Made by a program: the position numbers and the translations under genes. The notes beneath the pieces are model-generated. The model was not told the origin of the DNA, did no database searches, and saw only the letters and a program-made list of their open reading frames with translations. Of a DNA stretch of 64,000 bases, positions 1 to 64,000 are shown in pieces. Origin of the DNA: Thiomonas intermedia (lineage in GTDB: Bacteria > Pseudomonadota > Gammaproteobacteria > Burkholderiales > Burkholderiaceae_C); assembly GCF_002028405.1 (NCBI RefSeq), contig NZ_CP020046.1, positions 1,922,001-1,986,000 on the forward strand, read 5' to 3'. Each line of letters begins with the position of its first letter. Position 1 is the first letter of the stretch.

Positions 1-240
1 GGCAATACCGGCTGGTCCACCGGGCCGCACCTGTACTTCCAGTTCTTCGTGCACGGTACGCCGGTCAATCCGCTCGACCTGGCGCATTACGCGCCCAAGG
101 GCACGCCGGTGCCGACAGGGCTGCGGTCGGAATTTCTGGCGCAGACGGCCGCGCCGCGCCGCCTGCTCGCGGTGATCGACGGCAACAGCCCGGTGGTGGA
201 CGCTGCCGCTGCCGCCCCCAAGGACGCGCGGCATGGTTAA
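1..240 (+). CDS. LytM/M23-type peptidase domain protein, C-terminal part (5' end outside window)
   Basis: The frame is open from base 1 and ends at TAA 238-240, so only the last 79 residues are visible. They read GNTGWSTGPHLYFQF near the start, the last conserved block of the M23 (lysostaphin/LytM) fold, followed by a low-complexity Ala/Pro tail. In active M23 enzymes this block ends in HxH, the second His being catalytic or zinc-binding. Here it is H-L-Y. The protein may therefore be a non-catalytic LytM factor, like EnvC or NlpD that activate amidases, although its other ligands lie outside the window. It overlaps the next M23 gene by 8 bp (ATGGTTAA), so the two are probably co-translated. 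Confidence 0.75.
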   Translation, partial: GNTGWSTGPHLYFQFFVHGTPVNPLDLAHYAPKGTPVPTGLRSEFLAQTAAPRRLLAVIDGNSPVVDAAAAAPKDARHG

Positions 241-1633
241 GCCGTTTCCGGGTCAGCGCGCGGTGCGTTGGGTGTCGCACCAGGCGCTGAGCACAGCGAG
301 CGCGCTGCGCGCGCATCCCCGGCGTCTCGCGGCGGGCGTGGGCGGGGCGCTGCTGCTGAGCAGCGCCGGAGCCTATGCGCTGGTCGAGGCACAGCCGCCT
401 TTGCCGCCTCGCTCGACGATCGCCACCGCACTCGACAATGGGGTGCGGAGCCAGAGCGACGCCCTTGCCGCAGCCGACATGGCCTACGCCTCCAGCACCT
501 CGGTGCGACGCCAGGACACGGTGCAGCAGTTGCTGCGGCGCCTGGGGGTGACCGATCCTGCCGCCATCACCCAGCTCGGCCAGGAGCCGCGCTTTCGGGC
601 CCTGGTCGCGGCTGGCGCCGGGCCGGAGCCTGTGCGCGCCCAGGTGAATGCCCAGGGCGAACTGTTGCAGCTGGCCGCTGTCTTGCCCCTGCCCAGCGGG
701 ACGAATCCGTATGACACTCCGACGTGGCGCGAGCTGCAGGTGCGTCCGGGGCCCGCCGGGGCGCTCGAGGTTTCGACGAGCGAGCGACGGCTCGAAACCC
801 GTACGCGCCTCGCCAGTGTCCCGGTGCGCGGGGCCTTGACCACGGCGCTGGGCCAGGCGGGTGTGCCCGCGGCCGTCGGGGCGCAATTGGTCAAGGTGTT
901 CGCCCCGCAGCTGGATCTGCGTCGCAGTCTGCGCAGGGGCGACCAGGTGGCGTTGGTCTACGACATGCAGGTGCTCGACGGCCGTGAGTTGCGGCCGGGG
1001 CGGCTGCTGGCGGCGGAAATCCGCAGCCGCGGCGTGGTGCGCCAGGCGGTGTGGTTCGCAGCGCGGGGTGATGCCCAGGGCGGCTATTACACCCCGGCGG
1101 GTCAGGGTCTGGAAAAAACCTGGGCCGCTTCGCCGCTGCCTGGCGCCAAGATCACCTCGCCCTTCGGCATGCGGCGGCATCCGCTGAAGGGCTCCCGCGA
1201 AATGCACGAAGGCGTGGACTTTGCCGCGCCCATCGGCACGCCGGTTCCCAGCGTGGCCGAGGGCCGGGTGAAGTTCGCCGGCACGCAAACGGGCTACGGT
1301 CAGGTCATCAAGATCGGCCATCCCGGCGGTTTCGAGACGGTGTATGCCCACCTGAGCAGCATCGCCGTCAAACCGGGGCAGAGCGTCAGCGAAGGCCAGC
1401 GCATCGGCAAGACCGGCAATTCCGGCCTGTCGACCGGACCGCATCTGCATTTCGAGTTTCACGCGGCCGGGCGTCTGGTCGATCCGGTGCGCATGGCGAG
1501 CTATGTGCCCCAGGGCAAGCCCTTGCCCCTCGGCGAGAAGGCGGCCTTTTTTGCCGCCACGGCGGTGATGCGCACCCAGCTCGCGCAGGCGGCGGGCGGC
1601 GACGACGCCGTTCGGTTGGCGCGTGTCGACTGA
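233..1633 (+). CDS. M23 family metallopeptidase (murein endopeptidase-like)
   Basis: A 466-residue envelope protein predicted to cut or remodel peptidoglycan cross-links. One membrane anchor or signal segment lies near residues 34-53. A central region resembles the substrate-domain part of MepM/YebA-type proteins. The C-terminal M23 domain (about residues 310-430) shows SPFGMRRHP, HEGVDFAAPIGTPV and GPHLHFEF, giving the His/Asp and HxH zinc ligands. It starts inside the end of the upstream LytM gene and overlaps anmK by 11 bp, so the three form a tight operon. In Burkholderiales a gene of this type commonly sits beside anmK. Family assignment is firm; the exact bond cleaved is not shown by the sequence. 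Confidence 0.92.
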   Translation: MVKPFPGQRAVRWVSHQALSTASALRAHPRRLAAGVGGALLLSSAGAYALVEAQPPLPPRSTIATALDNGVRSQSDALAAADMAYASSTSVRRQDTVQQLLRRLGVTDPAAITQLGQEPRFRALVAAGAGPEPVRAQVNAQGELLQLAAVLPLPSGTNPYDTPTWRELQVRPGPAGALEVSTSERRLETRTRLASVPVRGALTTALGQAGVPAAVGAQLVKVFAPQLDLRRSLRRGDQVALVYDMQVLDGRELRPGRLLAAEIRSRGVVRQAVWFAARGDAQGGYYTPAGQGLEKTWAASPLPGAKITSPFGMRRHPLKGSREMHEGVDFAAPIGTPVPSVAEGRVKFAGTQTGYGQVIKIGHPGGFETVYAHLSSIAVKPGQSVSEGQRIGKTGNSGLSTGPHLHFEFHAAGRLVDPVRMASYVPQGKPLPLGEKAAFFAATAVMRTQLAQAAGGDDAVRLARVD

Positions 1634-2735
1634 GCAGACCCTGTTCATTGGCTTGATGTCGGGCACCTCGCTCGACGGCGTGGACGGCGTGGTGCTGGCG
1701 TCCTCGCCTGACACGCGTCCCACGGTGCGGGCCCATGCGGCCCGCGCCTTTCCCGCCGCATTGCGGGCCGCGTTTCTCGCCCTGAACGCAGCGGGCGAAG
1801 ACGAACTGCATCGTGGTGCGATGGCCTCCAGGCAACTGGCCGAGCTCTACGCTGATGTGGTTGCCGGCCTGTTGCGTGAACTCGGCCTGAAAGCCTCAGC
1901 GGTGCGCGCGGTCGGTGCGCACGGGCAGACGGTACGCCATCGTCCCGACTTCGGCTACACCGTGCAGCTCAACGCCCCTGCGCTCCTGGCCGAGCGTTGC
2001 GGCATCACCGTGGTGGCCGATTTTCGCAGCCGCGATGTGGCGGCCGGCGGACAGGGCGCGCCGCTGGTGCCCGCCTTTCATCGCGCCGTGTTCGCCGTGC
2101 CTGGGGCCGATGTGGCCGTACTCAATCTCGGCGGGTTTGCCAATCTCAGCCTGCTGTTTGCCAATGGCCGCACCCTCGGCTTCGACACCGGTCCCGGCAA
2201 CGCCTTGCTCGACCATTGGGCGCAGCGCCACATCGGACAGGCTTACGACGCCGGGGGCCAATGGGCCGCCGCAGGGGCGGTGCAGACCGATCTGCTCGCG
2301 TGCCTGCTCGCCGATCCCTACTTCTCCCGCGCCGCGCCCAAGAGCACCGGACGCGATGACTTCCATCCGGCGTGGCTTGATCGCCAGTTGTCGTCGCACG
2401 GCGGGCGCCTCGCGCCCCGGGACGTGCAAGCGACCCTGGCCGCGCTCACCGCGCAAAGCGTGGCCGAGGCGTTGTGGCGTGCCATGCCCGGCGTCTCGGC
2501 TTTGATCGTATGCGGCGGCGGTGCGCGCAACACCGACCTGCTCCGCCGTCTGCAACAGGCGCTGCCCAGCGTCTCGGTCGGGCTCAGCGATGACCGCGGC
2601 ATTCCCGCCGAGCAGGTCGAAGCCGCAGCCTTCGCCTGGCTGGCGCAGCAGACGCTATTGGGCCTTCCCGGCAACCTGCCCGCCGTCACCGGCGCGACAG
2701 GGCCAAGAGTGCTCGGCGCGATCTACCCTGCCTGA
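1623..2735 (+). CDS. anmK: Anhydro-N-acetylmuramic acid kinase
   Basis: AnmK phosphorylates and opens 1,6-anhydro-MurNAc released from peptidoglycan to give MurNAc-6-phosphate, a step of cytoplasmic cell-wall recycling. The 370-residue length fits the family. Visible motifs are GLMSGTSLDGVDGV at the N-terminus, GAHGQTVRHRP, ADFRSRDVAAGGQGAPLVP, GFDTGPGNALLD and CGGGARNTDLL near the C-terminus (sugar kinase/ASKHA fold). The start is GTG at 1623, inside the end of the M23 gene, so translation is probably coupled. The AmgK-MurU pair that acts in MurNAc/anhydro-MurNAc salvage is also encoded in this window. Confidence 0.96.
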   Translation: MSTEQTLFIGLMSGTSLDGVDGVVLASSPDTRPTVRAHAARAFPAALRAAFLALNAAGEDELHRGAMASRQLAELYADVVAGLLRELGLKASAVRAVGAHGQTVRHRPDFGYTVQLNAPALLAERCGITVVADFRSRDVAAGGQGAPLVPAFHRAVFAVPGADVAVLNLGGFANLSLLFANGRTLGFDTGPGNALLDHWAQRHIGQAYDAGGQWAAAGAVQTDLLACLLADPYFSRAAPKSTGRDDFHPAWLDRQLSSHGGRLAPRDVQATLAALTAQSVAEALWRAMPGVSALIVCGGGARNTDLLRRLQQALPSVSVGLSDDRGIPAEQVEAAAFAWLAQQTLLGLPGNLPAVTGATGPRVLGAIYPA

Positions 2736-2743
2736 GCACGGGC

Positions 2744-2776
2744 GAAAAAAAACCGCACGGCATCGTGCGGTTTGAT
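2744..2776. terminator. Bidirectional rho-independent terminator between anmK and erpA
   Basis: A perfect 9-bp stem (AAACCGCAC 2750-2758, GTGCGGTTT 2765-2773) with a 6-nt loop lies between the convergent ends of anmK and erpA. The run of eight A before it becomes a U-tract on the minus strand, so it is strongest as the erpA terminator. On the plus strand only TTTG follows. Confidence 0.8.
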
Positions 2777-2791
2777 GGCGCGTCGGCCGCG

Positions 2792-3169
2792 TCAGGTCGA
2801 GAACGACGAACCACAACCGCAGGTCGTGGTGGCGTTCGGGTTCTTGATGACGAACTGGGCGCCTTCGAGGCCGTCCTTGTAGTCGATCTCGGCACCGGTG
2901 AGGTATTGCAGGCTCATGGCGTCGATCAGGAGCGTGACGCCGTTCTTCACCATCTGGGTGTCGTCTTCGTTCACCGCTTCGTCGAAAGTGAAGCCGTACT
3001 GAAAGCCTGAGCAGCCGCCGCCCTGCACGAACACGCGCAGTTTCAGATCGGTGTTGCCCTCCTCGTCGATCAGCTCCTTGACCTTGGCCGCCGCGCTGTC
3101 GGTGAACAGCAGGGGCGCGGGAGGGGCGGCCATGTCGGCGGTGGGGGCGGTAGCAAGCTGGGCGCTCAT
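2792..3169 (-). CDS. erpA: Iron-sulfur cluster insertion protein (A-type carrier)
   Basis: ErpA carries and inserts Fe-S clusters into apo-proteins. The protein is 125 residues from ATG at 3169, chosen because AAGGAG lies just upstream; an in-frame upstream ATG at 3211 has no such signal. The three A-type Cys are present as [10 protein letters not shown] and the C-terminal [10 protein letters not shown]. An Ala/Pro-rich N-terminal extension precedes the core ([15 protein letters not shown]). Monocistronic by appearance, ending at the terminator shared with anmK. Confidence 0.95.
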
Positions 3170-3242
3170 GGGGGGACTCCTTGAAGTTGTGCCCATTTTA
3201 GGGCCGTGCAAGACCTTACGTCAGATAGCGGATTTGCGGGGC

Positions 3243-4301
3243 TCAGGGCAGGACGGCCAGTCCGTCGAGTCCCATGGCTTCGGGCAGGCCGAACATGACA
3301 TTCATGTTCTGCACCGCCTGGCCCGAGGCGCCCTTGGTGAGGTTGTCCTGCACGACCAGGATCATGGCGGTGTCCGGCCGCGGCTTGTGTACGGCGAGCC
3401 GCAGGGTGTTGGCGCCTCGCACCGAACGGGTTTCGGGGGCACTTGCGGCGGGCAGCACATCGACGAAGGGCTCCTGGGCATAAAAGTCTTCGTAAAGGTT
3501 CTGCAGGTCGAGGGCCTGTCCCGCTGGCGTGAGCCGGGCGTGGAGCGTGGCGTGCATGCCTCGGATCATGGGGGTGAGGTGGGGCACGAACAGGCAGTCG
3601 ACCGCGTCGCTGCCGGGGGCGGCTCCGGCAATGCGGCGCAGTTGTTCGTTGATCTCCGGGCCGTGCCGATGACCCTTGACGCCGTAAGCCTTGAAATTGT
3701 CGGAGGCTTCGCTGAACAGCAGGCCGATCTCTGCCTTGCGGCCCGCCCCCGAAACCCCCGAGGCGCAGTTGGCCATGAGGTGGCTGGCATCGACCAGGCC
3801 TGGCGTGCGCAGCAGCGGCGCGAAGCCCAATTGCACCGTGGTGGGATAGCAGCCCGGGTTGGCCACGATGCGCGCCTTGGCGATGGCTTGGCGGTGCAGT
3901 TCGGGCAGGCCGTAAACGGCTTCTTTCAGCAGGTCCGGGCAGGCGTGATCCATGCCGTACCACTGGGTGAACTCGGCCAGACTCTGCAGCCGGAAGTCGG
4001 CCGCCAGATCGATGAGGCGCACCCCGGCGTCGAGCAGACGCCGCGCCTGGGCCATCGCGACACCGTGCGGGGTGGCGAAGAACACGATGTCGCAGGTGTG
4101 CAGAGGAGCGTCCTCCGGCGTGGAAAAGGCCAGATCGACCTGGCCGCGCAAGCTGGGGAACATCTCGGACACGGCCGTGCCGGCCTCTTTGCGGGAGGTG
4201 ATGGCGGCGATGTCGGCCTGAGGGTGGCGCGCCAGCAGACGCAGCAGCTCAACGCCGGTGTAGCCAGTGCCTCCAACAATGCCGATGCGCAGACGTTTCA
4301 T
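3243..4301 (-). CDS. argC: N-acetyl-gamma-glutamyl-phosphate reductase
   Basis: ArgC reduces N-acetyl-glutamyl-5-phosphate to the semialdehyde with NADPH, the third step of arginine synthesis, in the cytoplasm. The 352-residue protein has the Rossmann motif [17 protein letters not shown] at residues 6-22 and the catalytic Cys in ANPGCYPT. It belongs to the longer type-1 form. The promoter must lie in the 180-bp divergent gap shared with yajC. No other arg gene is present in the window. Confidence 0.96.
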
Positions 4302-4481
4302 GGTGCGATGCCTTCTATGAAAGCGGACATCTTATGGGCTTTGCGCGACACGGGCGTGGCCCCGCGCGTGAGGGATTCGGGGAAAATGCGGGCACCCGCC
4401 CCCAGCTTTGCGACAATAGGCGGTTGACCGACCCTGGCCGTCTGCCAGGATGCCGATGATTTCCACCGTTTTGAAACCCCC

Positions 4482-4817
4482 ATGAACTTCATTTCTGTCG
4501 CCCACGCCCAAGCTGCAGCCCCTGCGCCCAGCGCCGGTTCCACGTTGATGAGCCTGTTGCCCATCATCGTGATGTTCGTCATCCTGTACTTCGTCATGCT
4601 GCGTCCGCAGATGAAGAAGCAGAAGGAACTGCGCGCCATGCTCGCCGCCCTCGCCAAGGGGGACGAAGTCGTCACCTCAGGCGGTGTCGTAGGCAAGATC
4701 ACCAAGGTCAGCGAAACCTACATCGGCCTGGAGATCGCGGCGAATGTCGAGTTGCAGGTGCAACGCAGCGCCGTGACCATGGTGCTGCCCAAGGGCACGA
4801 TCAAGAGCGGCGTCTGA
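4482..4817 (+). CDS. yajC: Preprotein translocase accessory subunit YajC
   Basis: A 111-residue inner-membrane partner of SecDF. One membrane segment (LLPIIVMFVILYFVML, about residues 25-41) is followed by the conserved RPQMKKQKE and a small cytoplasmic domain with GDEVVTSGGVVGKI. It is the first gene of the yajC-secD-secF operon, with about 110 bp before secD. The tgt/queA genes that often precede yajC are absent; argC is divergent instead. Confidence 0.95.
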   Translation: MNFISVAHAQAAAPAPSAGSTLMSLLPIIVMFVILYFVMLRPQMKKQKELRAMLAALAKGDEVVTSGGVVGKITKVSETYIGLEIAANVELQVQRSAVTMVLPKGTIKSGV

Positions 4818-4926
4818 TCGCCAATTTTCGGTCCGCAGACATGCGGCCCCGCCGCGCGAGCCAAGAGCTTGCGCGGTCTCATTGTTTGAACCCGCGTGGA
4901 TGTGCGGGTGAATCGAGGTTGTCGTC

Positions 4927-6897
4927 ATGAATCGCTATCCCTGGTGGAAATACCTCATCATGGTCGTCGTCCTGGTGGTGGGCGCGGTGTACGCGCTGCC
5001 CAATCTGTATGGCGAATCGCCATCCGTGCAGATCTCCAGCACCAACGGCGGCAAGGTGGACAACGCCTTGCTGGTCAAGGGCGAGCAGATTCTCGACGCT
5101 GCGGGCCTGAAGCCCGACTCAGCCGATTTCAACGGTGCCACGGCGAACTACCGCTTCAGCAATACCAATGTGCAGCTCAAGGCGCGCGATGTGCTGGCCA
5201 AGGCGCTCAATCCCGATGCCGACAACCCGCAGTTTGTGGTCGCGGTCAACCTGCTGTCGCGCTCGCCCGCCTGGCTGACGGCGCTCAACGCCAACCCGAT
5301 GTATCTCGGCCTGGATCTGCGCGGCGGCGTGCACTTTCTGCTGCAGGTCGACATGCAGGCGGCAGTGCAGAAAAAGCTCGATTCGATCGCCGGCGAGCTG
5401 CGCAGCAGCCTGCGCGACAAGGACGCTCGCTACACCAAGCTGGAGCGCGTGGGAGACACGGTCCAGGGCGTGTTCGTCGACGCCCGTGCGCTGGGTGCCG
5501 CCAAGGAACTCATCGCCCGGCAGCATCCTGACCTGCAACTGTCGGCCCAGGCTCCTGCGGGGCCCAACAGCTTCAGCGCCAGTCTGACGCCTGCCGCGGT
5601 GACGCAGGAAGAAGACTACGCCCTCAAGCAGAACATCCAGACGCTGCACAACCGCATCAACGAACTCGGCGTGGCCGAGCCCATCATTCAGCAGCAGGGC
5701 CGCGACCGCGTGGTGGTCGAGTTGCCGGGCATTCAGGACGTGGCTCGCGCCAAGGACATCCTCGGCCGTACCGCCAGTCTCGAAGTGCGCATGGTGGACG
5801 ACAGCGCCGCCGGCCAGGCCGCCGTGCTCGGCCAGGGCCCGCTGCCCGCGGGAGATCAGATTTTCCCCGACCGCGACGGCGGCAAACTGGCGGTCAAGCG
5901 CGACGTGCTGCTGACCGGTGACAACCTCACCGACGCCCAGCCTGGCTTCGACCAGCAGACCAACGAGCCGGCCGTGTTCCTCACCCTCGACTCCAAGGGC
6001 GCGCGCATCTTCCAGCAGGTGACGCGCGACAACGTCGGCAAGCGCACCGCCATGATTCTGTTCGACCGCGGCCGTGGCGAGATCATCACCGCGCCAGTGA
6101 TCCGCAGCGAGATCGCCGGGGGGCGGGTGCAGATTTCCGGCCACATGACCGTGCAGGAAGCCAACGACACCGCGCTGCTGCTGCGCGCTGGGGCCCTGGC
6201 TGCACCGATGACCATCATCGAGGAGCGCACCGTCGGCCCCAGCCTGGGTCAGCAGAACATCAGCCAGGGCTTCCATTCGGTGACCTGGGGCTTCGTGGCC
6301 ATCGTCATCTTCATGTCGATCTACTACATGTTCTTCGGCGTGGTGTCCTCCATCGCGCTGGCCGTCAACCTGTTGCTGCTGGTGGCGGTGCTCTCCATGC
6401 TGCAGGCCACGCTCACCCTCCCCGGCATCGCGGCCATGGCCCTGGCGCTGGGCATGGCCATCGACTCCAACGTGCTGATCAACGAGCGCGTGCGCGAAGA
6501 ACTGCGCAATGGCGCCAGCCCGCAGAACGCCATCTTCCACGGCTACGAGCGCGCGTGGGCCACGATTTTCGATTCCAACGTCACCACCTTGATTGCCGGT
6601 GTGGCGCTGCTCATCTTCGGCTCCGGCGCCGTGCGCGGGTTCGCCGTGGTGCACGTGCTCGGCATTCTCACGTCGATGTTCTCGGCCGTGTTCTTCTCGC
6701 GCGGGCTGATCAACCTCTGGTACGGCCGCAAGCGCCGTCTACACAGCATCTCCATCGGCCAGATCTGGAAGCCGGAAGCGGCCGCCGCCACGGCAGGCGC
6801 GCTGTCGTCCGAGGCGGCGGCCGGGGCCGTCAAATCGGGCAAATCGCTGGATGCGCCGACGCCTCGCACCACCAAACCGCGCCGCAAGGTGCATTGA
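4927..6897 (+). CDS. secD: Protein translocase subunit SecD
   Basis: SecD uses the proton motive force to complete protein export through SecYEG. The 656-residue protein has an N-terminal membrane segment (residues 9-24), the DLRGGVHFLLQVD motif near 130, a large periplasmic P1 domain, and five C-terminal membrane helices with ALGMAIDSNVLINERVREE, the SecD/F signature. A polar tail of about 50 residues follows the last helix. It lies between yajC and secF with short spacers, consistent with one transcript. Confidence 0.97.
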   Translation: MNRYPWWKYLIMVVVLVVGAVYALPNLYGESPSVQISSTNGGKVDNALLVKGEQILDAAGLKPDSADFNGATANYRFSNTNVQLKARDVLAKALNPDADNPQFVVAVNLLSRSPAWLTALNANPMYLGLDLRGGVHFLLQVDMQAAVQKKLDSIAGELRSSLRDKDARYTKLERVGDTVQGVFVDARALGAAKELIARQHPDLQLSAQAPAGPNSFSASLTPAAVTQEEDYALKQNIQTLHNRINELGVAEPIIQQQGRDRVVVELPGIQDVARAKDILGRTASLEVRMVDDSAAGQAAVLGQGPLPAGDQIFPDRDGGKLAVKRDVLLTGDNLTDAQPGFDQQTNEPAVFLTLDSKGARIFQQVTRDNVGKRTAMILFDRGRGEIITAPVIRSEIAGGRVQISGHMTVQEANDTALLLRAGALAAPMTIIEERTVGPSLGQQNISQGFHSVTWGFVAIVIFMSIYYMFFGVVSSIALAVNLLLLVAVLSMLQATLTLPGIAAMALALGMAIDSNVLINERVREELRNGASPQNAIFHGYERAWATIFDSNVTTLIAGVALLIFGSGAVRGFAVVHVLGILTSMFSAVFFSRGLINLWYGRKRRLHSISIGQIWKPEAAAATAGALSSEAAAGAVKSGKSLDAPTPRTTKPRRKVH

Positions 6898-6936
6898 TCC
6901 GGCGACGGCTTCCTTCCCTTTCTTCAAGGCCAGACC

Positions 6937-7890
6937 ATGGAATTTTTCAGAATCAAGCGCGACATTCCGTTCATGCGGTCGGCGCTGACCTTCAACATCA
7001 TCTCGGTTCTGCTGTTCGCCGCCGCGGTGTTCTTCCTTTTCACCCGCGGGCTCAATCTGTCGATCGAATTCACCGGTGGCACGGTCATGGAAGTCGGCTA
7101 CAGCCAGGGCGCCAATATCGACGGCATCCGCTCCACCCTCAACAAGCTCGGCTATGCCGATGCCCAGGTGCAGGCCTACGGCAACGCCAACGACGTGGTC
7201 ATCCGCCTGCCGCTGCACAAGGGCGAGACCAGCGCCGAGCAGAGCACCAAGGTCATGGCGGGGCTGCTGGCCGCCGACCCGCAGGCGCAGCAGCGGCGCA
7301 CGGAGTTCGTCGGGCCGCAGGTCGGGTCTGAGCTGGCCACCGATGGACTCAAGGCGTTGGCCCTGGTGATCTTCGGTATCGTCGCCTATCTGGCCGTGCG
7401 TTTCGAGTGGAAGTTCTCGGTGGCGGCCATTCTCGCCAACCTGCACGATGTCATCATCGTGCTCGGTTTCTTTGCCCTGTTCCAGTGGGAATTCTCTCTG
7501 CCGGTGCTGGCGGCCGTGCTCGCGGTGCTGGGCTATTCGGTGAACGAATCCGTGGTGATCTTCGACCGGGTGCGCGAAAACTTCCGCCGCTACCGCAAGT
7601 ACAGTACCGTGCAGGTGATCGACAGCGCCATCACCAACACCATCAGCCGCACCGTCATCACCCACGGCTCCACGCTGGCCATGGCGTTCTCCATGTTCTT
7701 CTTCGGCGGCCCGGCGCTGCATTACTTCGCGCTGGCGCTGATCATCGGTATTTCGATGAGCATTTACAGCTCGGTATTCGTCGCGGCGGCCCTGGCCATG
7801 TGGTTCGGCGTGAAGCGCGAAGACCTGATCAAGCCGGGCGGCAACAAGCCCAGTAACAGCAACGATCCGAATGCGGGCGCGGTGGTCTGA
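6937..7890 (+). CDS. secF: Protein translocase subunit SecF
   Basis: SecF partners with SecD in proton-driven late export. The 317-residue protein shows an N-terminal helix, LSIEFTGGTVMEV in the periplasmic domain and the membrane core with GYSVNESVVIFDRVRENFR, the conserved SecF signature. It is 39 bp downstream of secD and is closed by a strong perfect hairpin terminator. Confidence 0.97.
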   Translation: MEFFRIKRDIPFMRSALTFNIISVLLFAAAVFFLFTRGLNLSIEFTGGTVMEVGYSQGANIDGIRSTLNKLGYADAQVQAYGNANDVVIRLPLHKGETSAEQSTKVMAGLLAADPQAQQRRTEFVGPQVGSELATDGLKALALVIFGIVAYLAVRFEWKFSVAAILANLHDVIIVLGFFALFQWEFSLPVLAAVLAVLGYSVNESVVIFDRVRENFRRYRKYSTVQVIDSAITNTISRTVITHGSTLAMAFSMFFFGGPALHYFALALIIGISMSIYSSVFVAAALAMWFGVKREDLIKPGGNKPSNSNDPNAGAVV

Positions 7891-7902
7891 GGCGCAACCA
7901 AG

Positions 7903-7938
7903 CCACAAAAAAGCCAGCGTGAGCTGGCTTTTTTGTGG
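7903..7938. terminator. Perfect 16-bp bidirectional terminator after secF
   Basis: CCACAAAAAAGCCAGC (7903-7918), loop GTGA, and its exact complement (7923-7938). Runs of six A and six T on the two arms give U-tracts in both directions, so it serves secF and the convergent lipoprotein gene. Confidence 0.9.
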
Positions 7939-7951
7939 GCGGAGCAGAATC

Positions 7952-8779
7952 TCAGTTGAAGTTGAAGGTCTGGCTCGTGCCGTTGGCGGTGCTGTAGGCC
8001 GAAGAGTAGTCGGCCGACACCGTGGCAAGGTTGGTCCAGTTCAGGAAATGGGCCCCGTAGGGATCGTCCGTGTTGCTGCCATTGGGCGTCATGGTCGCCA
8101 AATACTGCTCCACTCCCATCAGCGCCTTGTCGTAGGCGTCGCCACTCGCGGGAACTGCTGTCGCCAGCGCGAGACTGCCAAGGCCGAACTGTCCTGCGAT
8201 GTTCTGCAGCGAGGCAGAGTAGTTCGCGAGAGTCAGGCCGCTGCTTGGTGTGAGGCGGGCAACGGCCACGGTGGTGAGCGGCGTGATATTGGCGGTGACG
8301 GTGTTGCCACCACCCACATTGACCATGGCCTGCAGGCTGGCATTGGTCGCAAGCGCCGCGTTGGCATCGCTGGCAGCCAGATTCAGTGCTGTCGAGGTCA
8401 GACTGTTGAGCGCCGGCGACGCACTCTTGTAAGTGTAGGTGCCTCCCACGACTTGCAGCAGGACCGGGCCATAGAAACTGGTGAGGTCCATACTGAAGCT
8501 GCCATCCGAACCCGACGGAACGCAACTGAGCAGGGTGCCGGTATTGGTGTAGGGGAGCACGGTCGTGATCAGTGGATTGCCCTGTCCGTTGACGACGGCA
8601 TACGCACACACGTTGAGCGTGCCATTGCCGTTGACCGGGCTGTTGGCGCCCATGAGCACCTGCCCGACGACAGTCGAACCGGAATAGTTGGTGTTCGTCG
8701 AGCCGCCGCCACAGCCAGCGAGGACCAGGCTGCCGAGCAGGGCGGTGCCCAGGCTGATGCGGAGTCGGGAGAGTTGCAT
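7952..8779 (-). CDS. Putative lipoprotein of unknown function
   Basis: 275 residues with a signal peptide and lipobox LVLAGC followed by a GGGS tether, so it is predicted to be lipid-anchored in the envelope. The mature part is rich in Ser, Thr, Asn and Gly. It starts with VVGQVLMGANSPVNGNGTLNVCAYAV, read as a possible small beta domain, and has ANITPLTTVAVARL in the middle, a phrase seen in several burkholderial surface lipoproteins. No catalytic motif is seen and no specific function can be offered. It is probably monocistronic and shares the secF terminator. Confidence 0.7.
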   Translation of the reverse strand: MQLSRLRISLGTALLGSLVLAGCGGGSTNTNYSGSTVVGQVLMGANSPVNGNGTLNVCAYAVVNGQGNPLITTVLPYTNTGTLLSCVPSGSDGSFSMDLTSFYGPVLLQVVGGTYTYKSASPALNSLTSTALNLAASDANAALATNASLQAMVNVGGGNTVTANITPLTTVAVARLTPSSGLTLANYSASLQNIAGQFGLGSLALATAVPASGDAYDKALMGVEQYLATMTPNGSNTDDPYGAHFLNWTNLATVSADYSSAYSTANGTSQTFNFN

Positions 8780-8862
8780 CGGAATTCTTTCAGGGATTGA
8801 GAAAATCGAGTTGTGGCAGATGGCGAGGCGGGTTGGGCTGGAGCCGACCTGCAGAAGTCTGT

Positions 8863-9321
8863 TCAGTGCACCACGCGGTCGTCGGCTTCGACGAAAAGCT
8901 CGTCGAGGATGAGCGCGTCGGGCTCTTCGTCGAGGCGCCAGAAAATCATCAGCACGATGGTTTTGAGGTGCTCCAGCGGGAGCGGCTGCATGCCCGTGGC
9001 CAGCGCTCGCTCGATGGTGAGCTCGCGCAGATGCGGCTTGAGCACGCCGGCGCTTTCAAGAAAATTGAGGTAGCCGATGGCTTCAATCCCCAGGCAATCG
9101 AGCTCCTGCTGGGCGTACAGACGGATGGCGTGAGGGCTCTGCGCCTGCTGCGTCTTCAGACCGCCGACGGCGCTGTCGAGGCCGCGAAGCCAGTCCAGGG
9201 CTTCATGGATTTCGTCGTTCTCGAACCCGGCGGCACTGAGTTTGCGCGTGAGCTGACCGAACTCGGGGCAGGCTTCCGGGTGCCAGTAGGACTCGTAGAG
9301 ATACATGAGGATGTCGAACAT
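8863..9321 (-). CDS. smg: Smg family protein (DUF494)
   Basis: 152 residues starting MFDILMYLYESYWHPE, characteristic of Smg. The rest is helical and acidic (GFENDEIHEALDWLRGL, ILDELFVEADDR). Its biochemical role is not established. It sits directly downstream of dprA on the same strand, the usual dprA-smg arrangement in proteobacteria, and is probably co-transcribed. Confidence 0.92.
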   Translation of the reverse strand: MFDILMYLYESYWHPEACPEFGQLTRKLSAAGFENDEIHEALDWLRGLDSAVGGLKTQQAQSPHAIRLYAQQELDCLGIEAIGYLNFLESAGVLKPHLRELTIERALATGMQPLPLEHLKTIVLMIFWRLDEEPDALILDELFVEADDRVVH

Positions 9322-9399
9322 GAGCCCATTCTATGCACGGCGCAATGACGGATTGTTTCTCGGACTTTCGGCTTCCGATGGCCGACGCAGCGACGGAAC

Positions 9400-10539
9400 T
9401 CAGCCGCGCGCGATGCGCTGGAAACGGCCGCCGGGCAGGCGCGCGACACGGCCTTGCAGCTCAAGGTCGAGCAGACGCGCGGCAAGCCGGTCGGAAGGCC
9501 AGCCGGTGCGGGCCGACAGATCGTCGAAATCGCGGATCTCAAAGCCGAGGGCGTGCAGGATGTCGCACTCGGGCGGATCGTCCGCTGCGGGCGATGCGTC
9601 TTTCGCCGCGCTCGTCTCGGCGGGCCGCGCGGCCCGTGGGGCGTCCCAGCCAAATTCCTCAAGCACGTCTTGGGCGGTTTCGACGAGCTTGGCACCCTCG
9701 CGGATCAGACGGTGGCAACCGTGCGCCAAAGGGTTGTGAATCGAGCCGGGCATGGCGAAGACTTCGCGGCCCTGCTCGCCTGCCAGGCGGGCAGTGATGA
9801 GGGAGCCGGAGTGCGTGGCGGCTTCCACCACCAGCACCCCGCGCGACAGACCGCTGATGAGCCGGTTGCGGCGCGGAAAATTGCCCTTCGACGGCGAGGT
9901 GCCCAGGGCAAATTCGGACAGCAGCAGCCCGTGATGCGCCACGAGATGCGCCAGCTCTTTGTGGCGCGGCGGATAGACGCGGTCACAGCCGGTGCCGAGG
10001 ACGGCGATGGTCGAGCCAGTCTGTTCGCCTGTCGCGGCCAGCGCGCCGCGATGCGCGGCGGCGTCGATGCCCAGGGCGAAGCCCGACACGATGGTGACTC
10101 CGGCTTCGCTGAACGCCAGGGCGAAAGCATGGGCGTCGCGTTCGCCCTGCGCGGTGGGGGTGCGGGCACCGACCATCGCCAGTCGCCGCGGGGCATCGAG
10201 CAGTGCGGCGTTGCCCAGGGCGTAGAGCAAGGGAGGTGGATCGGCGGTGTCGAGCAGGCTCTGCGGATAGGCAGGGTCGTCCAGGGTGAGGCAAGTTTGC
10301 CCAGGCTGGGCGGCCCAGTGCAGGGTGCGCTCGATCAGGTCGCGTGTCGGGCCGTCGGGCTCGCTCAGCAGTGCCGCCGCCACCGTGCTGCTCACCACCC
10401 GGGTGAGCGCAGCGTGGGGGGCCTGGAAAACCTGTTGCGGCGGGCCGAATGCGGACAGCAGTTGGCGCGCGGTGAGCGCGCCGACGCCCGGCGTCTGCAT
10501 GAGCTGCACCCAGTCGGCGAGGTCTTCAGGCGCTGTCAT
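9400..10539 (-). CDS. dprA: DNA-processing protein DprA
   Basis: DprA binds incoming single-stranded DNA during transformation and loads RecA. The 379-residue protein has an N-terminal helical domain (HhH/SAM-like, VQLMQTPGVGALTARQLL), then the Rossmann core with RLAMVGARTPTAQG, SGFALGIDAAAHRGAL and GTGCDRVYPPRHKEL, and a C-terminal winged-helix-like DML1 region after a linker. It lies 30 bp after the LysM gene and upstream of smg. Its presence suggests, but does not prove, natural competence. Confidence 0.95.
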   Translation of the reverse strand: MTAPEDLADWVQLMQTPGVGALTARQLLSAFGPPQQVFQAPHAALTRVVSSTVAAALLSEPDGPTRDLIERTLHWAAQPGQTCLTLDDPAYPQSLLDTADPPPLLYALGNAALLDAPRRLAMVGARTPTAQGERDAHAFALAFSEAGVTIVSGFALGIDAAAHRGALAATGEQTGSTIAVLGTGCDRVYPPRHKELAHLVAHHGLLLSEFALGTSPSKGNFPRRNRLISGLSRGVLVVEAATHSGSLITARLAGEQGREVFAMPGSIHNPLAHGCHRLIREGAKLVETAQDVLEEFGWDAPRAARPAETSAAKDASPAADDPPECDILHALGFEIRDFDDLSARTGWPSDRLAARLLDLELQGRVARLPGGRFQRIARG

Positions 10540-10569
10540 GCCAGGCCGTGCCGAAGACCGTGGTGGCGA

Positions 10570-11778
10570 TCAGGGCTGGGTGAAGCGGTCGGCGACTTCA
10601 ACCGGTTCGTCGGCCGACAGAATGAGCGCGTAGGCCACGTGCTTGAAGGTGCGGAACACCATCATGACGCCGACGCGACGGTCGGGCAGCTCGATCTCGG
10701 GCTTGCCGGGGGTCGTGGTGTCTTTGACCATGCGGCTGTTGTGCCACAGCGCCAGCACGTCACCGCGCTCCAGGCCGTCGGCTGCGCCGCGGTTGAGCGC
10801 GACCACGCTGTTCTTGGCCGCCATGCTCAGATCGCCGTAGATGGAGACGATGTCGCCGCTGATCGGCTTGGCCGGGGCATGCGGGGTGTAATTCATGTAT
10901 TCGCGCGGCGGCGCGATGACCAGGCGGTCACCCACGCCGACTTCGCGCTCGATGCCATCGACCCGGAACACCGACACCGCATCCGGCCCCGACGGCGCCT
11001 CTGCAAGGCTGGTGGTGCCAAGGTACTCGGCCTGGTAGGCGATGACCTTCTTGGTGGCCGGATCGACCAGCGGCTTGGCGGGCCGGTAAATCTGATAGCG
11101 CGTGGCCTTGCTCACATCGCCGCGCACATAGACCTGCGTGCCCGGCGAGGCCATGGTGTGCCCCTTGGGCAGCGCCACGATGCGCGGCGAGGCTTCCAGG
11201 GTGTCGGGCTCGACGATGAGGGGCTGGGTGAGGAAGGGTGCGATGAGTTCCGGCGAGATGGTGGGAATGCCTTCGGGAGGCAGCAGGCTCGATTCCACCT
11301 GCGGGTTGAGCTTCACCGTAGGCATGCCCTGATCGCCACTGCCCATACTGAGGCGGGCGCGTCCGTTGGAGATGTCGAGATAGAGCGTCTGGCCCGGAAA
11401 AATCCAGTGCGGATTACGGATCTGCTGCAGATTCATGCCCCACAGCTTGGGCCAGTTCCAGGGTTTGCGCAGATACATGCCGGCAATCGCCCAAAGGGTG
11501 TCGCCACGCTTGACGGTATAGGAAGAGGGAGCATTGGCGGCCAGCTCGCTGACCGGGACGCCGGTCTGGGCGGTCAGCTCGGCCTGCGCGCGCTGTGTCG
11601 GCGCGACGGGATAGTTGGGCAGGCCGTGCAGCGAGGGCGCGGGTGTGGCGGGGTCGGCCGCGTAGGCCGCCCACGGCGCGGAGCCCGCCAGCAACAAGAC
11701 GGCCGCCAGTGCGTGGTGTCGCAAGCCGCGGTGTGAAACCCGGTTGAACAACGGGTGGTGGAAAGCCGGTTTCAGCAT
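10570..11778 (-). CDS. LysM peptidoglycan-binding domain protein
   Basis: 402 residues from ATG at 11778, chosen because the signal peptide (HHALAAVLLLAGSAPWAAYA) then lies at the N-terminus. One LysM domain at about residues 86-135 reads SYTVKRGDTLWAIAGMYL and PHWIFPGQTLYLD. The long C-terminal part is of unknown fold. The protein is probably exported and bound to peptidoglycan. The LysM-dprA-smg order, divergent from def-fmt, is common in Burkholderiales. Confidence 0.88.
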   Translation of the reverse strand: MLKPAFHHPLFNRVSHRGLRHHALAAVLLLAGSAPWAAYAADPATPAPSLHGLPNYPVAPTQRAQAELTAQTGVPVSELAANAPSSYTVKRGDTLWAIAGMYLRKPWNWPKLWGMNLQQIRNPHWIFPGQTLYLDISNGRARLSMGSGDQGMPTVKLNPQVESSLLPPEGIPTISPELIAPFLTQPLIVEPDTLEASPRIVALPKGHTMASPGTQVYVRGDVSKATRYQIYRPAKPLVDPATKKVIAYQAEYLGTTSLAEAPSGPDAVSVFRVDGIEREVGVGDRLVIAPPREYMNYTPHAPAKPISGDIVSIYGDLSMAAKNSVVALNRGAADGLERGDVLALWHNSRMVKDTTTPGKPEIELPDRRVGVMMVFRTFKHVAYALILSADEPVEVADRFTQP

Positions 11779-12072
11779 GGCGCAAGTCCCCAGATCAAAA
11801 CGACGACCACATCCTGCGCGGTGTGGTTTATTGTGAATCTGCCCCCCGTGGAAATTTGCGATTCCAGGGCCCATATCTCAAGATTGTTGAGCACATTGTG
11901 CACGCAACACCTTGATGCGGCAATCAAATCACGGCGCGGGCGCCGTTTGGGAGGGTTCGCAGTTGCAAGAATGTTGCGAGCCCTGTGCCACGTGGCGGTG
12001 CGGTCGGAATGAGCCGCCCTGTTTTGGCAATGGGAAAGGCCCATTTCATCGGAAATAACTAAAATCGAATCC

Positions 12073-12579
12073 ATGGACACTTTGACCATTCTTCAATATC
12101 CCGATCCGCGTCTCTACACCGTGGCCAAACCGGTTGCGGTCGTCGACGACAGGGTGCGGGCGCTGACCTCCGCCATGCTGGAAACCATGTACGCCTCCAA
12201 CGGCGTCGGGCTGGCCGCCACTCAGGTGGATGTGCATGAGCGCATCATCGTGATGGACACCTCGGAAGAGCGCAACCGCCCGGTCGTGCTGATCAATCCG
12301 GAAATCGTCCGGCACAGCGCGGAGGAGAAGGAATGGGAGGAGGGCTGCCTGTCCGTTCCCGGTATCTACGACAAGGTCACGCGGCCGGCCACGGTCCGGG
12401 TCCGCGCGCTGGACGCGCAAGGCCAGTCTTTCGAGATGGACGCCGACGGCCTGACCGCGGTCTGCATCCAGCATGAGATGGACCATCTGCTGGGCAAGGT
12501 GTTCGTCGATTACCTCTCGGTGCTCAAGCGCAATCGCATCAAGACCAAGATGATCAAGCGTCAGAGGCAGGCCGCTTGA
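12073..12579 (+). CDS. def: Peptide deformylase
   Basis: Removes the N-formyl group from nascent proteins; an Fe2+/Zn2+ enzyme. The 168-residue protein has the three family motifs: [18 protein letters not shown] (metal Cys) and [12 protein letters not shown] (HExxH). It is followed by fmt with a 4-bp overlap, the classical def-fmt operon. A 294-bp AT-richer gap upstream separates it from the divergent LysM gene and must hold both promoters; no RNA gene is seen there. Confidence 0.97.
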
Positions 12580-13574
12580 TCGAGGCCCTGTCCACGCCCC
12601 TGGCCGCGCGACGCCTGCGTGTCGCCTTTGCCGGTACGCCCGAATTTGCCGCGCAGGCGCTGCGCGCCCTTCTGGACGCGGGCTATGCGGTGCCGCTGGT
12701 CCTGACCCAGCCCGACCGGCCGGCTGGCCGGGGTATGAAGCTGCAGGCCAGTCCGGTCAAGCTGATTGCCGCCGATGCGCAACTGGCCGTCCTGCAGCCT
12801 CAAGGCCTGCGGCTGGACGGGCGGTACGGCGACCAGGCCGCGCAAGCCCACGCGGCGCTGCGCGCCGCCCAGGCGGACGTGCTGGTCGTGGCCGCCTACG
12901 GTTTGATTCTGCCCACGTCGGTGCTGACCCTGCCGCGATACGGTTGTCTGAATATTCACGGCTCCCTGCTGCCGCGCTGGCGCGGTGCGGCGCCGATCCA
13001 GCGTGCCATCGAGGCGGGGGATGCGCAGACGGGCATCACCCTGATGCAGATGGATGCCGGACTCGACACTGGCGACATGTTGTTGGAGCAGGCGCTTGCG
13101 ATCGACCCTGCCGACACGGCCGCCACACTGCACGATAAATTGGCCGACCTCGGGGCGGCCCTGGTGGTTCAGGGCCTGGACGCCCTGGAGCGCGGCGACT
13201 TGCATCCTCGCCGTCAGCCCGAAGTCGGGGTGACGTATGCCGCAAAGATTGCGAAAGACGAAGCCCGGATGCAGTGGACGCTGTCCGCCGATCAGCTCGC
13301 GCGAAAAGTGCGGGCGTTCACGCCCTGGCCGGGGACGCAGTTCCATCTTCCCGACGGGGCCCTGGTCAAGGTTGGCGCGGCCGAGGCCTTGCAGGCGACC
13401 TCGCCCGCCGGTCTGCCCGGTCAGGTTCTGCAGTCGAGCGCCGAGGGGCTGGATGTGTGCTGCGGCGAAGGGGTGCTGCGCATCACCCGGCTGCAAAGAC
13501 CCGGCGGCACCATGCAGCATGCGGCGCAATGGCGGCAGCCCGGGCCCGATCTCACGGGGCTGATGCTGTCTTGA
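12576..13574 (+). CDS. fmt: Methionyl-tRNA formyltransferase
   Basis: Formylates initiator Met-tRNA using 10-formyl-THF. The 332-residue protein shows [14 protein letters not shown], the catalytic block [17 protein letters not shown] and the essential Asp in [10 protein letters not shown], then the C-terminal OB-like domain. The proposed start is TTG at 12576 in a TTGA overlap with the def stop, preceded by an AGGCAGG-like site. An alternative start slightly downstream cannot be excluded. Confidence 0.95.
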
Positions 13575-13662
13575 GTCGCACAACTTGACCCCATTGCAGG
13601 CTTGAACTTTGGTTTCGCTGCACAATCTAGCGGTGTTGTATCCAAACGTATCGGAGTAAAGC

Positions 13663-14532
13663 ATGTTCAACGTCATGAAAACCGCCATCCTGATGGCTGC
13701 GATCACCGCGCTCTTCGTGGTGATCGGCTCGCTGCTGGGTGGCAAGCAGGGCATGATGCTGGCGCTGTTGTTCGCTTTGGGCATGAATTTCTTCAGCTAC
13801 TGGTTCAGCGACAAGATGGTGCTGAAGATGTACAACGCGCAAGAGGTCGACGCCAGCAGCGCGCCGCAGTTCTATGCGATGGTGCAGGAACTCGCCCAGC
13901 GCGCCGGGCTGCCCATGCCGCGGGTCTATCTCATCCAGGAAGACGCGCCCAATGCTTTTGCCACTGGGCGCAATCCGGAGCACGCGGCGGTCGCGGCCAC
14001 CACGGGCATCCTACGCGTGCTCAGCGCCCGCGAACTGCGCGGCGTGATGGCCCACGAGCTCGCGCATGTGAAGCACCGCGACATTCTGATTTCCACCATT
14101 TCGGCCACGATGGCCGGTGCCATTTCGGCGCTGGCCAATTTCGCGATGTTCTTTGGCGGACGCGATTCCGAAGGGCGCCCGGCGAACCCGATCGCCAGCA
14201 TTGCCGTGGCAATCCTGGCACCCCTGGCCGCGAGCTTGATCCAGATGGCGATCTCCCGCGCCCGCGAATTCGAGGCGGACCGGGGCGGCGCCGAGATTTC
14301 GGGTGATCCCGCAGCGCTGGCCGCGGCCTTGCAGAAGATCGAGGCTTACGCGCGCGGCGTGCCGTTTCAGGCCGCCGAGGCGCATCCGGCCACGGCGCAG
14401 ATGATGATTCTCAACCCTTTGCATGGGGGCGGCATCGCCAAGCTGTTCAGCACGCACCCGGCCACCGAGGAGCGCGTGGCCCGGCTGATGCAGATGGCGC
14501 AGACCGGACCAGCGCAGGCCTGGCAAGGCTGA
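13663..14532 (+). CDS. htpX: Membrane zinc metalloprotease HtpX
   Basis: An M48 inner-membrane protease for quality control of membrane proteins. The 289-residue protein has two N-terminal membrane helices (about 5-25 and 30-48), the zinc motif [12 protein letters not shown], two more hydrophobic segments and the third ligand Glu in [12 protein letters not shown]. It is separated from fmt by 88 bp, so it may have its own promoter, and is followed by a strong terminator. Confidence 0.96.
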
Positions 14533-14553
14533 ACCGCGGCGTCATCACAAAGC

Positions 14554-14589
14554 AAAGCCCGGCGGGCCTCTCGGCCCGCCGGGCTTTTT
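14554..14589. terminator. Strong GC-rich terminator after htpX
   Basis: A 15-bp stem, AAAGCCCGGCGGGCC (14554-14568), loop TCTC and the exact complement to 14587, with TTTTT on the plus-strand side and AAA on the other. It lies between convergent htpX and the small membrane protein gene and probably serves both. Confidence 0.88.
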
Positions 14590-14601
14590 GCTGGAAGCTG
14601 A

Positions 14602-14964
14602 TTACCGACGCCTTCCGAACTGCACCCCTTCCAGGGCGCTGTCGATGATGACGCCGGCGATGCTGTACAGAATCGATCCGAGCAGCGCCGCGCCGAAGCT
14701 GCGCACTGCAAAGCCCTCGATCACGCCCGATGCGGCGTAGAACATGGCCGCGTTGAGCACAAAGAAAAACAGCCCGAGGGTCAGAATGGTGATCGGCAGA
14801 GTGAGGATGAACAGAATGGGCCGGACCAGCGCGTTGAGCAGGCCGATGAAAAACGCGGCCCACATGGCGGCCCCGAAGCCCGAGACCTGCACGCCGCTGT
14901 AGAGGTAGGCCACGGCCAGCAGGGCGCAGGCGGATAGAAGCCACTTCAGCAAGAGTTTGAGCAT
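14602..14964 (-). CDS. Small four-helix membrane protein (phage-holin IV / YvlD-like)
   Basis: 120 residues, nearly all hydrophobic, with four predicted membrane helices and the block GLLNALVRPILFILTLPITILTLGLF split across two of them, typical of the 'phage holin family' (YvlD-like) proteins. These are usually chromosomal membrane proteins of unknown role rather than prophage lysis genes, and no phage genes are nearby. It is 17 bp downstream of purB and probably transcribed with it. Confidence 0.85.
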   Translation of the reverse strand: MLKLLLKWLLSACALLAVAYLYSGVQVSGFGAAMWAAFFIGLLNALVRPILFILTLPITILTLGLFFFVLNAAMFYAASGVIEGFAVRSFGAALLGSILYSIAGVIIDSALEGVQFGRRR

Positions 14965-14981
14965 CGCGGGTCTCCCAGGGT

Positions 14982-17133
<2,152 letters not shown>

Positions 17134-17646
17134 TCAAAGATTCCGCGCGGCTTCAAGCGCCCACAGCAGGGCGAACCGTGCCGCCTGCAGACGGACCGCG
17201 CTGCGATCACCCGCGAACAGGGCGTGGCGTGCTTCCAGGCTCGCCGCAAGCCCCTGTCCCGTGGCGAGGCCGAACCAAACCGTGCCGACCGGTTTTGCCT
17301 CACTGCCACCGCTGGGGCCGGCAATGCCGGTGACGGCCACGGCCAGATCGGCGCGGGCGCTCAGGAGCGCGCCGCGGGCCATGGCCCGCGCGACTTCGGG
17401 GCTGACCGCGCCGACCTGCTCGAACAAGTCTGCGTCCACCCCGAGCAGATCGGTCTTCGCGGTGTTGGCGTAGGTCACGACGCCGCGCTCGAACCAGGCG
17501 CTCGATCCGGCCGCGCTGGTGACTGCGGCGGCGATCAATCCCCCGGTGCAGGATTCGGCCGTGGCCAGATGCAGGCGCCGTCGCTCCAGCGCCGGGCCCA
17601 ACTCGGCCGCGAGGGTACAGAGGTCTGCGAAGTCCGGGGAAGGCAA
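17134..17646 (-). CDS. pncC: Nicotinamide-nucleotide amidohydrolase (CinA C-terminal domain protein)
   Basis: Converts NMN to nicotinate mononucleotide in pyridine nucleotide recycling. The 170-residue stand-alone CinA C-terminal domain shows TAESCTGGLIAAAVTSAAGSS, GVVTYANTAKTDLLGV and VAVTGIAGPSGGSEAKPVGTVW. It is 3 bp downstream of pgpA, and thiL-pgpA-pncC form one operon, as in many betaproteobacteria. Confidence 0.94.
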   Translation of the reverse strand: MPSPDFADLCTLAAELGPALERRRLHLATAESCTGGLIAAAVTSAAGSSAWFERGVVTYANTAKTDLLGVDADLFEQVGAVSPEVARAMARGALLSARADLAVAVTGIAGPSGGSEAKPVGTVWFGLATGQGLAASLEARHALFAGDRSAVRLQAARFALLWALEAARNL

Positions 17647-17649
17647 GGT

Positions 17650-18171
17650 TCAGATCCAGGCGTAAAGGCGGATGCCCAAAGCCATCACCAGCAGCGTGAA
17701 CGCGGCAGCGATCAGGTCGTCGAGCATGATGCCGAAGCCACCTTTCACATGCCGATCCGCCCAGCCGACCGCCAGCCACTTGCCGGCATCGAAGGCGCGA
17801 AACAGCAGAAAGGCCGCGAGCTGCTCGGCCCAGCCCGCCGGGGTGACGAGCAGCAGAATGAGCCAGAAGGCAATGATTTCGTCCCACACCACCGGCGAGG
17901 CGTCTTCGAGGCCGAGGGCCCGTGAGGTGTGGCCGCAGGCCCAGACGCCGATCAGTGTGCCCACGCCGATGACCACCGCCCAGTCCAGCGGTCCCAGCCA
18001 TAGGGCGAGCAGGTCGTAGCTGGCCCAGGCGAACAGGGTGCCCGCCGTGCCGGGCGCAATCGGGGAGAGGCCGCTGCCAAAACCCAGCGCCAGGACATGC
18101 AGGGGGTTGCGCCACATGAAGCGCCAGGAGGCGCCTTGGGCTGCGGCTGGGATGGGGGTGGATGCGGTCAT
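17650..18171 (-). CDS. pgpA: Phosphatidylglycerophosphatase A
   Basis: Dephosphorylates phosphatidylglycerol phosphate to phosphatidylglycerol in the inner membrane. It has 173 residues from ATG at 18171, which overlaps the thiL stop by 4 bp (ATGA); longer in-frame extension upstream is out-of-frame thiL sequence. Motifs are FGSGLSPIAPGTAGTL, VWDEIIAFWLIL and FRAFDAGKWLAVGWADRH with GGFGIMLDDLIAA. Membrane helices alternate with these blocks. Confidence 0.95.
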   Translation of the reverse strand: MTASTPIPAAAQGASWRFMWRNPLHVLALGFGSGLSPIAPGTAGTLFAWASYDLLALWLGPLDWAVVIGVGTLIGVWACGHTSRALGLEDASPVVWDEIIAFWLILLLVTPAGWAEQLAAFLLFRAFDAGKWLAVGWADRHVKGGFGIMLDDLIAAAFTLLVMALGIRLYAWI

Positions 18172-19151
18172 GGAGGCGAGGAAGAAGGGCGGAAATGATC
18201 GAATCCCGCGTAGGCATTGTCCAACACCCGTCCCTGGGCGTCGATGAGCCGCAGCCCCGGCTCGACATCGATGTGGCCGATGCGGGTGATCGGCGTGGCG
18301 GCTCGCGCCGCGGCAGCCTCGACCGCGCGGCACGCGGTCGCCGGTGCGGTGAACAGGAGCTCGTAATCGTCGCCGCCTGCGAGTTGGCACAGACGCCGCC
18401 GTGAGGGCGTCAGCGCACGCAGGGCTTCGCTGGCCGGGAGGGCATCGGCCTCGACCGTGGCGCCCACGGCGCTGGCGCGCAGGATGTGGCCGAGGTCGGC
18501 CAGCAGGCCGTCGGACACGTCGAGCGCGGCATGGGCCAGGCCGCGCAGCGCCAGTCCGAGCGCGATGCGGGGTTCGGGGCGGTCCATGCGCCTCAGGGTC
18601 GCGGTCTGGTCATGCGCATCCAGCGCCCATTCGCCAAGGCGATGACCGAGCGCCAGGCGGGCGTCGCCCACGGTTCCCGACACCCAGAGATCGTCGCCTG
18701 GCCTGGCGCCACTGCGCAGCAGAGCCAGGCCCTGGGGTACGGTGCCCAGCACGGTGACGCAGAGGTTGCGCGGGCCGCGGGTGGTGTCGCCTCCGATCAG
18801 CTCGATGTCGTGGCGGTCGGCCAGGTCTAGAAGGCCGCGCGAAAACCCTGCCAGCCACCGGGCATCGGCCTCGGGCAAAGCCATGGCCAGGGTGAAGGCC
18901 AGCGGCTTGGCGCCGATGGCGGCCAGATCGGACAGGTTGACGGCAAGGGTCTTGTGCCCCAGCGCTTCGGGGTCGGCGTCGGCGAAGAAGTGTCGCCCCT
19001 CGACCAGCATGTCGCTGGAAATGGCCAATCGTTCATTCGGGGCCGGTGCGGCCAGCAAGGCGCAATCGTCGCCCACACCGAGCACGGCGCGGCGCGGAGG
19101 ACGGGTGAAGTAGCGGGCGATGAGATCGAATTCGCCGAGGGGCGCGGTCAT
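18168..19151 (-). CDS. thiL: Thiamine-monophosphate kinase
   Basis: Phosphorylates thiamine monophosphate to thiamine pyrophosphate. The 327-residue protein shows GEFDLIARYF at the start, GVGDDCALL, the metal-binding SDMLVEGRHFF, KTLAVNLSDLAAIGAKP and GGDTTRGP. It is the first gene of the thiL-pgpA-pncC operon and is divergent from maeB across about 129 bp. No TPP riboswitch is evident upstream. Confidence 0.96.
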   Translation of the reverse strand: MTAPLGEFDLIARYFTRPPRRAVLGVGDDCALLAAPAPNERLAISSDMLVEGRHFFADADPEALGHKTLAVNLSDLAAIGAKPLAFTLAMALPEADARWLAGFSRGLLDLADRHDIELIGGDTTRGPRNLCVTVLGTVPQGLALLRSGARPGDDLWVSGTVGDARLALGHRLGEWALDAHDQTATLRRMDRPEPRIALGLALRGLAHAALDVSDGLLADLGHILRASAVGATVEADALPASEALRALTPSRRRLCQLAGGDDYELLFTAPATACRAVEAAAARAATPITRIGHIDVEPGLRLIDAQGRVLDNAYAGFDHFRPSSSPP

Positions 19152-19280
19152 GGTGGGTCAAGCTGGATGGGGCGTGCCATGTTCGCATATCGGCGCGCCG
19201 ACAGGCTCCTACAATGACGTTTTCCCGCGCGGCGACAAGATGCGAAACGTTCACGACGGCCGCGTGAGGAGGAGACAGTC

Positions 19281-21569
19281 ATGTCCAGCTCAGAAGACAC
19301 CAAGGCCAAGCTCCGCCAGGCCGCGCTCGAGTATCACGAGTTTCCACGCCCCGGCAAACTGGCCGTCGTCGCCACCAAGCAGTTGTCCAACCAGCGCGAC
19401 CTTGCGCTGGCGTATTCGCCCGGCGTGGCGTCGGCCTGCGAGGAAATCCACGCCCACCCCGACGATGCGTTCCGCTACACCGGGCGCGGCAACCTCGTGG
19501 CGGTCATCACCAACGGCACGGCGGTGCTGGGTCTGGGCGATATCGGTCCGCTGGCGGCCAAGCCCGTGATGGAAGGCAAGGCGGTGCTGTTCAAGAAGTT
19601 CGCGGGCATCGATGTATTCGACATCGAAGTGAACGAAAAAGACCCGGCGAAGCTGGTTGAAATCATCGCCGCGCTGGAGCCCACGTTCGGCGGGATCAAT
19701 CTCGAAGACATCAAGGCCCCGGAGTGTTTCGAGGTTGAGCGCAAGCTGCGCACCCGCATGGGCATCCCGGTGTTCCACGACGACCAGCATGGCACCGCCA
19801 TCATCGTCGGCGCGGCCATTCTCAATGGCCTGAAGGTGGTGGGCAAAGATATCGCCCAGGTCAAGCTGGTGTGCTCCGGTGCGGGCGCGGCGGCACTGGC
19901 CTGCCTGAGCCTGCTGGTCGATCTGGGTATGCCGCGCGAAAACATCTGGGTCAGCGATCTGGCCGGCGTGGTGTACGCGGGCCGGACCGAACTGATGGAC
20001 GACGACAAATGTCGCTTCGCCCAGGAAACCACGGCCCGCACCCTGGCCGAGATCATTGAGGGTGCCGACGTGTTTCTCGGGTTGTCGGCCGGTGGCGTGC
20101 TCAAACCGGAGTACGCCCAGCGCATGGCGGACAAGCCCATCATCCTGGCGCTGGCCAATCCCAATCCGGAAATCCTGCCGGAAACCGCCCGTGCGGTGCG
20201 TCCCGACGCCATCATTGCCACGGGCCGATCGGACTATCCCAACCAGGTCAACAACGTCCTGTGCTTCCCCTACATTTTCCGTGGCGCGCTCGACAGCGGC
20301 GCCACCACCATCACGGCGGAAATGGAGGTGGCTGCGGTGCATGCCATTGCCGAACTGGCGCAGGCCGAACAGAGCGACGTGGTGGCAGCCACCTATGTCG
20401 GTGAACCGCTGCGTTTCGGTCCCGACTATCTCATTCCCAAGCCCTTCGACCCGCGGCTGATGATCAAGATTGCGCCGGCGGTCGCCGAGGCGGCGGCGAA
20501 GAGCGGCGTGGCGCGTCGGCCCATCGCCGACATGGACGCCTACCGCGACAGCCTGCAGCAGTTCGTCTACCAGTCGGGTGCGTTGATGCGTCCGATGTTC
20601 AGCGTGGCCAAGAAGGCCGCAAAGAAGCGCATCGTCTACGCCGAGGGCGAGGACGAACGGGTGCTGCGAGCGGTGCGTGTGGTGGTCGACGAGCATCTGG
20701 CGCGGCCCATCCTGGTCGGTCGTCCCGCGGTCATCGCCAAGCGCATCGAGCGCTTCGGGCTCAGGCTGGAGCAAGGGCGCGACTTCGATGTGGTCAACAC
20801 CGACAACGACGAACGCTATCGCGATTTCTGGCAGAGCTACCACCAGCTCGCGGGACGAAAAGGTGTCACGCCCGCGATGGCCAAGATCGAAATGCGCCGC
20901 CGCCTCACCCTCATCAGCGCCATGATGCTGCACAAGGGCGAGGCCGATGGCATGCTCTGCGGCACCTGGGGGCAGACGCACATCCACCTGCACTACATCG
21001 ATCAGGTGATCGGCCGTCGCTCCAGCGCCAATGTCTATGCGGCGATGAATGTGCTGGTGCTGCCCGGGCGCCAGGTGGCCCTGGTCGATACGCACGTCAA
21101 CATCGACCCCACCGCCGCCGAAGTCGCCGAGATCACCAGCATGGCGGCTCAGGAGCTGCGCCGCTTTGGCATCGTTCCCAAGGCGGCGCTGCTCTCGCAT
21201 TCCAACTTCGGTTCGTCCACGGCACCCAGTGCGGTGAAGATGCGCGAAGCACTCGCGCTGTTGCACCAGCGCGAGCCCGGTCTGGAGGTTGATGGGGAAA
21301 TGCAGGGAGATACCGCCGTCGACCCCGTCCTTCGCGCCAGCCTGCTGGCCGAGTCGACCCTGAGCGGCGAGGCCAATCTGCTGGTATTTCCGGATCTGGA
21401 CGCCGCCAATATTGCCTACAACCTGCTCAAAGCCACCGCAGGGAACAACATCGCCATCGGCCCCATTCTGCTGGGGGCGGCCAAGCCAGTGCACATCCTG
21501 ACCGCTTCCAGCACGGTGCGTCGCATCGTCAACATGACCGCGCTGACGGTCGCCGAAGCCAACCTCTGA
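19281..21569 (+). CDS. maeB: NADP-dependent malic enzyme with phosphotransacetylase-like C-terminal domain
   Basis: Oxidative decarboxylation of malate to pyruvate with NADP+. The 762 residues match the long hybrid form. The malic domain (about 1-420) contains [34 protein letters not shown] and [12 protein letters not shown]. From about residue 440 comes a phosphate acetyl/butyryl-transferase-like domain ([25 protein letters not shown]) that in relatives is regulatory rather than catalytic. AGGAGGAGAC lies just upstream of the ATG. A GC-rich hairpin follows the gene. Confidence 0.96.
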
Positions 21570-21575
21570 GAGTGG

Positions 21576-21605
21576 GGCTTGCCCGCCCGAGTCGGCGGGC
21601 AAGCC
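21576..21605 (+). terminator. GC-rich hairpin after maeB
   Basis: A 12-bp perfect stem (21576-21587 with 21594-21605) and a 6-nt loop start 7 bases after the maeB stop. There is no U-tract, so it is a weak terminator or a 3'-end stabiliser. The rest of the gap to 21794 is AT-richer and is expected to carry the RNase gene promoter; no convincing -35/-10 pair was settled on. Confidence 0.5.
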
Positions 21606-21794
21606 GGGCGCGCGGCAAAACCTGCCTAAAAATTGGGCGAATCCTTGTGTTTTCGTGGCGCTTTCGCTACGATTGCTGCCTTATTGAATAAGCCAGCAGC
21701 AAGCCTTCAGCGCGCCAGTCGCACGGTAATTGCTTGCATTTTTAACGCATTTGCGTCCATTTGCCTCTAATCGCGCGGAAATACGCGCTGCAGC

Positions 21795-22232
21795 ATGAAT
21801 CGCCGGTGCATTCGCTCAACGCTGCGCTCCCTGGTCCTGACCGGACTCCTGCTCGTCGCTTGCTCGTTCGCGGCGCCGGGCGGGGTGGGGGCATGGCCCA
21901 GTGCGCAGGCCCGCGAAACGCCGCACCAGGCGGCGGCCTCGGCCATCCCGGTCATCGCAGTGGCCGATCTGCCTGTGCAGGCGCGCGATCTCTTGAAGCG
22001 GATTGAACAAGGCGGCCCGTTCGAGGGATACAAGGACGGGGTCATTTTTGGAAACTATGAGCGGCTTTTGCCCTCAAATCGTCGTGGTTTTTATCGCGAA
22101 TACACCGTTCCGACTCCAGGCGCCCACAACCGGGGGGCGCGCCGCATCGTTTGCGGTGGGGCCAAGCACCATCCGGAAGTTTGTTACTACACCCATGATC
22201 ACTATGCCAGTTTCCGACGCATCGCTCCATGA
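21795..22232 (+). CDS. Secreted barnase-like guanyl-specific ribonuclease
   Basis: 145 residues. An N-terminal signal peptide (LRSLVLTGLLLVACSFA; a Cys is present but the lipobox is imperfect) is followed by a linker and then a microbial RNase (N1/T1/barnase) domain from about residue 55: LPVQARDLLKRIEQGGPF, FGNYERLLP, REYTVPTPG, RGARRIVCGG and YYTHDHYASFR. The Glu, Arg and His of the barnase catalytic triad are recognisable in the last three blocks. It is expected to hydrolyse RNA outside the cytoplasm. The following gene is a barstar-type inhibitor whose frame overlaps the end of this gene. Confidence 0.88.
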   Translation: MNRRCIRSTLRSLVLTGLLLVACSFAAPGGVGAWPSAQARETPHQAAASAIPVIAVADLPVQARDLLKRIEQGGPFEGYKDGVIFGNYERLLPSNRRGFYREYTVPTPGAHNRGARRIVCGGAKHHPEVCYYTHDHYASFRRIAP

Positions 22233-22641
22233 TGCCGATCCCGCCGTGCTGCTCAAGTCGGTACGGCCGAATATCGTGCAGTCGATCCGGGCTTACCGTG
22301 TCGCGCAGTTGCAGGATGCAGCCGAGACGACCGGCCAGCATTTCCTTTATGCCAACCTCTCCGAAGCGACGACCAAGCAGGAAGTGTTGGAGACGATTGC
22401 GCGCTCCTTTCTGTTTCCGAAGCATTTCGGCAAAAACCTCGACGCACTGCACGATTGCCTGACCGACGTGGTGCATGGCGGTGGGCCGCAACCGGGGTTT
22501 GTCGTCGTGCTGGAGCAGCTCCCGGCGACCCAGCGCTTCGACAAGGAGGCGCGCGAAACCCTGCTCGACGTATTCCGCGACGCCGCTGATTTCTGGGCGG
22601 AGCGTGGCATTGCCTTCAGGGTCTTCTATTCTTTTCTGTGA
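22195..22641 (+). CDS. Barstar-family ribonuclease inhibitor
   Basis: 148 residues if started at ATG 22195; ATG 22204 is equally possible, and neither has a clear Shine-Dalgarno sequence, so coupling to the RNase gene is likely (overlap 29-38 bp). The barstar fold is indicated by FLYANLSEATTKQEVLETIARSF split across two stretches, PKHFGKNLDALHDCLTD (the barnase-binding loop and helix) and the C-terminal AFRVFYSFL strand. It should sit in the cytoplasm and neutralise RNase before export. Together they form an RNase/immunity pair. Confidence 0.87.
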   Translation: MITMPVSDASLHDADPAVLLKSVRPNIVQSIRAYRVAQLQDAAETTGQHFLYANLSEATTKQEVLETIARSFLFPKHFGKNLDALHDCLTDVVHGGGPQPGFVVVLEQLPATQRFDKEARETLLDVFRDAADFWAERGIAFRVFYSFL

Positions 22642-22851
22642 CCCGCTCTCCTGGCCGGGAGGAGATGCGGGGCGAAGCGGTACCGGAGCCCAGAGTCAAG
22701 ACCGTGAAGGTCTGCACGCCATGGGAAGGGGCGTGGGCGCAATTGGTGGTGTGAATTGGTGGCCTGACTCCCTGGCCTGACTCGGTGGTCTGATAGAGAC
22801 GATCGTTCCAGGCCTGTCGCGTCGTTGTGCCAGGTCTTCCTGAAGACGCCC

Positions 22852-22905
22852 AAAACGGCGCAAGACCCAACGCGGCGCAAGACCCAGCGGCCCTGCGCCG
22901 TTTTT
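22852..22905. terminator. Bidirectional terminator between barstar and rsmA
   Basis: AAAACGGCGCA (22852-22862) pairs with TGCGCCGTTTT (22894-22904). A second copy of CGGCGCA (22873-22879) can compete for the same arm, because GGCGCAAGACCCA is repeated in the loop. The T-run lies on the plus-strand side and an A-run on the other. The 260-bp gap before rsmA otherwise shows only short GT-rich repeats (22740-22795) and no gene. Confidence 0.7.
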
Positions 22906-23711
22906 CATGGCCTTTGCGGAAGCGTCTGGGCCAAAGCCACATACTCAGCCGTGCCGACTTCCTCGGCGCGGCGCTGCAGGTCGAAATGGCCGCCGTATCC
23001 CTGGGAGTCGAGCCAGGGCCCCAGGCTGTGCCGCAGCAGCTTGCGGCGCTGGGAAAAGGCGGCGGTCACCAGGGCGGACAGCCTGCCACGATCGACCTCA
23101 TCCAGCGCCGACGCCGGGCGCGGCGTCATGCGAACCACGGCGGAATCGACCTTAGGTGGCGGATCGAAGGATTCCGGCGGCACGTCGAGCAGATTGACCA
23201 TGTCGTAGCGCCACTGCAGCATGACCGACAGACGCCCGAAATCGCGCCCGCCGGGTGAGGCCACCATGCGATCGATCACTTCCTTTTGCAGCATGAAGTG
23301 CTGATCGCGCACCCGTTCGGCCACGTCCATCAGATGAAACAGCAGCGGCGTGGAGATGTTGTAGGGCAGATTGCCGACCAGGCGCAGCTCGCTACCCAGG
23401 CTGGCAAAGTCGAAGGCGAGCGCGTCGGCCTCGATCAGCTCCACGCGGTCGGGCGCTTGCTGGCGCCAGCGCGCAGCAAGGTCGCGGTCGATCTCCACGG
23501 CGGCCAGGCGGGGAAGGCGCTCCAGCAGCGCCCAGGTCAAGGCGCCCAGACCCGGCCCGATCTCCACCAGCCGATCGGCGGGCTGCGGGTCGATGCAGCC
23601 GACGATGCCGTGGATGATCTGCGGGTCGATCAGAAAATGCTGGCCGAATCGCTTGCGTGCGACATGGGTGGTCTGGGCCGCACCGCGCGGCCGGGCTGAA
23701 GGCCGTTTCAT
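22905..23711 (-). CDS. rsmA: 16S rRNA (adenine1518/1519-N6)-dimethyltransferase
   Basis: Dimethylates two adjacent adenosines in helix 45 of 16S rRNA during 30S maturation. The 268-residue protein has [14 protein letters not shown], the SAM motif [16 protein letters not shown] and the catalytic [14 protein letters not shown]. It is the last gene of the lptD-surA-rsmA cluster (pdxA is often between surA and rsmA in other genera but absent here), 36 bp after surA. Confidence 0.96.
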
Positions 23712-23747
23712 ATCGACCCGCCTGGGATGCCGGGCCGGACCACGTCT

Positions 23748-25163
23748 TCAGTCATTCTCGGGAATGTGCACATAGGTGCGGGCCCGGACGTCGCGCACCA
23801 GTTCGTCGAAGTCCTGGGTGGCCTTCTGGCGTTGCAGAATTTCGCGCGCCAGCGCACGCTTTTGCGACTGCGCGAGCGGGCGCACCGCGCGGTCGACCAA
23901 TTGCAGCAGCACGACCTTGTTGCCCATGACGATGGGCTCGGAGACGTCGCCAGGGTTGAGGTGTTGCAGGGCTGCGTCGAGCACCGGGTCGAGCTGGCCG
24001 GCCAGCACCCACCCCAGATCGCCGCCCTTCGATGCGGTGGCCGGATCCTGCGACAGCTCTCTGGCCTTCTCGCTGAACTGCACCTTGCCCGCCTGCACGG
24101 CCTGCGCGATATTGCCCAGCTCGGCCTTGGCTCGCAGACGCTGCGCGTCGGTGGGCGCGCTCAGCACGATCTCGCGCACTTCGCTCTGCATCGCCGTGGC
24201 GGGTGCGGCGCCTTCGCCGCTGGCCTGGAGCAGCTTGAGGATGTGAAACCCCGCGGCACTGCGGATGACGGGGCTGATCTGCCCAGGCTGCAGAGAGCGT
24301 ACGGTGTCGACGAACAGGGCGGGCAGACGGTCTGCCGGGCGCATGCCCAGATTGCCGCCCTGCTTGGCGCCCTCGCCCTGCGAATCCTGCGTGGCGAGCT
24401 TGGCGAAATCGGCCCCGTCTTTGAGCTGGGTTTCGATGGCCTCCATTTTCTGCTTGACCGCGGCCACCTGCTCGGCGCTCGCATCCTGCGCCACGGGCAG
24501 GAAGATCTGCGCGATCTCATAGGCGGCCTGCGGGTTGGCCGACGCGGCATCCTGTTTGGATAGGAATTCGTCGATCTGGCTCTCGGAAATCGTGGGCAGC
24601 TGTGCCATGGAGCGCTCGCGCACCCGGCTGATGAGAATTTCGCGTTTGAGCTGATCGCGATAGGTGGTCCAGCCCATGCCCTCCTTCTCGATGGCGCTGC
24701 GCAATTCAGGCACGGTCATCTTGTTGTTGCTCGCGACCTGGGCCAGGGCCCGATCGATCGTGTCGGCGTTCACGCCCATGCCCGTCTGCTCGGCGTACTG
24801 CGCCAGCGCGATCTCGTCGATCATCTGATTGAGCACCTGGCTGCGGAACTGGGCTTGCGGCGGCAGCGTGGCACCCGCCGCCTGGGCCTGCTGCCGCGTG
24901 GCGTCGACCCGCAGTTGAAGGTCGTAGTCGGTGATGACCTGATTGCCGACGATGGCGGCAATGCCGTCGTGGGTGCGTGCGCTGCCGAAAGTGGCGGAGG
25001 GCGTGGTCGGCACGGCGATCGGCGGTACGGTGACGGTGCTCGTTATGGGAGCCGGGGCCGCCAAACCGTCCCCAGCTCCCCCGCCGGGAGGCAAACGCAA
25101 ACCCTGCGCCTGCGCACAGACGGACAGGGAGGCCAGCATCATGACCAGAAGGGTCTTATTCAT
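23748..25163 (-). CDS. surA: Periplasmic chaperone / peptidyl-prolyl isomerase SurA
   Basis: Escorts outer-membrane proteins, including LptD, through the periplasm. The 471-residue protein has a signal peptide (LLVMMLASLSVCAQA), a Pro/Val-rich spacer, the SurA N-terminal domain (GIAAIVGNQVITDYDLQLRV, QVLNQMIDEIALAQYA) and two parvulin domains (GGNLGMRPADRLP and GGDLGWVLAGQLDP mark the active loops). It overlaps the lptD stop by 8 bp, so the two are coupled. Confidence 0.95.
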   Translation of the reverse strand: MNKTLLVMMLASLSVCAQAQGLRLPPGGGAGDGLAAPAPITSTVTVPPIAVPTTPSATFGSARTHDGIAAIVGNQVITDYDLQLRVDATRQQAQAAGATLPPQAQFRSQVLNQMIDEIALAQYAEQTGMGVNADTIDRALAQVASNNKMTVPELRSAIEKEGMGWTTYRDQLKREILISRVRERSMAQLPTISESQIDEFLSKQDAASANPQAAYEIAQIFLPVAQDASAEQVAAVKQKMEAIETQLKDGADFAKLATQDSQGEGAKQGGNLGMRPADRLPALFVDTVRSLQPGQISPVIRSAAGFHILKLLQASGEGAAPATAMQSEVREIVLSAPTDAQRLRAKAELGNIAQAVQAGKVQFSEKARELSQDPATASKGGDLGWVLAGQLDPVLDAALQHLNPGDVSEPIVMGNKVVLLQLVDRAVRPLAQSQKRALAREILQRQKATQDFDELVRDVRARTYVHIPEND

Positions 25164-27522
25164 AGTTCGAGAAGCGGCTTGGGGGGCCGTTGGATTGCTT
25201 GAGGATCTGGTAGCCGGGGATATTCTGCTTGAGCGCCGACAGCGGATTGTTGCCCAGTCTGGAAAAACCGACGAGTTCGAGCTGGAAAAGGATGCGGGTA
25301 TAGGCCGAGGCCTGGGTAAGCGAATTGCGTTGCAGCACGATGCGGCCGATCCAGCAGCCGCCGTCGTACTCGAAACCCAGCAGGCCGTCGTTCAGGCGCT
25401 TGTCGAGAATGCTGTAGTTCGCCTGTCCGACCGAATACCAACGTGGGCTGAGCTGCCACTGCCAGGCCGTGTTGATGTAGCGCAGCGGAATCTGGCCCGA
25501 CGCGGCGCTTTGATACAGATAGCTCGTGCTGACCGTTTTGTAAGGCGCGGCAGACCAGCGCGCGCCTGCAGCGATTTGCTGGCTTTGGCGCAGACGCATG
25601 TTGTATTGCAGCGCGGCATTGGCGCTCCAGTGCTTGGTGAGGTTGGCGCTGGCCAGCGCGAAGGTGTCGTTCAGTCCAGCGGGAATCGGTCCGCCGCTGA
25701 GCGTGACGCGCTGTGGGGTGAAGAGCACGCGTTGCGCCAGTGTGAGCCGTCCGAGTTCGACGCCGGTCTGCGGATCGAGCAGGCGCGAGGTGACGCCGCC
25801 GGTCAGGTTGTTGGCGTCGGCGATGCGGTCGTTGCCCGAGAAGACGTTGTCGGTGTAGATGGTCGACAGGTTCAGGTCGAGGTCGGCGCTGTCGAAGTTC
25901 GGCAGGTTCTGCTGGTTGCGATAAGGCGTGTAGACGTAATAAAGCCGCGGCTCCAGCGTCTGCGTGAGCGCGCGGCCGAACAGCGAAGTGGGACGCTCGA
26001 ACACCAGGCCGCTGTCGAGGCTGAAGGTCGGCACGGCGCGGTCGGCGGTGGTGGCGCCGCCCGTCATCGGGGTGTCGGTGACGTAACGGCTGACGTTGAA
26101 AGACAGCTTGGGCGTCACGAACCCGCCGGGACGCACCAGCGGATAGCTGAGCTGCGGATTGAGATAGAACCGGTCGCCCGAAATCGCCGTGGGGTTGGTG
26201 AAGCGCGTCAGCGCCGAGTCGAACTGCCAGATCAGGCCGCTGTAATTCGCGCTTTGAAGATGGGTGTAGAGCTGCGGCTGCTGGTTGTACGGCACGCCGA
26301 TGGGCGCATCGGCGTTTTGCAGGGTCTGCCAGCGGTTCACACTGAGCTGCATATAGCCCAGCGGCAGGCTGTAGGTGAGGCTGCCTTGCTGAGGCAAGGT
26401 GCGGTTGGAGCCGATGACCGGGTTGACGCCGCCGAAGTCCTGCCACCAGTTGTCGTCGGACACCTGCTGGTAGTTCAAGGCATAGCTCAGCCCGTGACCC
26501 AGCCCGCCGTTCTGCTGCACATACCCAGCCCAGCGGCTGCTGCCGTCGTCGCTGCTGTCGGAGGGCAGCAGGTCGAACTGGCTGCTGCCCGAATAGGACG
26601 GTTGCAGCCAGCGCGTCGCGACGCTGCCCATGAAGCCGCGACGCAGAATGACCCGGGGCGTGAGGGTGGCGTCGTAATTGGGCGCAATGTTCCAGTAGTA
26701 CGGCACCGCGAGGTCGATGCCGTTGCGGCTGTCCACGCCGAGCGTGGGCGGCAGCCAGCCGGACTTGCGCGCATCGCTCAGCGGAAAGCTGGCGTAGGGC
26801 AGCGGCAGGATGGTGGCGCCCTTGAACACCACCCGCGCATCGCGCGCCACGCCGGTGTTGTCCGCGAGGTCGAGGTCGAGATGGGTGGCCTTGACGAACC
26901 AGTCCACCGGGCTGGCGGTGCAGGTGGTGTAGGTGGCGTTGTCGGCCTGGAGGTGATCGCGTCCGAGAAAGTCGATGTTGTCGGCGTGACCGTGCCCCTG
27001 GGTGACGCGGAAGTAGTAGTCGGCGTCGGGCATCTGGCCGCGGTAGGTGTCGAGCTGCATGCGCATCGCCGGTCCGGTGAACAGATTGCCGTCGCGCAGC
27101 ACCCGCACGTCGCCGTTGGCCACGGCTTCGTTCTCGACAAAGTAATAGCGCAGGCGGTCGGACTTGATCACCACGCTGTGCTTGCGCAATTGCACGCCGC
27201 CCGTGGCATGCACGTAGACATTGTTCTGGCCCGTGATCTTGTCGGCGATGACGAACACCGGTTCGAACGCCTGCGCCTCGGCCGGGAGATGTGGCAGCAG
27301 GTCCAGGCTGGGTGTGAGCTGCAACGGCGCGGAGGTGACGGAGGTGGCGTCCTGCGCGTGCGCTGTGGCGTTCCATCCCAGTGCGAGCGCCAGCGCCAAC
27401 ACGAGCGGGTTCAAGCGAGGCGGAGGGCGAAACGGCAAGGGCAAAGGCACGGGACTCTCAAGAAAACGCAGGGCCGCCCCAACACAGGACACCAAGGGGC
27501 TCCATTCGGATGGCGGGCGCAT
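25156..27522 (-). CDS. lptD: LPS-assembly outer-membrane protein LptD
   Basis: LptD with LptE inserts lipopolysaccharide into the outer leaflet. At 788 residues the length fits. The N-terminal OstA/jellyroll region is seen around YVHATGGVQLRKHSVVIKSD, followed by the large beta-barrel (SYPLVRPGGFVTPKLSFNVS, ERPTSLFGRALTQTLEPRLYY). The start is uncertain: ATG 27522 gives a long extension before the signal peptide (NPLVLALALALGWNATAHA), while GTG 27450 would place it nearer the N-terminus. Divergent from amgK. Confidence 0.94.
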   Translation of the reverse strand: MRPPSEWSPLVSCVGAALRFLESPVPLPLPFRPPPRLNPLVLALALALGWNATAHAQDATSVTSAPLQLTPSLDLLPHLPAEAQAFEPVFVIADKITGQNNVYVHATGGVQLRKHSVVIKSDRLRYYFVENEAVANGDVRVLRDGNLFTGPAMRMQLDTYRGQMPDADYYFRVTQGHGHADNIDFLGRDHLQADNATYTTCTASPVDWFVKATHLDLDLADNTGVARDARVVFKGATILPLPYASFPLSDARKSGWLPPTLGVDSRNGIDLAVPYYWNIAPNYDATLTPRVILRRGFMGSVATRWLQPSYSGSSQFDLLPSDSSDDGSSRWAGYVQQNGGLGHGLSYALNYQQVSDDNWWQDFGGVNPVIGSNRTLPQQGSLTYSLPLGYMQLSVNRWQTLQNADAPIGVPYNQQPQLYTHLQSANYSGLIWQFDSALTRFTNPTAISGDRFYLNPQLSYPLVRPGGFVTPKLSFNVSRYVTDTPMTGGATTADRAVPTFSLDSGLVFERPTSLFGRALTQTLEPRLYYVYTPYRNQQNLPNFDSADLDLNLSTIYTDNVFSGNDRIADANNLTGGVTSRLLDPQTGVELGRLTLAQRVLFTPQRVTLSGGPIPAGLNDTFALASANLTKHWSANAALQYNMRLRQSQQIAAGARWSAAPYKTVSTSYLYQSAASGQIPLRYINTAWQWQLSPRWYSVGQANYSILDKRLNDGLLGFEYDGGCWIGRIVLQRNSLTQASAYTRILFQLELVGFSRLGNNPLSALKQNIPGYQILKQSNGPPSRFSNYE

Positions 27523-27610
27523 CGCAGCGCTTCGTGCTGCGTGTGCTGCGGTGCCTAAAATGCCTGCGGATTATAGGGAGCCCTTCCTTCCCTTCCCGCT
27601 CGCCCACTCC

Positions 27611-28639
27611 ATGTCCGCCCACGATCCCAACGACCGCGCCCAGGCTCTGCAACATTGGCTGCAGGGCGTCGCCCCGGCGCACCATCTGCAGCCCGAAACG
27701 CTGCAGCCCGCATCGAGCGACGCCAGCTTCCGCCGTTACTTCCGCGTCCAGGCCGACCAGGGTTCTCTGATCGTCATGGATGCGCCGCCGCCGATGGAAA
27801 ACGTGCGGCCCTTCGTGCGCATCGCCAGTCTGCTCGCCGCCGGCGGGGTGCAGGTGCCCCAGGTGCTGGAACAGGACGTGGCGCAGGGTTTTCTCTTGCT
27901 CACCGACCTGGGCCAGACCACGTATCTGCAGGCGCTCACCGCCCGGCCCGATCGCGCCGACGGCCTGATGCGCGACGCGCTGGGCGCGCTGGTCACGCTC
28001 CAGGGCATCGACGGCGCCGGTGTGGTGCCGGCCTATGACGCGGCGCTGCTGCGGCGTGAGCTCGATCTTTTTCCGGAATGGTTCGTGCTGAAACACCACG
28101 GCCATGCCCTCACCGACGCGCAAAGCGCCGCGCTCCAGGGCCTCTTCGCGGCGCTGATCGCCAACAACCTGGCGCAGCCGCAGGTGCTGGTCCACCGCGA
28201 CTGGCATAGCCGCAATCTGATGGTGACGCCCCAGCGCAATCCCGGCGTGCTCGACTTTCAGGATGCGGTGATCGGCCCCATCACCTACGACCTGGTCTCG
28301 CTGCTGCGCGACGCCTACATCGCCTGGCCCGAAGAGCAGCAGCTCGACTGGGCTATCCGTTACTGGGAGCGAGCCCGCAAGGCCGGGCTGCCGGTGGCGG
28401 CCGACGCCGCCGACTTCTATCGCGACCTCGACTGGATGGGGCTGCAGCGCGCGCTCAAGGTGCTGGGCATCTTCGCCCGGCTGCACCACCGCGACGGCAA
28501 GGCGCAGTACCTGGGCGATCTGCCCTTGGTGCTTCAGCACACCCGGCTGGTGGCGGCGCGTTACGGCGCCTTCAAGCCGCTGCTGCAACTGCTCGACCAG
28601 ATCGAGCAGCGCAGTCCGCTGGTCGGCTACACCTTCTAG
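27611..28639 (+). CDS. amgK: Aminoglycoside phosphotransferase-fold sugar kinase (N-acetylmuramate/GlcNAc 1-kinase)
   Basis: 342 residues from ATG 27611. The kinase fold shows ASSDASFRRYFRV, the Brenner motif VHRDWHSRNLMV (catalytic Asp and Asn) and the metal-binding VLDFQDAVIGPITYDL. In Pseudomonas the homologous AmgK phosphorylates MurNAc and GlcNAc at the anomeric position and works with MurU. The murU homologue begins 1 to 46 bp downstream here, which supports the same role: a salvage route to UDP-MurNAc that bypasses MurA. The substrate is inferred from family and context. Confidence 0.88.
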   Translation: MSAHDPNDRAQALQHWLQGVAPAHHLQPETLQPASSDASFRRYFRVQADQGSLIVMDAPPPMENVRPFVRIASLLAAGGVQVPQVLEQDVAQGFLLLTDLGQTTYLQALTARPDRADGLMRDALGALVTLQGIDGAGVVPAYDAALLRRELDLFPEWFVLKHHGHALTDAQSAALQGLFAALIANNLAQPQVLVHRDWHSRNLMVTPQRNPGVLDFQDAVIGPITYDLVSLLRDAYIAWPEEQQLDWAIRYWERARKAGLPVAADAADFYRDLDWMGLQRALKVLGIFARLHHRDGKAQYLGDLPLVLQHTRLVAARYGAFKPLLQLLDQIEQRSPLVGYTF

Positions 28640-28685
28640 GATGAAACGCTCCGGCGAGTCGAACCCGGACGTGCGCGACCAAACC

Positions 28686-29381
28686 ATGCGGGCCATGATT
28701 CTTGCAGCCGGTCGAGGTGAGCGCATGCGCCCCCTCACCGACGCTTGCCCCAAGCCCCTTCTGCCCGTGGGCGGCAAACCGCTGATCGTTTGGCAGATCG
28801 AACGGCTGGCCGCGGGCGGCTGGCGCGACATCGTCATCAACACCGGCTGGCTGGGCGAGCAGATTCCCGCCGCGCTGGGCGATGGCGCGCGCTGGGGCGT
28901 GCGTCTGCGCTACTCCATGGAGCCGGCGCAGGCCTATGAGACGGGCGGCGGCATTGCCACCGCCCAGCCCCTTCTGGAGCAGGCCCCTTTTCTGGTGGTC
29001 AGCGGCGACATCTACACCACCTTCGACTACGCCCGGCTGCAAGCGGTGGCGCGGGCCATCGCTGCCGATCCGCAGCACACCGCGGCGCATCTCGTGCTCA
29101 CGCCCAACCCCGAGCACAACTTGGGCGGCGACATGGCTCTGGACGCCCAGGGCCGCATCCGGCGCGAGGGCGATCGGCTGAACTACGGCAATATCGGCGT
29201 GTTCCATCCCGCCCTGTTCGCGGGGCAGCCCCGGGCGCGGGCGTGGAAGCTCTTTCCCTGGCTTTATGGCGCGGTCGAGGCCGGGCGGGTGAGCGGGGAA
29301 GTGTTCAGCGGCCTCTGGCACAACGTCGGCACCCCCGAGCAACTGGCCGCGCTGGATGCGCAATCGCGCGCGGTGGATTAG
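28686..29381 (+). CDS. murU: Nucleotidyltransferase, N-acetylmuramate alpha-1-phosphate uridylyltransferase
   Basis: 231 residues from ATG 28686, where the family alignment begins (MRAMILAAGRGERMRPLTD); an in-frame ATG at 28641 adjacent to the amgK stop would add 15 residues. PKPLLPVGGKPLIVWQIERL and the metal-binding SGDIYTTFDY identify the sugar-phosphate NTP-transferase fold. With AmgK it should convert MurNAc-1-P to UDP-MurNAc for peptidoglycan recycling. Confidence 0.88.
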   Translation: MRAMILAAGRGERMRPLTDACPKPLLPVGGKPLIVWQIERLAAGGWRDIVINTGWLGEQIPAALGDGARWGVRLRYSMEPAQAYETGGGIATAQPLLEQAPFLVVSGDIYTTFDYARLQAVARAIAADPQHTAAHLVLTPNPEHNLGGDMALDAQGRIRREGDRLNYGNIGVFHPALFAGQPRARAWKLFPWLYGAVEAGRVSGEVFSGLWHNVGTPEQLAALDAQSRAVD

Positions 29382-29457
29382 GGCCAGTTAGCGCGGGTGC
29401 ACAAACCGCGTGAACAGGCCCTAGACTTTCGCCCACACATCCTTCCTGCACCTTCCC

Positions 29458-30861
29458 ATGCCCGATTCCAATCTGCTTGTCCGCTGCGCCACGCGCCGCG
29501 CTGAAGTCGTGCGCCAACTCGCTGCCGCAGGCGGCGGTGTGGCCCTGCTGCCCACCGCGCCGGAGGCCATGCGCAACCGCGACGCCGACTATCCCTATCG
29601 TCACGACAGCTATTTCTACTACCTCACCGGCTTTGCCGAGCCCCACAGCCTGCTGGCGCTGCAGGTGGGGGCCGACGGCAGCAGCCGCAGCGTGCTGTTC
29701 TGCCGCGACAAGGACGTGGAACGCGAGATCTGGGACGGCTTCCGCTGGGGGCCCGAGGCCGCGCGCGAGGCCTTCGGCTTCGACGCAGCCCTGTCCATCA
29801 ACAGCCTCGATGCCGAACTGCCCAGGCTGCTGGCCGACCAGCCCGCCGTGTGGTGGCCCTTTGCCCTGCAGGCGGGGCTGGAGACCCAGGTGGAGCGCTG
29901 GCTGGCGGCCGTGCGCGCCCAGGTTCGCGCCGGGGTCACCGCGCCGCGCACCCAGCACGATCTGTGCGCCATCCTCGATGAGATGCGGCTGTTCAAAGAC
30001 GCGTACGAGCTCGACGTGATCCGCCGCGCCTCGGCCATTTCCGCGCAGGGCCACATTCGCGCCATGCAGGCCAGCAGCCGCGGTCTGCGGCAGCCGCCCC
30101 AGCAGGGGCTGCGCGAATATCACCTCGAAGCCGAGCTGCTCCACACCTTTCGCCAGGGCGGATCGCAAGCCCCGGCTTATGGCTCCATCGTGGCCGCTGG
30201 CGCCAATGCCTGCGTGCTGCACTATCGCGCCAGCGACGCCCCCGTGCGTGCGGGCGACCTGGTGCTGATCGACGCCGCCTGCGAGCTCGACGGCTACGCC
30301 AGCGACATCACCCGCACCTTCCCGGCCGACGGCCGCTTCACCGGCCCGCAACGCGCGCTCTACGACGTGGTGCTGGCTGCGCAAGCGGCGGCGCTCGAGG
30401 CCAGCGTCGAAGGCGCGCGCTTCACCGATCCGCACGACGCGGCCCTGCGCATTCTGGCGCAGGGCCTGCTCGATCACGGCCTGATCCCGCGCGACGCCGC
30501 GCCCGATGCAGACGCCGTCATCGCCACCGGCGCCTACAAGCGCTTTTACATGCACCGCACCAGCCACTGGATGGGCATGGACGTTCACGATTGCGGCGAC
30601 TACGCCGAGCCCGGCGCCGCGCTCGACATCCAGCCCGACGGCAGCCGCAAGCGCCCCGCGCGCATCCTGCGCGAGGCCATGGTGCTCACCATCGAGCCCG
30701 GGCTGTATGTGCGCGCGGCCGACGACCTGCCCGCGGCGTTCCACGGCATCGGCATCCGCATCGAAGACGACATCGCCGTGCGCGGCGGTGGCCAGCCTTG
30801 CGAGGTGCTCACCGCCGCGGCCCCCAAGACCGTCGCCGACATCGAAGCGGTGATGCGCTGA
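29458..30861 (+). CDS. pepP: Xaa-Pro aminopeptidase (aminopeptidase P)
   Basis: Removes N-terminal residues preceding proline; a dimetal cytoplasmic enzyme. The 467-residue protein has an N-terminal creatinase-like domain (RDADYPYRHDSYFYYLTGF) and a pita-bread domain with the metal ligands in LIDAACELDGYASDITRTFP (two Asp), HRTSHWMGMDVHDCGDY (His), TIEPGLYV (Glu) and GIRIEDDI (Glu). It lies 76 bp after murU. Confidence 0.96.
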   Translation: MPDSNLLVRCATRRAEVVRQLAAAGGGVALLPTAPEAMRNRDADYPYRHDSYFYYLTGFAEPHSLLALQVGADGSSRSVLFCRDKDVEREIWDGFRWGPEAAREAFGFDAALSINSLDAELPRLLADQPAVWWPFALQAGLETQVERWLAAVRAQVRAGVTAPRTQHDLCAILDEMRLFKDAYELDVIRRASAISAQGHIRAMQASSRGLRQPPQQGLREYHLEAELLHTFRQGGSQAPAYGSIVAAGANACVLHYRASDAPVRAGDLVLIDAACELDGYASDITRTFPADGRFTGPQRALYDVVLAAQAAALEASVEGARFTDPHDAALRILAQGLLDHGLIPRDAAPDADAVIATGAYKRFYMHRTSHWMGMDVHDCGDYAEPGAALDIQPDGSRKRPARILREAMVLTIEPGLYVRAADDLPAAFHGIGIRIEDDIAVRGGGQPCEVLTAAAPKTVADIEAVMR

Positions 30862-30954
30862 GGCGACGCGCGAAGGACTTGTTCAGCGTTGGCCGAAGTC
30901 ACGGCGGCCTATGATGCCTTCAGGCCGCCCGCGAGGTGCGGCGCAAGGAGCATC

Positions 30955-31269
30955 ATGGCCATCGTCACCGAACGCATCCCCATCCTCGTGACCGCAGAGC
31001 AGAAGGCACGGATCGCCCGCGCCGCCGAAGCCGCGGGGCTGTCCATGGGCGAGTACCTGCGCCGTGCCGCAGCCGCCTATGACCCCACGCAGGACGCTGA
31101 CGCGTTCGACGCGGTGGCCGAGCAGATCCGGCTCAGCGCCGAACGCGCCAGCCGCGCCCTCGACGCCGCGCTGCAGGCCGTCGCCGCCTCCGAGCAGCGT
31201 CTGGCCCGGCTCGATCCGTCGCATCCGGCGGCGGCCTCCGCGCGCAAGCGCCGCGCCGCAGGAGCCTGA
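30955..31269 (+). CDS. Small ribbon-helix-helix-like protein with long C-terminal helix
   Basis: 104 residues from ATG 30955, chosen for the AAGGAG just upstream. The N-terminal part RIPILVTAEQKARIARAAEA, then AGLSMGEYLRRAA, has the strand-helix-helix pattern of CopG/MobC-type DNA-binding proteins. The rest is a long alanine-rich amphipathic helix (SAERASRALDAALQAVAASE). It could be a DNA-binding regulator or antitoxin-like protein; nothing in the sequence names its target. The next gene begins 2 bp after its stop. Confidence 0.7.
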   Translation: MAIVTERIPILVTAEQKARIARAAEAAGLSMGEYLRRAAAAYDPTQDADAFDAVAEQIRLSAERASRALDAALQAVAASEQRLARLDPSHPAAASARKRRAAGA

Positions 31270-31271
31270 TC

Positions 31272-31478
31272 ATGGGCGTGACCGAAAAGCTCTGGGACGC
31301 GCTCACCACCGTGATCAAGATGAACGACAAGATCGAACGCCTCGCCGGCACCGTGGTCAGCCAACAGCAAAAGATCGAACAGCTCACCGAGCGCGTCATC
31401 CGCCTGGAAACCGCGCTCGAAATCGCCCTGGCCACACGCAGCGGCCCGCGGCGCATCGAGCACAAAACCCGTGAGTGA
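31272..31478 (+). CDS. Small coiled-coil protein
   Basis: 68 residues with heptad-like hydrophobic spacing throughout (DKIERLAGTVVSQQQKIEQL, then TERVIRLETALEIALA) and a basic C-terminus (RSGPRRIEHKTRE). No membrane segment or catalytic motif. It follows the ribbon-helix-helix gene after 2 bp and is almost surely co-expressed; the two long helices could interact. It is not recognised as a known toxin. Confidence 0.65.
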   Translation: MGVTEKLWDALTTVIKMNDKIERLAGTVVSQQQKIEQLTERVIRLETALEIALATRSGPRRIEHKTRE

Positions 31479-31486
31479 AGGCGGCC

Positions 31487-32251
31487 CTACCGCGTCGCCA
31501 CCAGGAACAGACGCGGAAAGGGCAGAAGCACGGTGCCGTCGGCCTCGGCCGGATAGGCCTGCGCGATAGCCTCCGTGTAGACCCGAAGAAAGGCGCTCTG
31601 CTCGTCCTCGCTGAGCGGTCCGAGGAAGGGCCGCAGCGCCGTGCTCTTGAACCACGCCACGATGGCCGAGGGGCCGCCCTGGAGCACATGAAAATAGGTC
31701 GTGCGCCACAGATCCACCTGGCGGCAGAGCGGCTGCAGCAGCGAGAAATAGAAACGGGCATCGTGCCGTTGCGGATGTTGAACCGCGCCGATCTTGGCCT
31801 GCCACGGGCCACGGGCCGCCACGTCGCGCGCAAGCCGGTGCGCCGGCTCCTCCAGATTGTCCGGAGTCTGCACGGCCAGCGTGCCGCCCTCGGTCAGCTT
31901 GCTGACCAGATGCGGGTAGAGACTGGCATGGTCGGGCAGCCACTGCAGCGAGGCATTGGCGAGGATCACGTCATAGCGAGAGTCCGGGTTCCAGGTGGCA
32001 ATATCGGATCGCTCGAACGTCACGGCCGGAAGCCTACGCCGGGCCGCCTCCAGCATGTCCTCGGCGTTGTCGGTGCCGCTGATGTGCGCAAGCGGGAACC
32101 GCTGCAGCAGCACCTCCGTCGAGTTGCCGGGGCCGCAACCCAGATCGACCGCCCGTCGCGCCGCCTCGTTCGGAATCGCGGCGACCAGGTCGCGTACGGG
32201 CCGTGTGCGCTCTCGTTCGAACAAGGTGTATTGCTGCGCTGACCAAGACAT
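31487..32251 (-). CDS. tam: Trans-aconitate 2-methyltransferase family protein
   Basis: 254 residues. SAM-dependent methyltransferase with motif I VDLGCGPGNSTEVLLQRFP, GTDNAEDMLEAARRRLP and LANASLQWLPDH, which together with the start (SWSAQQYTLFERERTRPV) match Tam. The E. coli enzyme methyl-esterifies trans-aconitate, removing an aconitase inhibitor. Convergent with the coiled-coil gene. The function is by family only. Confidence 0.85.
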   Translation of the reverse strand: MSWSAQQYTLFERERTRPVRDLVAAIPNEAARRAVDLGCGPGNSTEVLLQRFPLAHISGTDNAEDMLEAARRRLPAVTFERSDIATWNPDSRYDVILANASLQWLPDHASLYPHLVSKLTEGGTLAVQTPDNLEEPAHRLARDVAARGPWQAKIGAVQHPQRHDARFYFSLLQPLCRQVDLWRTTYFHVLQGGPSAIVAWFKSTALRPFLGPLSEDEQSAFLRVYTEAIAQAYPAEADGTVLLPFPRLFLVATR

Positions 32252-32468
32252 CGGTGTTCCTTTCTTTTGGATTTTGAATTGGAAAGATCATGTTGGCCCG
32301 AAGAAATCATTGCTCAGCAGGTCGAACGAAAAGGAGGCAAGTGTCGTTATGTGCGCGGGCGTGGGCACCTTGACATGCAAAGTTGTTTGAAGAAATATGT
32401 TACTAGTCTGTCATTTATTGCTGACATTCAATAAGTTTCATTCAATAAGTCGAAAATTTGGAGGTTAT

Positions 32469-33500
32469 ATGCAAAATATTTCACGTCTGGGTCTCGCCGT
32501 GGCCATGATCGCGCTGGGCGGTAGTCTTGCGGGGTGTGGTGGCGGCGGTGGCGGGGCTTCAACCGCGCAGTCGGCAACGCCGACCATGGCAATCACGGCA
32601 GACAACGGACAACAGGTCGCGGCTCAGGCGTTCTCTGGAACTGGAACCCTTTCACAAGGCGCCGCCGCCGCCGCCAGCCTGAAGGCGACTGGCGCCACGA
32701 TGACGGGTCAGAGCAGTGTTCTTGGTTATTTGGCCAACTTCGCCGCTCAGCAAGCCCAGTCGACGATCGGGGCGAGGTCAAGTGTTGTCGCACCAATCGC
32801 TGCCAAGGCGGTGAATGAGACGACCACCTGTTCGGGAGGAGGCTCCTATGTGGTGACCGGAAATGTGTCGGACAGCGGGCAGGCAGCCGTAGGCAATACC
32901 CTCACGGCAACTTTCAGCAACTGCAACGACGGCACTGAAACGATCAACGGCTCGTTCGCACTCACGCTCACCGGCCTGAATCAGAGCTCGGACGGTACCG
33001 GCGGCAGCGCCAGCATGACCATGAACGCCAGTAATTTCAGTGTGGCCACTGCTAACTCCGGCGCGTCTTTGAATGGCTCCCTGTCGATATCGGTCCAGAT
33101 CGTGGCGAGCAACAACGTCGCACAGTCCGAGCAGGTGAATCTCACAAGTCCTCAGATGACGCTCACGAGTTCCAATTACGGATCGCTGTCGATCCTGGGT
33201 CTGAACTACACCCTGTTCAACAACCTCACCAATGGAACCTGGTGGTTCTCTCAGGATGAAGCCGTGAACAACAACGGACAGGTGTTCAGTGTTCAAACGA
33301 CCCAGAAATTTGCGGGCGCGGGGTGCGCATACCCTTCGAGCGGATCAGCAACCATTACCGGCAGCAAGTCAAGCGAAGTGGTGACGGCGATGTCGGGCAA
33401 TCAGACGCAATTGCAGATCGACGCGAATGGTGACAACGCTGTTGACGCCTCACAGACCGTGCCAAGTAGTTCTGTCTTTGCGCTCATCTGCTTGAATTGA
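32469..33500 (+). CDS. Putative lipoprotein, Ser/Thr/Asn-rich
   Basis: 343 residues from ATG 32469, preceded by TTGGAGG. A signal peptide with lipobox GGSLAGC and a run of Gly is followed by a Thr/Ser/Asn-rich body with repeated beta-like stretches (GSYVVTGNVSDSGQAAVGNT, TFSNCNDGTETINGSFALTL). Three Cys in the body may form disulfides. It probably sits at the cell envelope; function unknown. The 217 bp upstream are distinctly AT-rich for this genome, fitting a promoter region or acquired DNA. Confidence 0.7.
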   Translation: MQNISRLGLAVAMIALGGSLAGCGGGGGGASTAQSATPTMAITADNGQQVAAQAFSGTGTLSQGAAAAASLKATGATMTGQSSVLGYLANFAAQQAQSTIGARSSVVAPIAAKAVNETTTCSGGGSYVVTGNVSDSGQAAVGNTLTATFSNCNDGTETINGSFALTLTGLNQSSDGTGGSASMTMNASNFSVATANSGASLNGSLSISVQIVASNNVAQSEQVNLTSPQMTLTSSNYGSLSILGLNYTLFNNLTNGTWWFSQDEAVNNNGQVFSVQTTQKFAGAGCAYPSSGSATITGSKSSEVVTAMSGNQTQLQIDANGDNAVDASQTVPSSSVFALICLN

Positions 33501-33922
33501 TCCGGCTTGATCCGCGGCGCTGTTGCGATGGGGTTGGCCCGTACAAGGTGTCCGACCCCAAGCGCGCCTTCACGCACGGCCGATGTCAAGGGCTCGAAGG
33601 TATCGCGGCATGTCTCGTCAAAACCTTCTGCTGGACAGGCTGACTAGGCATTCGCTTTGCTCATGGACAGACTTTGCCCAAGGATCGATGACCAAGTCGC
33701 GACCCGGCTCAACCATCGTTTTCATGCATGTGGACGGGGCGACCCTTCTGGCGATCATAGTTCGCGATGACAGCCGGAGGAGTCGGGCAGAATGAGGAAA
33801 TATCTCATTCCTGGCATGCAAGCCGATGGACGCCGCGGTGCGGCAGGCGGACCCCTTAATCCCGCCATCTCCAGCATCGGCGCGCACGCCAGCCTTTCCC
33901 TCTGCCGATTGAAAGAAAGACC
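33501..33922. other. 422-bp intergenic stretch without a recognised gene
   Basis: Short open frames here (for example 33523-33795) have no Shine-Dalgarno sequence, no recognisable domain and atypical composition, so none is called. No tRNA or strong terminator was found. The GAAAGAAAGACC near 33911 is the likely ribosome-binding region of the next gene. Confidence 0.5.
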
Positions 33923-35974
33923 ATGTTGCGATGCATGCCGCGTTGGGCGGTGCAAGGGGCCATGGGTTGCCTCCTGATCGGCACGGCTCTGGGCCTCCAG
34001 GGCTGTGGTGGCGGGTCCGGGCCGAGCGCCCCGGGCGATGCCTGCGCCACCTACTGGGTGTCGACCGCGGGCAACGATGCCACGGGCGACGGCGGCATGG
34101 GGCAGCCGTTCGCCACGGTCGATCGGGCCAGGCTGGCCGTGCGCGGCGATCCCAGGCGGGGCGTCTGCAAGATCGACGTGAACATCATGGGCGGGGTGTA
34201 TGCCTTGAAGGCGCCCCTCGTTTTCGATCCGCAGGACTCGGGCGCGCCGGGGCGCGAAGTGGTCTACCAGGCGGCGCCCGGCAACAACCAGCCGGTCGTT
34301 CTTTCCGGCGGGCTGCCGGTGAGCGGGTTTCAGTGCAACGGCGGCCGCTGCGTGGCGCCGGTGCCTGATCTTCCCTCGGGCGTGATGCCGCGTCAGTTCT
34401 ATGTGGATGATCAGCGTGCCCTTCGGGCACGGTCGAATACGGCCACGCCGATCAACCCGGATTACCGATGGGTGAGCAACGGTTATCAGGCCGTGGGCAC
34501 GCCGCTGGCCTTGACGCACCCGGAGCTGGTCGAGGCCGTCACGACCACGCAATGGAAGATGATGCGTTGCCCGGTGGGCGCCAACGCGGGAGGCGTTCTG
34601 AGCATGGTGAATCCGTGCTGGAACAACGCCAATACCTTTCCGAAGGAGTGGAGTTTTTACCAGCTTAGCTGGCTGGAGAACGCGCCGGAGTTTCTGACGG
34701 ACCCCCATATGTGGTACCTCGATCCGTATGCGAAGACGGTCACCTATCTCATGGGCGCATCCACGCCGCCGCAAAGCGCCTATCTGCCGATTCTGGAGTC
34801 TTTGCTGCAGATTCAGGGGCGGCCGTCGGCACCGGTGACGGGGCTGCAGTTCCGCAATCTTCAGTTTGAATACGCGACCTGGCTTCTGCCCAACTCGGCC
34901 AATGGCTATGTCTCCGACCAGAGCGGCAACCTGCTGATCGGGAGCAATTACGCGACGAACCTCATCGGGCATCAGCAAACGACCTATCCGACCCCGGGCC
35001 ATATCGCCCTGACGTATGCGCGCGACGTGGCTTTCGTCGGCAACACCTTCAAGCATTTGGGCGGGGCGGCGCTGTCGCTGGGAACGGGATGCCAGAACAA
35101 CCTGATTCAACAGAATCACTTCGTCGACATCGCATCTTCGGCGCTGATCGTGGGAGGCATCAGCCCGCAGGACATGCGCCCCGATGCTTCGTCGGCCAAC
35201 AGCGGCAATCAGATTCTCGACAACGTGATCGAAGCCACCGGCCAGGACTATTACGACACGGCGGCGATCTATGTGGGCTTCACCCGGGGCACCCAGATTT
35301 CCCACAATTCGATCGACAACGTGCCCTGGAGCGGAATCGCGATCGGCTGGGGCTGGGGCTTGCTCGATCCTTCGGGCTTTCCGGGACTGCCAGGCGCGAC
35401 GCCAGCCATGTGGGGCAGCTTCGACACGCCCACGGTGTCGAGCGACAACCAGATCACCAACAACGTGATCAGCAACTTCCTCGAAAAACTGTGGGACGGC
35501 GGGGCCATCTACACCAATGGGGCCCAGGGCACGAGTTTCGCCAACGGCTTGCTGATCCAGGGCAATGTTGCCGAAGGCAAGCGGTCCAGCGCCGGGGGCA
35601 ACATCTTTTACACCGATGGAGGCTCGCAGTTCATCACGATCAATCAGAACGTGGCGTTCAACGATCCGGTCGGAACGATCGATTTCGGTCCCTGCGGCTA
35701 TCCGACCTCGTTCGAGGGCGCCGCGCTCTCGCAGGATCTCTGCCTGCTCACCGCGATCGTGCCCTATGGGGCCGACATGGGGGGCTGCCTGCCTGCGGGC
35801 AATCTGCGCTTCACCAACAACTATCTGGCCAATCCCTCGACCTTCTTCGACATCTGCCAGAACGCTCCTTACGTGCCGACCTCGACGCCGAACCTGGTCA
35901 TGCAGAACATCGCCATCACATCGATGTCGGTGCCCGATGTGATCGCCATCGTGCAGCGCGCGGGGCCAAGATAG
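33923..35974 (+). CDS. Right-handed parallel beta-helix lipoprotein
   Basis: 683 residues. Signal peptide with lipobox LGLQGC followed by GGGSGPSAPGD, so predicted to be lipid-anchored. The N-terminal YWVSTAGNDATGDGGMGQPF is the typical start of pectate-lyase-like beta-helix proteins. The C-terminal half has the parallel-helix rungs (GNTFKHLGGAALSLGTG, QNNLIQQNHFVDIASSALIV, NQILDNVIEATGQDYYDTAA). Such folds are found in polysaccharide lyases, hydrolases and adhesins; no specific catalytic set could be confirmed. It may act on exopolysaccharide at the surface. Confidence 0.8.
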   Translation: MLRCMPRWAVQGAMGCLLIGTALGLQGCGGGSGPSAPGDACATYWVSTAGNDATGDGGMGQPFATVDRARLAVRGDPRRGVCKIDVNIMGGVYALKAPLVFDPQDSGAPGREVVYQAAPGNNQPVVLSGGLPVSGFQCNGGRCVAPVPDLPSGVMPRQFYVDDQRALRARSNTATPINPDYRWVSNGYQAVGTPLALTHPELVEAVTTTQWKMMRCPVGANAGGVLSMVNPCWNNANTFPKEWSFYQLSWLENAPEFLTDPHMWYLDPYAKTVTYLMGASTPPQSAYLPILESLLQIQGRPSAPVTGLQFRNLQFEYATWLLPNSANGYVSDQSGNLLIGSNYATNLIGHQQTTYPTPGHIALTYARDVAFVGNTFKHLGGAALSLGTGCQNNLIQQNHFVDIASSALIVGGISPQDMRPDASSANSGNQILDNVIEATGQDYYDTAAIYVGFTRGTQISHNSIDNVPWSGIAIGWGWGLLDPSGFPGLPGATPAMWGSFDTPTVSSDNQITNNVISNFLEKLWDGGAIYTNGAQGTSFANGLLIQGNVAEGKRSSAGGNIFYTDGGSQFITINQNVAFNDPVGTIDFGPCGYPTSFEGAALSQDLCLLTAIVPYGADMGGCLPAGNLRFTNNYLANPSTFFDICQNAPYVPTSTPNLVMQNIAITSMSVPDVIAIVQRAGPR

Positions 35975-36014
35975 TCATCAGACTCAGCGTTTCGCCGCGC
36001 GGGCGGCGGCGAGG

Positions 36015-36818
36015 TCACACCACCCGGTGCCGCAGGGCGGGCAGGCTTTCGCGGTGTCTGGCGATGCGGTCGCGATCGAGGGTTGCGGTGACCACGGCTT
36101 CGCCCTCGGCCTGCATCGCGAGCACCTCGCCCCAGGGGTCGACGATCATGCTGTGCCCCCAGGTGCGGCGGCCGTTTTCGTGCACGCCGCCCTGCGCGCT
36201 GCCGAGCACATAGGCCAAGTTCTCGATGGCGCGGGCGCGCAGCAGCACTTCCCAATGTTTCTCGCCGGTGGTGTGGGTGAAAGCGGCGGGCAGGAGGTAG
36301 AGGTCGCAGGGCGCGGGGTTGGACAGCGCCCGGAACAGCTCGGGAAAGCGCAGGTCGTAGCAGATGGTCAGGCCGATGCGCAGACCTTCGCAGTCGAAGG
36401 CCACGGCCTGGGTGCCGGGCGTGATGCTGTCGGCTTCGGCGTAGCGCTCGGTGCCGCGCTGGAAGGCGAACAGGTGCATCTTGTCGTAGCGGGCCGCCTG
36501 TTCGCCCGCGGGGTTGAACACCAGCGTGGTGTTGAGCACGCGGTCGGGGTCGGGGCTTTCCAGCGGCAGGGTGCCGCCGACGATCCACAGTCCGTGGCGG
36601 CGGGCCGCATCGGCCAGAAAGTCTTGAATGGGGCCGCTGCCGGGCTTTTCGCGCAGGCGGACTTTGTCGGTGTCGGACCGACCCATGAGGCAGAAGTATT
36701 CGGGCAGCACGGCCAGCCGCACGCCTTGGGCTGCGGCCTGGGCGAGCAGACCCTCGGCGCGTTGCAGGTTGGCGGCGGCGGACGTGCCGGAGACCATCTG
36801 GAGGGCTGCGATTTTCAT
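36015..36818 (-). CDS. Carbon-nitrogen hydrolase (Nit1/nitrilase-like amidase)
   Basis: 267 residues of the nitrilase superfamily. The Glu-Lys-Cys triad is visible: Glu in LAVLPEYFCLMG, Lys in ARYDKMHLFAF and Cys in LTICYDLRFPELFR. It is close to the Nit1-type enzymes that clear deaminated glutathione, a metabolite-repair role. It lies between the beta-helix gene and yhdP and shares the yhdP strand; 39 bp separate them. Confidence 0.9.
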   Translation of the reverse strand: MKIAALQMVSGTSAAANLQRAEGLLAQAAAQGVRLAVLPEYFCLMGRSDTDKVRLREKPGSGPIQDFLADAARRHGLWIVGGTLPLESPDPDRVLNTTLVFNPAGEQAARYDKMHLFAFQRGTERYAEADSITPGTQAVAFDCEGLRIGLTICYDLRFPELFRALSNPAPCDLYLLPAAFTHTTGEKHWEVLLRARAIENLAYVLGSAQGGVHENGRRTWGHSMIVDPWGEVLAMQAEGEAVVTATLDRDRIARHRESLPALRHRVV

Positions 36819-36857
36819 GGTGGCGTGCGGTGAGGCTGTCGGTTCATTCAGCTTACG

Positions 36858-39800
36858 TCAGGGCGCCGCGGGCGTGGCGTCTGCGGCTGAATGGCCCCCA
36901 CGCTCGCTTGCGCTCGCTGCCCCACCCAGGGGGCTGCCCCCGCCTTGGGGCGGCCCTGCGCCGGGGCCAGGGCTGCCGAGCGAAACCTCGTTGACGATGG
37001 GGGTGACCCAGGTGCCGGTGATGTCGTACACATGGGTGAAGGCCCGCGCGAGGGGTTCGCGGGCGATGTATTGCGCCAGGAAAGTGCCCAGGCCGACGAC
37101 GGGGTTCACCAGGGCGTAGGCGAGCGATGCGGCGCCCGCGTTGATGTTGGGCACTACGACCACGCGCAGGTTCTGGGTCTCGGTGGAGAGGTTGGTCTGG
37201 CCTTCGATGCGCACCGTGGCCGAGACGCCGCTCATGCGGAAGTCGCGCGTGCTGGCGATGCCGCTGTCCACGCCGACGTCGGCATCGACCTTGTCGAAGG
37301 CGAATCCCGACGAGAACAGGTCGCGGAAATCCAGGGTCAGGCGGCGCGGCAGGCTTTGCAGGCTGAGCACGCCCAGCAGCTTGGCGATGCCGGGATCGGC
37401 CTTGAGGAACTGGCCGCTGCCGAGCTGCAGCTTGAACTGCCCGTTCAGGCTGGGGAAATCGAGATTGAGGGGCGAACCCAGCCACGCCAGATTGCCGGTG
37501 ATCTCGCCTTTGCCCCCCTTGAGCAGGCCGGGCTTGCCCAGGGTGGCGAGCAGGCCGCCGGCATCGCCGACGGCAAGCTTGAACTGCATGGTCGTGCGGC
37601 GGGCCGGCGTTGCGGCGTCGGCGCTGCCGGGCACGGCGAGCTGCGTGCCCAGGGTGGACCAGGTGCCGCTGCCCGTGAGCACGTTGTCGGGGGTGGCGAG
37701 CTCGAAATGGGTGAGCTGCCACTGCTTGCTGCCGTCCACGCGCCCGCGGTTGACCGCCTGCACCTCCAGATGCGTGAAGCGGTGTCCTTGCAGATCGACG
37801 TTGTCGGCCACGATGTCCAGGGCCGGAATGCTTCTGGGCTGCTCGTTGAGGAGGTGCTCGACGTCTGAATCGCTCGACTTGGGCAGCTCCAGCCGGGCCA
37901 GACGCGCGCTGAGCGTGCCAGGGCTGTTGCCCTGGCCGATCTGCCAGCCGATGTAGCCCGACATCTGGCGCGAGTTCACGTTGGCCTGCAGCAGATCGCC
38001 GCTGCGATGGCCGCCGACCACGACCTGATTGATCACGCGGCTCATCAGCGTGAGGCGGCCGATGTCGAACGCGGCGGTGGTGGGCAGAAGGGCGGCCAGT
38101 CCGCGGGTCTCCGCAGCGGCGGCCAGAACGGGGGGCGCCGGGGGGACTGTCGTCTCGCTGCCGAGCAGGGGCTTGAGGGCGGCGTCCCAGGCGTCGAGAT
38201 CGAGCACCGGCAGCTTGACGTTCGCCTGCACCGAGTGTTCGGGCTGCGGCAGCGCGGCCTGGGGGCCGATGGCCAGCCCACCGCTGACGACGCGAAAATC
38301 GGCGCCGGTACCGGTCGTGGCCGGGGAATCTTCCAGCACGTATCGCGCGCGTGCCAGACCGCCCAGATCGATCTGCACCGCGTGGCGGCGGCTGCCGTCA
38401 GCGGCCGCGGGCAGTGGGGCGCGGGTGTAGAGCAGCGATTCGGGCGCGCTGGCCGGCTTGCCCAGCGGCGGCGGCAGATCGATGGCGGCGCCCACCAGAT
38501 TGCTGCGCAGCTCCAGCGTCGCGTCGTCGCTGCCGCGCGCTTGGGTGATGCCCAGGGTGTAGGGCGCCTGCCCCTGCAGCACCTTGCCGAGGGTCTGCAT
38601 CCATTCGGCCTGAGCGCCGCGCAGTCCGCTGCTGCTGAAACTGCCGCTGGCCTGCAACTGCAGCGGCCCGCCCGCCTGCTGGCCGCCGCGCAGGGTGAGG
38701 GGGCCGCCGAGCACGTCAGGCGCGTTGAGCGCGAGGTTGAACCCGCCGTGGTTGAACGCCACCGTGCCGCGCACCTTGGTGAAGCGCGGCAGATCGCGGC
38801 TCCACGACACGTCCACGCCCTGCAGAGTGGCCAGCCCTTTGAGGGTGGTGCCGTCGAGATGGTCGAGGGGCAGGGTGAGGGCGAGGTCGAGCGCCACCGG
38901 GCCCTGGGCCTGCACGTCGTCGAACACGCCGCCGAGCTGCCGGTTGATCGGGCTGTCGACGAGGTAGCGCAAGGCGTCGCTCGCGGGCGCCTGGGCCTTG
39001 CCGCTGATGCTGAGCACGCCCTGGTCGAAGCTCGGCAGGCTGCCGTTGACCCCGCTGATGCGCGCACCCAACGCCCGCGCCGAGGCGTTGCGCACCTCCA
39101 GGCTGTGCGAGGTCACCCGCAGATCGCCGTTGACCTGGGTGAACTCGGGCCACTCGGCGTTGGCGTGCACGCTGTCGGCGCGGGCGGTCTGCCCGGGCGG
39201 CAGCAGGTTTCGCGGGGCGTAGTTGAACACCCCGTTCTCGATCTGCGCATTCACCTCGAAGGTGCCGCCCCGGGCGGGGGTGTCGAAGGGGAAGTCTTCG
39301 AGCTGGCCACGAACCGAGAAGTCGACCTTGCGCGCGCTGCCTGCCGCAACGGCGCTGCGCAGATAGTCGCGGGTGTGCAGGGGTATGTCGATGGGCAGAT
39401 AGCGCCATACCGCCCGGGCGTCGGCGCGGGTGAGCTGGCCCTGCAGATCCATGCTGCCCAGGCCGTGCGCCGCGGCGCGCCAGGTCAGCGTGGCGCGGCC
39501 GGCCGCGTCGGCATTGGCGAAGTCGAAGCGGCGGGTGCTGACCTGCCACTGCCCGGCGGTGTCGCGGGTCCAGTCGAGATCGGCGCGCAGGCTGTCGAAA
39601 CCCAGCCTGGCCGGGGCGTAGATCAAGGGCAGGTCCAGCCCGCCTCGGGTCAGCCGGAGCTGCGCCTGGCCGCCGTCCTGCGAGGCCTTGAGCGTGCCCG
39701 ACAGGCCGTCGACGCCCGGCAGGTCGGCCGGTAGATGCAGGGCCAGGGCCGCGGCCTTGCCGCGCTCGATCAGGGGACGGGTATCGGCGGGCGGCGTGCC

Positions 39801-41156
39801 CTCGCCCGCACCGGCGGGGCTGTTCCAGCGCAACGCGGTGAAATCGGCCTGGACGTCATAAGTCGGCGGCGGGCTGCTGAGCGCCACGCCCTGGGGCCAG
39901 CGGGCCTGCGCCTCGAAGCGGTCGATGCGGCCCTGCGGCTGCAGCGCGGCCAGGCGAGCCTGCCAGAGCGCGGGCAGCGGCAGGCGTTGCGCCACGGCGG
40001 CCAGGGCGCCGAGATCGAGCGCGCCGGTCTGCAGTCGGCCCTGGGCGGCCTCACCCGGGGGGTGCTGCCATTGCCAGTCCACGCTGACGGGGGCCAGAGA
40101 CTGGCCCTGGGCCGTGCGGAATTGCAGATGCTGCACGCTGGCCTTCTCGCCGCCGGGCAGCGGAGCCCAGGTCATGCGGGTGGAGAGGGTGTCGAGCGCG
40201 ATGGGGGGCAGCCCCGGGGGCGTGCTCAGCGCGTCGGGGGCGTCGTGGGGGGGGAGTTGAACGGCGATGCCGCGCAGCGCCAGATCGGCGGTGAAGGCGG
40301 TCGGGGCGCCCTGGTCGAACTGCGTCCAGGCGCGCACCGAGCCGCGGCCGGTCTGGGTCTGGGCGGGCAGGGTCAGGGGGAGCTGGGGTTGCAGGGCCGC
40401 CAGATCGACGTCGGCAACCTCGCCGTACAGCGTGCCCTTCCAGCGCGCGAAGTCGGCGGTGTGACGCAGGAAGAACGGCTGGCGGAAACTGGCGCGCAGA
40501 TCGATGCGGCCGCCGAAACCCGCGGGCGGCATCGCGGTGAGCGCGGCGCGGTGCGTCACCAGGGCGTTGCGCAGCAGGAGGTTGACCTGCGTGAGCGGCA
40601 GGGGCGGTGCGTGCTGCGCGGCGTTCACCCAGGTGAGGCGGCTGTCGAGAATCAGGATTTCGTTCTGGCTGAACAGCCAGTCGGCGAACTGCTGCGCAGC
40701 CTCGTTCTTGCCCGACCCGGAGACCGCGAAACGGATGCCGCCGACCTCCAGATGGTCGGCGTCGGTTCGCGTCACCGTGAGATTGGCGCCGCGGATCACC
40801 AACTGGTCGAACGTGAGGGCGAGGCGGGAGAGGCTTTTCCACGAGGGCGCGGCGTCCACCTCGGCGAACTGCAGCGCGGGCTGGCCCTGCGGGCCGTCGA
40901 TGCGCACATCGTGCAGGGCAAACTGCGGCATCAGGCCGTGCCACTGGGTCTGGATCGCGCCGATGTGCACGGGCAGCCCCAGGGCCCGGCTGCTGGCCTG
41001 CTCGACCCAGGGGCGGAACTGCTGCGCATTCGGCAGCACGGCGTAGCGCAGCGTCAGCAGACCCGCGCCCAGCACGAAATACACCGTGAGCACGAGCAGA
41101 ACAGCCGCTTCCCAGATCCGGGTGGCGGCGCGCAGCGAGAGATGGAGCAGAGACAA
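36858..41156 (-). CDS. yhdP: Very large YhdP family (AsmA-like) envelope protein
   Basis: 1432 residues. An N-terminal membrane helix (about 15-40, VLLVLTVYFVLGAGLLTLRY) anchors a huge periplasmic part. The C-terminal half contains the AsmA-like domain (PSLNGQFKLQLGSGQF, DFRDLFSSGFAFDKVDAD, VVPNINAGAASLAYALVNPV). In E. coli, YhdP, TamB and YdbH form bridge-like proteins carrying phospholipid to the outer membrane; that role is inferred for this one. The last 30 or so residues (PPQGGGSPLGGAASASERGG) are encoded by a palindromic repeat, not by a conserved domain. Confidence 0.92.
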   Translation of the reverse strand: MSLLHLSLRAATRIWEAAVLLVLTVYFVLGAGLLTLRYAVLPNAQQFRPWVEQASSRALGLPVHIGAIQTQWHGLMPQFALHDVRIDGPQGQPALQFAEVDAAPSWKSLSRLALTFDQLVIRGANLTVTRTDADHLEVGGIRFAVSGSGKNEAAQQFADWLFSQNEILILDSRLTWVNAAQHAPPLPLTQVNLLLRNALVTHRAALTAMPPAGFGGRIDLRASFRQPFFLRHTADFARWKGTLYGEVADVDLAALQPQLPLTLPAQTQTGRGSVRAWTQFDQGAPTAFTADLALRGIAVQLPPHDAPDALSTPPGLPPIALDTLSTRMTWAPLPGGEKASVQHLQFRTAQGQSLAPVSVDWQWQHPPGEAAQGRLQTGALDLGALAAVAQRLPLPALWQARLAALQPQGRIDRFEAQARWPQGVALSSPPPTYDVQADFTALRWNSPAGAGEGTPPADTRPLIERGKAAALALHLPADLPGVDGLSGTLKASQDGGQAQLRLTRGGLDLPLIYAPARLGFDSLRADLDWTRDTAGQWQVSTRRFDFANADAAGRATLTWRAAAHGLGSMDLQGQLTRADARAVWRYLPIDIPLHTRDYLRSAVAAGSARKVDFSVRGQLEDFPFDTPARGGTFEVNAQIENGVFNYAPRNLLPPGQTARADSVHANAEWPEFTQVNGDLRVTSHSLEVRNASARALGARISGVNGSLPSFDQGVLSISGKAQAPASDALRYLVDSPINRQLGGVFDDVQAQGPVALDLALTLPLDHLDGTTLKGLATLQGVDVSWSRDLPRFTKVRGTVAFNHGGFNLALNAPDVLGGPLTLRGGQQAGGPLQLQASGSFSSSGLRGAQAEWMQTLGKVLQGQAPYTLGITQARGSDDATLELRSNLVGAAIDLPPPLGKPASAPESLLYTRAPLPAAADGSRRHAVQIDLGGLARARYVLEDSPATTGTGADFRVVSGGLAIGPQAALPQPEHSVQANVKLPVLDLDAWDAALKPLLGSETTVPPAPPVLAAAAETRGLAALLPTTAAFDIGRLTLMSRVINQVVVGGHRSGDLLQANVNSRQMSGYIGWQIGQGNSPGTLSARLARLELPKSSDSDVEHLLNEQPRSIPALDIVADNVDLQGHRFTHLEVQAVNRGRVDGSKQWQLTHFELATPDNVLTGSGTWSTLGTQLAVPGSADAATPARRTTMQFKLAVGDAGGLLATLGKPGLLKGGKGEITGNLAWLGSPLNLDFPSLNGQFKLQLGSGQFLKADPGIAKLLGVLSLQSLPRRLTLDFRDLFSSGFAFDKVDADVGVDSGIASTRDFRMSGVSATVRIEGQTNLSTETQNLRVVVVPNINAGAASLAYALVNPVVGLGTFLAQYIAREPLARAFTHVYDITGTWVTPIVNEVSLGSPGPGAGPPQGGGSPLGGAASASERGGHSAADATPAAP
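36890..36966. repeat. REP-like GC-rich palindromic element at the 3' end of yhdP
   Basis: The segment carries nested inverted repeats: GGGGGC(TG)CCCCC at the core (36929-36941) and CCCCA/TGGGG arms outside, preceded by the CGCTCGCTTGCGCTCGCTG block. In my recollection similar elements are dispersed in genomes of Comamonadaceae and relatives, commonly at gene ends. Here it supplies the last codons of yhdP. Confidence 0.55.
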
Positions 41157-41360
41157 GGGATGCGGCGTCAGGCGGGTCGATCGACGGGTCGATGGTAGTG
41201 AATCGGCGCCTTCGCAAAGCCCTGAATAGCCCGCCGCCTGGGCGGGTTGAGCCCTCCAGTCGTTTCCTTGACTCCCTCGGTGGGGCGTTCCTCAGGCCCG
41301 GTGCAGCATTGCGGTGGCTGGAATATGCTCCGCCCTCATTGAAGTTGCCGGACCCGCCCG

Positions 41361-44084
41361 ATGGAGTTGTCGCAGTTTTCCCGCTTTTATCGTCGCCATG
41401 TCGGCCGGTTCGACGATGTGCTGGCCTGCTGGCCGCCCGACATTCCGACACGGCGGGAACTCGATGCGTCGATCGCCACGCTGATGCGGCAAGGCGCTGC
41501 GCTGCCCGCCGCGCTGCGCCGGGTGCGCAATGCCTTGATGCTGCGGCTGATCGAGGCCGATCTGGCCGGGGCGCCGCTGGAGGCGGTCTGCATCGGCATC
41601 AGCGACCTGGCCGAAAGCGTGGTGGCGGCGGGGCTGGGTGCGGCGCATGCCGAGCTGCAGGCGCGCTTCGGCGTGCCGCGTACCGCCACAGGCGACGAGG
41701 CGCAGTTTCTGGTGGTGGGCATGGGCAAGCTCGGCGGACGCGAGCTCAATGTCTCGTCCGACATCGATCTGGTCTTCGTGTACGACGACGATGGCGAGAC
41801 CGACGGCGCCGTCAGCCTGAGCAATCAAGAGTATTTCGGTCGCGTGGTGCGCGCCTTCGTGCCGCTGCTGTCCGACGTCACCGGCGACGGCTTCGTGTTC
41901 CGGGTCGACACCCGGCTGCGTCCCAACGGCGACAGCGGCCCGCCCGTCGTCAGCCTGGCGATGCTGGAAGAGTATTTCCTGGTGCAGGGGCGCGAATGGG
42001 AGCGGTTTGCCTGGCTCAAGTCGCGCGTGGTGTCGCCGCTGCAGACCCCGGCGGCCCTGCAGGCCGCGCAGAGTCTGGCGGCGGTGGTCGAACCTTTCGT
42101 CTGGCGCCGCTATCTCGACTTCGGCATGCTTGAAGCCCTGCGCGCCCTGCACCGGCAGATCCGCGCCGAGGCCACCAAGCGCGCCGCGGCCCGCCCCGAC
42201 AAGGCCAATGATGTGAAGCTGGGGCGTGGCGGCATCCGCGAGATCGAATTCACGGTGCAGCTCTTGCAGGTGGTGCGTGGCGGGCGCATGCCGCAGATCC
42301 GCGAGCGTGCCACCCTGCCGGCCCTGCAGCTGCTGGTGGCGCAGGGATTGCTGCAGGCCGACGCGGCCGAGCGGCTGGCGTCGAGCTATCGGTTTTTGCG
42401 TCGGCTGGAGCACCGCATCCAGTATCTCGACGATGCCCAGACGCACAGCCTGCCCGCCGACGATGCCGACCTGCACGCCCTGGCCTGGGCCATGGGTTTT
42501 GTGGACGACGACGCGCAGCGCCGCGGCGCCTGTCCCAAGGGCTGCAAGCTGCTGCGCGAGCTCGACAGCGTGCGCGAGTTCGTGGCCAGCGAGTTCGACG
42601 CGCTGCTGCACAACGGCCCGCAATGCACCGGCTGCAGCAAACCGCCGGAAAACCTGGACGCGGTGCGGCACCGGCTGGCCAAGGCAGGGTTGGCGCAGGA
42701 CGCCATCGTGGCGCGGCTGAAGGCGCTCGAGACCTCGCCACGCTACACCGCGCTGAGCGATATGGGACGGCTGCGGCTGCTGCGCGTGCTCGATCGCGCC
42801 ATCGGCATGGCGGCCGAGCGCCCCAGTGCGGAGATCTGCCTGAGCCGGGTCATCGACCTGCTCGAAGCCATCGGGCGGCGCGAAACCTATCTGGCCTTTT
42901 TTGCCGAGCAGCCCGCCGCGCTCGCCCGGCTGTGCGCGGTGCTGGAAACCTCGGCCTGGGCCACCGATTACATCAAGCGCCATCCGGCCGTGGTCGACGA
43001 GCTCATCGCGCCGCCCAGCGAGCGCTTCAACGCCCAGGAGTATCGGCAGGGCCTGTTGCAGCAGCAGGTTCGCGCGCTCGAATCGGCCCGCTGGGATGCC
43101 GGCGAGGGCATGGATCTGCTGCGGCAAGGCTTTCACGCCGAGATGTTCCGTACCCTGTCGCGAGATCTGGCCGGGCTCATCAAGGTCGAGCAGGTGGCCG
43201 ATGAACTCTCCGCCCTGGCCGATGCCACCGTGCAACTGGCGCTGGAGTGGTGCTGGAGGGAATTGCCGCAAAAACACCGCGAACAGCCGGCATTCGCCGT
43301 CATCGCCTACGGCAAGCTCGGTGGCAAGGAGTTGGGCTACGGCAGCGATCTCGACATTGTCTTTCTATACGACGACAAGGCCGACGAAGCCCAGGACATC
43401 TACGCCGCCTTCGCCCGCAAGCTGGTGTGGTGGCTGACCGCGCATACCGCGGCGGGCCGCCTGTTCGAGATCGACACCCGGCTGCGCCCCAATGGCAACG
43501 CGGGTTTGCTGGTGACCAGCCTGGAGGCCTTCGATGCCTACCAGCGCGGGCGCGGCAGCAATACGGCCTGGACCTGGGAGCATCAGGCCCTTACCCGGGC
43601 GCGGTGCTGCGCGGGCGACCTGGCCATCGGCGTGCGCTTCGAGGCCATCCGCACCGCGGTGCTCACGACCCCGCGTGAGGTGCAGGCCCTGCGCACCGAA
43701 ATCCTGGCCATGCGGCAGAAAGTGGCCGACGGCCATCCCAATCGCAGCGCGCAGTTCGATGTGAAGCACGATCCCGGAGGCATGGTCGATGTGGAATTCG
43801 CGGTCCAGTTCCTGGTGCTGGCCCACGCTGCCGACTATCCGCAGCTCACCGCCGATCTGGGCAACATCGCCCTGCTCGGCATGGCCGAGACCCTGGGCCT
43901 GCTGCCCGCCGGCGTGGGCCGACCTTCGGCCGACGCCTACCGCGAGCTGCGACGCATCCAGCACCGGGAGCGGCTGGCCGGCGCCGATGCAGCCCGCGTG
44001 GCAGCCGACAGCCTGCAGCCCGAACGCGCCGCCGTCCATGCGCTCACCCGTGCCGTGTTTGGCGCGGAAGGCTCGCAGCCGTAG
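41361..44084 (+). CDS. glnE: Bifunctional glutamine-synthetase adenylyltransferase / deadenylase
   Basis: GlnE adds AMP to or removes it from glutamine synthetase in response to the PII protein and glutamine. The 907-residue protein has two nucleotidyltransferase halves. The N-terminal, deadenylating half has GMGKLGGRELNVSSDIDLVF and the C-terminal, adenylylating half has YGKLGGKELGYGSDLDIVFL, each with the catalytic GSD/SSD-x-D motif. A linker of helical bundles lies between. Divergent from yhdP across 204 bp; terminal gene before the tandem-repeat region. Confidence 0.96.
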   Translation: MELSQFSRFYRRHVGRFDDVLACWPPDIPTRRELDASIATLMRQGAALPAALRRVRNALMLRLIEADLAGAPLEAVCIGISDLAESVVAAGLGAAHAELQARFGVPRTATGDEAQFLVVGMGKLGGRELNVSSDIDLVFVYDDDGETDGAVSLSNQEYFGRVVRAFVPLLSDVTGDGFVFRVDTRLRPNGDSGPPVVSLAMLEEYFLVQGREWERFAWLKSRVVSPLQTPAALQAAQSLAAVVEPFVWRRYLDFGMLEALRALHRQIRAEATKRAAARPDKANDVKLGRGGIREIEFTVQLLQVVRGGRMPQIRERATLPALQLLVAQGLLQADAAERLASSYRFLRRLEHRIQYLDDAQTHSLPADDADLHALAWAMGFVDDDAQRRGACPKGCKLLRELDSVREFVASEFDALLHNGPQCTGCSKPPENLDAVRHRLAKAGLAQDAIVARLKALETSPRYTALSDMGRLRLLRVLDRAIGMAAERPSAEICLSRVIDLLEAIGRRETYLAFFAEQPAALARLCAVLETSAWATDYIKRHPAVVDELIAPPSERFNAQEYRQGLLQQQVRALESARWDAGEGMDLLRQGFHAEMFRTLSRDLAGLIKVEQVADELSALADATVQLALEWCWRELPQKHREQPAFAVIAYGKLGGKELGYGSDLDIVFLYDDKADEAQDIYAAFARKLVWWLTAHTAAGRLFEIDTRLRPNGNAGLLVTSLEAFDAYQRGRGSNTAWTWEHQALTRARCCAGDLAIGVRFEAIRTAVLTTPREVQALRTEILAMRQKVADGHPNRSAQFDVKHDPGGMVDVEFAVQFLVLAHAADYPQLTADLGNIALLGMAETLGLLPAGVGRPSADAYRELRRIQHRERLAGADAARVAADSLQPERAAVHALTRAVFGAEGSQP

Positions 44085-44189
44085 GCCCTGCCGACCTCTT
44101 GATGCGCCACATTGCAGTTTGAGACGGCGCCTCCTCACCCTGTCCTCCCCGCAAGTGGAGACGGAGCAAACACGCCTCCCTCGCCTTGC

Positions 44190-44400
44190 GGGGAGATTGG
44201 GAGGGGTTTACGCAGACCACGCGCAGCGCCTTTTACGCCTCTTCCATCTCGAGGGGAGGTTGGGAGGGGCTTACGCAGACCACGCGCAGCGCCTTTTACG
44301 CCTCTCCCATCTCGCGGGGAGGTTGGGAGGGGCTTACGCAGATCACGCGCAGCGCCTTTTACGCCTCCCCCACCTTGTGGGGGAGGTTGGGAGGGGGAGT
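44190..44400. repeat. 63-bp tandem repeat, three full copies plus a partial fourth
   Basis: Copies begin at 44190, 44253, 44316 and (partial) 44379, each GGGGAGRTTGGGAGGGGYTT followed by ACGCAGAYCACGCGCAGCGC and CTTTTACGCCT. Copies differ at a few positions, so the array is not brand new. 63 is a multiple of three, so frames stay open, but no gene is supported. There are no spacers, so it is not CRISPR. It sits 105 bp after glnE, at the left edge of the carboxysome island. Confidence 0.9.
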
Positions 44401-44817
44401 GCGTTGTACGGCATGGCCCATGAACCCTTCATCCTGTTCCAGTCCGGATCAATATAGATATAGGCGTCGTTCAAGGCGCGCTGGGCCGGCCGGGTTTCCA
44501 GGCCCCCATGGTGACCGCTATTGGCCGGAGCCTGGCCCTCGGGGAGCCCTGCCGATTTCTCTTCTCGTTTTTCGTCACGGGCCGTCGGCCGGACAGCCTC
44601 CCGAGGCAACACGGTGGAGGCGATCCATAAGTTTAGATTTGATGAACTGAGAGACAGAATTTATAAATTTTCCTTACCTAGGGGGGCGAATAGGATGTGC
44701 CCCTGTCATCGGCCTCGGGGCTGATGGCCATGCTGCCGGGGCGGTTCGAGACGTTTTCAAGCCGCCTGTTCCGTTCAATCTGTTCTGCAGACTTTCGCTC
44801 ACAGAGCCCCAAGCCCG
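44401..44817 (+). promoter_or_regulatory. AT-rich leader/promoter region upstream of the dab operon
   Basis: After the tandem repeats the sequence holds no supported gene. From about 44625 to 44690 it turns AT-rich, with the perfect 12-bp palindrome AATTTATAAATT at 44658-44669. The related box ATAAATT occurs twice upstream of cbbL (50740, 50766). LysR-type regulators such as CbbR bind AT-rich T-N11-A sites, so this is a candidate operator; a CbbR gene is not in the window. Confidence 0.45.
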
Positions 44818-46512
44818 ATGAACTGGATCGATGTCGCTGTGCTGGCCCTTCCGGCCCTGCCCTTGTTGTCCGCCGCGCTGCTGCCCTTGTTATGTGGGCA
44901 GAGACGTCGGCGTGCCGCCCGCTGGAGCATTCTGTTCACGACCCTGACGGTCCTGCTGGCGCTGGTGCTGTTGGTTCACCACCTGCGCAGTGCGGAAGGG
45001 GAGCCCTTGTTCGTCGGTGTGGCCCAGATCGGTCTGCTGCTCGACCCGCTCAGCCTGGCCATGTCGGTCCTCGTGGCGGGCATCAGCCTGATCGTGCATG
45101 TGTATTCGCTGAACTACATGGCCGATGAGCCGGGCTATGTGCGCTTCTTCTCCCTGCTCGATCTGATGACGGCGTCCATTCTGCTGATGGTGAGCGCCGG
45201 GGATCTGCTCACACTGCTGGCCGCCTGGTTTGCGGTGGGGCAGCTGCTCTATTTCCTGTTGGGCCACAACACCGAACGCGAGGCGGCGGGCCGCTACGCC
45301 TTCTGGACCTTCATCACCTACCGCCTGGGCGATCTGCCCCTGGTCGGCGCGGCGCTGTTGCTGGTCAAGGCCTATGGCGTGTGGGATCTGCCCAGCCTGT
45401 TCGCCCGTGTGGCGGCCGATCCGCATGTGCAGCTCGGTGGCGTGGCGGTGGTGCCGCTGGCCGGGCTGCTGGTGGCCCTGGCGGCGTTCGCCCGCTCGGC
45501 TCAGTTTCCGCTGCACATCTGGCTGCCTTACACCATGGATGGCCCCACGCCGGTGTCGGCGCTGATGCACGCAGGCATCGTCAATGCCGGTGGCTTTCTG
45601 TTCAACCGTTTCGCGCCGCTGCTCATTCACGCGCCGGATGTGCTGCACCTGGCCTTCGTCGTGGGCCTGGTGACGGCGCTGCTCGGTTCGGCGCTGATGC
45701 TCACCCAGAACGACATCAAGAAATCGCTGGGCTATTCGACCATGGGGCAGATGGGCTTCATGATCATGGAGTGCGGGCTGGGAGCGTTCTCGCTGGCGGT
45801 CTATCACCTCATCGCCCACGGACTGTTCAAGGCCACGCTGTTCCTCAGTTCGGGCAATGTGATCGGCGACACCCGGCGCGACGACGGCGTACCCGCCGAC
45901 GACATCTACACCTTCGTGGTCGAACGTCGGCCGCTGCGCGCGGTGAAGGTGCCCTGGCTGCTGGCCGCGCTGATCACCGTGCTGGTGCCTGCGGTGGTGC
46001 TGGGGTTGTCGCACTGGCTGGTGGCGGCGGACTTTTTCCACAAGCAGGGCGCGGTGGTGCTGCTGTTCTTCGGCTGGGTGACGGGCGCGCAGGTGTTCTT
46101 CTCGATCCACAAGCTGCCGAGCGAGAACCCGTGGCGCTCGCTGACCATGATCTTCCTGTCGTTCCTGATCGTGGTGGTGGGTTACACGCTGATCGCGCAT
46201 GTGTTCGAGGCCTTCCTCTATCCCGATCCGGTGCTGCGCGATGCGACCTATGCCGCGGCGGGCATCAATCTGCTGGCCTTCGACCTGATGATCATTTTCC
46301 TCACCCTGGCGCTGGTGGGGGCCTGGCTGGTGACGTTCTATGCCCAGTCGCTCGATCTCGAGGGGCGGCCGGGCACGCTTTGGAACGCCATCTATCTCAA
46401 TCTCTACACCCTGATCTCGCGCGAGTTCTACGTCTCTGATGTCTACACCCAGATGTCGCGCGGCGCGGTGGCCGCGGCCAAGCGGGTGAATGTCTGGCTG
46501 CGTTGGGTCTGA
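44818..46512 (+). CDS. dabB: DAB inorganic-carbon pump, proton-conducting membrane subunit DabB
   Basis: 564 residues, about 14 membrane helices, of the NuoL/MrpA proton-transporting family (LAMSVLVAGISLIVHVYSLN, FPLHIWLPYTMDGPTPVSAL, MHAGIVNAGGFLFNRFAPLL, TQNDIKKSLGYSTMGQMGFM). In the DAB system DabB is thought to couple ion flow to the DabA carbonic-anhydrase-like subunit so that CO2 is converted to bicarbonate in one direction and accumulates for the carboxysome. First gene of the operon dabB-(membrane gene)-dabA-CPII. Confidence 0.92.
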   Translation: MNWIDVAVLALPALPLLSAALLPLLCGQRRRRAARWSILFTTLTVLLALVLLVHHLRSAEGEPLFVGVAQIGLLLDPLSLAMSVLVAGISLIVHVYSLNYMADEPGYVRFFSLLDLMTASILLMVSAGDLLTLLAAWFAVGQLLYFLLGHNTEREAAGRYAFWTFITYRLGDLPLVGAALLLVKAYGVWDLPSLFARVAADPHVQLGGVAVVPLAGLLVALAAFARSAQFPLHIWLPYTMDGPTPVSALMHAGIVNAGGFLFNRFAPLLIHAPDVLHLAFVVGLVTALLGSALMLTQNDIKKSLGYSTMGQMGFMIMECGLGAFSLAVYHLIAHGLFKATLFLSSGNVIGDTRRDDGVPADDIYTFVVERRPLRAVKVPWLLAALITVLVPAVVLGLSHWLVAADFFHKQGAVVLLFFGWVTGAQVFFSIHKLPSENPWRSLTMIFLSFLIVVVGYTLIAHVFEAFLYPDPVLRDATYAAAGINLLAFDLMIIFLTLALVGAWLVTFYAQSLDLEGRPGTLWNAIYLNLYTLISREFYVSDVYTQMSRGAVAAAKRVNVWLRWV

Positions 46513-46519
46513 GGAGCGC

Positions 46520-47287
46520 ATGATGATCGAACTGCTCGTGTGTGCCGTCGTGCTGCTGCCTCTGCTGCCGTTCAGCCTGGGCGTCAACGCGGTGCTGCAG
46601 GCCTTGCCGGCCTGGCTGCGCGCCCTGCTGCTGGTCGCTCTTCCCGTGGCCGGCGCCTATGTCCTGGGCGGCGTGGCCGTGCCTGTGGGGCCGCTGGCCC
46701 GGGTCATTCAGGTGCTCGCCGCAGTCACGGCCCTGCTCTACGCGTGGCGGCTGTTGGCGGTGCGCGAACTCTTTGTCTGGGCGCGGTTGCAGGCCAGCTC
46801 GTCCTGGCCCTTGGTCTGGCTGGCCTGGCTGTACGGCATGCCGGATGATCGCCTCATCGCCGTGGCGCTGGGCTTGAGCCTGCCTGCCGCGGTGCTCACC
46901 CTGCTGGCCTGCGCGCTGCGCCGCCGTCTGGGGGGCGCGTATCTGGGTCTGCGCGGGCGACTGGGGCCGGCCTATCCGCGACTGACCGGCGCCTTGGTGG
47001 TGGCCCTGCTGGCCGCCCTGGCGGCGCCGCCGTTTCCTGGCTTCTTCGCCCTTCTGGCGGTGCTATTCGCAATGCCCGCGGTCTGCGTGTTCACGGTGCT
47101 GGGCGTCTGGATTCTCTGGAGCTGGGCGGCGGCATTGTTGTGGCAGCATGGTTTGTTCGGTGACCCCTGGCCGCGGCCCGTGGGGACATCGGATCTGTCG
47201 GTTTCCGCGGGCGCGGTCTGGGTGCTGCTGGCGCTGATCGCGGTGTCTCTGGGTCTCATGGGGAGTTGGGCATGGTGGATGCGCTGA
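46520..47287 (+). CDS. Hydrophobic membrane protein between dabB and dabA (antiporter-subunit-like fragment)
   Basis: 255 residues from ATG 46520 (GAGGAG just upstream), with about seven predicted membrane helices. The block YPRLTGALVVALLAALAAPP followed by FPGFFALLAV recalls the conserved 'PP-x-x-GF' region of NuoM/NuoN/MrpD proteins, but the charged residues of a full antiporter subunit are sparse. It starts 7 bp after dabB and overlaps dabA by 16 bp, so it is part of the same translation unit and probably a third subunit of the pump. It is not a partner I can name with certainty. Confidence 0.75.
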   Translation: MMIELLVCAVVLLPLLPFSLGVNAVLQALPAWLRALLLVALPVAGAYVLGGVAVPVGPLARVIQVLAAVTALLYAWRLLAVRELFVWARLQASSSWPLVWLAWLYGMPDDRLIAVALGLSLPAAVLTLLACALRRRLGGAYLGLRGRLGPAYPRLTGALVVALLAALAAPPFPGFFALLAVLFAMPAVCVFTVLGVWILWSWAAALLWQHGLFGDPWPRPVGTSDLSVSAGAVWVLLALIAVSLGLMGSWAWWMR

Positions 47288-50200
47288 ATCTGGGCAAGCG
47301 CCTGCGCGTGCGCTCGACCGCCTACGTGGCGGGGGAGCCGGTTCCGTTTTTCTGGCCGATGCGCACCTTCATTCATCACAACCCGCTCTACGGTCTGGAG
47401 GACATGCCGTTCGAGCAGGCGGTGCGCCGTGGCGCTGAGCTGTTTCATGCGCGCATGTTCCTGCCGCGCAGCAACTATCGGCACTGGCAGGGTGAAGGCA
47501 AGGTCCGGCAGGCCACGCTGGTCGACGAAATTGCGCGGCGCTCGCAGGCCCTGCCCGCGGTGCCGGGCATCGACTGGCCCCGCTGGCTGATGGGCCTGAT
47601 GCAGTCGGCGCATGACCGCGATGGCGTGGTGCCTGGGGTGCAGGCGCAGGACGTTCACGCCGCGCTGCATGGCCAGCAGGCTTCGCCCCAGGCGGTGGAT
47701 GTGACCGGCCTGCTTCCCGGTCTGCGGCAGCGTCTGCACGACCGCACCCTGCCTGCGGCGGTGGATGCGCTGTGGGGTACCCGGATGGCCGACGAGCTCG
47801 ACGAGCTGGTGATCAAGAGCTGTCTCGATTTCTTCGACGAAGACCAGTCGTCCTGGCGCATGCCTGGGCGCGAGCGCGGCCTGTTTGCCGCCTGGAGCGA
47901 GATCGCGCGGCGCAATGCGCGCCTGTTCCTGCGGGGGCTGCATGTGCGGCGCATCCTCGATCAGGTGCAGGATGCCGAGAATGCCGTGGTGCACGTCATG
48001 GAAGAAATGGGCATCGATACCGACGAATGGCCGGCCTATTTCACCCACGAGCTCACCCGGCTGCACGGCTGGACGGGCTTCGTGCGCTGGCGTTCGTCCG
48101 CCAAGCATTACTACTGGGCGCAACGCTACCCCGCCGACGTCGTCGATCTGCTGGCCATTCGTCTCGTGGTGGGGTTGGCGCTGCTGCAGGAAAGCTCGCG
48201 CCAGCGCCGCACCCCGGTACGCCGCGATCAGTTGGATGCCCTGTTGCGCGAACGCAGCGCCGAATGTCTGCTGCGCGAAGCCTTTCATGGCGGCCAGGTG
48301 CTGCCGGGCTGGGCCCAGCGCATCGACGACGCGCTGTCGCGCGGCAACTGCGCCCGATGTGACGATCTGCTGCAGCGCTACTGGCCGCTCTGGCAGGCCC
48401 AGCTCGGGCATGAACAGGCGGCCGAACTCCGCGAACTGGCCGCCGCCGCGCAGGCCACGGCGGCGCTCGAGGCGCTGACGCCCGAGGGCATTGCAGGACT
48501 GCTGGAGGGCCTGCAGGCCTTCGCCCCGCAGGAAGGCATGGTGTGGACGCTGGGGATGGAGGCACAGTCCATCGACCATCTGCTCGCCCGGGTTCAGGTG
48601 CCGCAGGATCTGCCCGCGGGCAAGCGGCCGTTCGCCCAGGCCTGGTTCTGCATCGATGTGCGGTCCGAGCCCATCCGGCGCCATCTCGAACGTGTGGGCG
48701 ATTACCAGACCTTCGGCATCGCCGGCTTCTTCGGCGTGCCCGTGGGCTTTCTCGGCTACGGCAAGGGCAGCGAGAGTCATTTCTGTCCGGCGGTGGTCAC
48801 GCCCAAGAACCTCGTGCTGGAACTGCCGGCCGCGCTCGACCCCAACGACGAAGACTTCGTCAGCACCCTCGGCCATGTGCTGCACGACCTCAAGAGTTCG
48901 GTGCTCTCGCCCTACGTCACCGTGGAGGCGGTGGGCATGCTGTTCGGACTGGATCTGTTCGGCAAGACCCTCGCGCCGCTGGGCTACAGCCACTGGCGCA
49001 GCCGCATCGACGCGGAGAAGCCGGTCACCCGCCTGCTGGTCGACAAGCTCACCCGCGAACAGGCCGATTCCATCATCCGCACCCTGCAGCGCGCGATGAT
49101 CGTCAAGGCCTTGCACGCCGAACTGCACATCGAGCGCGAGCGCGTGGACGACGACATGATCCGCGAACTGCGCGAAACCGCGCTGCGCCACCGCGACGGC
49201 CCGACGCGACTGCGCACGGCCTTCGGCGTGCCCGACAAGCAGGAGGCCGATTTCATCGACAAGCTGCGCGAGGACTACCGCGTCGACGCCGACTACGCCA
49301 ACTATCAGCTCGTGCGCCTGGGCCGCATCGGCTATTCGCTCGACGAACAGGTCAACTACGTTCACACCGCCCTGACCATGATCGGGCTGACGGGCAACTT
49401 CTCGCGCTTCGTGCTCATCGTCGGCCACGCCGGGAAGACCGAGAATAACCCCTACGAGTCGGCGCTGGACTGTGGCGCCTGCGGCGGCGGCAGCGGCCTG
49501 GTCAACGCCCGCGTGCTGGCGCAGATGGCCAACAAGACCGCCGTGCGCGAGCGTCTGGCGACCATGGGCATCACCATTCCCGAAGACAGCTGGTTCCTGC
49601 CGGCGCTGCACACCACCACGACCGACGCCATCGAGCTGCTCGACCTCGACCTGCTGCCGCCGCGACATCTGGTGTATCTGGAGCGTCTGCGCAACGGTCT
49701 GCGGGCGGCCTCGCGGCTGGCGGCGGCCGAGCGCATGCCCAAACTGCTGCCGCACAAGCGCGAGCTCGATCCCGCGCAGGCCTATCGCACGGCGCAGCGT
49801 CTGTCGGTCGACTGGGCGCAGACGCGGCCCGAATGGGGGCTGTCGAAGAACGTCTACGGCATCGTCGGGCGTCGCAGCCTCACCCAGGCGGCGGATCTCG
49901 AGGGACGTCCCTTCCTGCTGTCGTATGACTGGCGCTGCGATCCCAAGGGCCGACTGCTCGAAAACCTGCTCGCCGCGCCGGTGGTGGTGGGGGAATGGAT
50001 CAATCTGGAGCATTTCTTTTCCACCGTGGACAATGCCCACCTGGGCAGCGGCAGCAAGGCCTATCACAACGTCGCTGGGCGCTTTGGCGTGATGACCGGC
50101 AATCTGAGCGATCTGCGCACCGGCCTGCCGATGCAGACCGTGATGCGCGAGGGACAGCCCTACCACGAGCCGATGCGGCTGATCGCCCTCATCGAGGCGC

Positions 50201-50385
50201 CGCTCGACTTTGCCGGGCGCGCGCTGCAAAGCGTGGTCAAGGTGAAGAACCTGGTGCTCGGCGGCTGGATTCGCGCCATCGTCATCGACCCCACCCAGGG
50301 CTACAAGCCTTTCGTCTACAACCATGGGCAATGGGAAGAGCGCGCGCCGCTCGTGCCCCAGACTCAGGAGGATCTCGTCGCATGA
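47272..50385 (+). CDS. dabA: DAB inorganic-carbon pump, carbonic-anhydrase-like subunit DabA (DUF2309)
   Basis: 1037 residues from ATG 47272 (GGGGAG six bases upstream). A peripheral membrane protein with a beta-carbonic-anhydrase-like zinc site: Cys460 and Asp462 in WFCIDVRSEPIRRHLE, His719 in IVGHAGKTENN and Cys734 in LDCGACGGGSG. Spacings (C-x-D and 15 residues from His to Cys) match those reported for Halothiobacillus DabA. It should hydrate CO2 to bicarbonate, driven by DabB. It overlaps both neighbours, the membrane gene by 16 bp and CPII by 4 bp. Confidence 0.95.
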   Translation: MVDALNLGKRLRVRSTAYVAGEPVPFFWPMRTFIHHNPLYGLEDMPFEQAVRRGAELFHARMFLPRSNYRHWQGEGKVRQATLVDEIARRSQALPAVPGIDWPRWLMGLMQSAHDRDGVVPGVQAQDVHAALHGQQASPQAVDVTGLLPGLRQRLHDRTLPAAVDALWGTRMADELDELVIKSCLDFFDEDQSSWRMPGRERGLFAAWSEIARRNARLFLRGLHVRRILDQVQDAENAVVHVMEEMGIDTDEWPAYFTHELTRLHGWTGFVRWRSSAKHYYWAQRYPADVVDLLAIRLVVGLALLQESSRQRRTPVRRDQLDALLRERSAECLLREAFHGGQVLPGWAQRIDDALSRGNCARCDDLLQRYWPLWQAQLGHEQAAELRELAAAAQATAALEALTPEGIAGLLEGLQAFAPQEGMVWTLGMEAQSIDHLLARVQVPQDLPAGKRPFAQAWFCIDVRSEPIRRHLERVGDYQTFGIAGFFGVPVGFLGYGKGSESHFCPAVVTPKNLVLELPAALDPNDEDFVSTLGHVLHDLKSSVLSPYVTVEAVGMLFGLDLFGKTLAPLGYSHWRSRIDAEKPVTRLLVDKLTREQADSIIRTLQRAMIVKALHAELHIERERVDDDMIRELRETALRHRDGPTRLRTAFGVPDKQEADFIDKLREDYRVDADYANYQLVRLGRIGYSLDEQVNYVHTALTMIGLTGNFSRFVLIVGHAGKTENNPYESALDCGACGGGSGLVNARVLAQMANKTAVRERLATMGITIPEDSWFLPALHTTTTDAIELLDLDLLPPRHLVYLERLRNGLRAASRLAAAERMPKLLPHKRELDPAQAYRTAQRLSVDWAQTRPEWGLSKNVYGIVGRRSLTQAADLEGRPFLLSYDWRCDPKGRLLENLLAAPVVVGEWINLEHFFSTVDNAHLGSGSKAYHNVAGRFGVMTGNLSDLRTGLPMQTVMREGQPYHEPMRLIALIEAPLDFAGRALQSVVKVKNLVLGGWIRAIVIDPTQGYKPFVYNHGQWEERAPLVPQTQEDLVA

Positions 50386-50708
50386 ACGCCATCAAGCTGC
50401 ATCCGCTGAAAAAGCTGGAAATCATTCTGGAAGGGGCGCACAAGGAATTCGCCACCGACCTGCTCGACCGTGCCGGTGTGAAGGGTTACACCATCGTCGG
50501 CAACCTGTCGGGCAAAGGCAGTCACGGCATGTACGAAGGCCACCTCATGTTCAATGAGGACGATGCGCTGATTATGATCATCGCTGCCGTTCCCGAGGAG
50601 CTGGTCGGCCCGCTGCTCGAAGGCTTTCAACCGTTCTTCGAAGCGCATTCGGGCGTGGTTTTCGTCTCCGACATTCAGGTGGGGCGGCCGGTCAAGTTCA
50701 GGAACTGA
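50382..50708 (+). CDS. Carboxysome-associated PII-like protein (CPII)
   Basis: 108 residues, starting at the ATGA overlap with dabA. The PII-like ferredoxin fold shows LKKLEIILEGAHKEFATDLL, GVKGYTIVGNLSGKGSHGMY and ALIMIIAAVPEELVGPLLEG. The T-loop is short and lacks the uridylylated Tyr context of GlnB. CPII from Thiomonas intermedia was reported to bind adenine nucleotides together with bicarbonate, so it probably senses carbon and energy state and adjusts the pump encoded in the same operon. Confidence 0.88.
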   Translation: MNAIKLHPLKKLEIILEGAHKEFATDLLDRAGVKGYTIVGNLSGKGSHGMYEGHLMFNEDDALIMIIAAVPEELVGPLLEGFQPFFEAHSGVVFVSDIQVGRPVKFRN

Positions 50709-51013
50709 GCAGCGGTGCCGAAGGGTGCTTTCTGTTCAGATAAATTTAACGAATGTGTTGCCGATATAAATTGATTCTTATGAGTGCGGGGCAGTATCCT
50801 TCAGTCCGCTTTCAAGGATGTGTGGCTTGTGTCCGGGCTTTCTGGCCTGCTCGGCCGCGTTAAATCCCAGGCAGCGCAGCAAGGCAGACCGCTCCGGCGG
50901 CTTGTGCGGAGCTGCGGTTAAGCAGTGATTGGTTGGCCGCATGAGCCTGTTGGCCAGAACATTGAATTTTTATCGCAGTTTTTGTCGCGTTTCATCGCTA
51001 AGGAGTGATCGAT
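50709..51013 (+). promoter_or_regulatory. Leader and promoter region of the cbbLS-cso operon
   Basis: 305 bp without a gene. It carries two ATAAATT boxes (50740 and 50766, 26 bp apart) in an AT-rich patch, matching the palindrome upstream of dabB, then a GC-rich segment (50850-50925) able to form hairpins. AAGGAG at 51000-51005 is placed 8 bases before the cbbL ATG, a strong ribosome-binding site fitting a highly made protein. This is probably the main CO2-fixation promoter; the exact -10/-35 is not resolved. Confidence 0.5.
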
Positions 51014-52435
51014 ATGGCAGTTAAGACCTATCAGGCCGGCGTTAAGGAGTACCGGCAAACCTATTGGATGCCGGAGTACACCCCTCTGGACACCGACCTT
51101 CTGGCCTGCTTCAAGATCACCCCGCAGGCGGGCGTCGATCGTGAGGAAGCAGCTGCCGCCGTGGCCGCCGAGTCTTCGACCGGAACCTGGACGACCGTCT
51201 GGACCGATCTGTTGACCGACATGGACTACTACAAGGGCCGTGCCTATCGCATCGAAGACGTGCCGGGCGACGACACCTGCTTCTACGCCTTCATCGCCTA
51301 CCCCATCGACCTGTTCGAAGAGGGTTCGGTCGTCAACGTGTTCACCTCGCTGGTGGGCAACGTGTTCGGCTTCAAGGCGATTCGCGCCCTGCGGCTGGAA
51401 GACATCCGCTTCCCGATCGCCTACGTCAAGACCTGCAACGGGCCGCCCAACGGCATCCAGGTCGAGCGCGACGTGATGAACAAGTATGGCCGCCCGCTGC
51501 TGGGTTGCACCATCAAGCCGAAACTGGGCCTGTCGGGCAAGAACTACGGCCGCGCCGTGTACGAGTGCCTGCGCGGCGGCCTCGACTTCACCAAGGACGA
51601 CGAAAACATCAACTCCCAGCCGTTCATGCGCTGGAAGCAGCGTTTCGACTTCGTGCAGGAAGCCACGCTCAAGGCCGAGCAGGAAACGGGTGAGCGCAAG
51701 GGTCACTATCTGAACGTGACCGCGCCGACCCCGGACGAAATGTTCAAGCGTGCGGAGTACGCCAAGGAAATCGGCGCACCCATCATCATGCACGACTACA
51801 TCACCGGCGGCTTCTGCGCCAACACCGGCCTGGCCCAATGGTGTCAGGACAACGGCATGCTGCTGCACATCCACCGCGCCATGCACGCGGTGCTCGACCG
51901 CAACCCGCACCACGGCATCCACTTCCGCGTGCTGACCAAGATCCTGCGCCTGTCGGGCGGCGATCACCTGCACACCGGCACCGTGGTGGGCAAGCTCGAA
52001 GGCGACCGCGCCTCCACGCTGGGCTGGATCGACCTGCTGCGTGAATCGTATGTGCCGGAAGACCGCAGCCGCGGCCTGTTCTTCGATCAGGACTGGGGCT
52101 CCATGCCCGGCGCCTTCGCCGTGGCCTCTGGCGGCATTCACGTGTGGCACATGCCCGCGCTGGTCAACATCTTCGGAGACGACTCCGTGCTGCAGTTCGG
52201 CGGCGGCACCCTGGGCCACCCCTGGGGCAACGCGGCTGGTGCCGCGGCCAACCGCGTGGCGCTTGAGGCTTGCGTGCAGGCCCGTAACGAAGGCCGTCAG
52301 GTCGAAAAGGAAGGCCGCGAGATTCTCACCGCCGCGGCCGCGAACTCGCCCGAACTGAAGATCGCCATGGAAACCTGGAAGGAAATCAAGTTCGAGTTCG
52401 ACACCGTCGACAAGCTGGACGTCGCCAACAAGTGA
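51014..52435 (+). CDS. cbbL: RuBisCO large subunit, form IA (carboxysomal)
   Basis: 473 residues. Carboxylates ribulose-1,5-bisphosphate inside the carboxysome. Active-site blocks are [37 protein letters not shown] (carbamylated Lys and the Asp/Glu that bind Mg2+) and [19 protein letters not shown] (loop with the catalytic His and Lys). Start at ATG 51014 ([18 protein letters not shown]). Followed by cbbS and csoS2, so it is the carboxysome-associated type. A hairpin lies in the gap to cbbS. Confidence 0.98.
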
Positions 52436-52446
52436 TCGTTCCCGGT

Positions 52447-52472
52447 GCGGCTGGCGCGAAGCGCGCCGCCGC
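52447..52472 (+). other. Hairpin in the cbbL-cbbS gap
   Basis: GGCGCG (52453-52458), loop AAG, CGCGCC (52462-52467), extended by GCGG/CCGC arms around a two-base bulge. It has no U-tract. It may stabilise the upstream cbbL message or tune its ratio to cbbS; an RNA-level role is inferred. Confidence 0.5.
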
Positions 52473-52506
52473 TGTCTGACACCGTTTGCTCTAAAAGGAA
52501 TTCATC

Positions 52507-52836
52507 ATGGCCACCGTGCAAGCCTATAAAGCCACCAAGAAGTTTGAGACCTTTTCCTACCTGCCGCAAATGACGCCCGATCAGGTGCGTCGCCAGATCG
52601 CCTACGCCATCGCCCAGGGCTGGAACCCCGCGGTGGAACACACCGAAAAGGGCACCTCGGCCCGCGTGAGCTTCTGGTACATGTGGAAGCTGCCGTTGTT
52701 CGGCGAGCAGTCCGTCGACGCGGTGCTGGGCGAACTCGAAGCCTGCCACCGCGAATTCCCTGACCACATGGTGCGTTTCGTCGCTTATGACAACTACGCC
52801 CAGAGCCAGGGTCTCGCGTTCGTCGTCTACCGCTGA
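52507..52836 (+). CDS. cbbS: RuBisCO small subunit
   Basis: 109 residues with the small-subunit signature: [47 protein letters not shown] and [17 protein letters not shown]. It caps the L8S8 complex with CbbL and offers part of the binding site for the CsoS2 N-terminal repeats. AAAAGGAATT precedes the ATG. 71 bp after cbbL. Confidence 0.97.
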
Positions 52837-52846
52837 TCGCAGTTCG

Positions 52847-52874
52847 GGCGTGACGGCCAGGTTGCCGTCGCGCC
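52847..52874 (+). other. Hairpin in the cbbS-csoS2 gap
   Basis: GGCGTGACGG (52847-52856) pairs with CCGTCGCGCC (52865-52874), ten pairs with one G-U, loop CCAGGTTG, starting 10 bases after the cbbS stop. No U-tract. It is placed to give partial termination or to protect the abundant cbbLS message from the less abundant shell-gene message; inference. Confidence 0.5.
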
Positions 52875-52951
52875 GGGTGTCCGGGGCTGCGTGCCCTGGG
52901 CCCAGACAACGAGTTTTCTGAATTCACGACTTCTCTGCATCGAGGTCCACC

Positions 52952-55681
52952 ATGACATACCCTGCCGATCGCCATGCGCAGGCGACCCTCTCGGGTCGCG
53001 AGCTGGCACTCAAGCGGCGCCAGGCCATGGCGCTGCATGGCAAGGCCGGTTCGGCCAAGCCTGCCGCCGCCTCCGTGCGTCAAAGGCCGGAGATGGCGGC
53101 CGCGCTGACTGCTGCCTCTTCGCAGTCGCCGCAGTCGCGTCCTGCCTCCGCTACGTCGGCAGCACCCGTGGTGCGTGCGACCTCGGCATCCGCGTCGCTG
53201 AGTCCGCCTCAGGCGCAGCTCAGCCCTGCCCGTGCGCGCCGTCAGGCGATGTCGCAGCAGGGCAAGCCCGCGGTCAAGCAGGCTGTCAACGGCGGCCCGA
53301 GTCGCCCAAGCGCCCATCTGCGTCCTACGGCTGCAGTGCCCGCCGCGTCCGTCCGCGAGGCGTCTGCCTCCTGCGGTTGCGTCGCGGAGAAGTCCTGCGG
53401 CTGCGGTTGCGCCGACACCGCGTCCTCCCCGGCGCTGTCCACCCAGAGTGCGATGACCGCTCCGGCCGCTGACGTGAGCGCGGCGGTTCGCGCCGTGCCC
53501 ATGGCCGGTGGTCGCGCCCTGGCGCAGGCACGCCGCGCCGCGCTGGCTCAGGATGGCAAAGCCGGCCTGCGCCGCGTGGCCCAGGCCACCAAGATTGCCG
53601 CAGCGTTGCCGGGACAGGATTGGCAGACCGCCATGAGCAAAGGCGCTACCGCCCGTCAGGTAGCCATGCAGCGCCGCCATGTGCAGTCCCTCGTCGGGCG
53701 CGCCGGTGCGACTGCCGATGCCTCGCGCCACAGCGGACGCATGAAGGCTCGCGATACCCGGGCTGCCGTGCCCGTGAAGGTCGAGGAGGGTCATACCCTT
53801 TCGGGCCAGCGCGTGACCGGCACCCAGGTCGAGCGCAGCCAGCGGGTCAGCGGCAACGAGCCCGGCTCCTGTCGCGCCATTACCGGAACCGAATACATCG
53901 GCACCGAACAGTTCGATGCGCTGTGCAAGACCCGCCCGGCGCCCAATGCGCCCAAAGTCGGCGTGAGCACCACCCTGCGCGAACAGCGTGTGACGGGCAC
54001 CGAGGTCGGTCGGTCCACCAAGGTCACAGGCGATGAGCCCGGCGCCTGCCGCGCCATCACCGGCTCCGACTACCTCAGCGCCGAGCGCTATCAGGAGTTC
54101 TGCGAAACCCGTCCCCAGGCCAGCGCCGAGAAGGTCGGCCGCGGCACTACCGAGATGGGTCAGCGTTTCACGGGGACGCTGGTCGACCGCCAGGTCAAGG
54201 TGACGGGTGGCGAGCAGGGGGCGGACCGCGCCCTCACCGGCACCCGTTACAGCACCGCCAGTGCCGATACGGCCCCGAACAAGGTCGAGGTTTCCACGAC
54301 GGCCAGCGGCAAGACCGTGACCGGTACCGGCGTGGGTGCGCGCAAGAGCATGACCGGCGATGAGGCCGGTGCCTGCCGTCCCGTGACCGGCACTCAGTAC
54401 CTGTCCTCCGAGCAGTTCAGCCAGCTCTGCCAGACCAGCGCCCCGACACAGCCACGCAAGATCAGCGTGATGTCGAGCCGCGACGGCCAGAGCGTGACCG
54501 GCACCGATGTGGGTCGCAGCACACACGTCACCGGCAACGAGACCGGCTCGTCCCGCGCGGTCTCGGGCAACCAGTATTTCAACGCCAAGGATTTCGGTGG
54601 CGCCACCGCGTCGGCCCCGGCCAAGGTCAGCGTCATGCAGACGCTGGGTGGACGTTCCGTGACCGGTTCCGAGGTCGCGCCCAGCCCAAAATTGTCCGGT
54701 GACGAGTCGTTCGGGTGCAAACCCGTCACCGGTATCGATTACATCGGCGCCCAGCAGCTCGGCGCCGTATGTGAAGCACCTGAAGCGATTGCCCCGATCA
54801 CCAAGGTCGCGGTCGATCAGACCTGGAATGGTCAGAGAATCACCGGCAGCAACCCTGGCCGCGCTTCGCGGGTCACCGGCAACGAGGCGGGCGCCTGCGC
54901 GCCCATCAGTGGCAACAGCTACATCGGCCAAGGTCAGTTCCAGACGTTCTGCGAGGCGCCTGCGCTGCAGCAGCAACGCAATGTGCAGCGCGACAGCGCC
55001 ACCGTGTCGCTGCGGGCCATCAGCGGCGACCGTCCGGGTGCCGGTGGCTCGGTGATGACGGGCGATGAACGCGGGGCCTGCGGCTCTGTCACCGGAACGC
55101 CCTATCTCGGCCTGGACACCATGCCGGGGCAATGCGCCACCAGCGGCCGCTTCGTGTCGCGTGCGCGTCCTGCCGAAGCGCCGGCTCGCGACGCTGCGCC
55201 CTTCATTTTCAGCATCCTCACGCCCGGCCATGCTTCGCTCGGCCGCGAGCGTGGCATGGATGTGACGGGCAATGGTCTGGGTACCGACCGCCTCACCGGC
55301 TCGATCAACAAGGCCGAAGGCCTGATCACCGGCACGCCCGAGTTCCGCAAGCAGGACATGCAGCGCTTCCAGTCGCAGCAGCAGGACCAGCAGGAAACCG
55401 TGCAGCGTGCGGCACAGCGCCTGACTGGCGAAGGCAGCCAGCAAGGCACCCGGATTTCGGGCGACGTCTGGCTGGAGCAGTCTCGCGTGACCGGAACCGA
55501 AGGTGCATCCAGCCTCGCTCGCAACCCATCGATGCGCGGTCAGCCGCGCGGCATGGGATCGAATGCCGCCACGTTCCGTGAAGTGGAGCGTCCCGAGATT
55601 CCGTCGTCTCGTGTGACCGGTTCTTCCGGCAACACCGAGCGCGGCGCTGCCGTGACCGTCTCAGGCGGCGCGCGCGGCTGA
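52952..55681 (+). CDS. csoS2: Carboxysome scaffold protein CsoS2
   Basis: 909 residues, intrinsically disordered hub that links RuBisCO to the shell. The N-terminal region has four basic helical repeats (GRELALKRRQAMALHGKAG, ARARRQAMSQQGKPA, GRALAQARRAALAQDGKAG, ARQVAMQRRHVQSLVGRAG) that bind RuBisCO. The middle region (about 275-690) has seven repeats with VTGTxV, VTGNEPG/VTGDEPG and AITGTEYI-like blocks, several containing Cys. The C-terminal region (VTGTPYLG, GMDVTGNGLGTDRLTGSINK) attaches to the shell. A slippery site at 54685 predicts a shorter -1 frameshift form. A hairpin-bearing 115-bp gap precedes the gene. Confidence 0.96.
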   Translation: MTYPADRHAQATLSGRELALKRRQAMALHGKAGSAKPAAASVRQRPEMAAALTAASSQSPQSRPASATSAAPVVRATSASASLSPPQAQLSPARARRQAMSQQGKPAVKQAVNGGPSRPSAHLRPTAAVPAASVREASASCGCVAEKSCGCGCADTASSPALSTQSAMTAPAADVSAAVRAVPMAGGRALAQARRAALAQDGKAGLRRVAQATKIAAALPGQDWQTAMSKGATARQVAMQRRHVQSLVGRAGATADASRHSGRMKARDTRAAVPVKVEEGHTLSGQRVTGTQVERSQRVSGNEPGSCRAITGTEYIGTEQFDALCKTRPAPNAPKVGVSTTLREQRVTGTEVGRSTKVTGDEPGACRAITGSDYLSAERYQEFCETRPQASAEKVGRGTTEMGQRFTGTLVDRQVKVTGGEQGADRALTGTRYSTASADTAPNKVEVSTTASGKTVTGTGVGARKSMTGDEAGACRPVTGTQYLSSEQFSQLCQTSAPTQPRKISVMSSRDGQSVTGTDVGRSTHVTGNETGSSRAVSGNQYFNAKDFGGATASAPAKVSVMQTLGGRSVTGSEVAPSPKLSGDESFGCKPVTGIDYIGAQQLGAVCEAPEAIAPITKVAVDQTWNGQRITGSNPGRASRVTGNEAGACAPISGNSYIGQGQFQTFCEAPALQQQRNVQRDSATVSLRAISGDRPGAGGSVMTGDERGACGSVTGTPYLGLDTMPGQCATSGRFVSRARPAEAPARDAAPFIFSILTPGHASLGRERGMDVTGNGLGTDRLTGSINKAEGLITGTPEFRKQDMQRFQSQQQDQQETVQRAAQRLTGEGSQQGTRISGDVWLEQSRVTGTEGASSLARNPSMRGQPRGMGSNAATFREVERPEIPSSRVTGSSGNTERGAAVTVSGGARG
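54685..54732 (+). other. Predicted -1 ribosomal frameshift signal in csoS2
   Basis: The heptamer CCCAAAA (54685-54691) is phased C-CCA-AAA, an exact X-XXY-YYZ site. Four bases later starts a stem CCGGTGACG (54696-54704) that pairs perfectly with CGTCACCGG (54724-54732), with GGGT/ACCC pairing inside the loop. After a -1 shift the ribosome reads ATT GTC CGG TGA, stopping at 54700-54702. The product would be about 583 residues, ending in the sixth middle repeat. Confidence 0.7.
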
Positions 55682-55697
55682 ACCGGAGCGTCCAGGC

Positions 55698-57260
55698 ATG
55701 AATACGCACAAACGCATGGCGGCCTTGAGGGCCAGCGGCGCTTACCTGCCTTCGCAGGACGCTCCCGCTGCGCACCTGCATGCCGTGCGGCCGGCGTTTC
55801 ATGCCCAGGCCGATAGCGACAATCCGGCCTGTGTCATCGGGCCGGGTCAGCGCTGCGAGCATGGTCTGGTCGACCCGGAGCTCAATCGGCGCCTGTCCGA
55901 CTACGAGCGCAGCGTGCGCGGACGTTTCAGCGGCATCGTCGATACGCTCAAAGACATCTCAGCGCTGCAGCACGAGACAGATTTCGCCCAGCGCGCCCAA
56001 GGCCTGGCGCAGACCCGTCTGGGCTATGCGCTGCCGCAGGAACTGCTCGACGACGCCTGGGTGTCCGGCCTGGACATGAAGGCGCTGCACACCCATTGCA
56101 TCTTCCAGAGTTTCAAAAGCTGCATCGACCACACCGATGCCGATCAGGCGCCATGGCTGACCCGCATGGCGCTCACGCCCGAGTTTCTCGCGGCTTGTGG
56201 CTTTCACACGGTGGACATCACACCCTGCGCCGACGGTCGGCTGCAAGGCCTGGTGCCGTTCGTGTTCCGTATGGCGCCCAACCGCAACGTCTACGTCAAG
56301 GCCTACGCCGGGGCGATGTTCGACGTCGAAGCCGACATGGCCGACTGGGCGCACCGCGAACTCGAGCGCCTGACCGGTGGCATTCCCGGGGGCGAGTCGC
56401 AGAATTATCTGAAGATCGCCGTCTATCACTTCAGCAGTTCTCATTCGCACGATCAGGGCTGCGCCTTCCATGCCAGCAACGACAAGCAGGCCGTGGAATC
56501 GGCCAAGCAGCGTCTCGACGAACTGCGCGTGGCCATTGAGCGCACCTATGGCGTGGGCGCCGCGCCCGCCGTGCTGCTGGTCGGCCTCGATACCGATCTC
56601 GATGCCCTGCGCATCCACCTGCCGGACGCCGATGGCGACGTGAATCCCTATCGCTACGTCGATACTGCCGAGCTGTACCGCGAGACCGTCGGACTGGCGG
56701 CCGAAACCGCGCGTGCCCACATCGCACAACGGGTGGACGAGACGCAGCACATGGACGGCTGGGCTCAGGGCCGGGGCGTCATGGATGCCGGTATGCGCAG
56801 CCTGGTGCTGGCGCTGGCCGAGGCCAATCTGTCGCAGATCGAGTTCGTGATTCACCATCACCAGGGTCGTTACTCGGTGCTGGGCCACGACGAAGAATTC
56901 ATCTGCGCCGGTGAAGCGACGCACTATGTGCAGATGCGCAACAAGTATTACTACGCCCACCTCGACACGGTCGAGGAAGGCGCGGCCGACATGGACGTCG
57001 GCATCAAGATTTTCACGGGTTTGAACGTGCGCCATGGGCTGCCGGTTCCGGTGCTGGTGCACTTCTACTACTCGTCGCGCGTGCCCGGTTCGCGCGAACG
57101 CGCGCTCAAGCGCGCCAAACGGGTCAAGGCGGCGATCGAGTCAAGGTATCCGGCGCTGGTTGCGCGGGATCTGCTGATCTGCCGTATGGCATTGTCCGAT
57201 CGTTTCGACACCGAACGCTGCGTGTTCGTCGACGAAGCGGTCGCGGACGCAGGACATTGA
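55698..57260 (+). CDS. csoSCA: Carboxysomal epsilon/beta-type carbonic anhydrase CsoSCA (CsoS3)
   Basis: 520 residues. Converts bicarbonate to CO2 inside the shell for RuBisCO. Zinc-site residues are Cys177, Asp179 and Arg181 in ITPCADGRLQG, and His244 and Cys255 in YHFSSSHSHDQGCAFH; the 11-residue His-Cys spacing matches Halothiobacillus CsoSCA. The N-terminal tail (about 1-50) is low-complexity and likely mediates packing. The C-terminal half is the degenerate second CA-like domain. 16 bp after csoS2. Confidence 0.96.
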   Translation: MNTHKRMAALRASGAYLPSQDAPAAHLHAVRPAFHAQADSDNPACVIGPGQRCEHGLVDPELNRRLSDYERSVRGRFSGIVDTLKDISALQHETDFAQRAQGLAQTRLGYALPQELLDDAWVSGLDMKALHTHCIFQSFKSCIDHTDADQAPWLTRMALTPEFLAACGFHTVDITPCADGRLQGLVPFVFRMAPNRNVYVKAYAGAMFDVEADMADWAHRELERLTGGIPGGESQNYLKIAVYHFSSSHSHDQGCAFHASNDKQAVESAKQRLDELRVAIERTYGVGAAPAVLLVGLDTDLDALRIHLPDADGDVNPYRYVDTAELYRETVGLAAETARAHIAQRVDETQHMDGWAQGRGVMDAGMRSLVLALAEANLSQIEFVIHHHQGRYSVLGHDEEFICAGEATHYVQMRNKYYYAHLDTVEEGAADMDVGIKIFTGLNVRHGLPVPVLVHFYYSSRVPGSRERALKRAKRVKAAIESRYPALVARDLLICRMALSDRFDTERCVFVDEAVADAGH

Positions 57261-57270
57261 GGACAGACAG

Positions 57271-57525
57271 ATGCGCATCATGCGAGTGGAAAAGACGCTG
57301 GTATCGACGAATCGGATCGATTCGTTCGGCCACCGTCCGCTGCTCGTCGTCCAGGACAAGCAGGGCGGCACGCGCAGCGTGGCGGTCGACGCCGTGGGCT
57401 GCGTGCCCGGAGACTGGGTGATCTGCGTCGGTTCATCGGCGGCGCGCGAAGCTGCGGGCAGCAAGGATTTTCCCTCCGATCTCACGATCGTCGGCATCAT
57501 CGACCACTGGGGGGCGGAGGGCTGA
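57271..57525 (+). CDS. csoS4A: Carboxysome pentameric vertex protein CsoS4A
   Basis: 84 residues of the EutN/CcmL (BMV) family that forms pentamers closing the icosahedral vertices. MRIMRVEKTLVSTNRID, then HRPLLVVQDKQGG, VDAVGCVPGDWVICVGSSAA and DLTIVGIIDHW are the family blocks. It lies 10 bp after csoSCA and overlaps csoS4B by one base (TGATG), so the pair is coupled. Confidence 0.95.
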   Translation: MRIMRVEKTLVSTNRIDSFGHRPLLVVQDKQGGTRSVAVDAVGCVPGDWVICVGSSAAREAAGSKDFPSDLTIVGIIDHWGAEG

Positions 57526-57770
57526 TGGAGATCTGGCGCGTCAAGGACGAACTGGTCTGCTCCCGGCGAGCGCCCGGGCTGCAGGCGGCGTCGTTGCGCG
57601 TGTTGCAGGGTTTGAAGGGCAATATCGAGGTGGCCACCGATCCGGTGGGCGCGCCGGTGGGCAAATGGGTGTTCACCAGCCTGGGCAGTGCGGCAAGGCT
57701 GGCCATGCCCGATCCGACCGTGACCACGGATCTGACCATCTGCGGAATCATCGAGGGCTGGGAGGAATGA
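57525..57770 (+). CDS. csoS4B: Carboxysome pentameric vertex protein CsoS4B
   Basis: 81 residues, second BMV pentamer paralogue: MEIWRVKDELVCSRRAPGL, VATDPVGAPVGKWVFTSLGS and TVTTDLTICGIIEGWEE. Start at ATG 57525 in a 1-bp overlap with csoS4A. The two paralogues differ substantially at the N-terminus, so they probably have distinct vertex roles. Confidence 0.94.
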   Translation: MEIWRVKDELVCSRRAPGLQAASLRVLQGLKGNIEVATDPVGAPVGKWVFTSLGSAARLAMPDPTVTTDLTICGIIEGWEE

Positions 57771-57872
57771 ACCCGTCAGCGGGTTTTCCACGCAGTCGTG
57801 AGCAAGGGAGCACGTCGGGCGCCGGCTCGGTGCAATTTGGTGAGCAGTCGACTTTTAGACAAGGAGTGACAA

Positions 57873-58169
57873 ATGGCTGAACGTATGGGCATTGCCCTGG
57901 GCATGATCGAGACGCGCGGTTTGGTGCCTGCAATCGAAGCGGCCGACGCGATGTGCAAGGCGGCGGAAGTGCGACTGATCGGTCGCCAGTTTGTGGGTGG
58001 CGGCTACGTGACCGTGCTGGTGCGCGGCGAGACCGGCGCGGTGAACGCGGCGGTTCGTGCGGGCGCCGACGCCTGCGAGCGTGTGGGTGACGGCCTGGTG
58101 GCTGCGCACATCATCGCCCGCGTGCATGGTGAGGTCGAGGGCATTCTGCCCGAAGCGCCGACGGCTTGA
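57873..58169 (+). CDS. csoS1: Carboxysome hexameric shell protein CsoS1, copy 1
   Basis: 98 residues, BMC-domain hexamer tiling the shell facets: GIALGMIETRGLVPAIEAAD, MCKAAEVRLIGRQFVGGGYV, VRGETGAVNAAVRAGADACE and GLVAAHIIARVHGEVE. Distinct ends are MAERM and PEAPTA. Bases 57891-58150 are almost identical to the two following copies. AAGGAG lies 12 bases before the ATG. The A/B/C naming of the copies cannot be settled from sequence alone. Confidence 0.95.
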   Translation: MAERMGIALGMIETRGLVPAIEAADAMCKAAEVRLIGRQFVGGGYVTVLVRGETGAVNAAVRAGADACERVGDGLVAAHIIARVHGEVEGILPEAPTA

Positions 58170-58238
58170 GCCGGCGGCGAGCCTCGGTTTGGTATTGGTT
58201 TGATCTTGGCGTAATTGCAACCCTTTGAGGAGCGAAAA

Positions 58239-58535
58239 ATGGCGAATGTGAATGGAATTGCCCTGGGCATGATCGAGACGCGCGGTTTGGTGCCTGCAAT
58301 CGAAGCGGCCGACGCGATGTGCAAGGCGGCGGAAGTGCGACTGATCGGTCGCCAGTTTGTGGGTGGCGGCTACGTGACCGTGCTGGTGCGCGGCGAGACC
58401 GGCGCGGTGAACGCGGCGGTTCGTGCGGGCGCCGACGCGTGCGAGCGTGTGGGTGACGGCCTGGTGGCTGCGCACATCATCGCCCGCGTGCATGGTGAAG
58501 TCGAAGGCATTCTGCCTTCCGCACCGAGCGCCTGA
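58239..58535 (+). CDS. csoS1: Carboxysome hexameric shell protein CsoS1, copy 2
   Basis: 98 residues starting MANVNGIALGMIETRG at ATG 58239 (GAGGAGCG upstream), ending LPSAPSA. The BMC core is the same protein as copy 1; bases 58257-58516 differ from copy 1 by three synonymous changes. 69 bp separate it from copy 1. Confidence 0.95.
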   Translation: MANVNGIALGMIETRGLVPAIEAADAMCKAAEVRLIGRQFVGGGYVTVLVRGETGAVNAAVRAGADACERVGDGLVAAHIIARVHGEVEGILPSAPSA

Positions 58536-58622
58536 ACGGCGATCGGCATGAACGCACCGGATCTGCCGACACGGCCCGTGGGCCTCTCGGCGGACATGGT
58601 GAAACCTGATGGAGATTGAGCA

Positions 58623-58961
58623 ATGGCAAGTGTGACGGGCATTGCCCTGGGCATGATCGAGACGCGCGGTTTGGTGCCTGCAATCGAAGCGGCCGACGCG
58701 ATGTGCAAGGCGGCGGAAGTGCGACTGATCGGTCGCCAGTTTGTGGGTGGCGGCTACGTGACCGTGCTGGTGCGCGGCGAGACCGGCGCGGTGAACGCGG
58801 CGGTTCGTGCGGGCGCCGACGCCTGCGAGCGTGTGGGTGACGGCCTGGTGGCCGCGCACATCATCGCCCGCGTGCATGGTGAAGTCGAAGGCATTCTGCC
58901 GACCGAGCCCGATGCCGATGGTGGCGGCCGCGACGCCGAAATCACCTCGACCCGCAGCTGA
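58623..58961 (+). CDS. csoS1: Carboxysome hexameric shell protein CsoS1, copy 3 (extended C-terminus)
   Basis: 112 residues starting MASVTGIALGMIETRG, with a tail of 14 extra residues (TEPDADGGGRDAEITSTRS at the end) not found on the other copies. Bases 58641-58900 differ from copy 1 by three synonymous changes. The polar tail may face the lumen or cytosol and give this copy a special role. Confidence 0.95.
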   Translation: MASVTGIALGMIETRGLVPAIEAADAMCKAAEVRLIGRQFVGGGYVTVLVRGETGAVNAAVRAGADACERVGDGLVAAHIIARVHGEVEGILPTEPDADGGGRDAEITSTRS

Positions 58962-58975
58962 TTGAGAGGTTCTGC

Positions 58976-59407
58976 ATGGCAGTCGACTCCCGCACCCTGG
59001 GCTGGATGACGCGCGCGCTCGGTCATGAAATGACCGCGGTGCAGCAGTATCTTGCCCAGAGCGTGCTGGCCCGGCTTTGGGGCGATGCGGCCTTGGCCGC
59101 AGAACTGCGCCAGGAGGCCCTGGAGGAACTCGACCATGCGGCCCTGCTGATGGAGCAACTCATTCTGCACGGCGTCGCGCCCTCGGCCGGCAGCCTGCCG
59201 CCCGCACGTCTCGGACGTGGCGCGGCCGAGCTGCAGGCGCACGACGCCCAGCTCGAGGCCTCGGCCGTGCATCTCTACGCGGACGCCCTGCGCCATGCGC
59301 AGCGGGTTCGTGATGGCGAGTCGGCCGCGCTCTTCGCGCGTCTGCTCGACGAAGAATCGCAGCATCTGCAGCGGGTGCAGCAAACCGAAGGAGCCACGCA
59401 TGGCTGA
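58976..59407 (+). CDS. Carboxysome-linked ferritin-like (bacterioferritin-type) protein
   Basis: 143 residues aligning to bacterioferritin almost without gaps. The diiron ligands are all present at bacterioferritin numbering: Glu18 (LGHEMTAVQQYL), Glu51 and His54 (LEELDHAALL), Glu94 (AQLEASAVHL), Glu127 and His130 (DEESQH). The haem-ligand Met52 is Leu. Such genes recur in alpha-carboxysome loci with unknown function. It starts 15 bp after csoS1 and overlaps acRAF by 8 bp. Confidence 0.88.
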   Translation: MAVDSRTLGWMTRALGHEMTAVQQYLAQSVLARLWGDAALAAELRQEALEELDHAALLMEQLILHGVAPSAGSLPPARLGRGAAELQAHDAQLEASAVHLYADALRHAQRVRDGESAALFARLLDEESQHLQRVQQTEGATHG

Positions 59408-59666
59408 AACCCAGACCGGCTGGCGCGAGCAAGGCAAACCGCCGACGCTGTTCAAGCGTTTTGCTTTCGGCAGCTATGGACAGACGCGCGATTTTCTCGA
59501 CGCCCTGGCCGCGCTGGCCGAGGAAGCCGGTCAGCATCCGCAAAACATCAATTTCGGCACCACTTACGTCAACATCACCCTCGATGCCGAGGATGGCAAG
59601 ACGATGGGGGCGGCCGAGCACGCCTTCGCCGCGCGCATCGACGCCCTGGCGGCAGGCCAGGGCTGA
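59400..59666 (+). CDS. acRAF: RuBisCO assembly factor of alpha-carboxysomes (pterin-dehydratase-like)
   Basis: 88 residues from ATG 59400, 8 bp inside the previous gene. The fold of pterin-4a-carbinolamine dehydratase is seen in RFAFGSYGQTRDFLDALAAL, EEAGQHPQNINFGTTYVNIT and AAEHAFAARIDAL. The first HH of the true dehydratase active site (HHP-x-x) is reduced to QHP. In other organisms acRAF helps RuBisCO assembly rather than pterin chemistry. Confidence 0.9.
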   Translation: MAETQTGWREQGKPPTLFKRFAFGSYGQTRDFLDALAALAEEAGQHPQNINFGTTYVNITLDAEDGKTMGAAEHAFAARIDALAAGQG

Positions 59667-59669
59667 GCC

Positions 59670-60308
59670 ATGGCTGCCGCCAAGGTGCTGGCCGTCATCA
59701 ACCAGAAGGGCGGCGCAGGCAAGACCACGCTGGCCATGAATCTCGCCGCGGGCCTGGCCAAACGCGGCTCGACGGTGGTCGTCGATCTGGATCCGCAAGG
59801 TTCCGCCCTGCAGTGGGGCGGCGCGGGAGCCCAACCCTATCCGGCGACGGTCAAACAGATTTCGGGGCGCTGGGACGGCGCCGCGCTGCGCCAGACCTAC
59901 AAGGCCTATCAGCACATCGTGCTCGACTGCCCGCCCTCGCTGGACAGCCATGCGTCCAGCCAGGCGCTGCGTTCGAGCGATGTCGCGCTCATCCCCGTGC
60001 TGCCGTCGCCCGTGGATCTGTGGGCCAGTCTGCGCCTGCCGCAGGAAGTCGAAGCGGCGCGTCTCCAGAATCCTGGCCTGCGGGCCTTCCTGGTACTCAA
60101 CCAGATTGAACAACGCAGCGCGCTGTCGGCTGCGATGCAGGACGCGCTCGCTGAATTCGGCCTGCCCGTGCTGCGCGCGGCCCTGCGACGCCGAGCCATT
60201 TACCGCGCCGCGGCGCTGGACGGCCTGTCGGTCTATCAGATGGGCGCCCGCGGTCAGGGCGCAGCGGACGAGATCGAGGCCATACTCAAGGAGGTTTACC
60301 CATCATGA
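59670..60308 (+). CDS. mcdA: Carboxysome positioning ATPase McdA (ParA family)
   Basis: 212 residues. Deviant Walker A LAVINQKGGAGKTTLAMNLA, Walker A' VVDLDPQGSALQW and Walker B IVLDCPPSLDSH identify a ParA-type ATPase. It is expected to form a nucleoid-bound gradient that spaces carboxysomes. It lies in the cso operon and overlaps mcdB by 4 bp (ATGA), the usual McdAB pairing of proteobacterial alpha-carboxysomes. Confidence 0.93.
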   Translation: MAAAKVLAVINQKGGAGKTTLAMNLAAGLAKRGSTVVVDLDPQGSALQWGGAGAQPYPATVKQISGRWDGAALRQTYKAYQHIVLDCPPSLDSHASSQALRSSDVALIPVLPSPVDLWASLRLPQEVEAARLQNPGLRAFLVLNQIEQRSALSAAMQDALAEFGLPVLRAALRRRAIYRAAALDGLSVYQMGARGQGAADEIEAILKEVYPS

Positions 60309-60544
60309 GCAGCATCAAGGACAAGTTGACCCAGAGCGTGCGTCAGGCCCGTTCCTCGCAGCCCGTCAAGACCGCCGGTACTGCGGCGCGCAAGACCGCA
60401 GAAAAGTCTGCACCGGCCGTCAAGTCTGCACCGGCGCCCAAAGCCGCGACGCGGCCGGCCCCCAAGGCTGCGGCCTCCCGTCTGGCGTCAGAGCCCGCCT
60501 CGTCGGCCACCACGCTCTTCCCCCAGCGCGTCTGGCCTGATTGA
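60305..60544 (+). CDS. mcdB: Carboxysome positioning partner McdB (alpha type)
   Basis: 79 residues, disordered, rich in Lys, Ala and Pro (AARKTAEKSAPAVKSAPAPK) and ending FPQRVWPD. A single aromatic near the C-terminus in a W-P-D/E context is the mark of alpha-McdB. It should bind the carboxysome and stimulate McdA ATPase. Too divergent for simple homology; the call rests on position, overlap with mcdA and the C-terminal motif. Confidence 0.85.
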   Translation: MSSIKDKLTQSVRQARSSQPVKTAGTAARKTAEKSAPAVKSAPAPKAATRPAPKAAASRLASEPASSATTLFPQRVWPD

Positions 60545-60636
60545 GTGCCCGGCTGAACGCCCGATTGAACGCTGTTTGCGCTCGTTTGCGCTGTATGGCC
60601 GTGGAGCCCCGCAGCGTCTAGTTGAGAAAGATTGCC

Positions 60637-61554
60637 ATGCGTCACGACGAATTTGTTCGCACTTATGCGCCGCGCCAGGATGCACGCCCGGCGCGGGTCG
60701 GCTCCGTCATGCCGGCCAGCCATCGGCCTGCGGCCGATCTCAGCGCGACCCCGGCTGGTGGCCTGGAGGCCTATCGTGTGCCCAGCGAGCCCTATTACCG
60801 CGCGGTCGGCGACGAGGTCGACCTCTACGAGGCCGCCTACTCCGTGCGCCTGCCGGTGATGCTCAAAGGCCCGACGGGATGCGGCAAGACCCGCTTCGTC
60901 GAATACATGGCCTGGAGGCTGGGTAGGCCCCTGATCACCGTGGCCTGCAACGAGGACATGACCGCCTCCGACCTGGTGGGCCGTTACCTGCTCGATGCCA
61001 ACGGCACCCGCTGGCAGGACGGCCCGCTGGCCATGGCCGCGCGGCTGGGCGCGATCTGCTATCTCGACGAAGTGGTCGAGGCCCGGCAAGACACCACCGT
61101 CGCGATCCACCCGCTCACCGACGCCCGGCGCATCCTGCCGCTTGAGAAAAAGGGCGAGATCCTCCAGGCGCATCCCGATTTCCAGCTCGTCATTTCCTAC
61201 AACCCGGGCTATCAAAGCCTGATGAAGGATCTGAAGCAGTCCACCAAGCAGCGTTTCGCCGCGCTCGATTTCAACTATCCCCAGCACGAGATCGAAGCCG
61301 AGATCGTGGCGCACGAATCGGGCGTCGGGCTGGATGTGGCGAAGAATCTGGTGCACATTGCCGAGCGTTCGCGCAACCTCAAGGGCCACGGCCTCGACGA
61401 AGGCCTGTCCACCCGGATGCTGATCTACGCGGGCTCGCTCATCGCCCAGGGCGTGGCGCCTCTGGGCGCCTGCCAGATGGCGCTGGTGCGACCCATCACC
61501 GACGACCCGGACATGCGCGATGCGCTGGACGCGGCGGTGACCACCTACTTCTGA
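60637..61554 (+). CDS. cbbQ: RuBisCO activase AAA+ subunit CbbQ
   Basis: 305 residues from ATG 60637. MoxR-type AAA+ ATPase with Walker [18 protein letters not shown], Walker [18 protein letters not shown], sensor-1 [12 protein letters not shown] and an arginine finger region [13 protein letters not shown]. The CbbQ hexamer, with one CbbO, pulls inhibitory sugar phosphates from RuBisCO. An extra N-terminal tail of about 45 residues precedes the family start. cbbO follows but is broken. Confidence 0.94.
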
Positions 61555-61617
61555 CGTCCGCTGGCACCGCAGCCGCCAGGTCGCCTCGGGCGGCGGGCTG
61601 CGCGCAGTGAGCCCAAC

Positions 61618-61833
61618 ATGGCCATCCACCTCGAAGAATTCCAGGAACTCGTCGACGAGCTGCCCAGCGGCGCGCAGGACGTGCTGCGCGCCTCCTGGAA
61701 CGAGGCCGCGCGGGCGTTCTCCTCGCGCGGGCTGGACAACTTCCTCAAGGGCGCGGTGGCACTGCATCAGCTCGGCCGTGGCGAGGAGCTGTCACTTTTC
61801 GGCATAAAGGAGCCAGCCATTTTCGGCACATAG
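61618..61833 (+). pseudogene. cbbO: Truncated cbbO, disrupted by an IS21-family element
   Basis: The start MAIHLEEFQELVDELPSGAQ begins 63 bp after cbbQ and fits the N-terminus of CbbO, the von Willebrand-domain partner of CbbQ. After Glu57 (61788) the frame enters insertion-sequence DNA at about 61790 and stops at 61831-61833 after about 14 foreign residues. Functional CbbO is about 750 or more residues, including the C-terminal MIDAS domain, so this copy cannot work. The remainder should lie beyond the IS, outside the window. Confidence 0.85.
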
Positions 61834-61842
61834 AGACCAGCC
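61796..61842 (+). repeat. Two tandem 23-bp terminal boxes of the IS21-family element
   Basis: TTTTCGGCATAAAGGAGCC (61796 on) and TTTTCGGCACATAGAGACC (61820 on), each continuing AGCC, spaced 24 bp apart. Such iterated boxes are transposase-binding sites in IS21-type termini. Confidence 0.8.
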
Positions 61843-61884
61843 GGAGGGTCTCAAACGGGCATCATTCGGTTGTGGATTTTGCCT

Positions 61885-62676
61885 TTATTTGATGTCTTTT
61901 GGTTGATTGGATCTCTGGGTTTTGGTTGGCATTGCGTTGGGCATCTGGCGTGGCGTGCGGTAAGACTGGCCATCGAGCACGAGGCAATAGGCGTTGTGGC
62001 GCAGGCGGTCGAGCGTGGCGGAGGCCAACAAGGGGTTGCCTGGGAAGGCCTGATCCCACTCGGTGAAGTCCAAATTGCTGGTGACGATGGTGGTCGTTCG
62101 TTCGTAGCGCTCGGCGATGAGTTCATGCAGATCCTCGTCGGCCGGTGCGCGCAGGGGCTTGAGTCCGAAGTCATCGATGATGAGCAGGGGAATACGGCTG
62201 AGCGCCTGCAGTTTGCGTTCGTAGGCATTGGTCGCACGCGCGGCGTGCAGGGACTGCGTGAGGGCCGAGCAACTGGTGAAGAGCACATCAACGCCTTGGC
62301 GGATGGCGCAGTGGCCCAAGGCCTGTGCCAGGTGGCTTTTGCCAGTTCCACTGGGTCCGACGATCAACACAGGTGAGCATTCCCGCAAATAGCGTCCGGT
62401 GGCCAGGTCGTGCACCAGTGCGCGGTTGAGTTGGGGGAGCCGCTCGAAATCAAACTGCTCCAGGGTCTTGCTCGACCGAAACTGAGCCCGGCGGATGCGG
62501 GTGCTGAAGCGGTTCTGGTCGCGGCGGGCCACTTCATCGCCCATCAGCAGGGCCAGGAATTCCGTATAGGCGAGTTTGGATTCAATGGCTTGGCGGTTCC
62601 TGGCCTCCAGAGAATCCAGGATGCCGGACAAGCGCAATTGCTTGAGGTGTGGAACCAGTTCGGGAATGGGGATCAT
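61885..62676 (-). CDS. istB: IS21-family ATP-binding helper protein IstB
   Basis: 263 residues from ATG 62676, preceded by AAGGAG; in-frame codons upstream are in istA sequence. DnaC-like AAA+ ATPase: Walker A VLIVGPSGTGKSHLAQALG, Walker B PLLIIDDFGLKPL and TTTIVTSNLDFTEWDQAF. It assists IstA in target selection and strand transfer. It lies 22 bp after istA. Confidence 0.95.
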   Translation of the reverse strand: MIPIPELVPHLKQLRLSGILDSLEARNRQAIESKLAYTEFLALLMGDEVARRDQNRFSTRIRRAQFRSSKTLEQFDFERLPQLNRALVHDLATGRYLRECSPVLIVGPSGTGKSHLAQALGHCAIRQGVDVLFTSCSALTQSLHAARATNAYERKLQALSRIPLLIIDDFGLKPLRAPADEDLHELIAERYERTTTIVTSNLDFTEWDQAFPGNPLLASATLDRLRHNAYCLVLDGQSYRTPRQMPNAMPTKTQRSNQPKDIK

Positions 62677-62698
62677 GGGTGAGTTGCTCCTTGGGGGG

Positions 62699-64000
62699 TT
62701 AATGCAGGAGGTCCTGCTGCGGGTTGTGGGCATTGGGGGTGAATAGGCTGGCGGCATCGCGTACGAACCGGGCCTTGGCATAGGCGGGCGCGACACTGAT
62801 CTCGGGCATCGGCAGACGGTCGGCATTGCTGCTCAGGATGGTCTTGACGGTGCGGTAATACGGGCTGTTGTGGGCCATGGCACGCTGGCAGGCAAGCTCC
62901 AGACGTTGGGCGCCGTAGGTCCTGGCCAGGCCAACAACGCCCTGTGCTGCACGCAGCCGCTCCACAATCCGGTCGCCCAGCAGGCAGTCAATGATCTGCT
63001 GGCAGTACGGCCCGATTTGCAGCGCTTGCTCATGGAGCCATTGGCGGTCGCGCGCGAAGAACAGTTGCGCCTTGGGTGGCAAGTGGTCTGGCGTCGTGAC
63101 GCGTTGGCCAGGACGCGTCCCGCGCGGGTGGGTGGCCACCAATCGGTAGTCTTCATAGAGGGCAACACAACCATCGTTGGCACGCAGCCACAACTGCTTG
63201 CCCACCAGCCCAAAGGGCGCGGAATACAGGGCGTTGTCAAACTTGACGTGGCAATCGCGGTGCAGCGTCACCCGCTGCCACACGCCCAAGTCCGGGGCCT
63301 GGGCGGGCAATGGCTTGAGCAGGGCTCGCTCCAGCGCAAACAAATCCAGGGGTTGTTGGCGGGTGGTGCCGTGAATGCGCTGCCCGGCTTCCTGTAATAC
63401 CCAGGCCCGTACTTGGGCATTGAGGTCGGCCAGATCACGGAATTCGCGGGTGGGCAGGAAGTTGCGTTTGACGTATTTGACGCCTGACTCCACGATCCCT
63501 TTCTTCTGCGGGTCGTGTGGCGGACAGGGGTCAATCTTGAAGTCATACCCTTCAGCGCACTCTGCATAGGAGCGTTGCACGTGGGGATCAAACCGACAGG
63601 CCTTGATGATGGCGCACTTGGCGTTGTCGATGATGACGCGCTCGGGCACGCCGGCAAACCACTCAAAGGCGCGGCGGTGGCAGCCCAGCCACGTCGCCAC
63701 TGTCTGGTCCCAGACGAATTCCACATACTGGTGGCGGCTGTGGCACAGGGTCATGACAAAGGCCCATGTGCGCCGGCGAAGGCCATCCGGGTGCAGCAGA
63801 AACGGGCCAGCACCGAAGTCGACCTGAGCAGCCTCGCCGGGTTTGAAGTTCAGCCGCACGGTGACATCCGTGCGCGGCTGCGCCCGGCTGATGTCGCGCA
63901 TGAGGCGGTAGACGGAGGAGTAGCTGCCCTTGAATTGGTGATCGCGTACCAGCGCGGCATGGATGGCCACGCCCTCAACGCCCGCGTCCATCCAGCGCGC
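62699..64000 (-). CDS. istA: IS21-family transposase IstA, N-terminus outside window
   Basis: At least 433 residues are visible; the frame stays open through the window edge, so the helix-turn-helix N-terminus is missing. The DDE core is seen as EAAQVDFGAGPFLL (first Asp), ERVIIDNAKCAIIKA (second Asp) and KKGIVESGVKYVKRNF (Glu). The C-terminal part contains YSAPFGLVGKQLWLR. It ends 22 bp before istB. Confidence 0.95.
   Translation of the reverse strand, partial: ARWMDAGVEGVAIHAALVRDHQFKGSYSSVYRLMRDISRAQPRTDVTVRLNFKPGEAAQVDFGAGPFLLHPDGLRRRTWAFVMTLCHSRHQYVEFVWDQTVATWLGCHRRAFEWFAGVPERVIIDNAKCAIIKACRFDPHVQRSYAECAEGYDFKIDPCPPHDPQKKGIVESGVKYVKRNFLPTREFRDLADLNAQVRAWVLQEAGQRIHGTTRQQPLDLFALERALLKPLPAQAPDLGVWQRVTLHRDCHVKFDNALYSAPFGLVGKQLWLRANDGCVALYEDYRLVATHPRGTRPGQRVTTPDHLPPKAQLFFARDRQWLHEQALQIGPYCQQIIDCLLGDRIVERLRAAQGVVGLARTYGAQRLELACQRAMAHNSPYYRTVKTILSSNADRLPMPEISVAPAYAKARFVRDAASLFTPNAHNPQQDLLH

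Follow-up and report, generated by a model that had tools for sequence, protein, structure and literature searches.

Site-level evidence for a programmed -1 ribosomal frameshift element in csoS2 of Thiomonas intermedia and its homologs

The dnaX gene of E. coli combines a slippery heptamer with a 3' stem-loop and, as csoS2 does, yields two products in similar amounts, but unlike Thiomonas csoS2 it carries the heptamer A AAA AAG and an upstream Shine-Dalgarno stimulator. CcmM of the beta-carboxysome shares with CsoS2 the occurrence of two forms of one carboxysome scaffold protein, although it belongs to a different protein family and its short form is made another way. csoS2 is compared with dnaX in PMC5009743, and the long and short forms of CcmM are likened to the two CsoS2 forms in PMC4499774.

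The closest described system is csoS2 of Halothiobacillus neapolitanus, the subject of a frameshift study by Chaijarasphong et al. 2016 (cited in PMC5009743, PMC12918739, PMC11365436 and PMC11481516). According to the available text of PMC5009743, 50% -1 frameshifting in this gene produces a 570 residue CsoS2A that includes 3 residues from the -1 frame, and csoS2 frameshifting is predicted in 79 of 162 species. The frameshift site is placed in repeat 6 in excerpts of PMC12918739, PMC11365436 and PMC11481516. In the portion of PMC4499774 available, MALDI of H. neapolitanus CsoS2A gave R573 as the last confident residue, which is not quite 570. An excerpt of PMC11365436 describes H. neapolitanus csoS2 placed at a neutral site as giving CsoS2B only, so context may matter. 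Recruitment of CsoS2A via the middle repeats, and the larger size of shells that contain CsoS2A, are described in the available part of PMC11481516. For the genus Thiomonas, PMC4499774 (available text, citing a thesis and a 1999 paper) states that purified carboxysomes of Thiomonas intermedia contain two CsoS2 forms at approximately 1:1.

The Thiomonas signal described here is the known csoS2 frameshift of H. neapolitanus. The two systems share the gene, the sixth middle repeat, the -1 direction, three -1 residues, a 3' stem-loop and two protein forms; the predicted Thiomonas short form has 583 rather than 570 residues because the protein is longer (909 vs. 869). Frameshifting of this kind is already known, as are, at the protein level, two forms in this genus; what is new is the site-level evidence from Thiomonas.

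The csoS2 site in Thiomonas intermedia

We analyzed a 64,000 bp stretch of the T. intermedia chromosome (NZ_CP020046.1, forward strand, positions 1,922,001 to 1,986,000), referred to here as the window, and all coordinates are positions within it. The csoS2 product matches Pfam CsoS2_M (E 3.6e-166), and its gene lies inside an alpha-carboxysome operon that also encodes the large and small RuBisCO subunits, CsoSCA, an EutN_CcmL protein and BMC proteins, with CbbQ further along the operon and DabA upstream. The gene and the parts of its putative frameshift element are as follows.

52952-55681, + strand: csoS2, frame 0 product CsoS2B, 909 aa, about 93.6 kDa (calculated)
52952-54702, + strand: CsoS2A reading, frame 0 through codon 580 and then -1, 583 aa, about 59.8 kDa (calculated)
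54623-54742, + strand: middle repeat 6 of CsoS2, in which the signal lies, as delimited by the repeat profile
54685-54691, + strand: in-phase slippery heptamer C CCA AAA (codon 579, CCA; codon 580, AAA)
54692-54695, + strand: spacer, 4 nt up to the outermost pair, or 6 nt up to where the stem is invariant
54696-54704, + strand: 5' arm of the putative stimulatory stem, CCGGTGACG
54700-54702, + strand: -1 frame stop TGA within the 5' arm, requiring the Gly codon GGT
54706-54707, + strand: upper stem, 5' side, partners 54721-54722
54721-54722, + strand: upper stem, 3' side
54724-54732, + strand: 3' arm of the putative stimulatory stem, CGTCACCGG, coding Val-Thr of the third VTG

The original prediction, made from this sequence by itself, had described an in-phase C CCA AAA heptamer followed after 4 nt by a perfect 9 bp stem, a -1 TGA after three codons, and a resulting CsoS2A of about 583 residues ending in the sixth middle repeat. 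The heptamer proved correct base for base, CCGGTGACG and CGTCACCGG are exact reverse complements separated from it by the 4 nt spacer, and the repeat profile agrees on repeat 6. The -1 codons CCC AAA ATT GTC CGG TGA read Pro-Lys-Ile-Val-Arg and then stop, ending a 583 residue product with a predicted C-terminus of ...VAPSPKIVR. The interpretation as -1 frameshifting and the parallel with H. neapolitanus, where the available text of PMC5009743 gives a short form of 570 aa, hold as well. The C-terminal peptide Ile-Val-Arg, proposed as a target for mass spectrometry, is right as a sequence but poorly suited as a tryptic target, IVR being too short unless a cleavage is missed.

Taken alone the site is suggestive only, and chance is a possible explanation within one sequence. 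Its 69 nt fold (-21.4 kcal/mol) has a z-score of -0.62 against dinucleotide shuffles, 50 of 200 of which are equally or more stable. Synonymous codon shuffles of this csoS2 (n=2000) contained an in-phase CCCAAA in 315 instances, with a -1 stop within 10 codons in 134, and recreated CCCAAA at this very site in 92. Other long open reading frames, drawn from twenty 20-kb stretches plus the window (a background in which csoS2 itself is uncounted, displaced by a longer antisense frame), contained 5 in-phase CCCAAA among 139,151 codons, with -1 stops after 5, 6, 25, 28 and 88 codons, two of them within 10 codons. The composite pattern of heptamer, 6 nt, GGTGA, 14-30 nt and GTCACC occurs once in the whole genome.

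Conservation and synonymous constraint among csoS2 genes

Comparison across genes settles the question of a frameshift signal that the single sequence left open. Searches with PF12288 were positive in 10 of 13 genomes from the genus, 16 of 399 from the family (one of these matches fell below the family cut-off and was excluded), 72 of 369 from the class and 2 of 398 from the phylum, and a translated scan added 10 loci from genome contigs and 2 plasmid records. Duplicate removal gave 96 csoS2 genes, and 2 more from one family brought the set to 98. Dropped from the collection were L001-L007 (contigs or genomes duplicated by other loci), L021-L030 (overlapping stretches) and L114; second csoS2 copies or pieces (G746, G644, G595) and a match below the cut-off (G110) were left unused, and some of the 98 genes are truncated at contig ends (e.g. 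L016, L048, L078, L090). One gene, L097, shows a second open csoS2 frame; both frames cross a stretch of N, which we read as an assembly gap, and a second shift in this gene was rejected on that ground.

At alignment column 1297, 30 of the 98 genes have an in-phase heptamer whose Y is A or T. All 30 read CCCAAA[AG]: 26 are CCCAAAA, the Thiomonas form, and 4 are CCCAAAG, found among others in three genes of one genus (L073, L095, L110). Every one is followed by TGA three -1 codons on, the stop having been no condition of this search. The 30 genes were first chosen by a pattern containing CCCAAA[AG] and GGTGA, and the invariance of those letters follows from that choice; as a control on circularity, the same 30 were recovered without requiring the stop. 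A 31st match to the pattern (L077) was dropped, as it lies near residue 238 and has no 3' arm.

The carriers include both genes fetched once the pattern was known and all ten csoS2 genes of the genus. Conservation within the genus had been named beforehand as the ground on which the prediction could fall, and heptamer, -1 TGA, spacing and stem are present in all ten. The remaining carriers come from two other genera of the same family, a Nitrobacter plasmid, a Thiobacillus assembly, a Rhodospirillales assembly, L010 and eight other families. By the repeat profile, 28 of the 30 carriers, the gene of the window among them, have the site in repeat 6; in L009 it falls in the fifth repeat and in L010 the repeat is unrecognized. 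The 68 non-carriers have a gap at the column (59 genes), a spurious alignment (4 genes, genus g25) or the repeat without the heptamer (L042, L043, L074, L086, L096, in which Ser/Ile-Arg/Lys replaces Pro-Lys). The other genes hold nine more in-phase CCCAAA[AG], none of them at column 1297.

Across these homologous genes chance is excluded, because the signal persists while adjacent synonymous sites vary. In 14 Thiomonas-like genes (the 10 genus genes plus L032, L034, L111 and L008), synonymous mismatch in the 15-codon window starting at CCA is 0.114, against 0.434 for the gene, the lowest of 822 windows, and codon choice is free again at the Gly past the 3' arm (7 GGT, 7 GGC). Moved one codon upstream of CCA, the window ranks first of 712 in all 30 genes and first of 636 in 16 genes of other lineages, with the window starting at CCA second in both sets. 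The 16-gene set overlapped the Thiomonas-like set at L008, and a 15-gene rerun excludes both L008 and L010. Since the genes were picked by their heptamer, ranks were also calculated with CCA, AAA and GGT masked, and the masked window remains first of 712 in all 30 genes and first of 630 in the 15 genes of other lineages. Within the 10 genus genes it ranks first of 902 unmasked and third of 902 masked, behind a stretch at the gene start. The same column in a five-gene control clade that has the repeat but no heptamer ranks 149th of 897, and 32nd when masked.

Individual codons follow the same pattern. Gly at the -1 TGA is encoded by GGT in 30/30 carriers, vs. 43/176 at other G[DNG]E places in the same genes (Fisher p 2.6e-16), and the Val of the 3' arm is GTC in 30/30, vs. 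208/504 elsewhere (Fisher p 1e-11); both tests count related genes as independent, and their p values are therefore too small. Lys is AAA in 26/30 carriers, vs. 150/809 elsewhere.

These codon counts weigh on a different origin for the short protein, in which CsoS2B is cut by proteolysis and the nucleotide pattern follows from the protein motif PK..GDE..GC..PVTG. The stem arms do code the repeated VTG and GDE motifs, and the available text of PMC4499774 describes the H. neapolitanus protein as truncated at its C-terminus but names no mechanism. A protein motif does not account for constraint that falls on synonymous positions, as at the GGT and GTC codons, or for the weaker constraint in the related genes that have the repeat but no heptamer. 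In L010, known from one assembly, the VTG motifs of the repeat have moreover decayed (to ARG and VTA), yet heptamer, TGA and stem persist. We accord proteolysis a slim chance of being the correct explanation.

RNA structure and the proposed mechanism

Structure was evaluated in an alignment of 25 distinct sites, five of the 30 rows being identical over the stretch and left out. RNAalifold predicts a 7 bp stem with a 2 bp upper part, the supported upper pairs being G54706-C54722 and T54707-A54721. With two outer pairs counted, making eleven, 96.7% of cells are paired, and sliding the partner along reduces pairing to below 48%. Stem covariation is 0.186 vs. 0.074 in shuffled alignments, a score that 0 of 500 shuffles reach, with 3 pairs changing on both sides; these shuffles leave the relatedness of the sequences in place. 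The covariation depends mainly on one upper pair, columns 23-40 (54707-54721), which is U-A in 10 sites, C-G in 9, G-C in 5 and otherwise composed in 1, and which is untouched by any selection step. The outermost stem pair flips to G-C in L010, four of the eleven pairs are invariant, and the two outer pairs cannot form in 2 and 5 of the 25 sequences.

The original prediction had allowed that the stem might be incidental to the repeated VTG codons. This concern is not borne out: in 27 of 30 carriers the stability of the stem exceeds that of synonymous shuffles (z < -1; mean -2.1), whereas the equivalent position in other repeats, sampled in 12 genes, does so in 18 of 68 cases (mean -0.3). The inner GGG/CCC pairing that was also part of the prediction fared worse and is rejected as a conserved feature, its covariation score being equaled in 63 of 500 shuffles; for Thiomonas by itself this hairpin is possible and belongs to the minimum-energy fold. 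Pairing of the loop with the 40 nt downstream, as expected of an H-type pseudoknot, did not exceed that in codon shuffles (mean z 0.2, above 1 in 5 of 30 genes). A GAGGT that could serve as an upstream Shine-Dalgarno stimulator lies within 20 nt upstream in just 17 of 30 carriers; that of the window (54671-54675) sits 9 nt upstream and codes Glu-Val.

A conserved and covarying stem would also be expected if the element were a ribosome pause or RNA structure that aids co-translational assembly with little or no frameshifting, and pausing does belong to elements of this type. Such a function has no need of an in-phase heptamer or of a -1 stop at a fixed distance of three codons, yet that stop is present in every carrier, and we assign it a very small probability. 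Transcriptional slippage at the A run, producing mixed mRNAs, could be invoked for the AAAA at 54688-54691, but a run of four A is too short for the polymerase to slip on, 4 of the 30 sites have AAAG instead, and a downstream stem and tandem codon phase would be superfluous; we consider its likelihood negligible.

We are highly confident that the csoS2 element is a programmed -1 ribosomal frameshift signal yielding CsoS2A and CsoS2B. Its sequence, phase, conservation, synonymous constraint and covariation are established here, amounting to RNA-level evidence for a frameshift element in 30 csoS2 genes. Slippage in T. intermedia, its efficiency (about 50% in H. neapolitanus) and the roles of the two forms are inferred. 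A ribosome translating csoS2 would hold tRNA-Pro on CCA in the P site and tRNA-Lys on AAA in the A site when the GC-rich stem, 4-6 nt downstream, resists unwinding. Both tRNAs would then re-pair one base upstream, onto CCC and AAA, by tandem slippage, and the shifted ribosome would read Ile-Val-Arg and terminate at the TGA inside the stem. The predicted product, CsoS2A (583 aa), would consist of the N region plus five and a half middle repeats, losing the C-terminal region, while unshifted ribosomes would go on to complete CsoS2B (909 aa).

This supports two scaffold forms in Thiomonas carboxysomes, in a ratio that would be set by the ribosome. Because there is one orthologous site, synonymous mutants should offer a clean probe of the role of CsoS2A in carboxysome size and Rubisco packing. 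Recoding of csoS2 for transfer to plants can silently delete one isoform.

Distribution and other candidate sites

A quick tree built without the region, its root not inferred, requires at least 3 changes of state, each either a gain or a loss, 2 of them forced by starred branches; homology of single repeats is partly ambiguous. Eight signal-free genes (seven from two genera of the same bacterial family, plus L060) share a starred group with 20 carriers, which suggests that the repeat may have been lost in those eight. The signal is likewise missing from all 63 genes in which the repeat has no genuine equivalent at the column (the gapped and the spuriously aligned ones).

Middle repeat 6 may be kept largely as carrier of the frameshift element, the RNA signal outranking the protein motif, with the CsoS2A:CsoS2B ratio and carboxysome size evolving by gain or loss of one repeat and not by tuning; we put this forward tentatively and consider it rather doubtful. 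The five genes with a signal-free repeat may represent either a precursor state or a counter-example to this proposal.

Two other sites were considered as frameshift candidates. Four genes of g25 (L031, L036, L038, L039), one of the two genera above with signal-free genes, all contain G GGT TTT with a -1 TGA after seven codons, a candidate replacement for the lost heptamer. By eye, an 8 bp stem follows after 5 nt, with one G-U pair in L036, and minimum-energy folds pair otherwise; 7 of the 8 most constrained windows (of 617) in these four genes lie at this site. Among 11 g25 genomes 7 have csoS2, and the three genes newly added from these (L138, L139, L140) bear on the candidate as follows. 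L140 keeps the heptamer, for a total of 5 carriers among 7 g25 genes; L138 has neither the g25 protein stretch nor the heptamer; L139 encodes the same protein stretch with GGA TTT and GGC GAC, leaving no heptamer and no stop. Synonymous loss is evidently tolerated in L139, and G GGT TTT was rejected as a conserved frameshift element.

The second site, A AAT TTT with a -1 TGA after three codons, lies near the end of the middle region in L049, L067, L077 and L100. It is a weak candidate for frameshifting, absent in 16 other genes compared, and in the four genes its windows rank 11-25 of 659.

Signal and stem in other csoS2 genes

In the csoS2 of one metagenome-assembled genome (SKS3.bin93, locus L010), the VTG motifs, which recur in the middle repeats of CsoS2, have gone from the signal-bearing repeat near residue 446, where ARG and VTA now stand, and despite this loss the heptamer, the -1 TGA and the stem are all still present. 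The outermost pair of this stem has been swapped on both sides, from C-G to G-C. A clade of five loci (L042, L043, L074, L086, L096), encoding a long CsoS2 of 969-1004 residues (stop to stop), has a homologue of middle repeat 6 that lacks the heptamer; it may serve as a natural control, or it may preserve a precursor state.

Other in-phase heptamers and synonymous change

One genus, whose csoS2 lacks repeat 6, carries GGGTTTT in phase with a -1 TGA after seven codons (L031, L036, L038, L039, L140). This combination is absent from csoS2 of L138 and L139, of the same genus, and in one species that retains the same protein stretch it has disappeared through synonymous change.

Four related genes (L049, L067, L077, L100) contain AAATTTT in phase near residue 530-560, where the middle region ends, followed by a -1 TGA after three codons. 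In-phase CCCAAAA with the same spacing to a -1 TGA occurs in L048 and L077, of one genus, near residue 238-241, at the border of the N and middle regions; no 3' arm matching this site was found in L077.

The 10 Thiomonas csoS2 genes also show little synonymous change in a second stretch, near the gene start (alignment columns 261-264), perhaps a translation start effect.

Neighbouring features in the window

52505-55444, minus strand, antisense open frame of 979 codons
57873-58169, csoS1
58215-58535, csoS1
58623-58961, csoS1

The antisense frame, longer than csoS2 itself, covers cbbS and most of csoS2, and leads longest-ORF gene callers astray. The three csoS1 genes are almost identical in DNA across about 250 bases and differ at both ends, as if their likeness were maintained by gene conversion.
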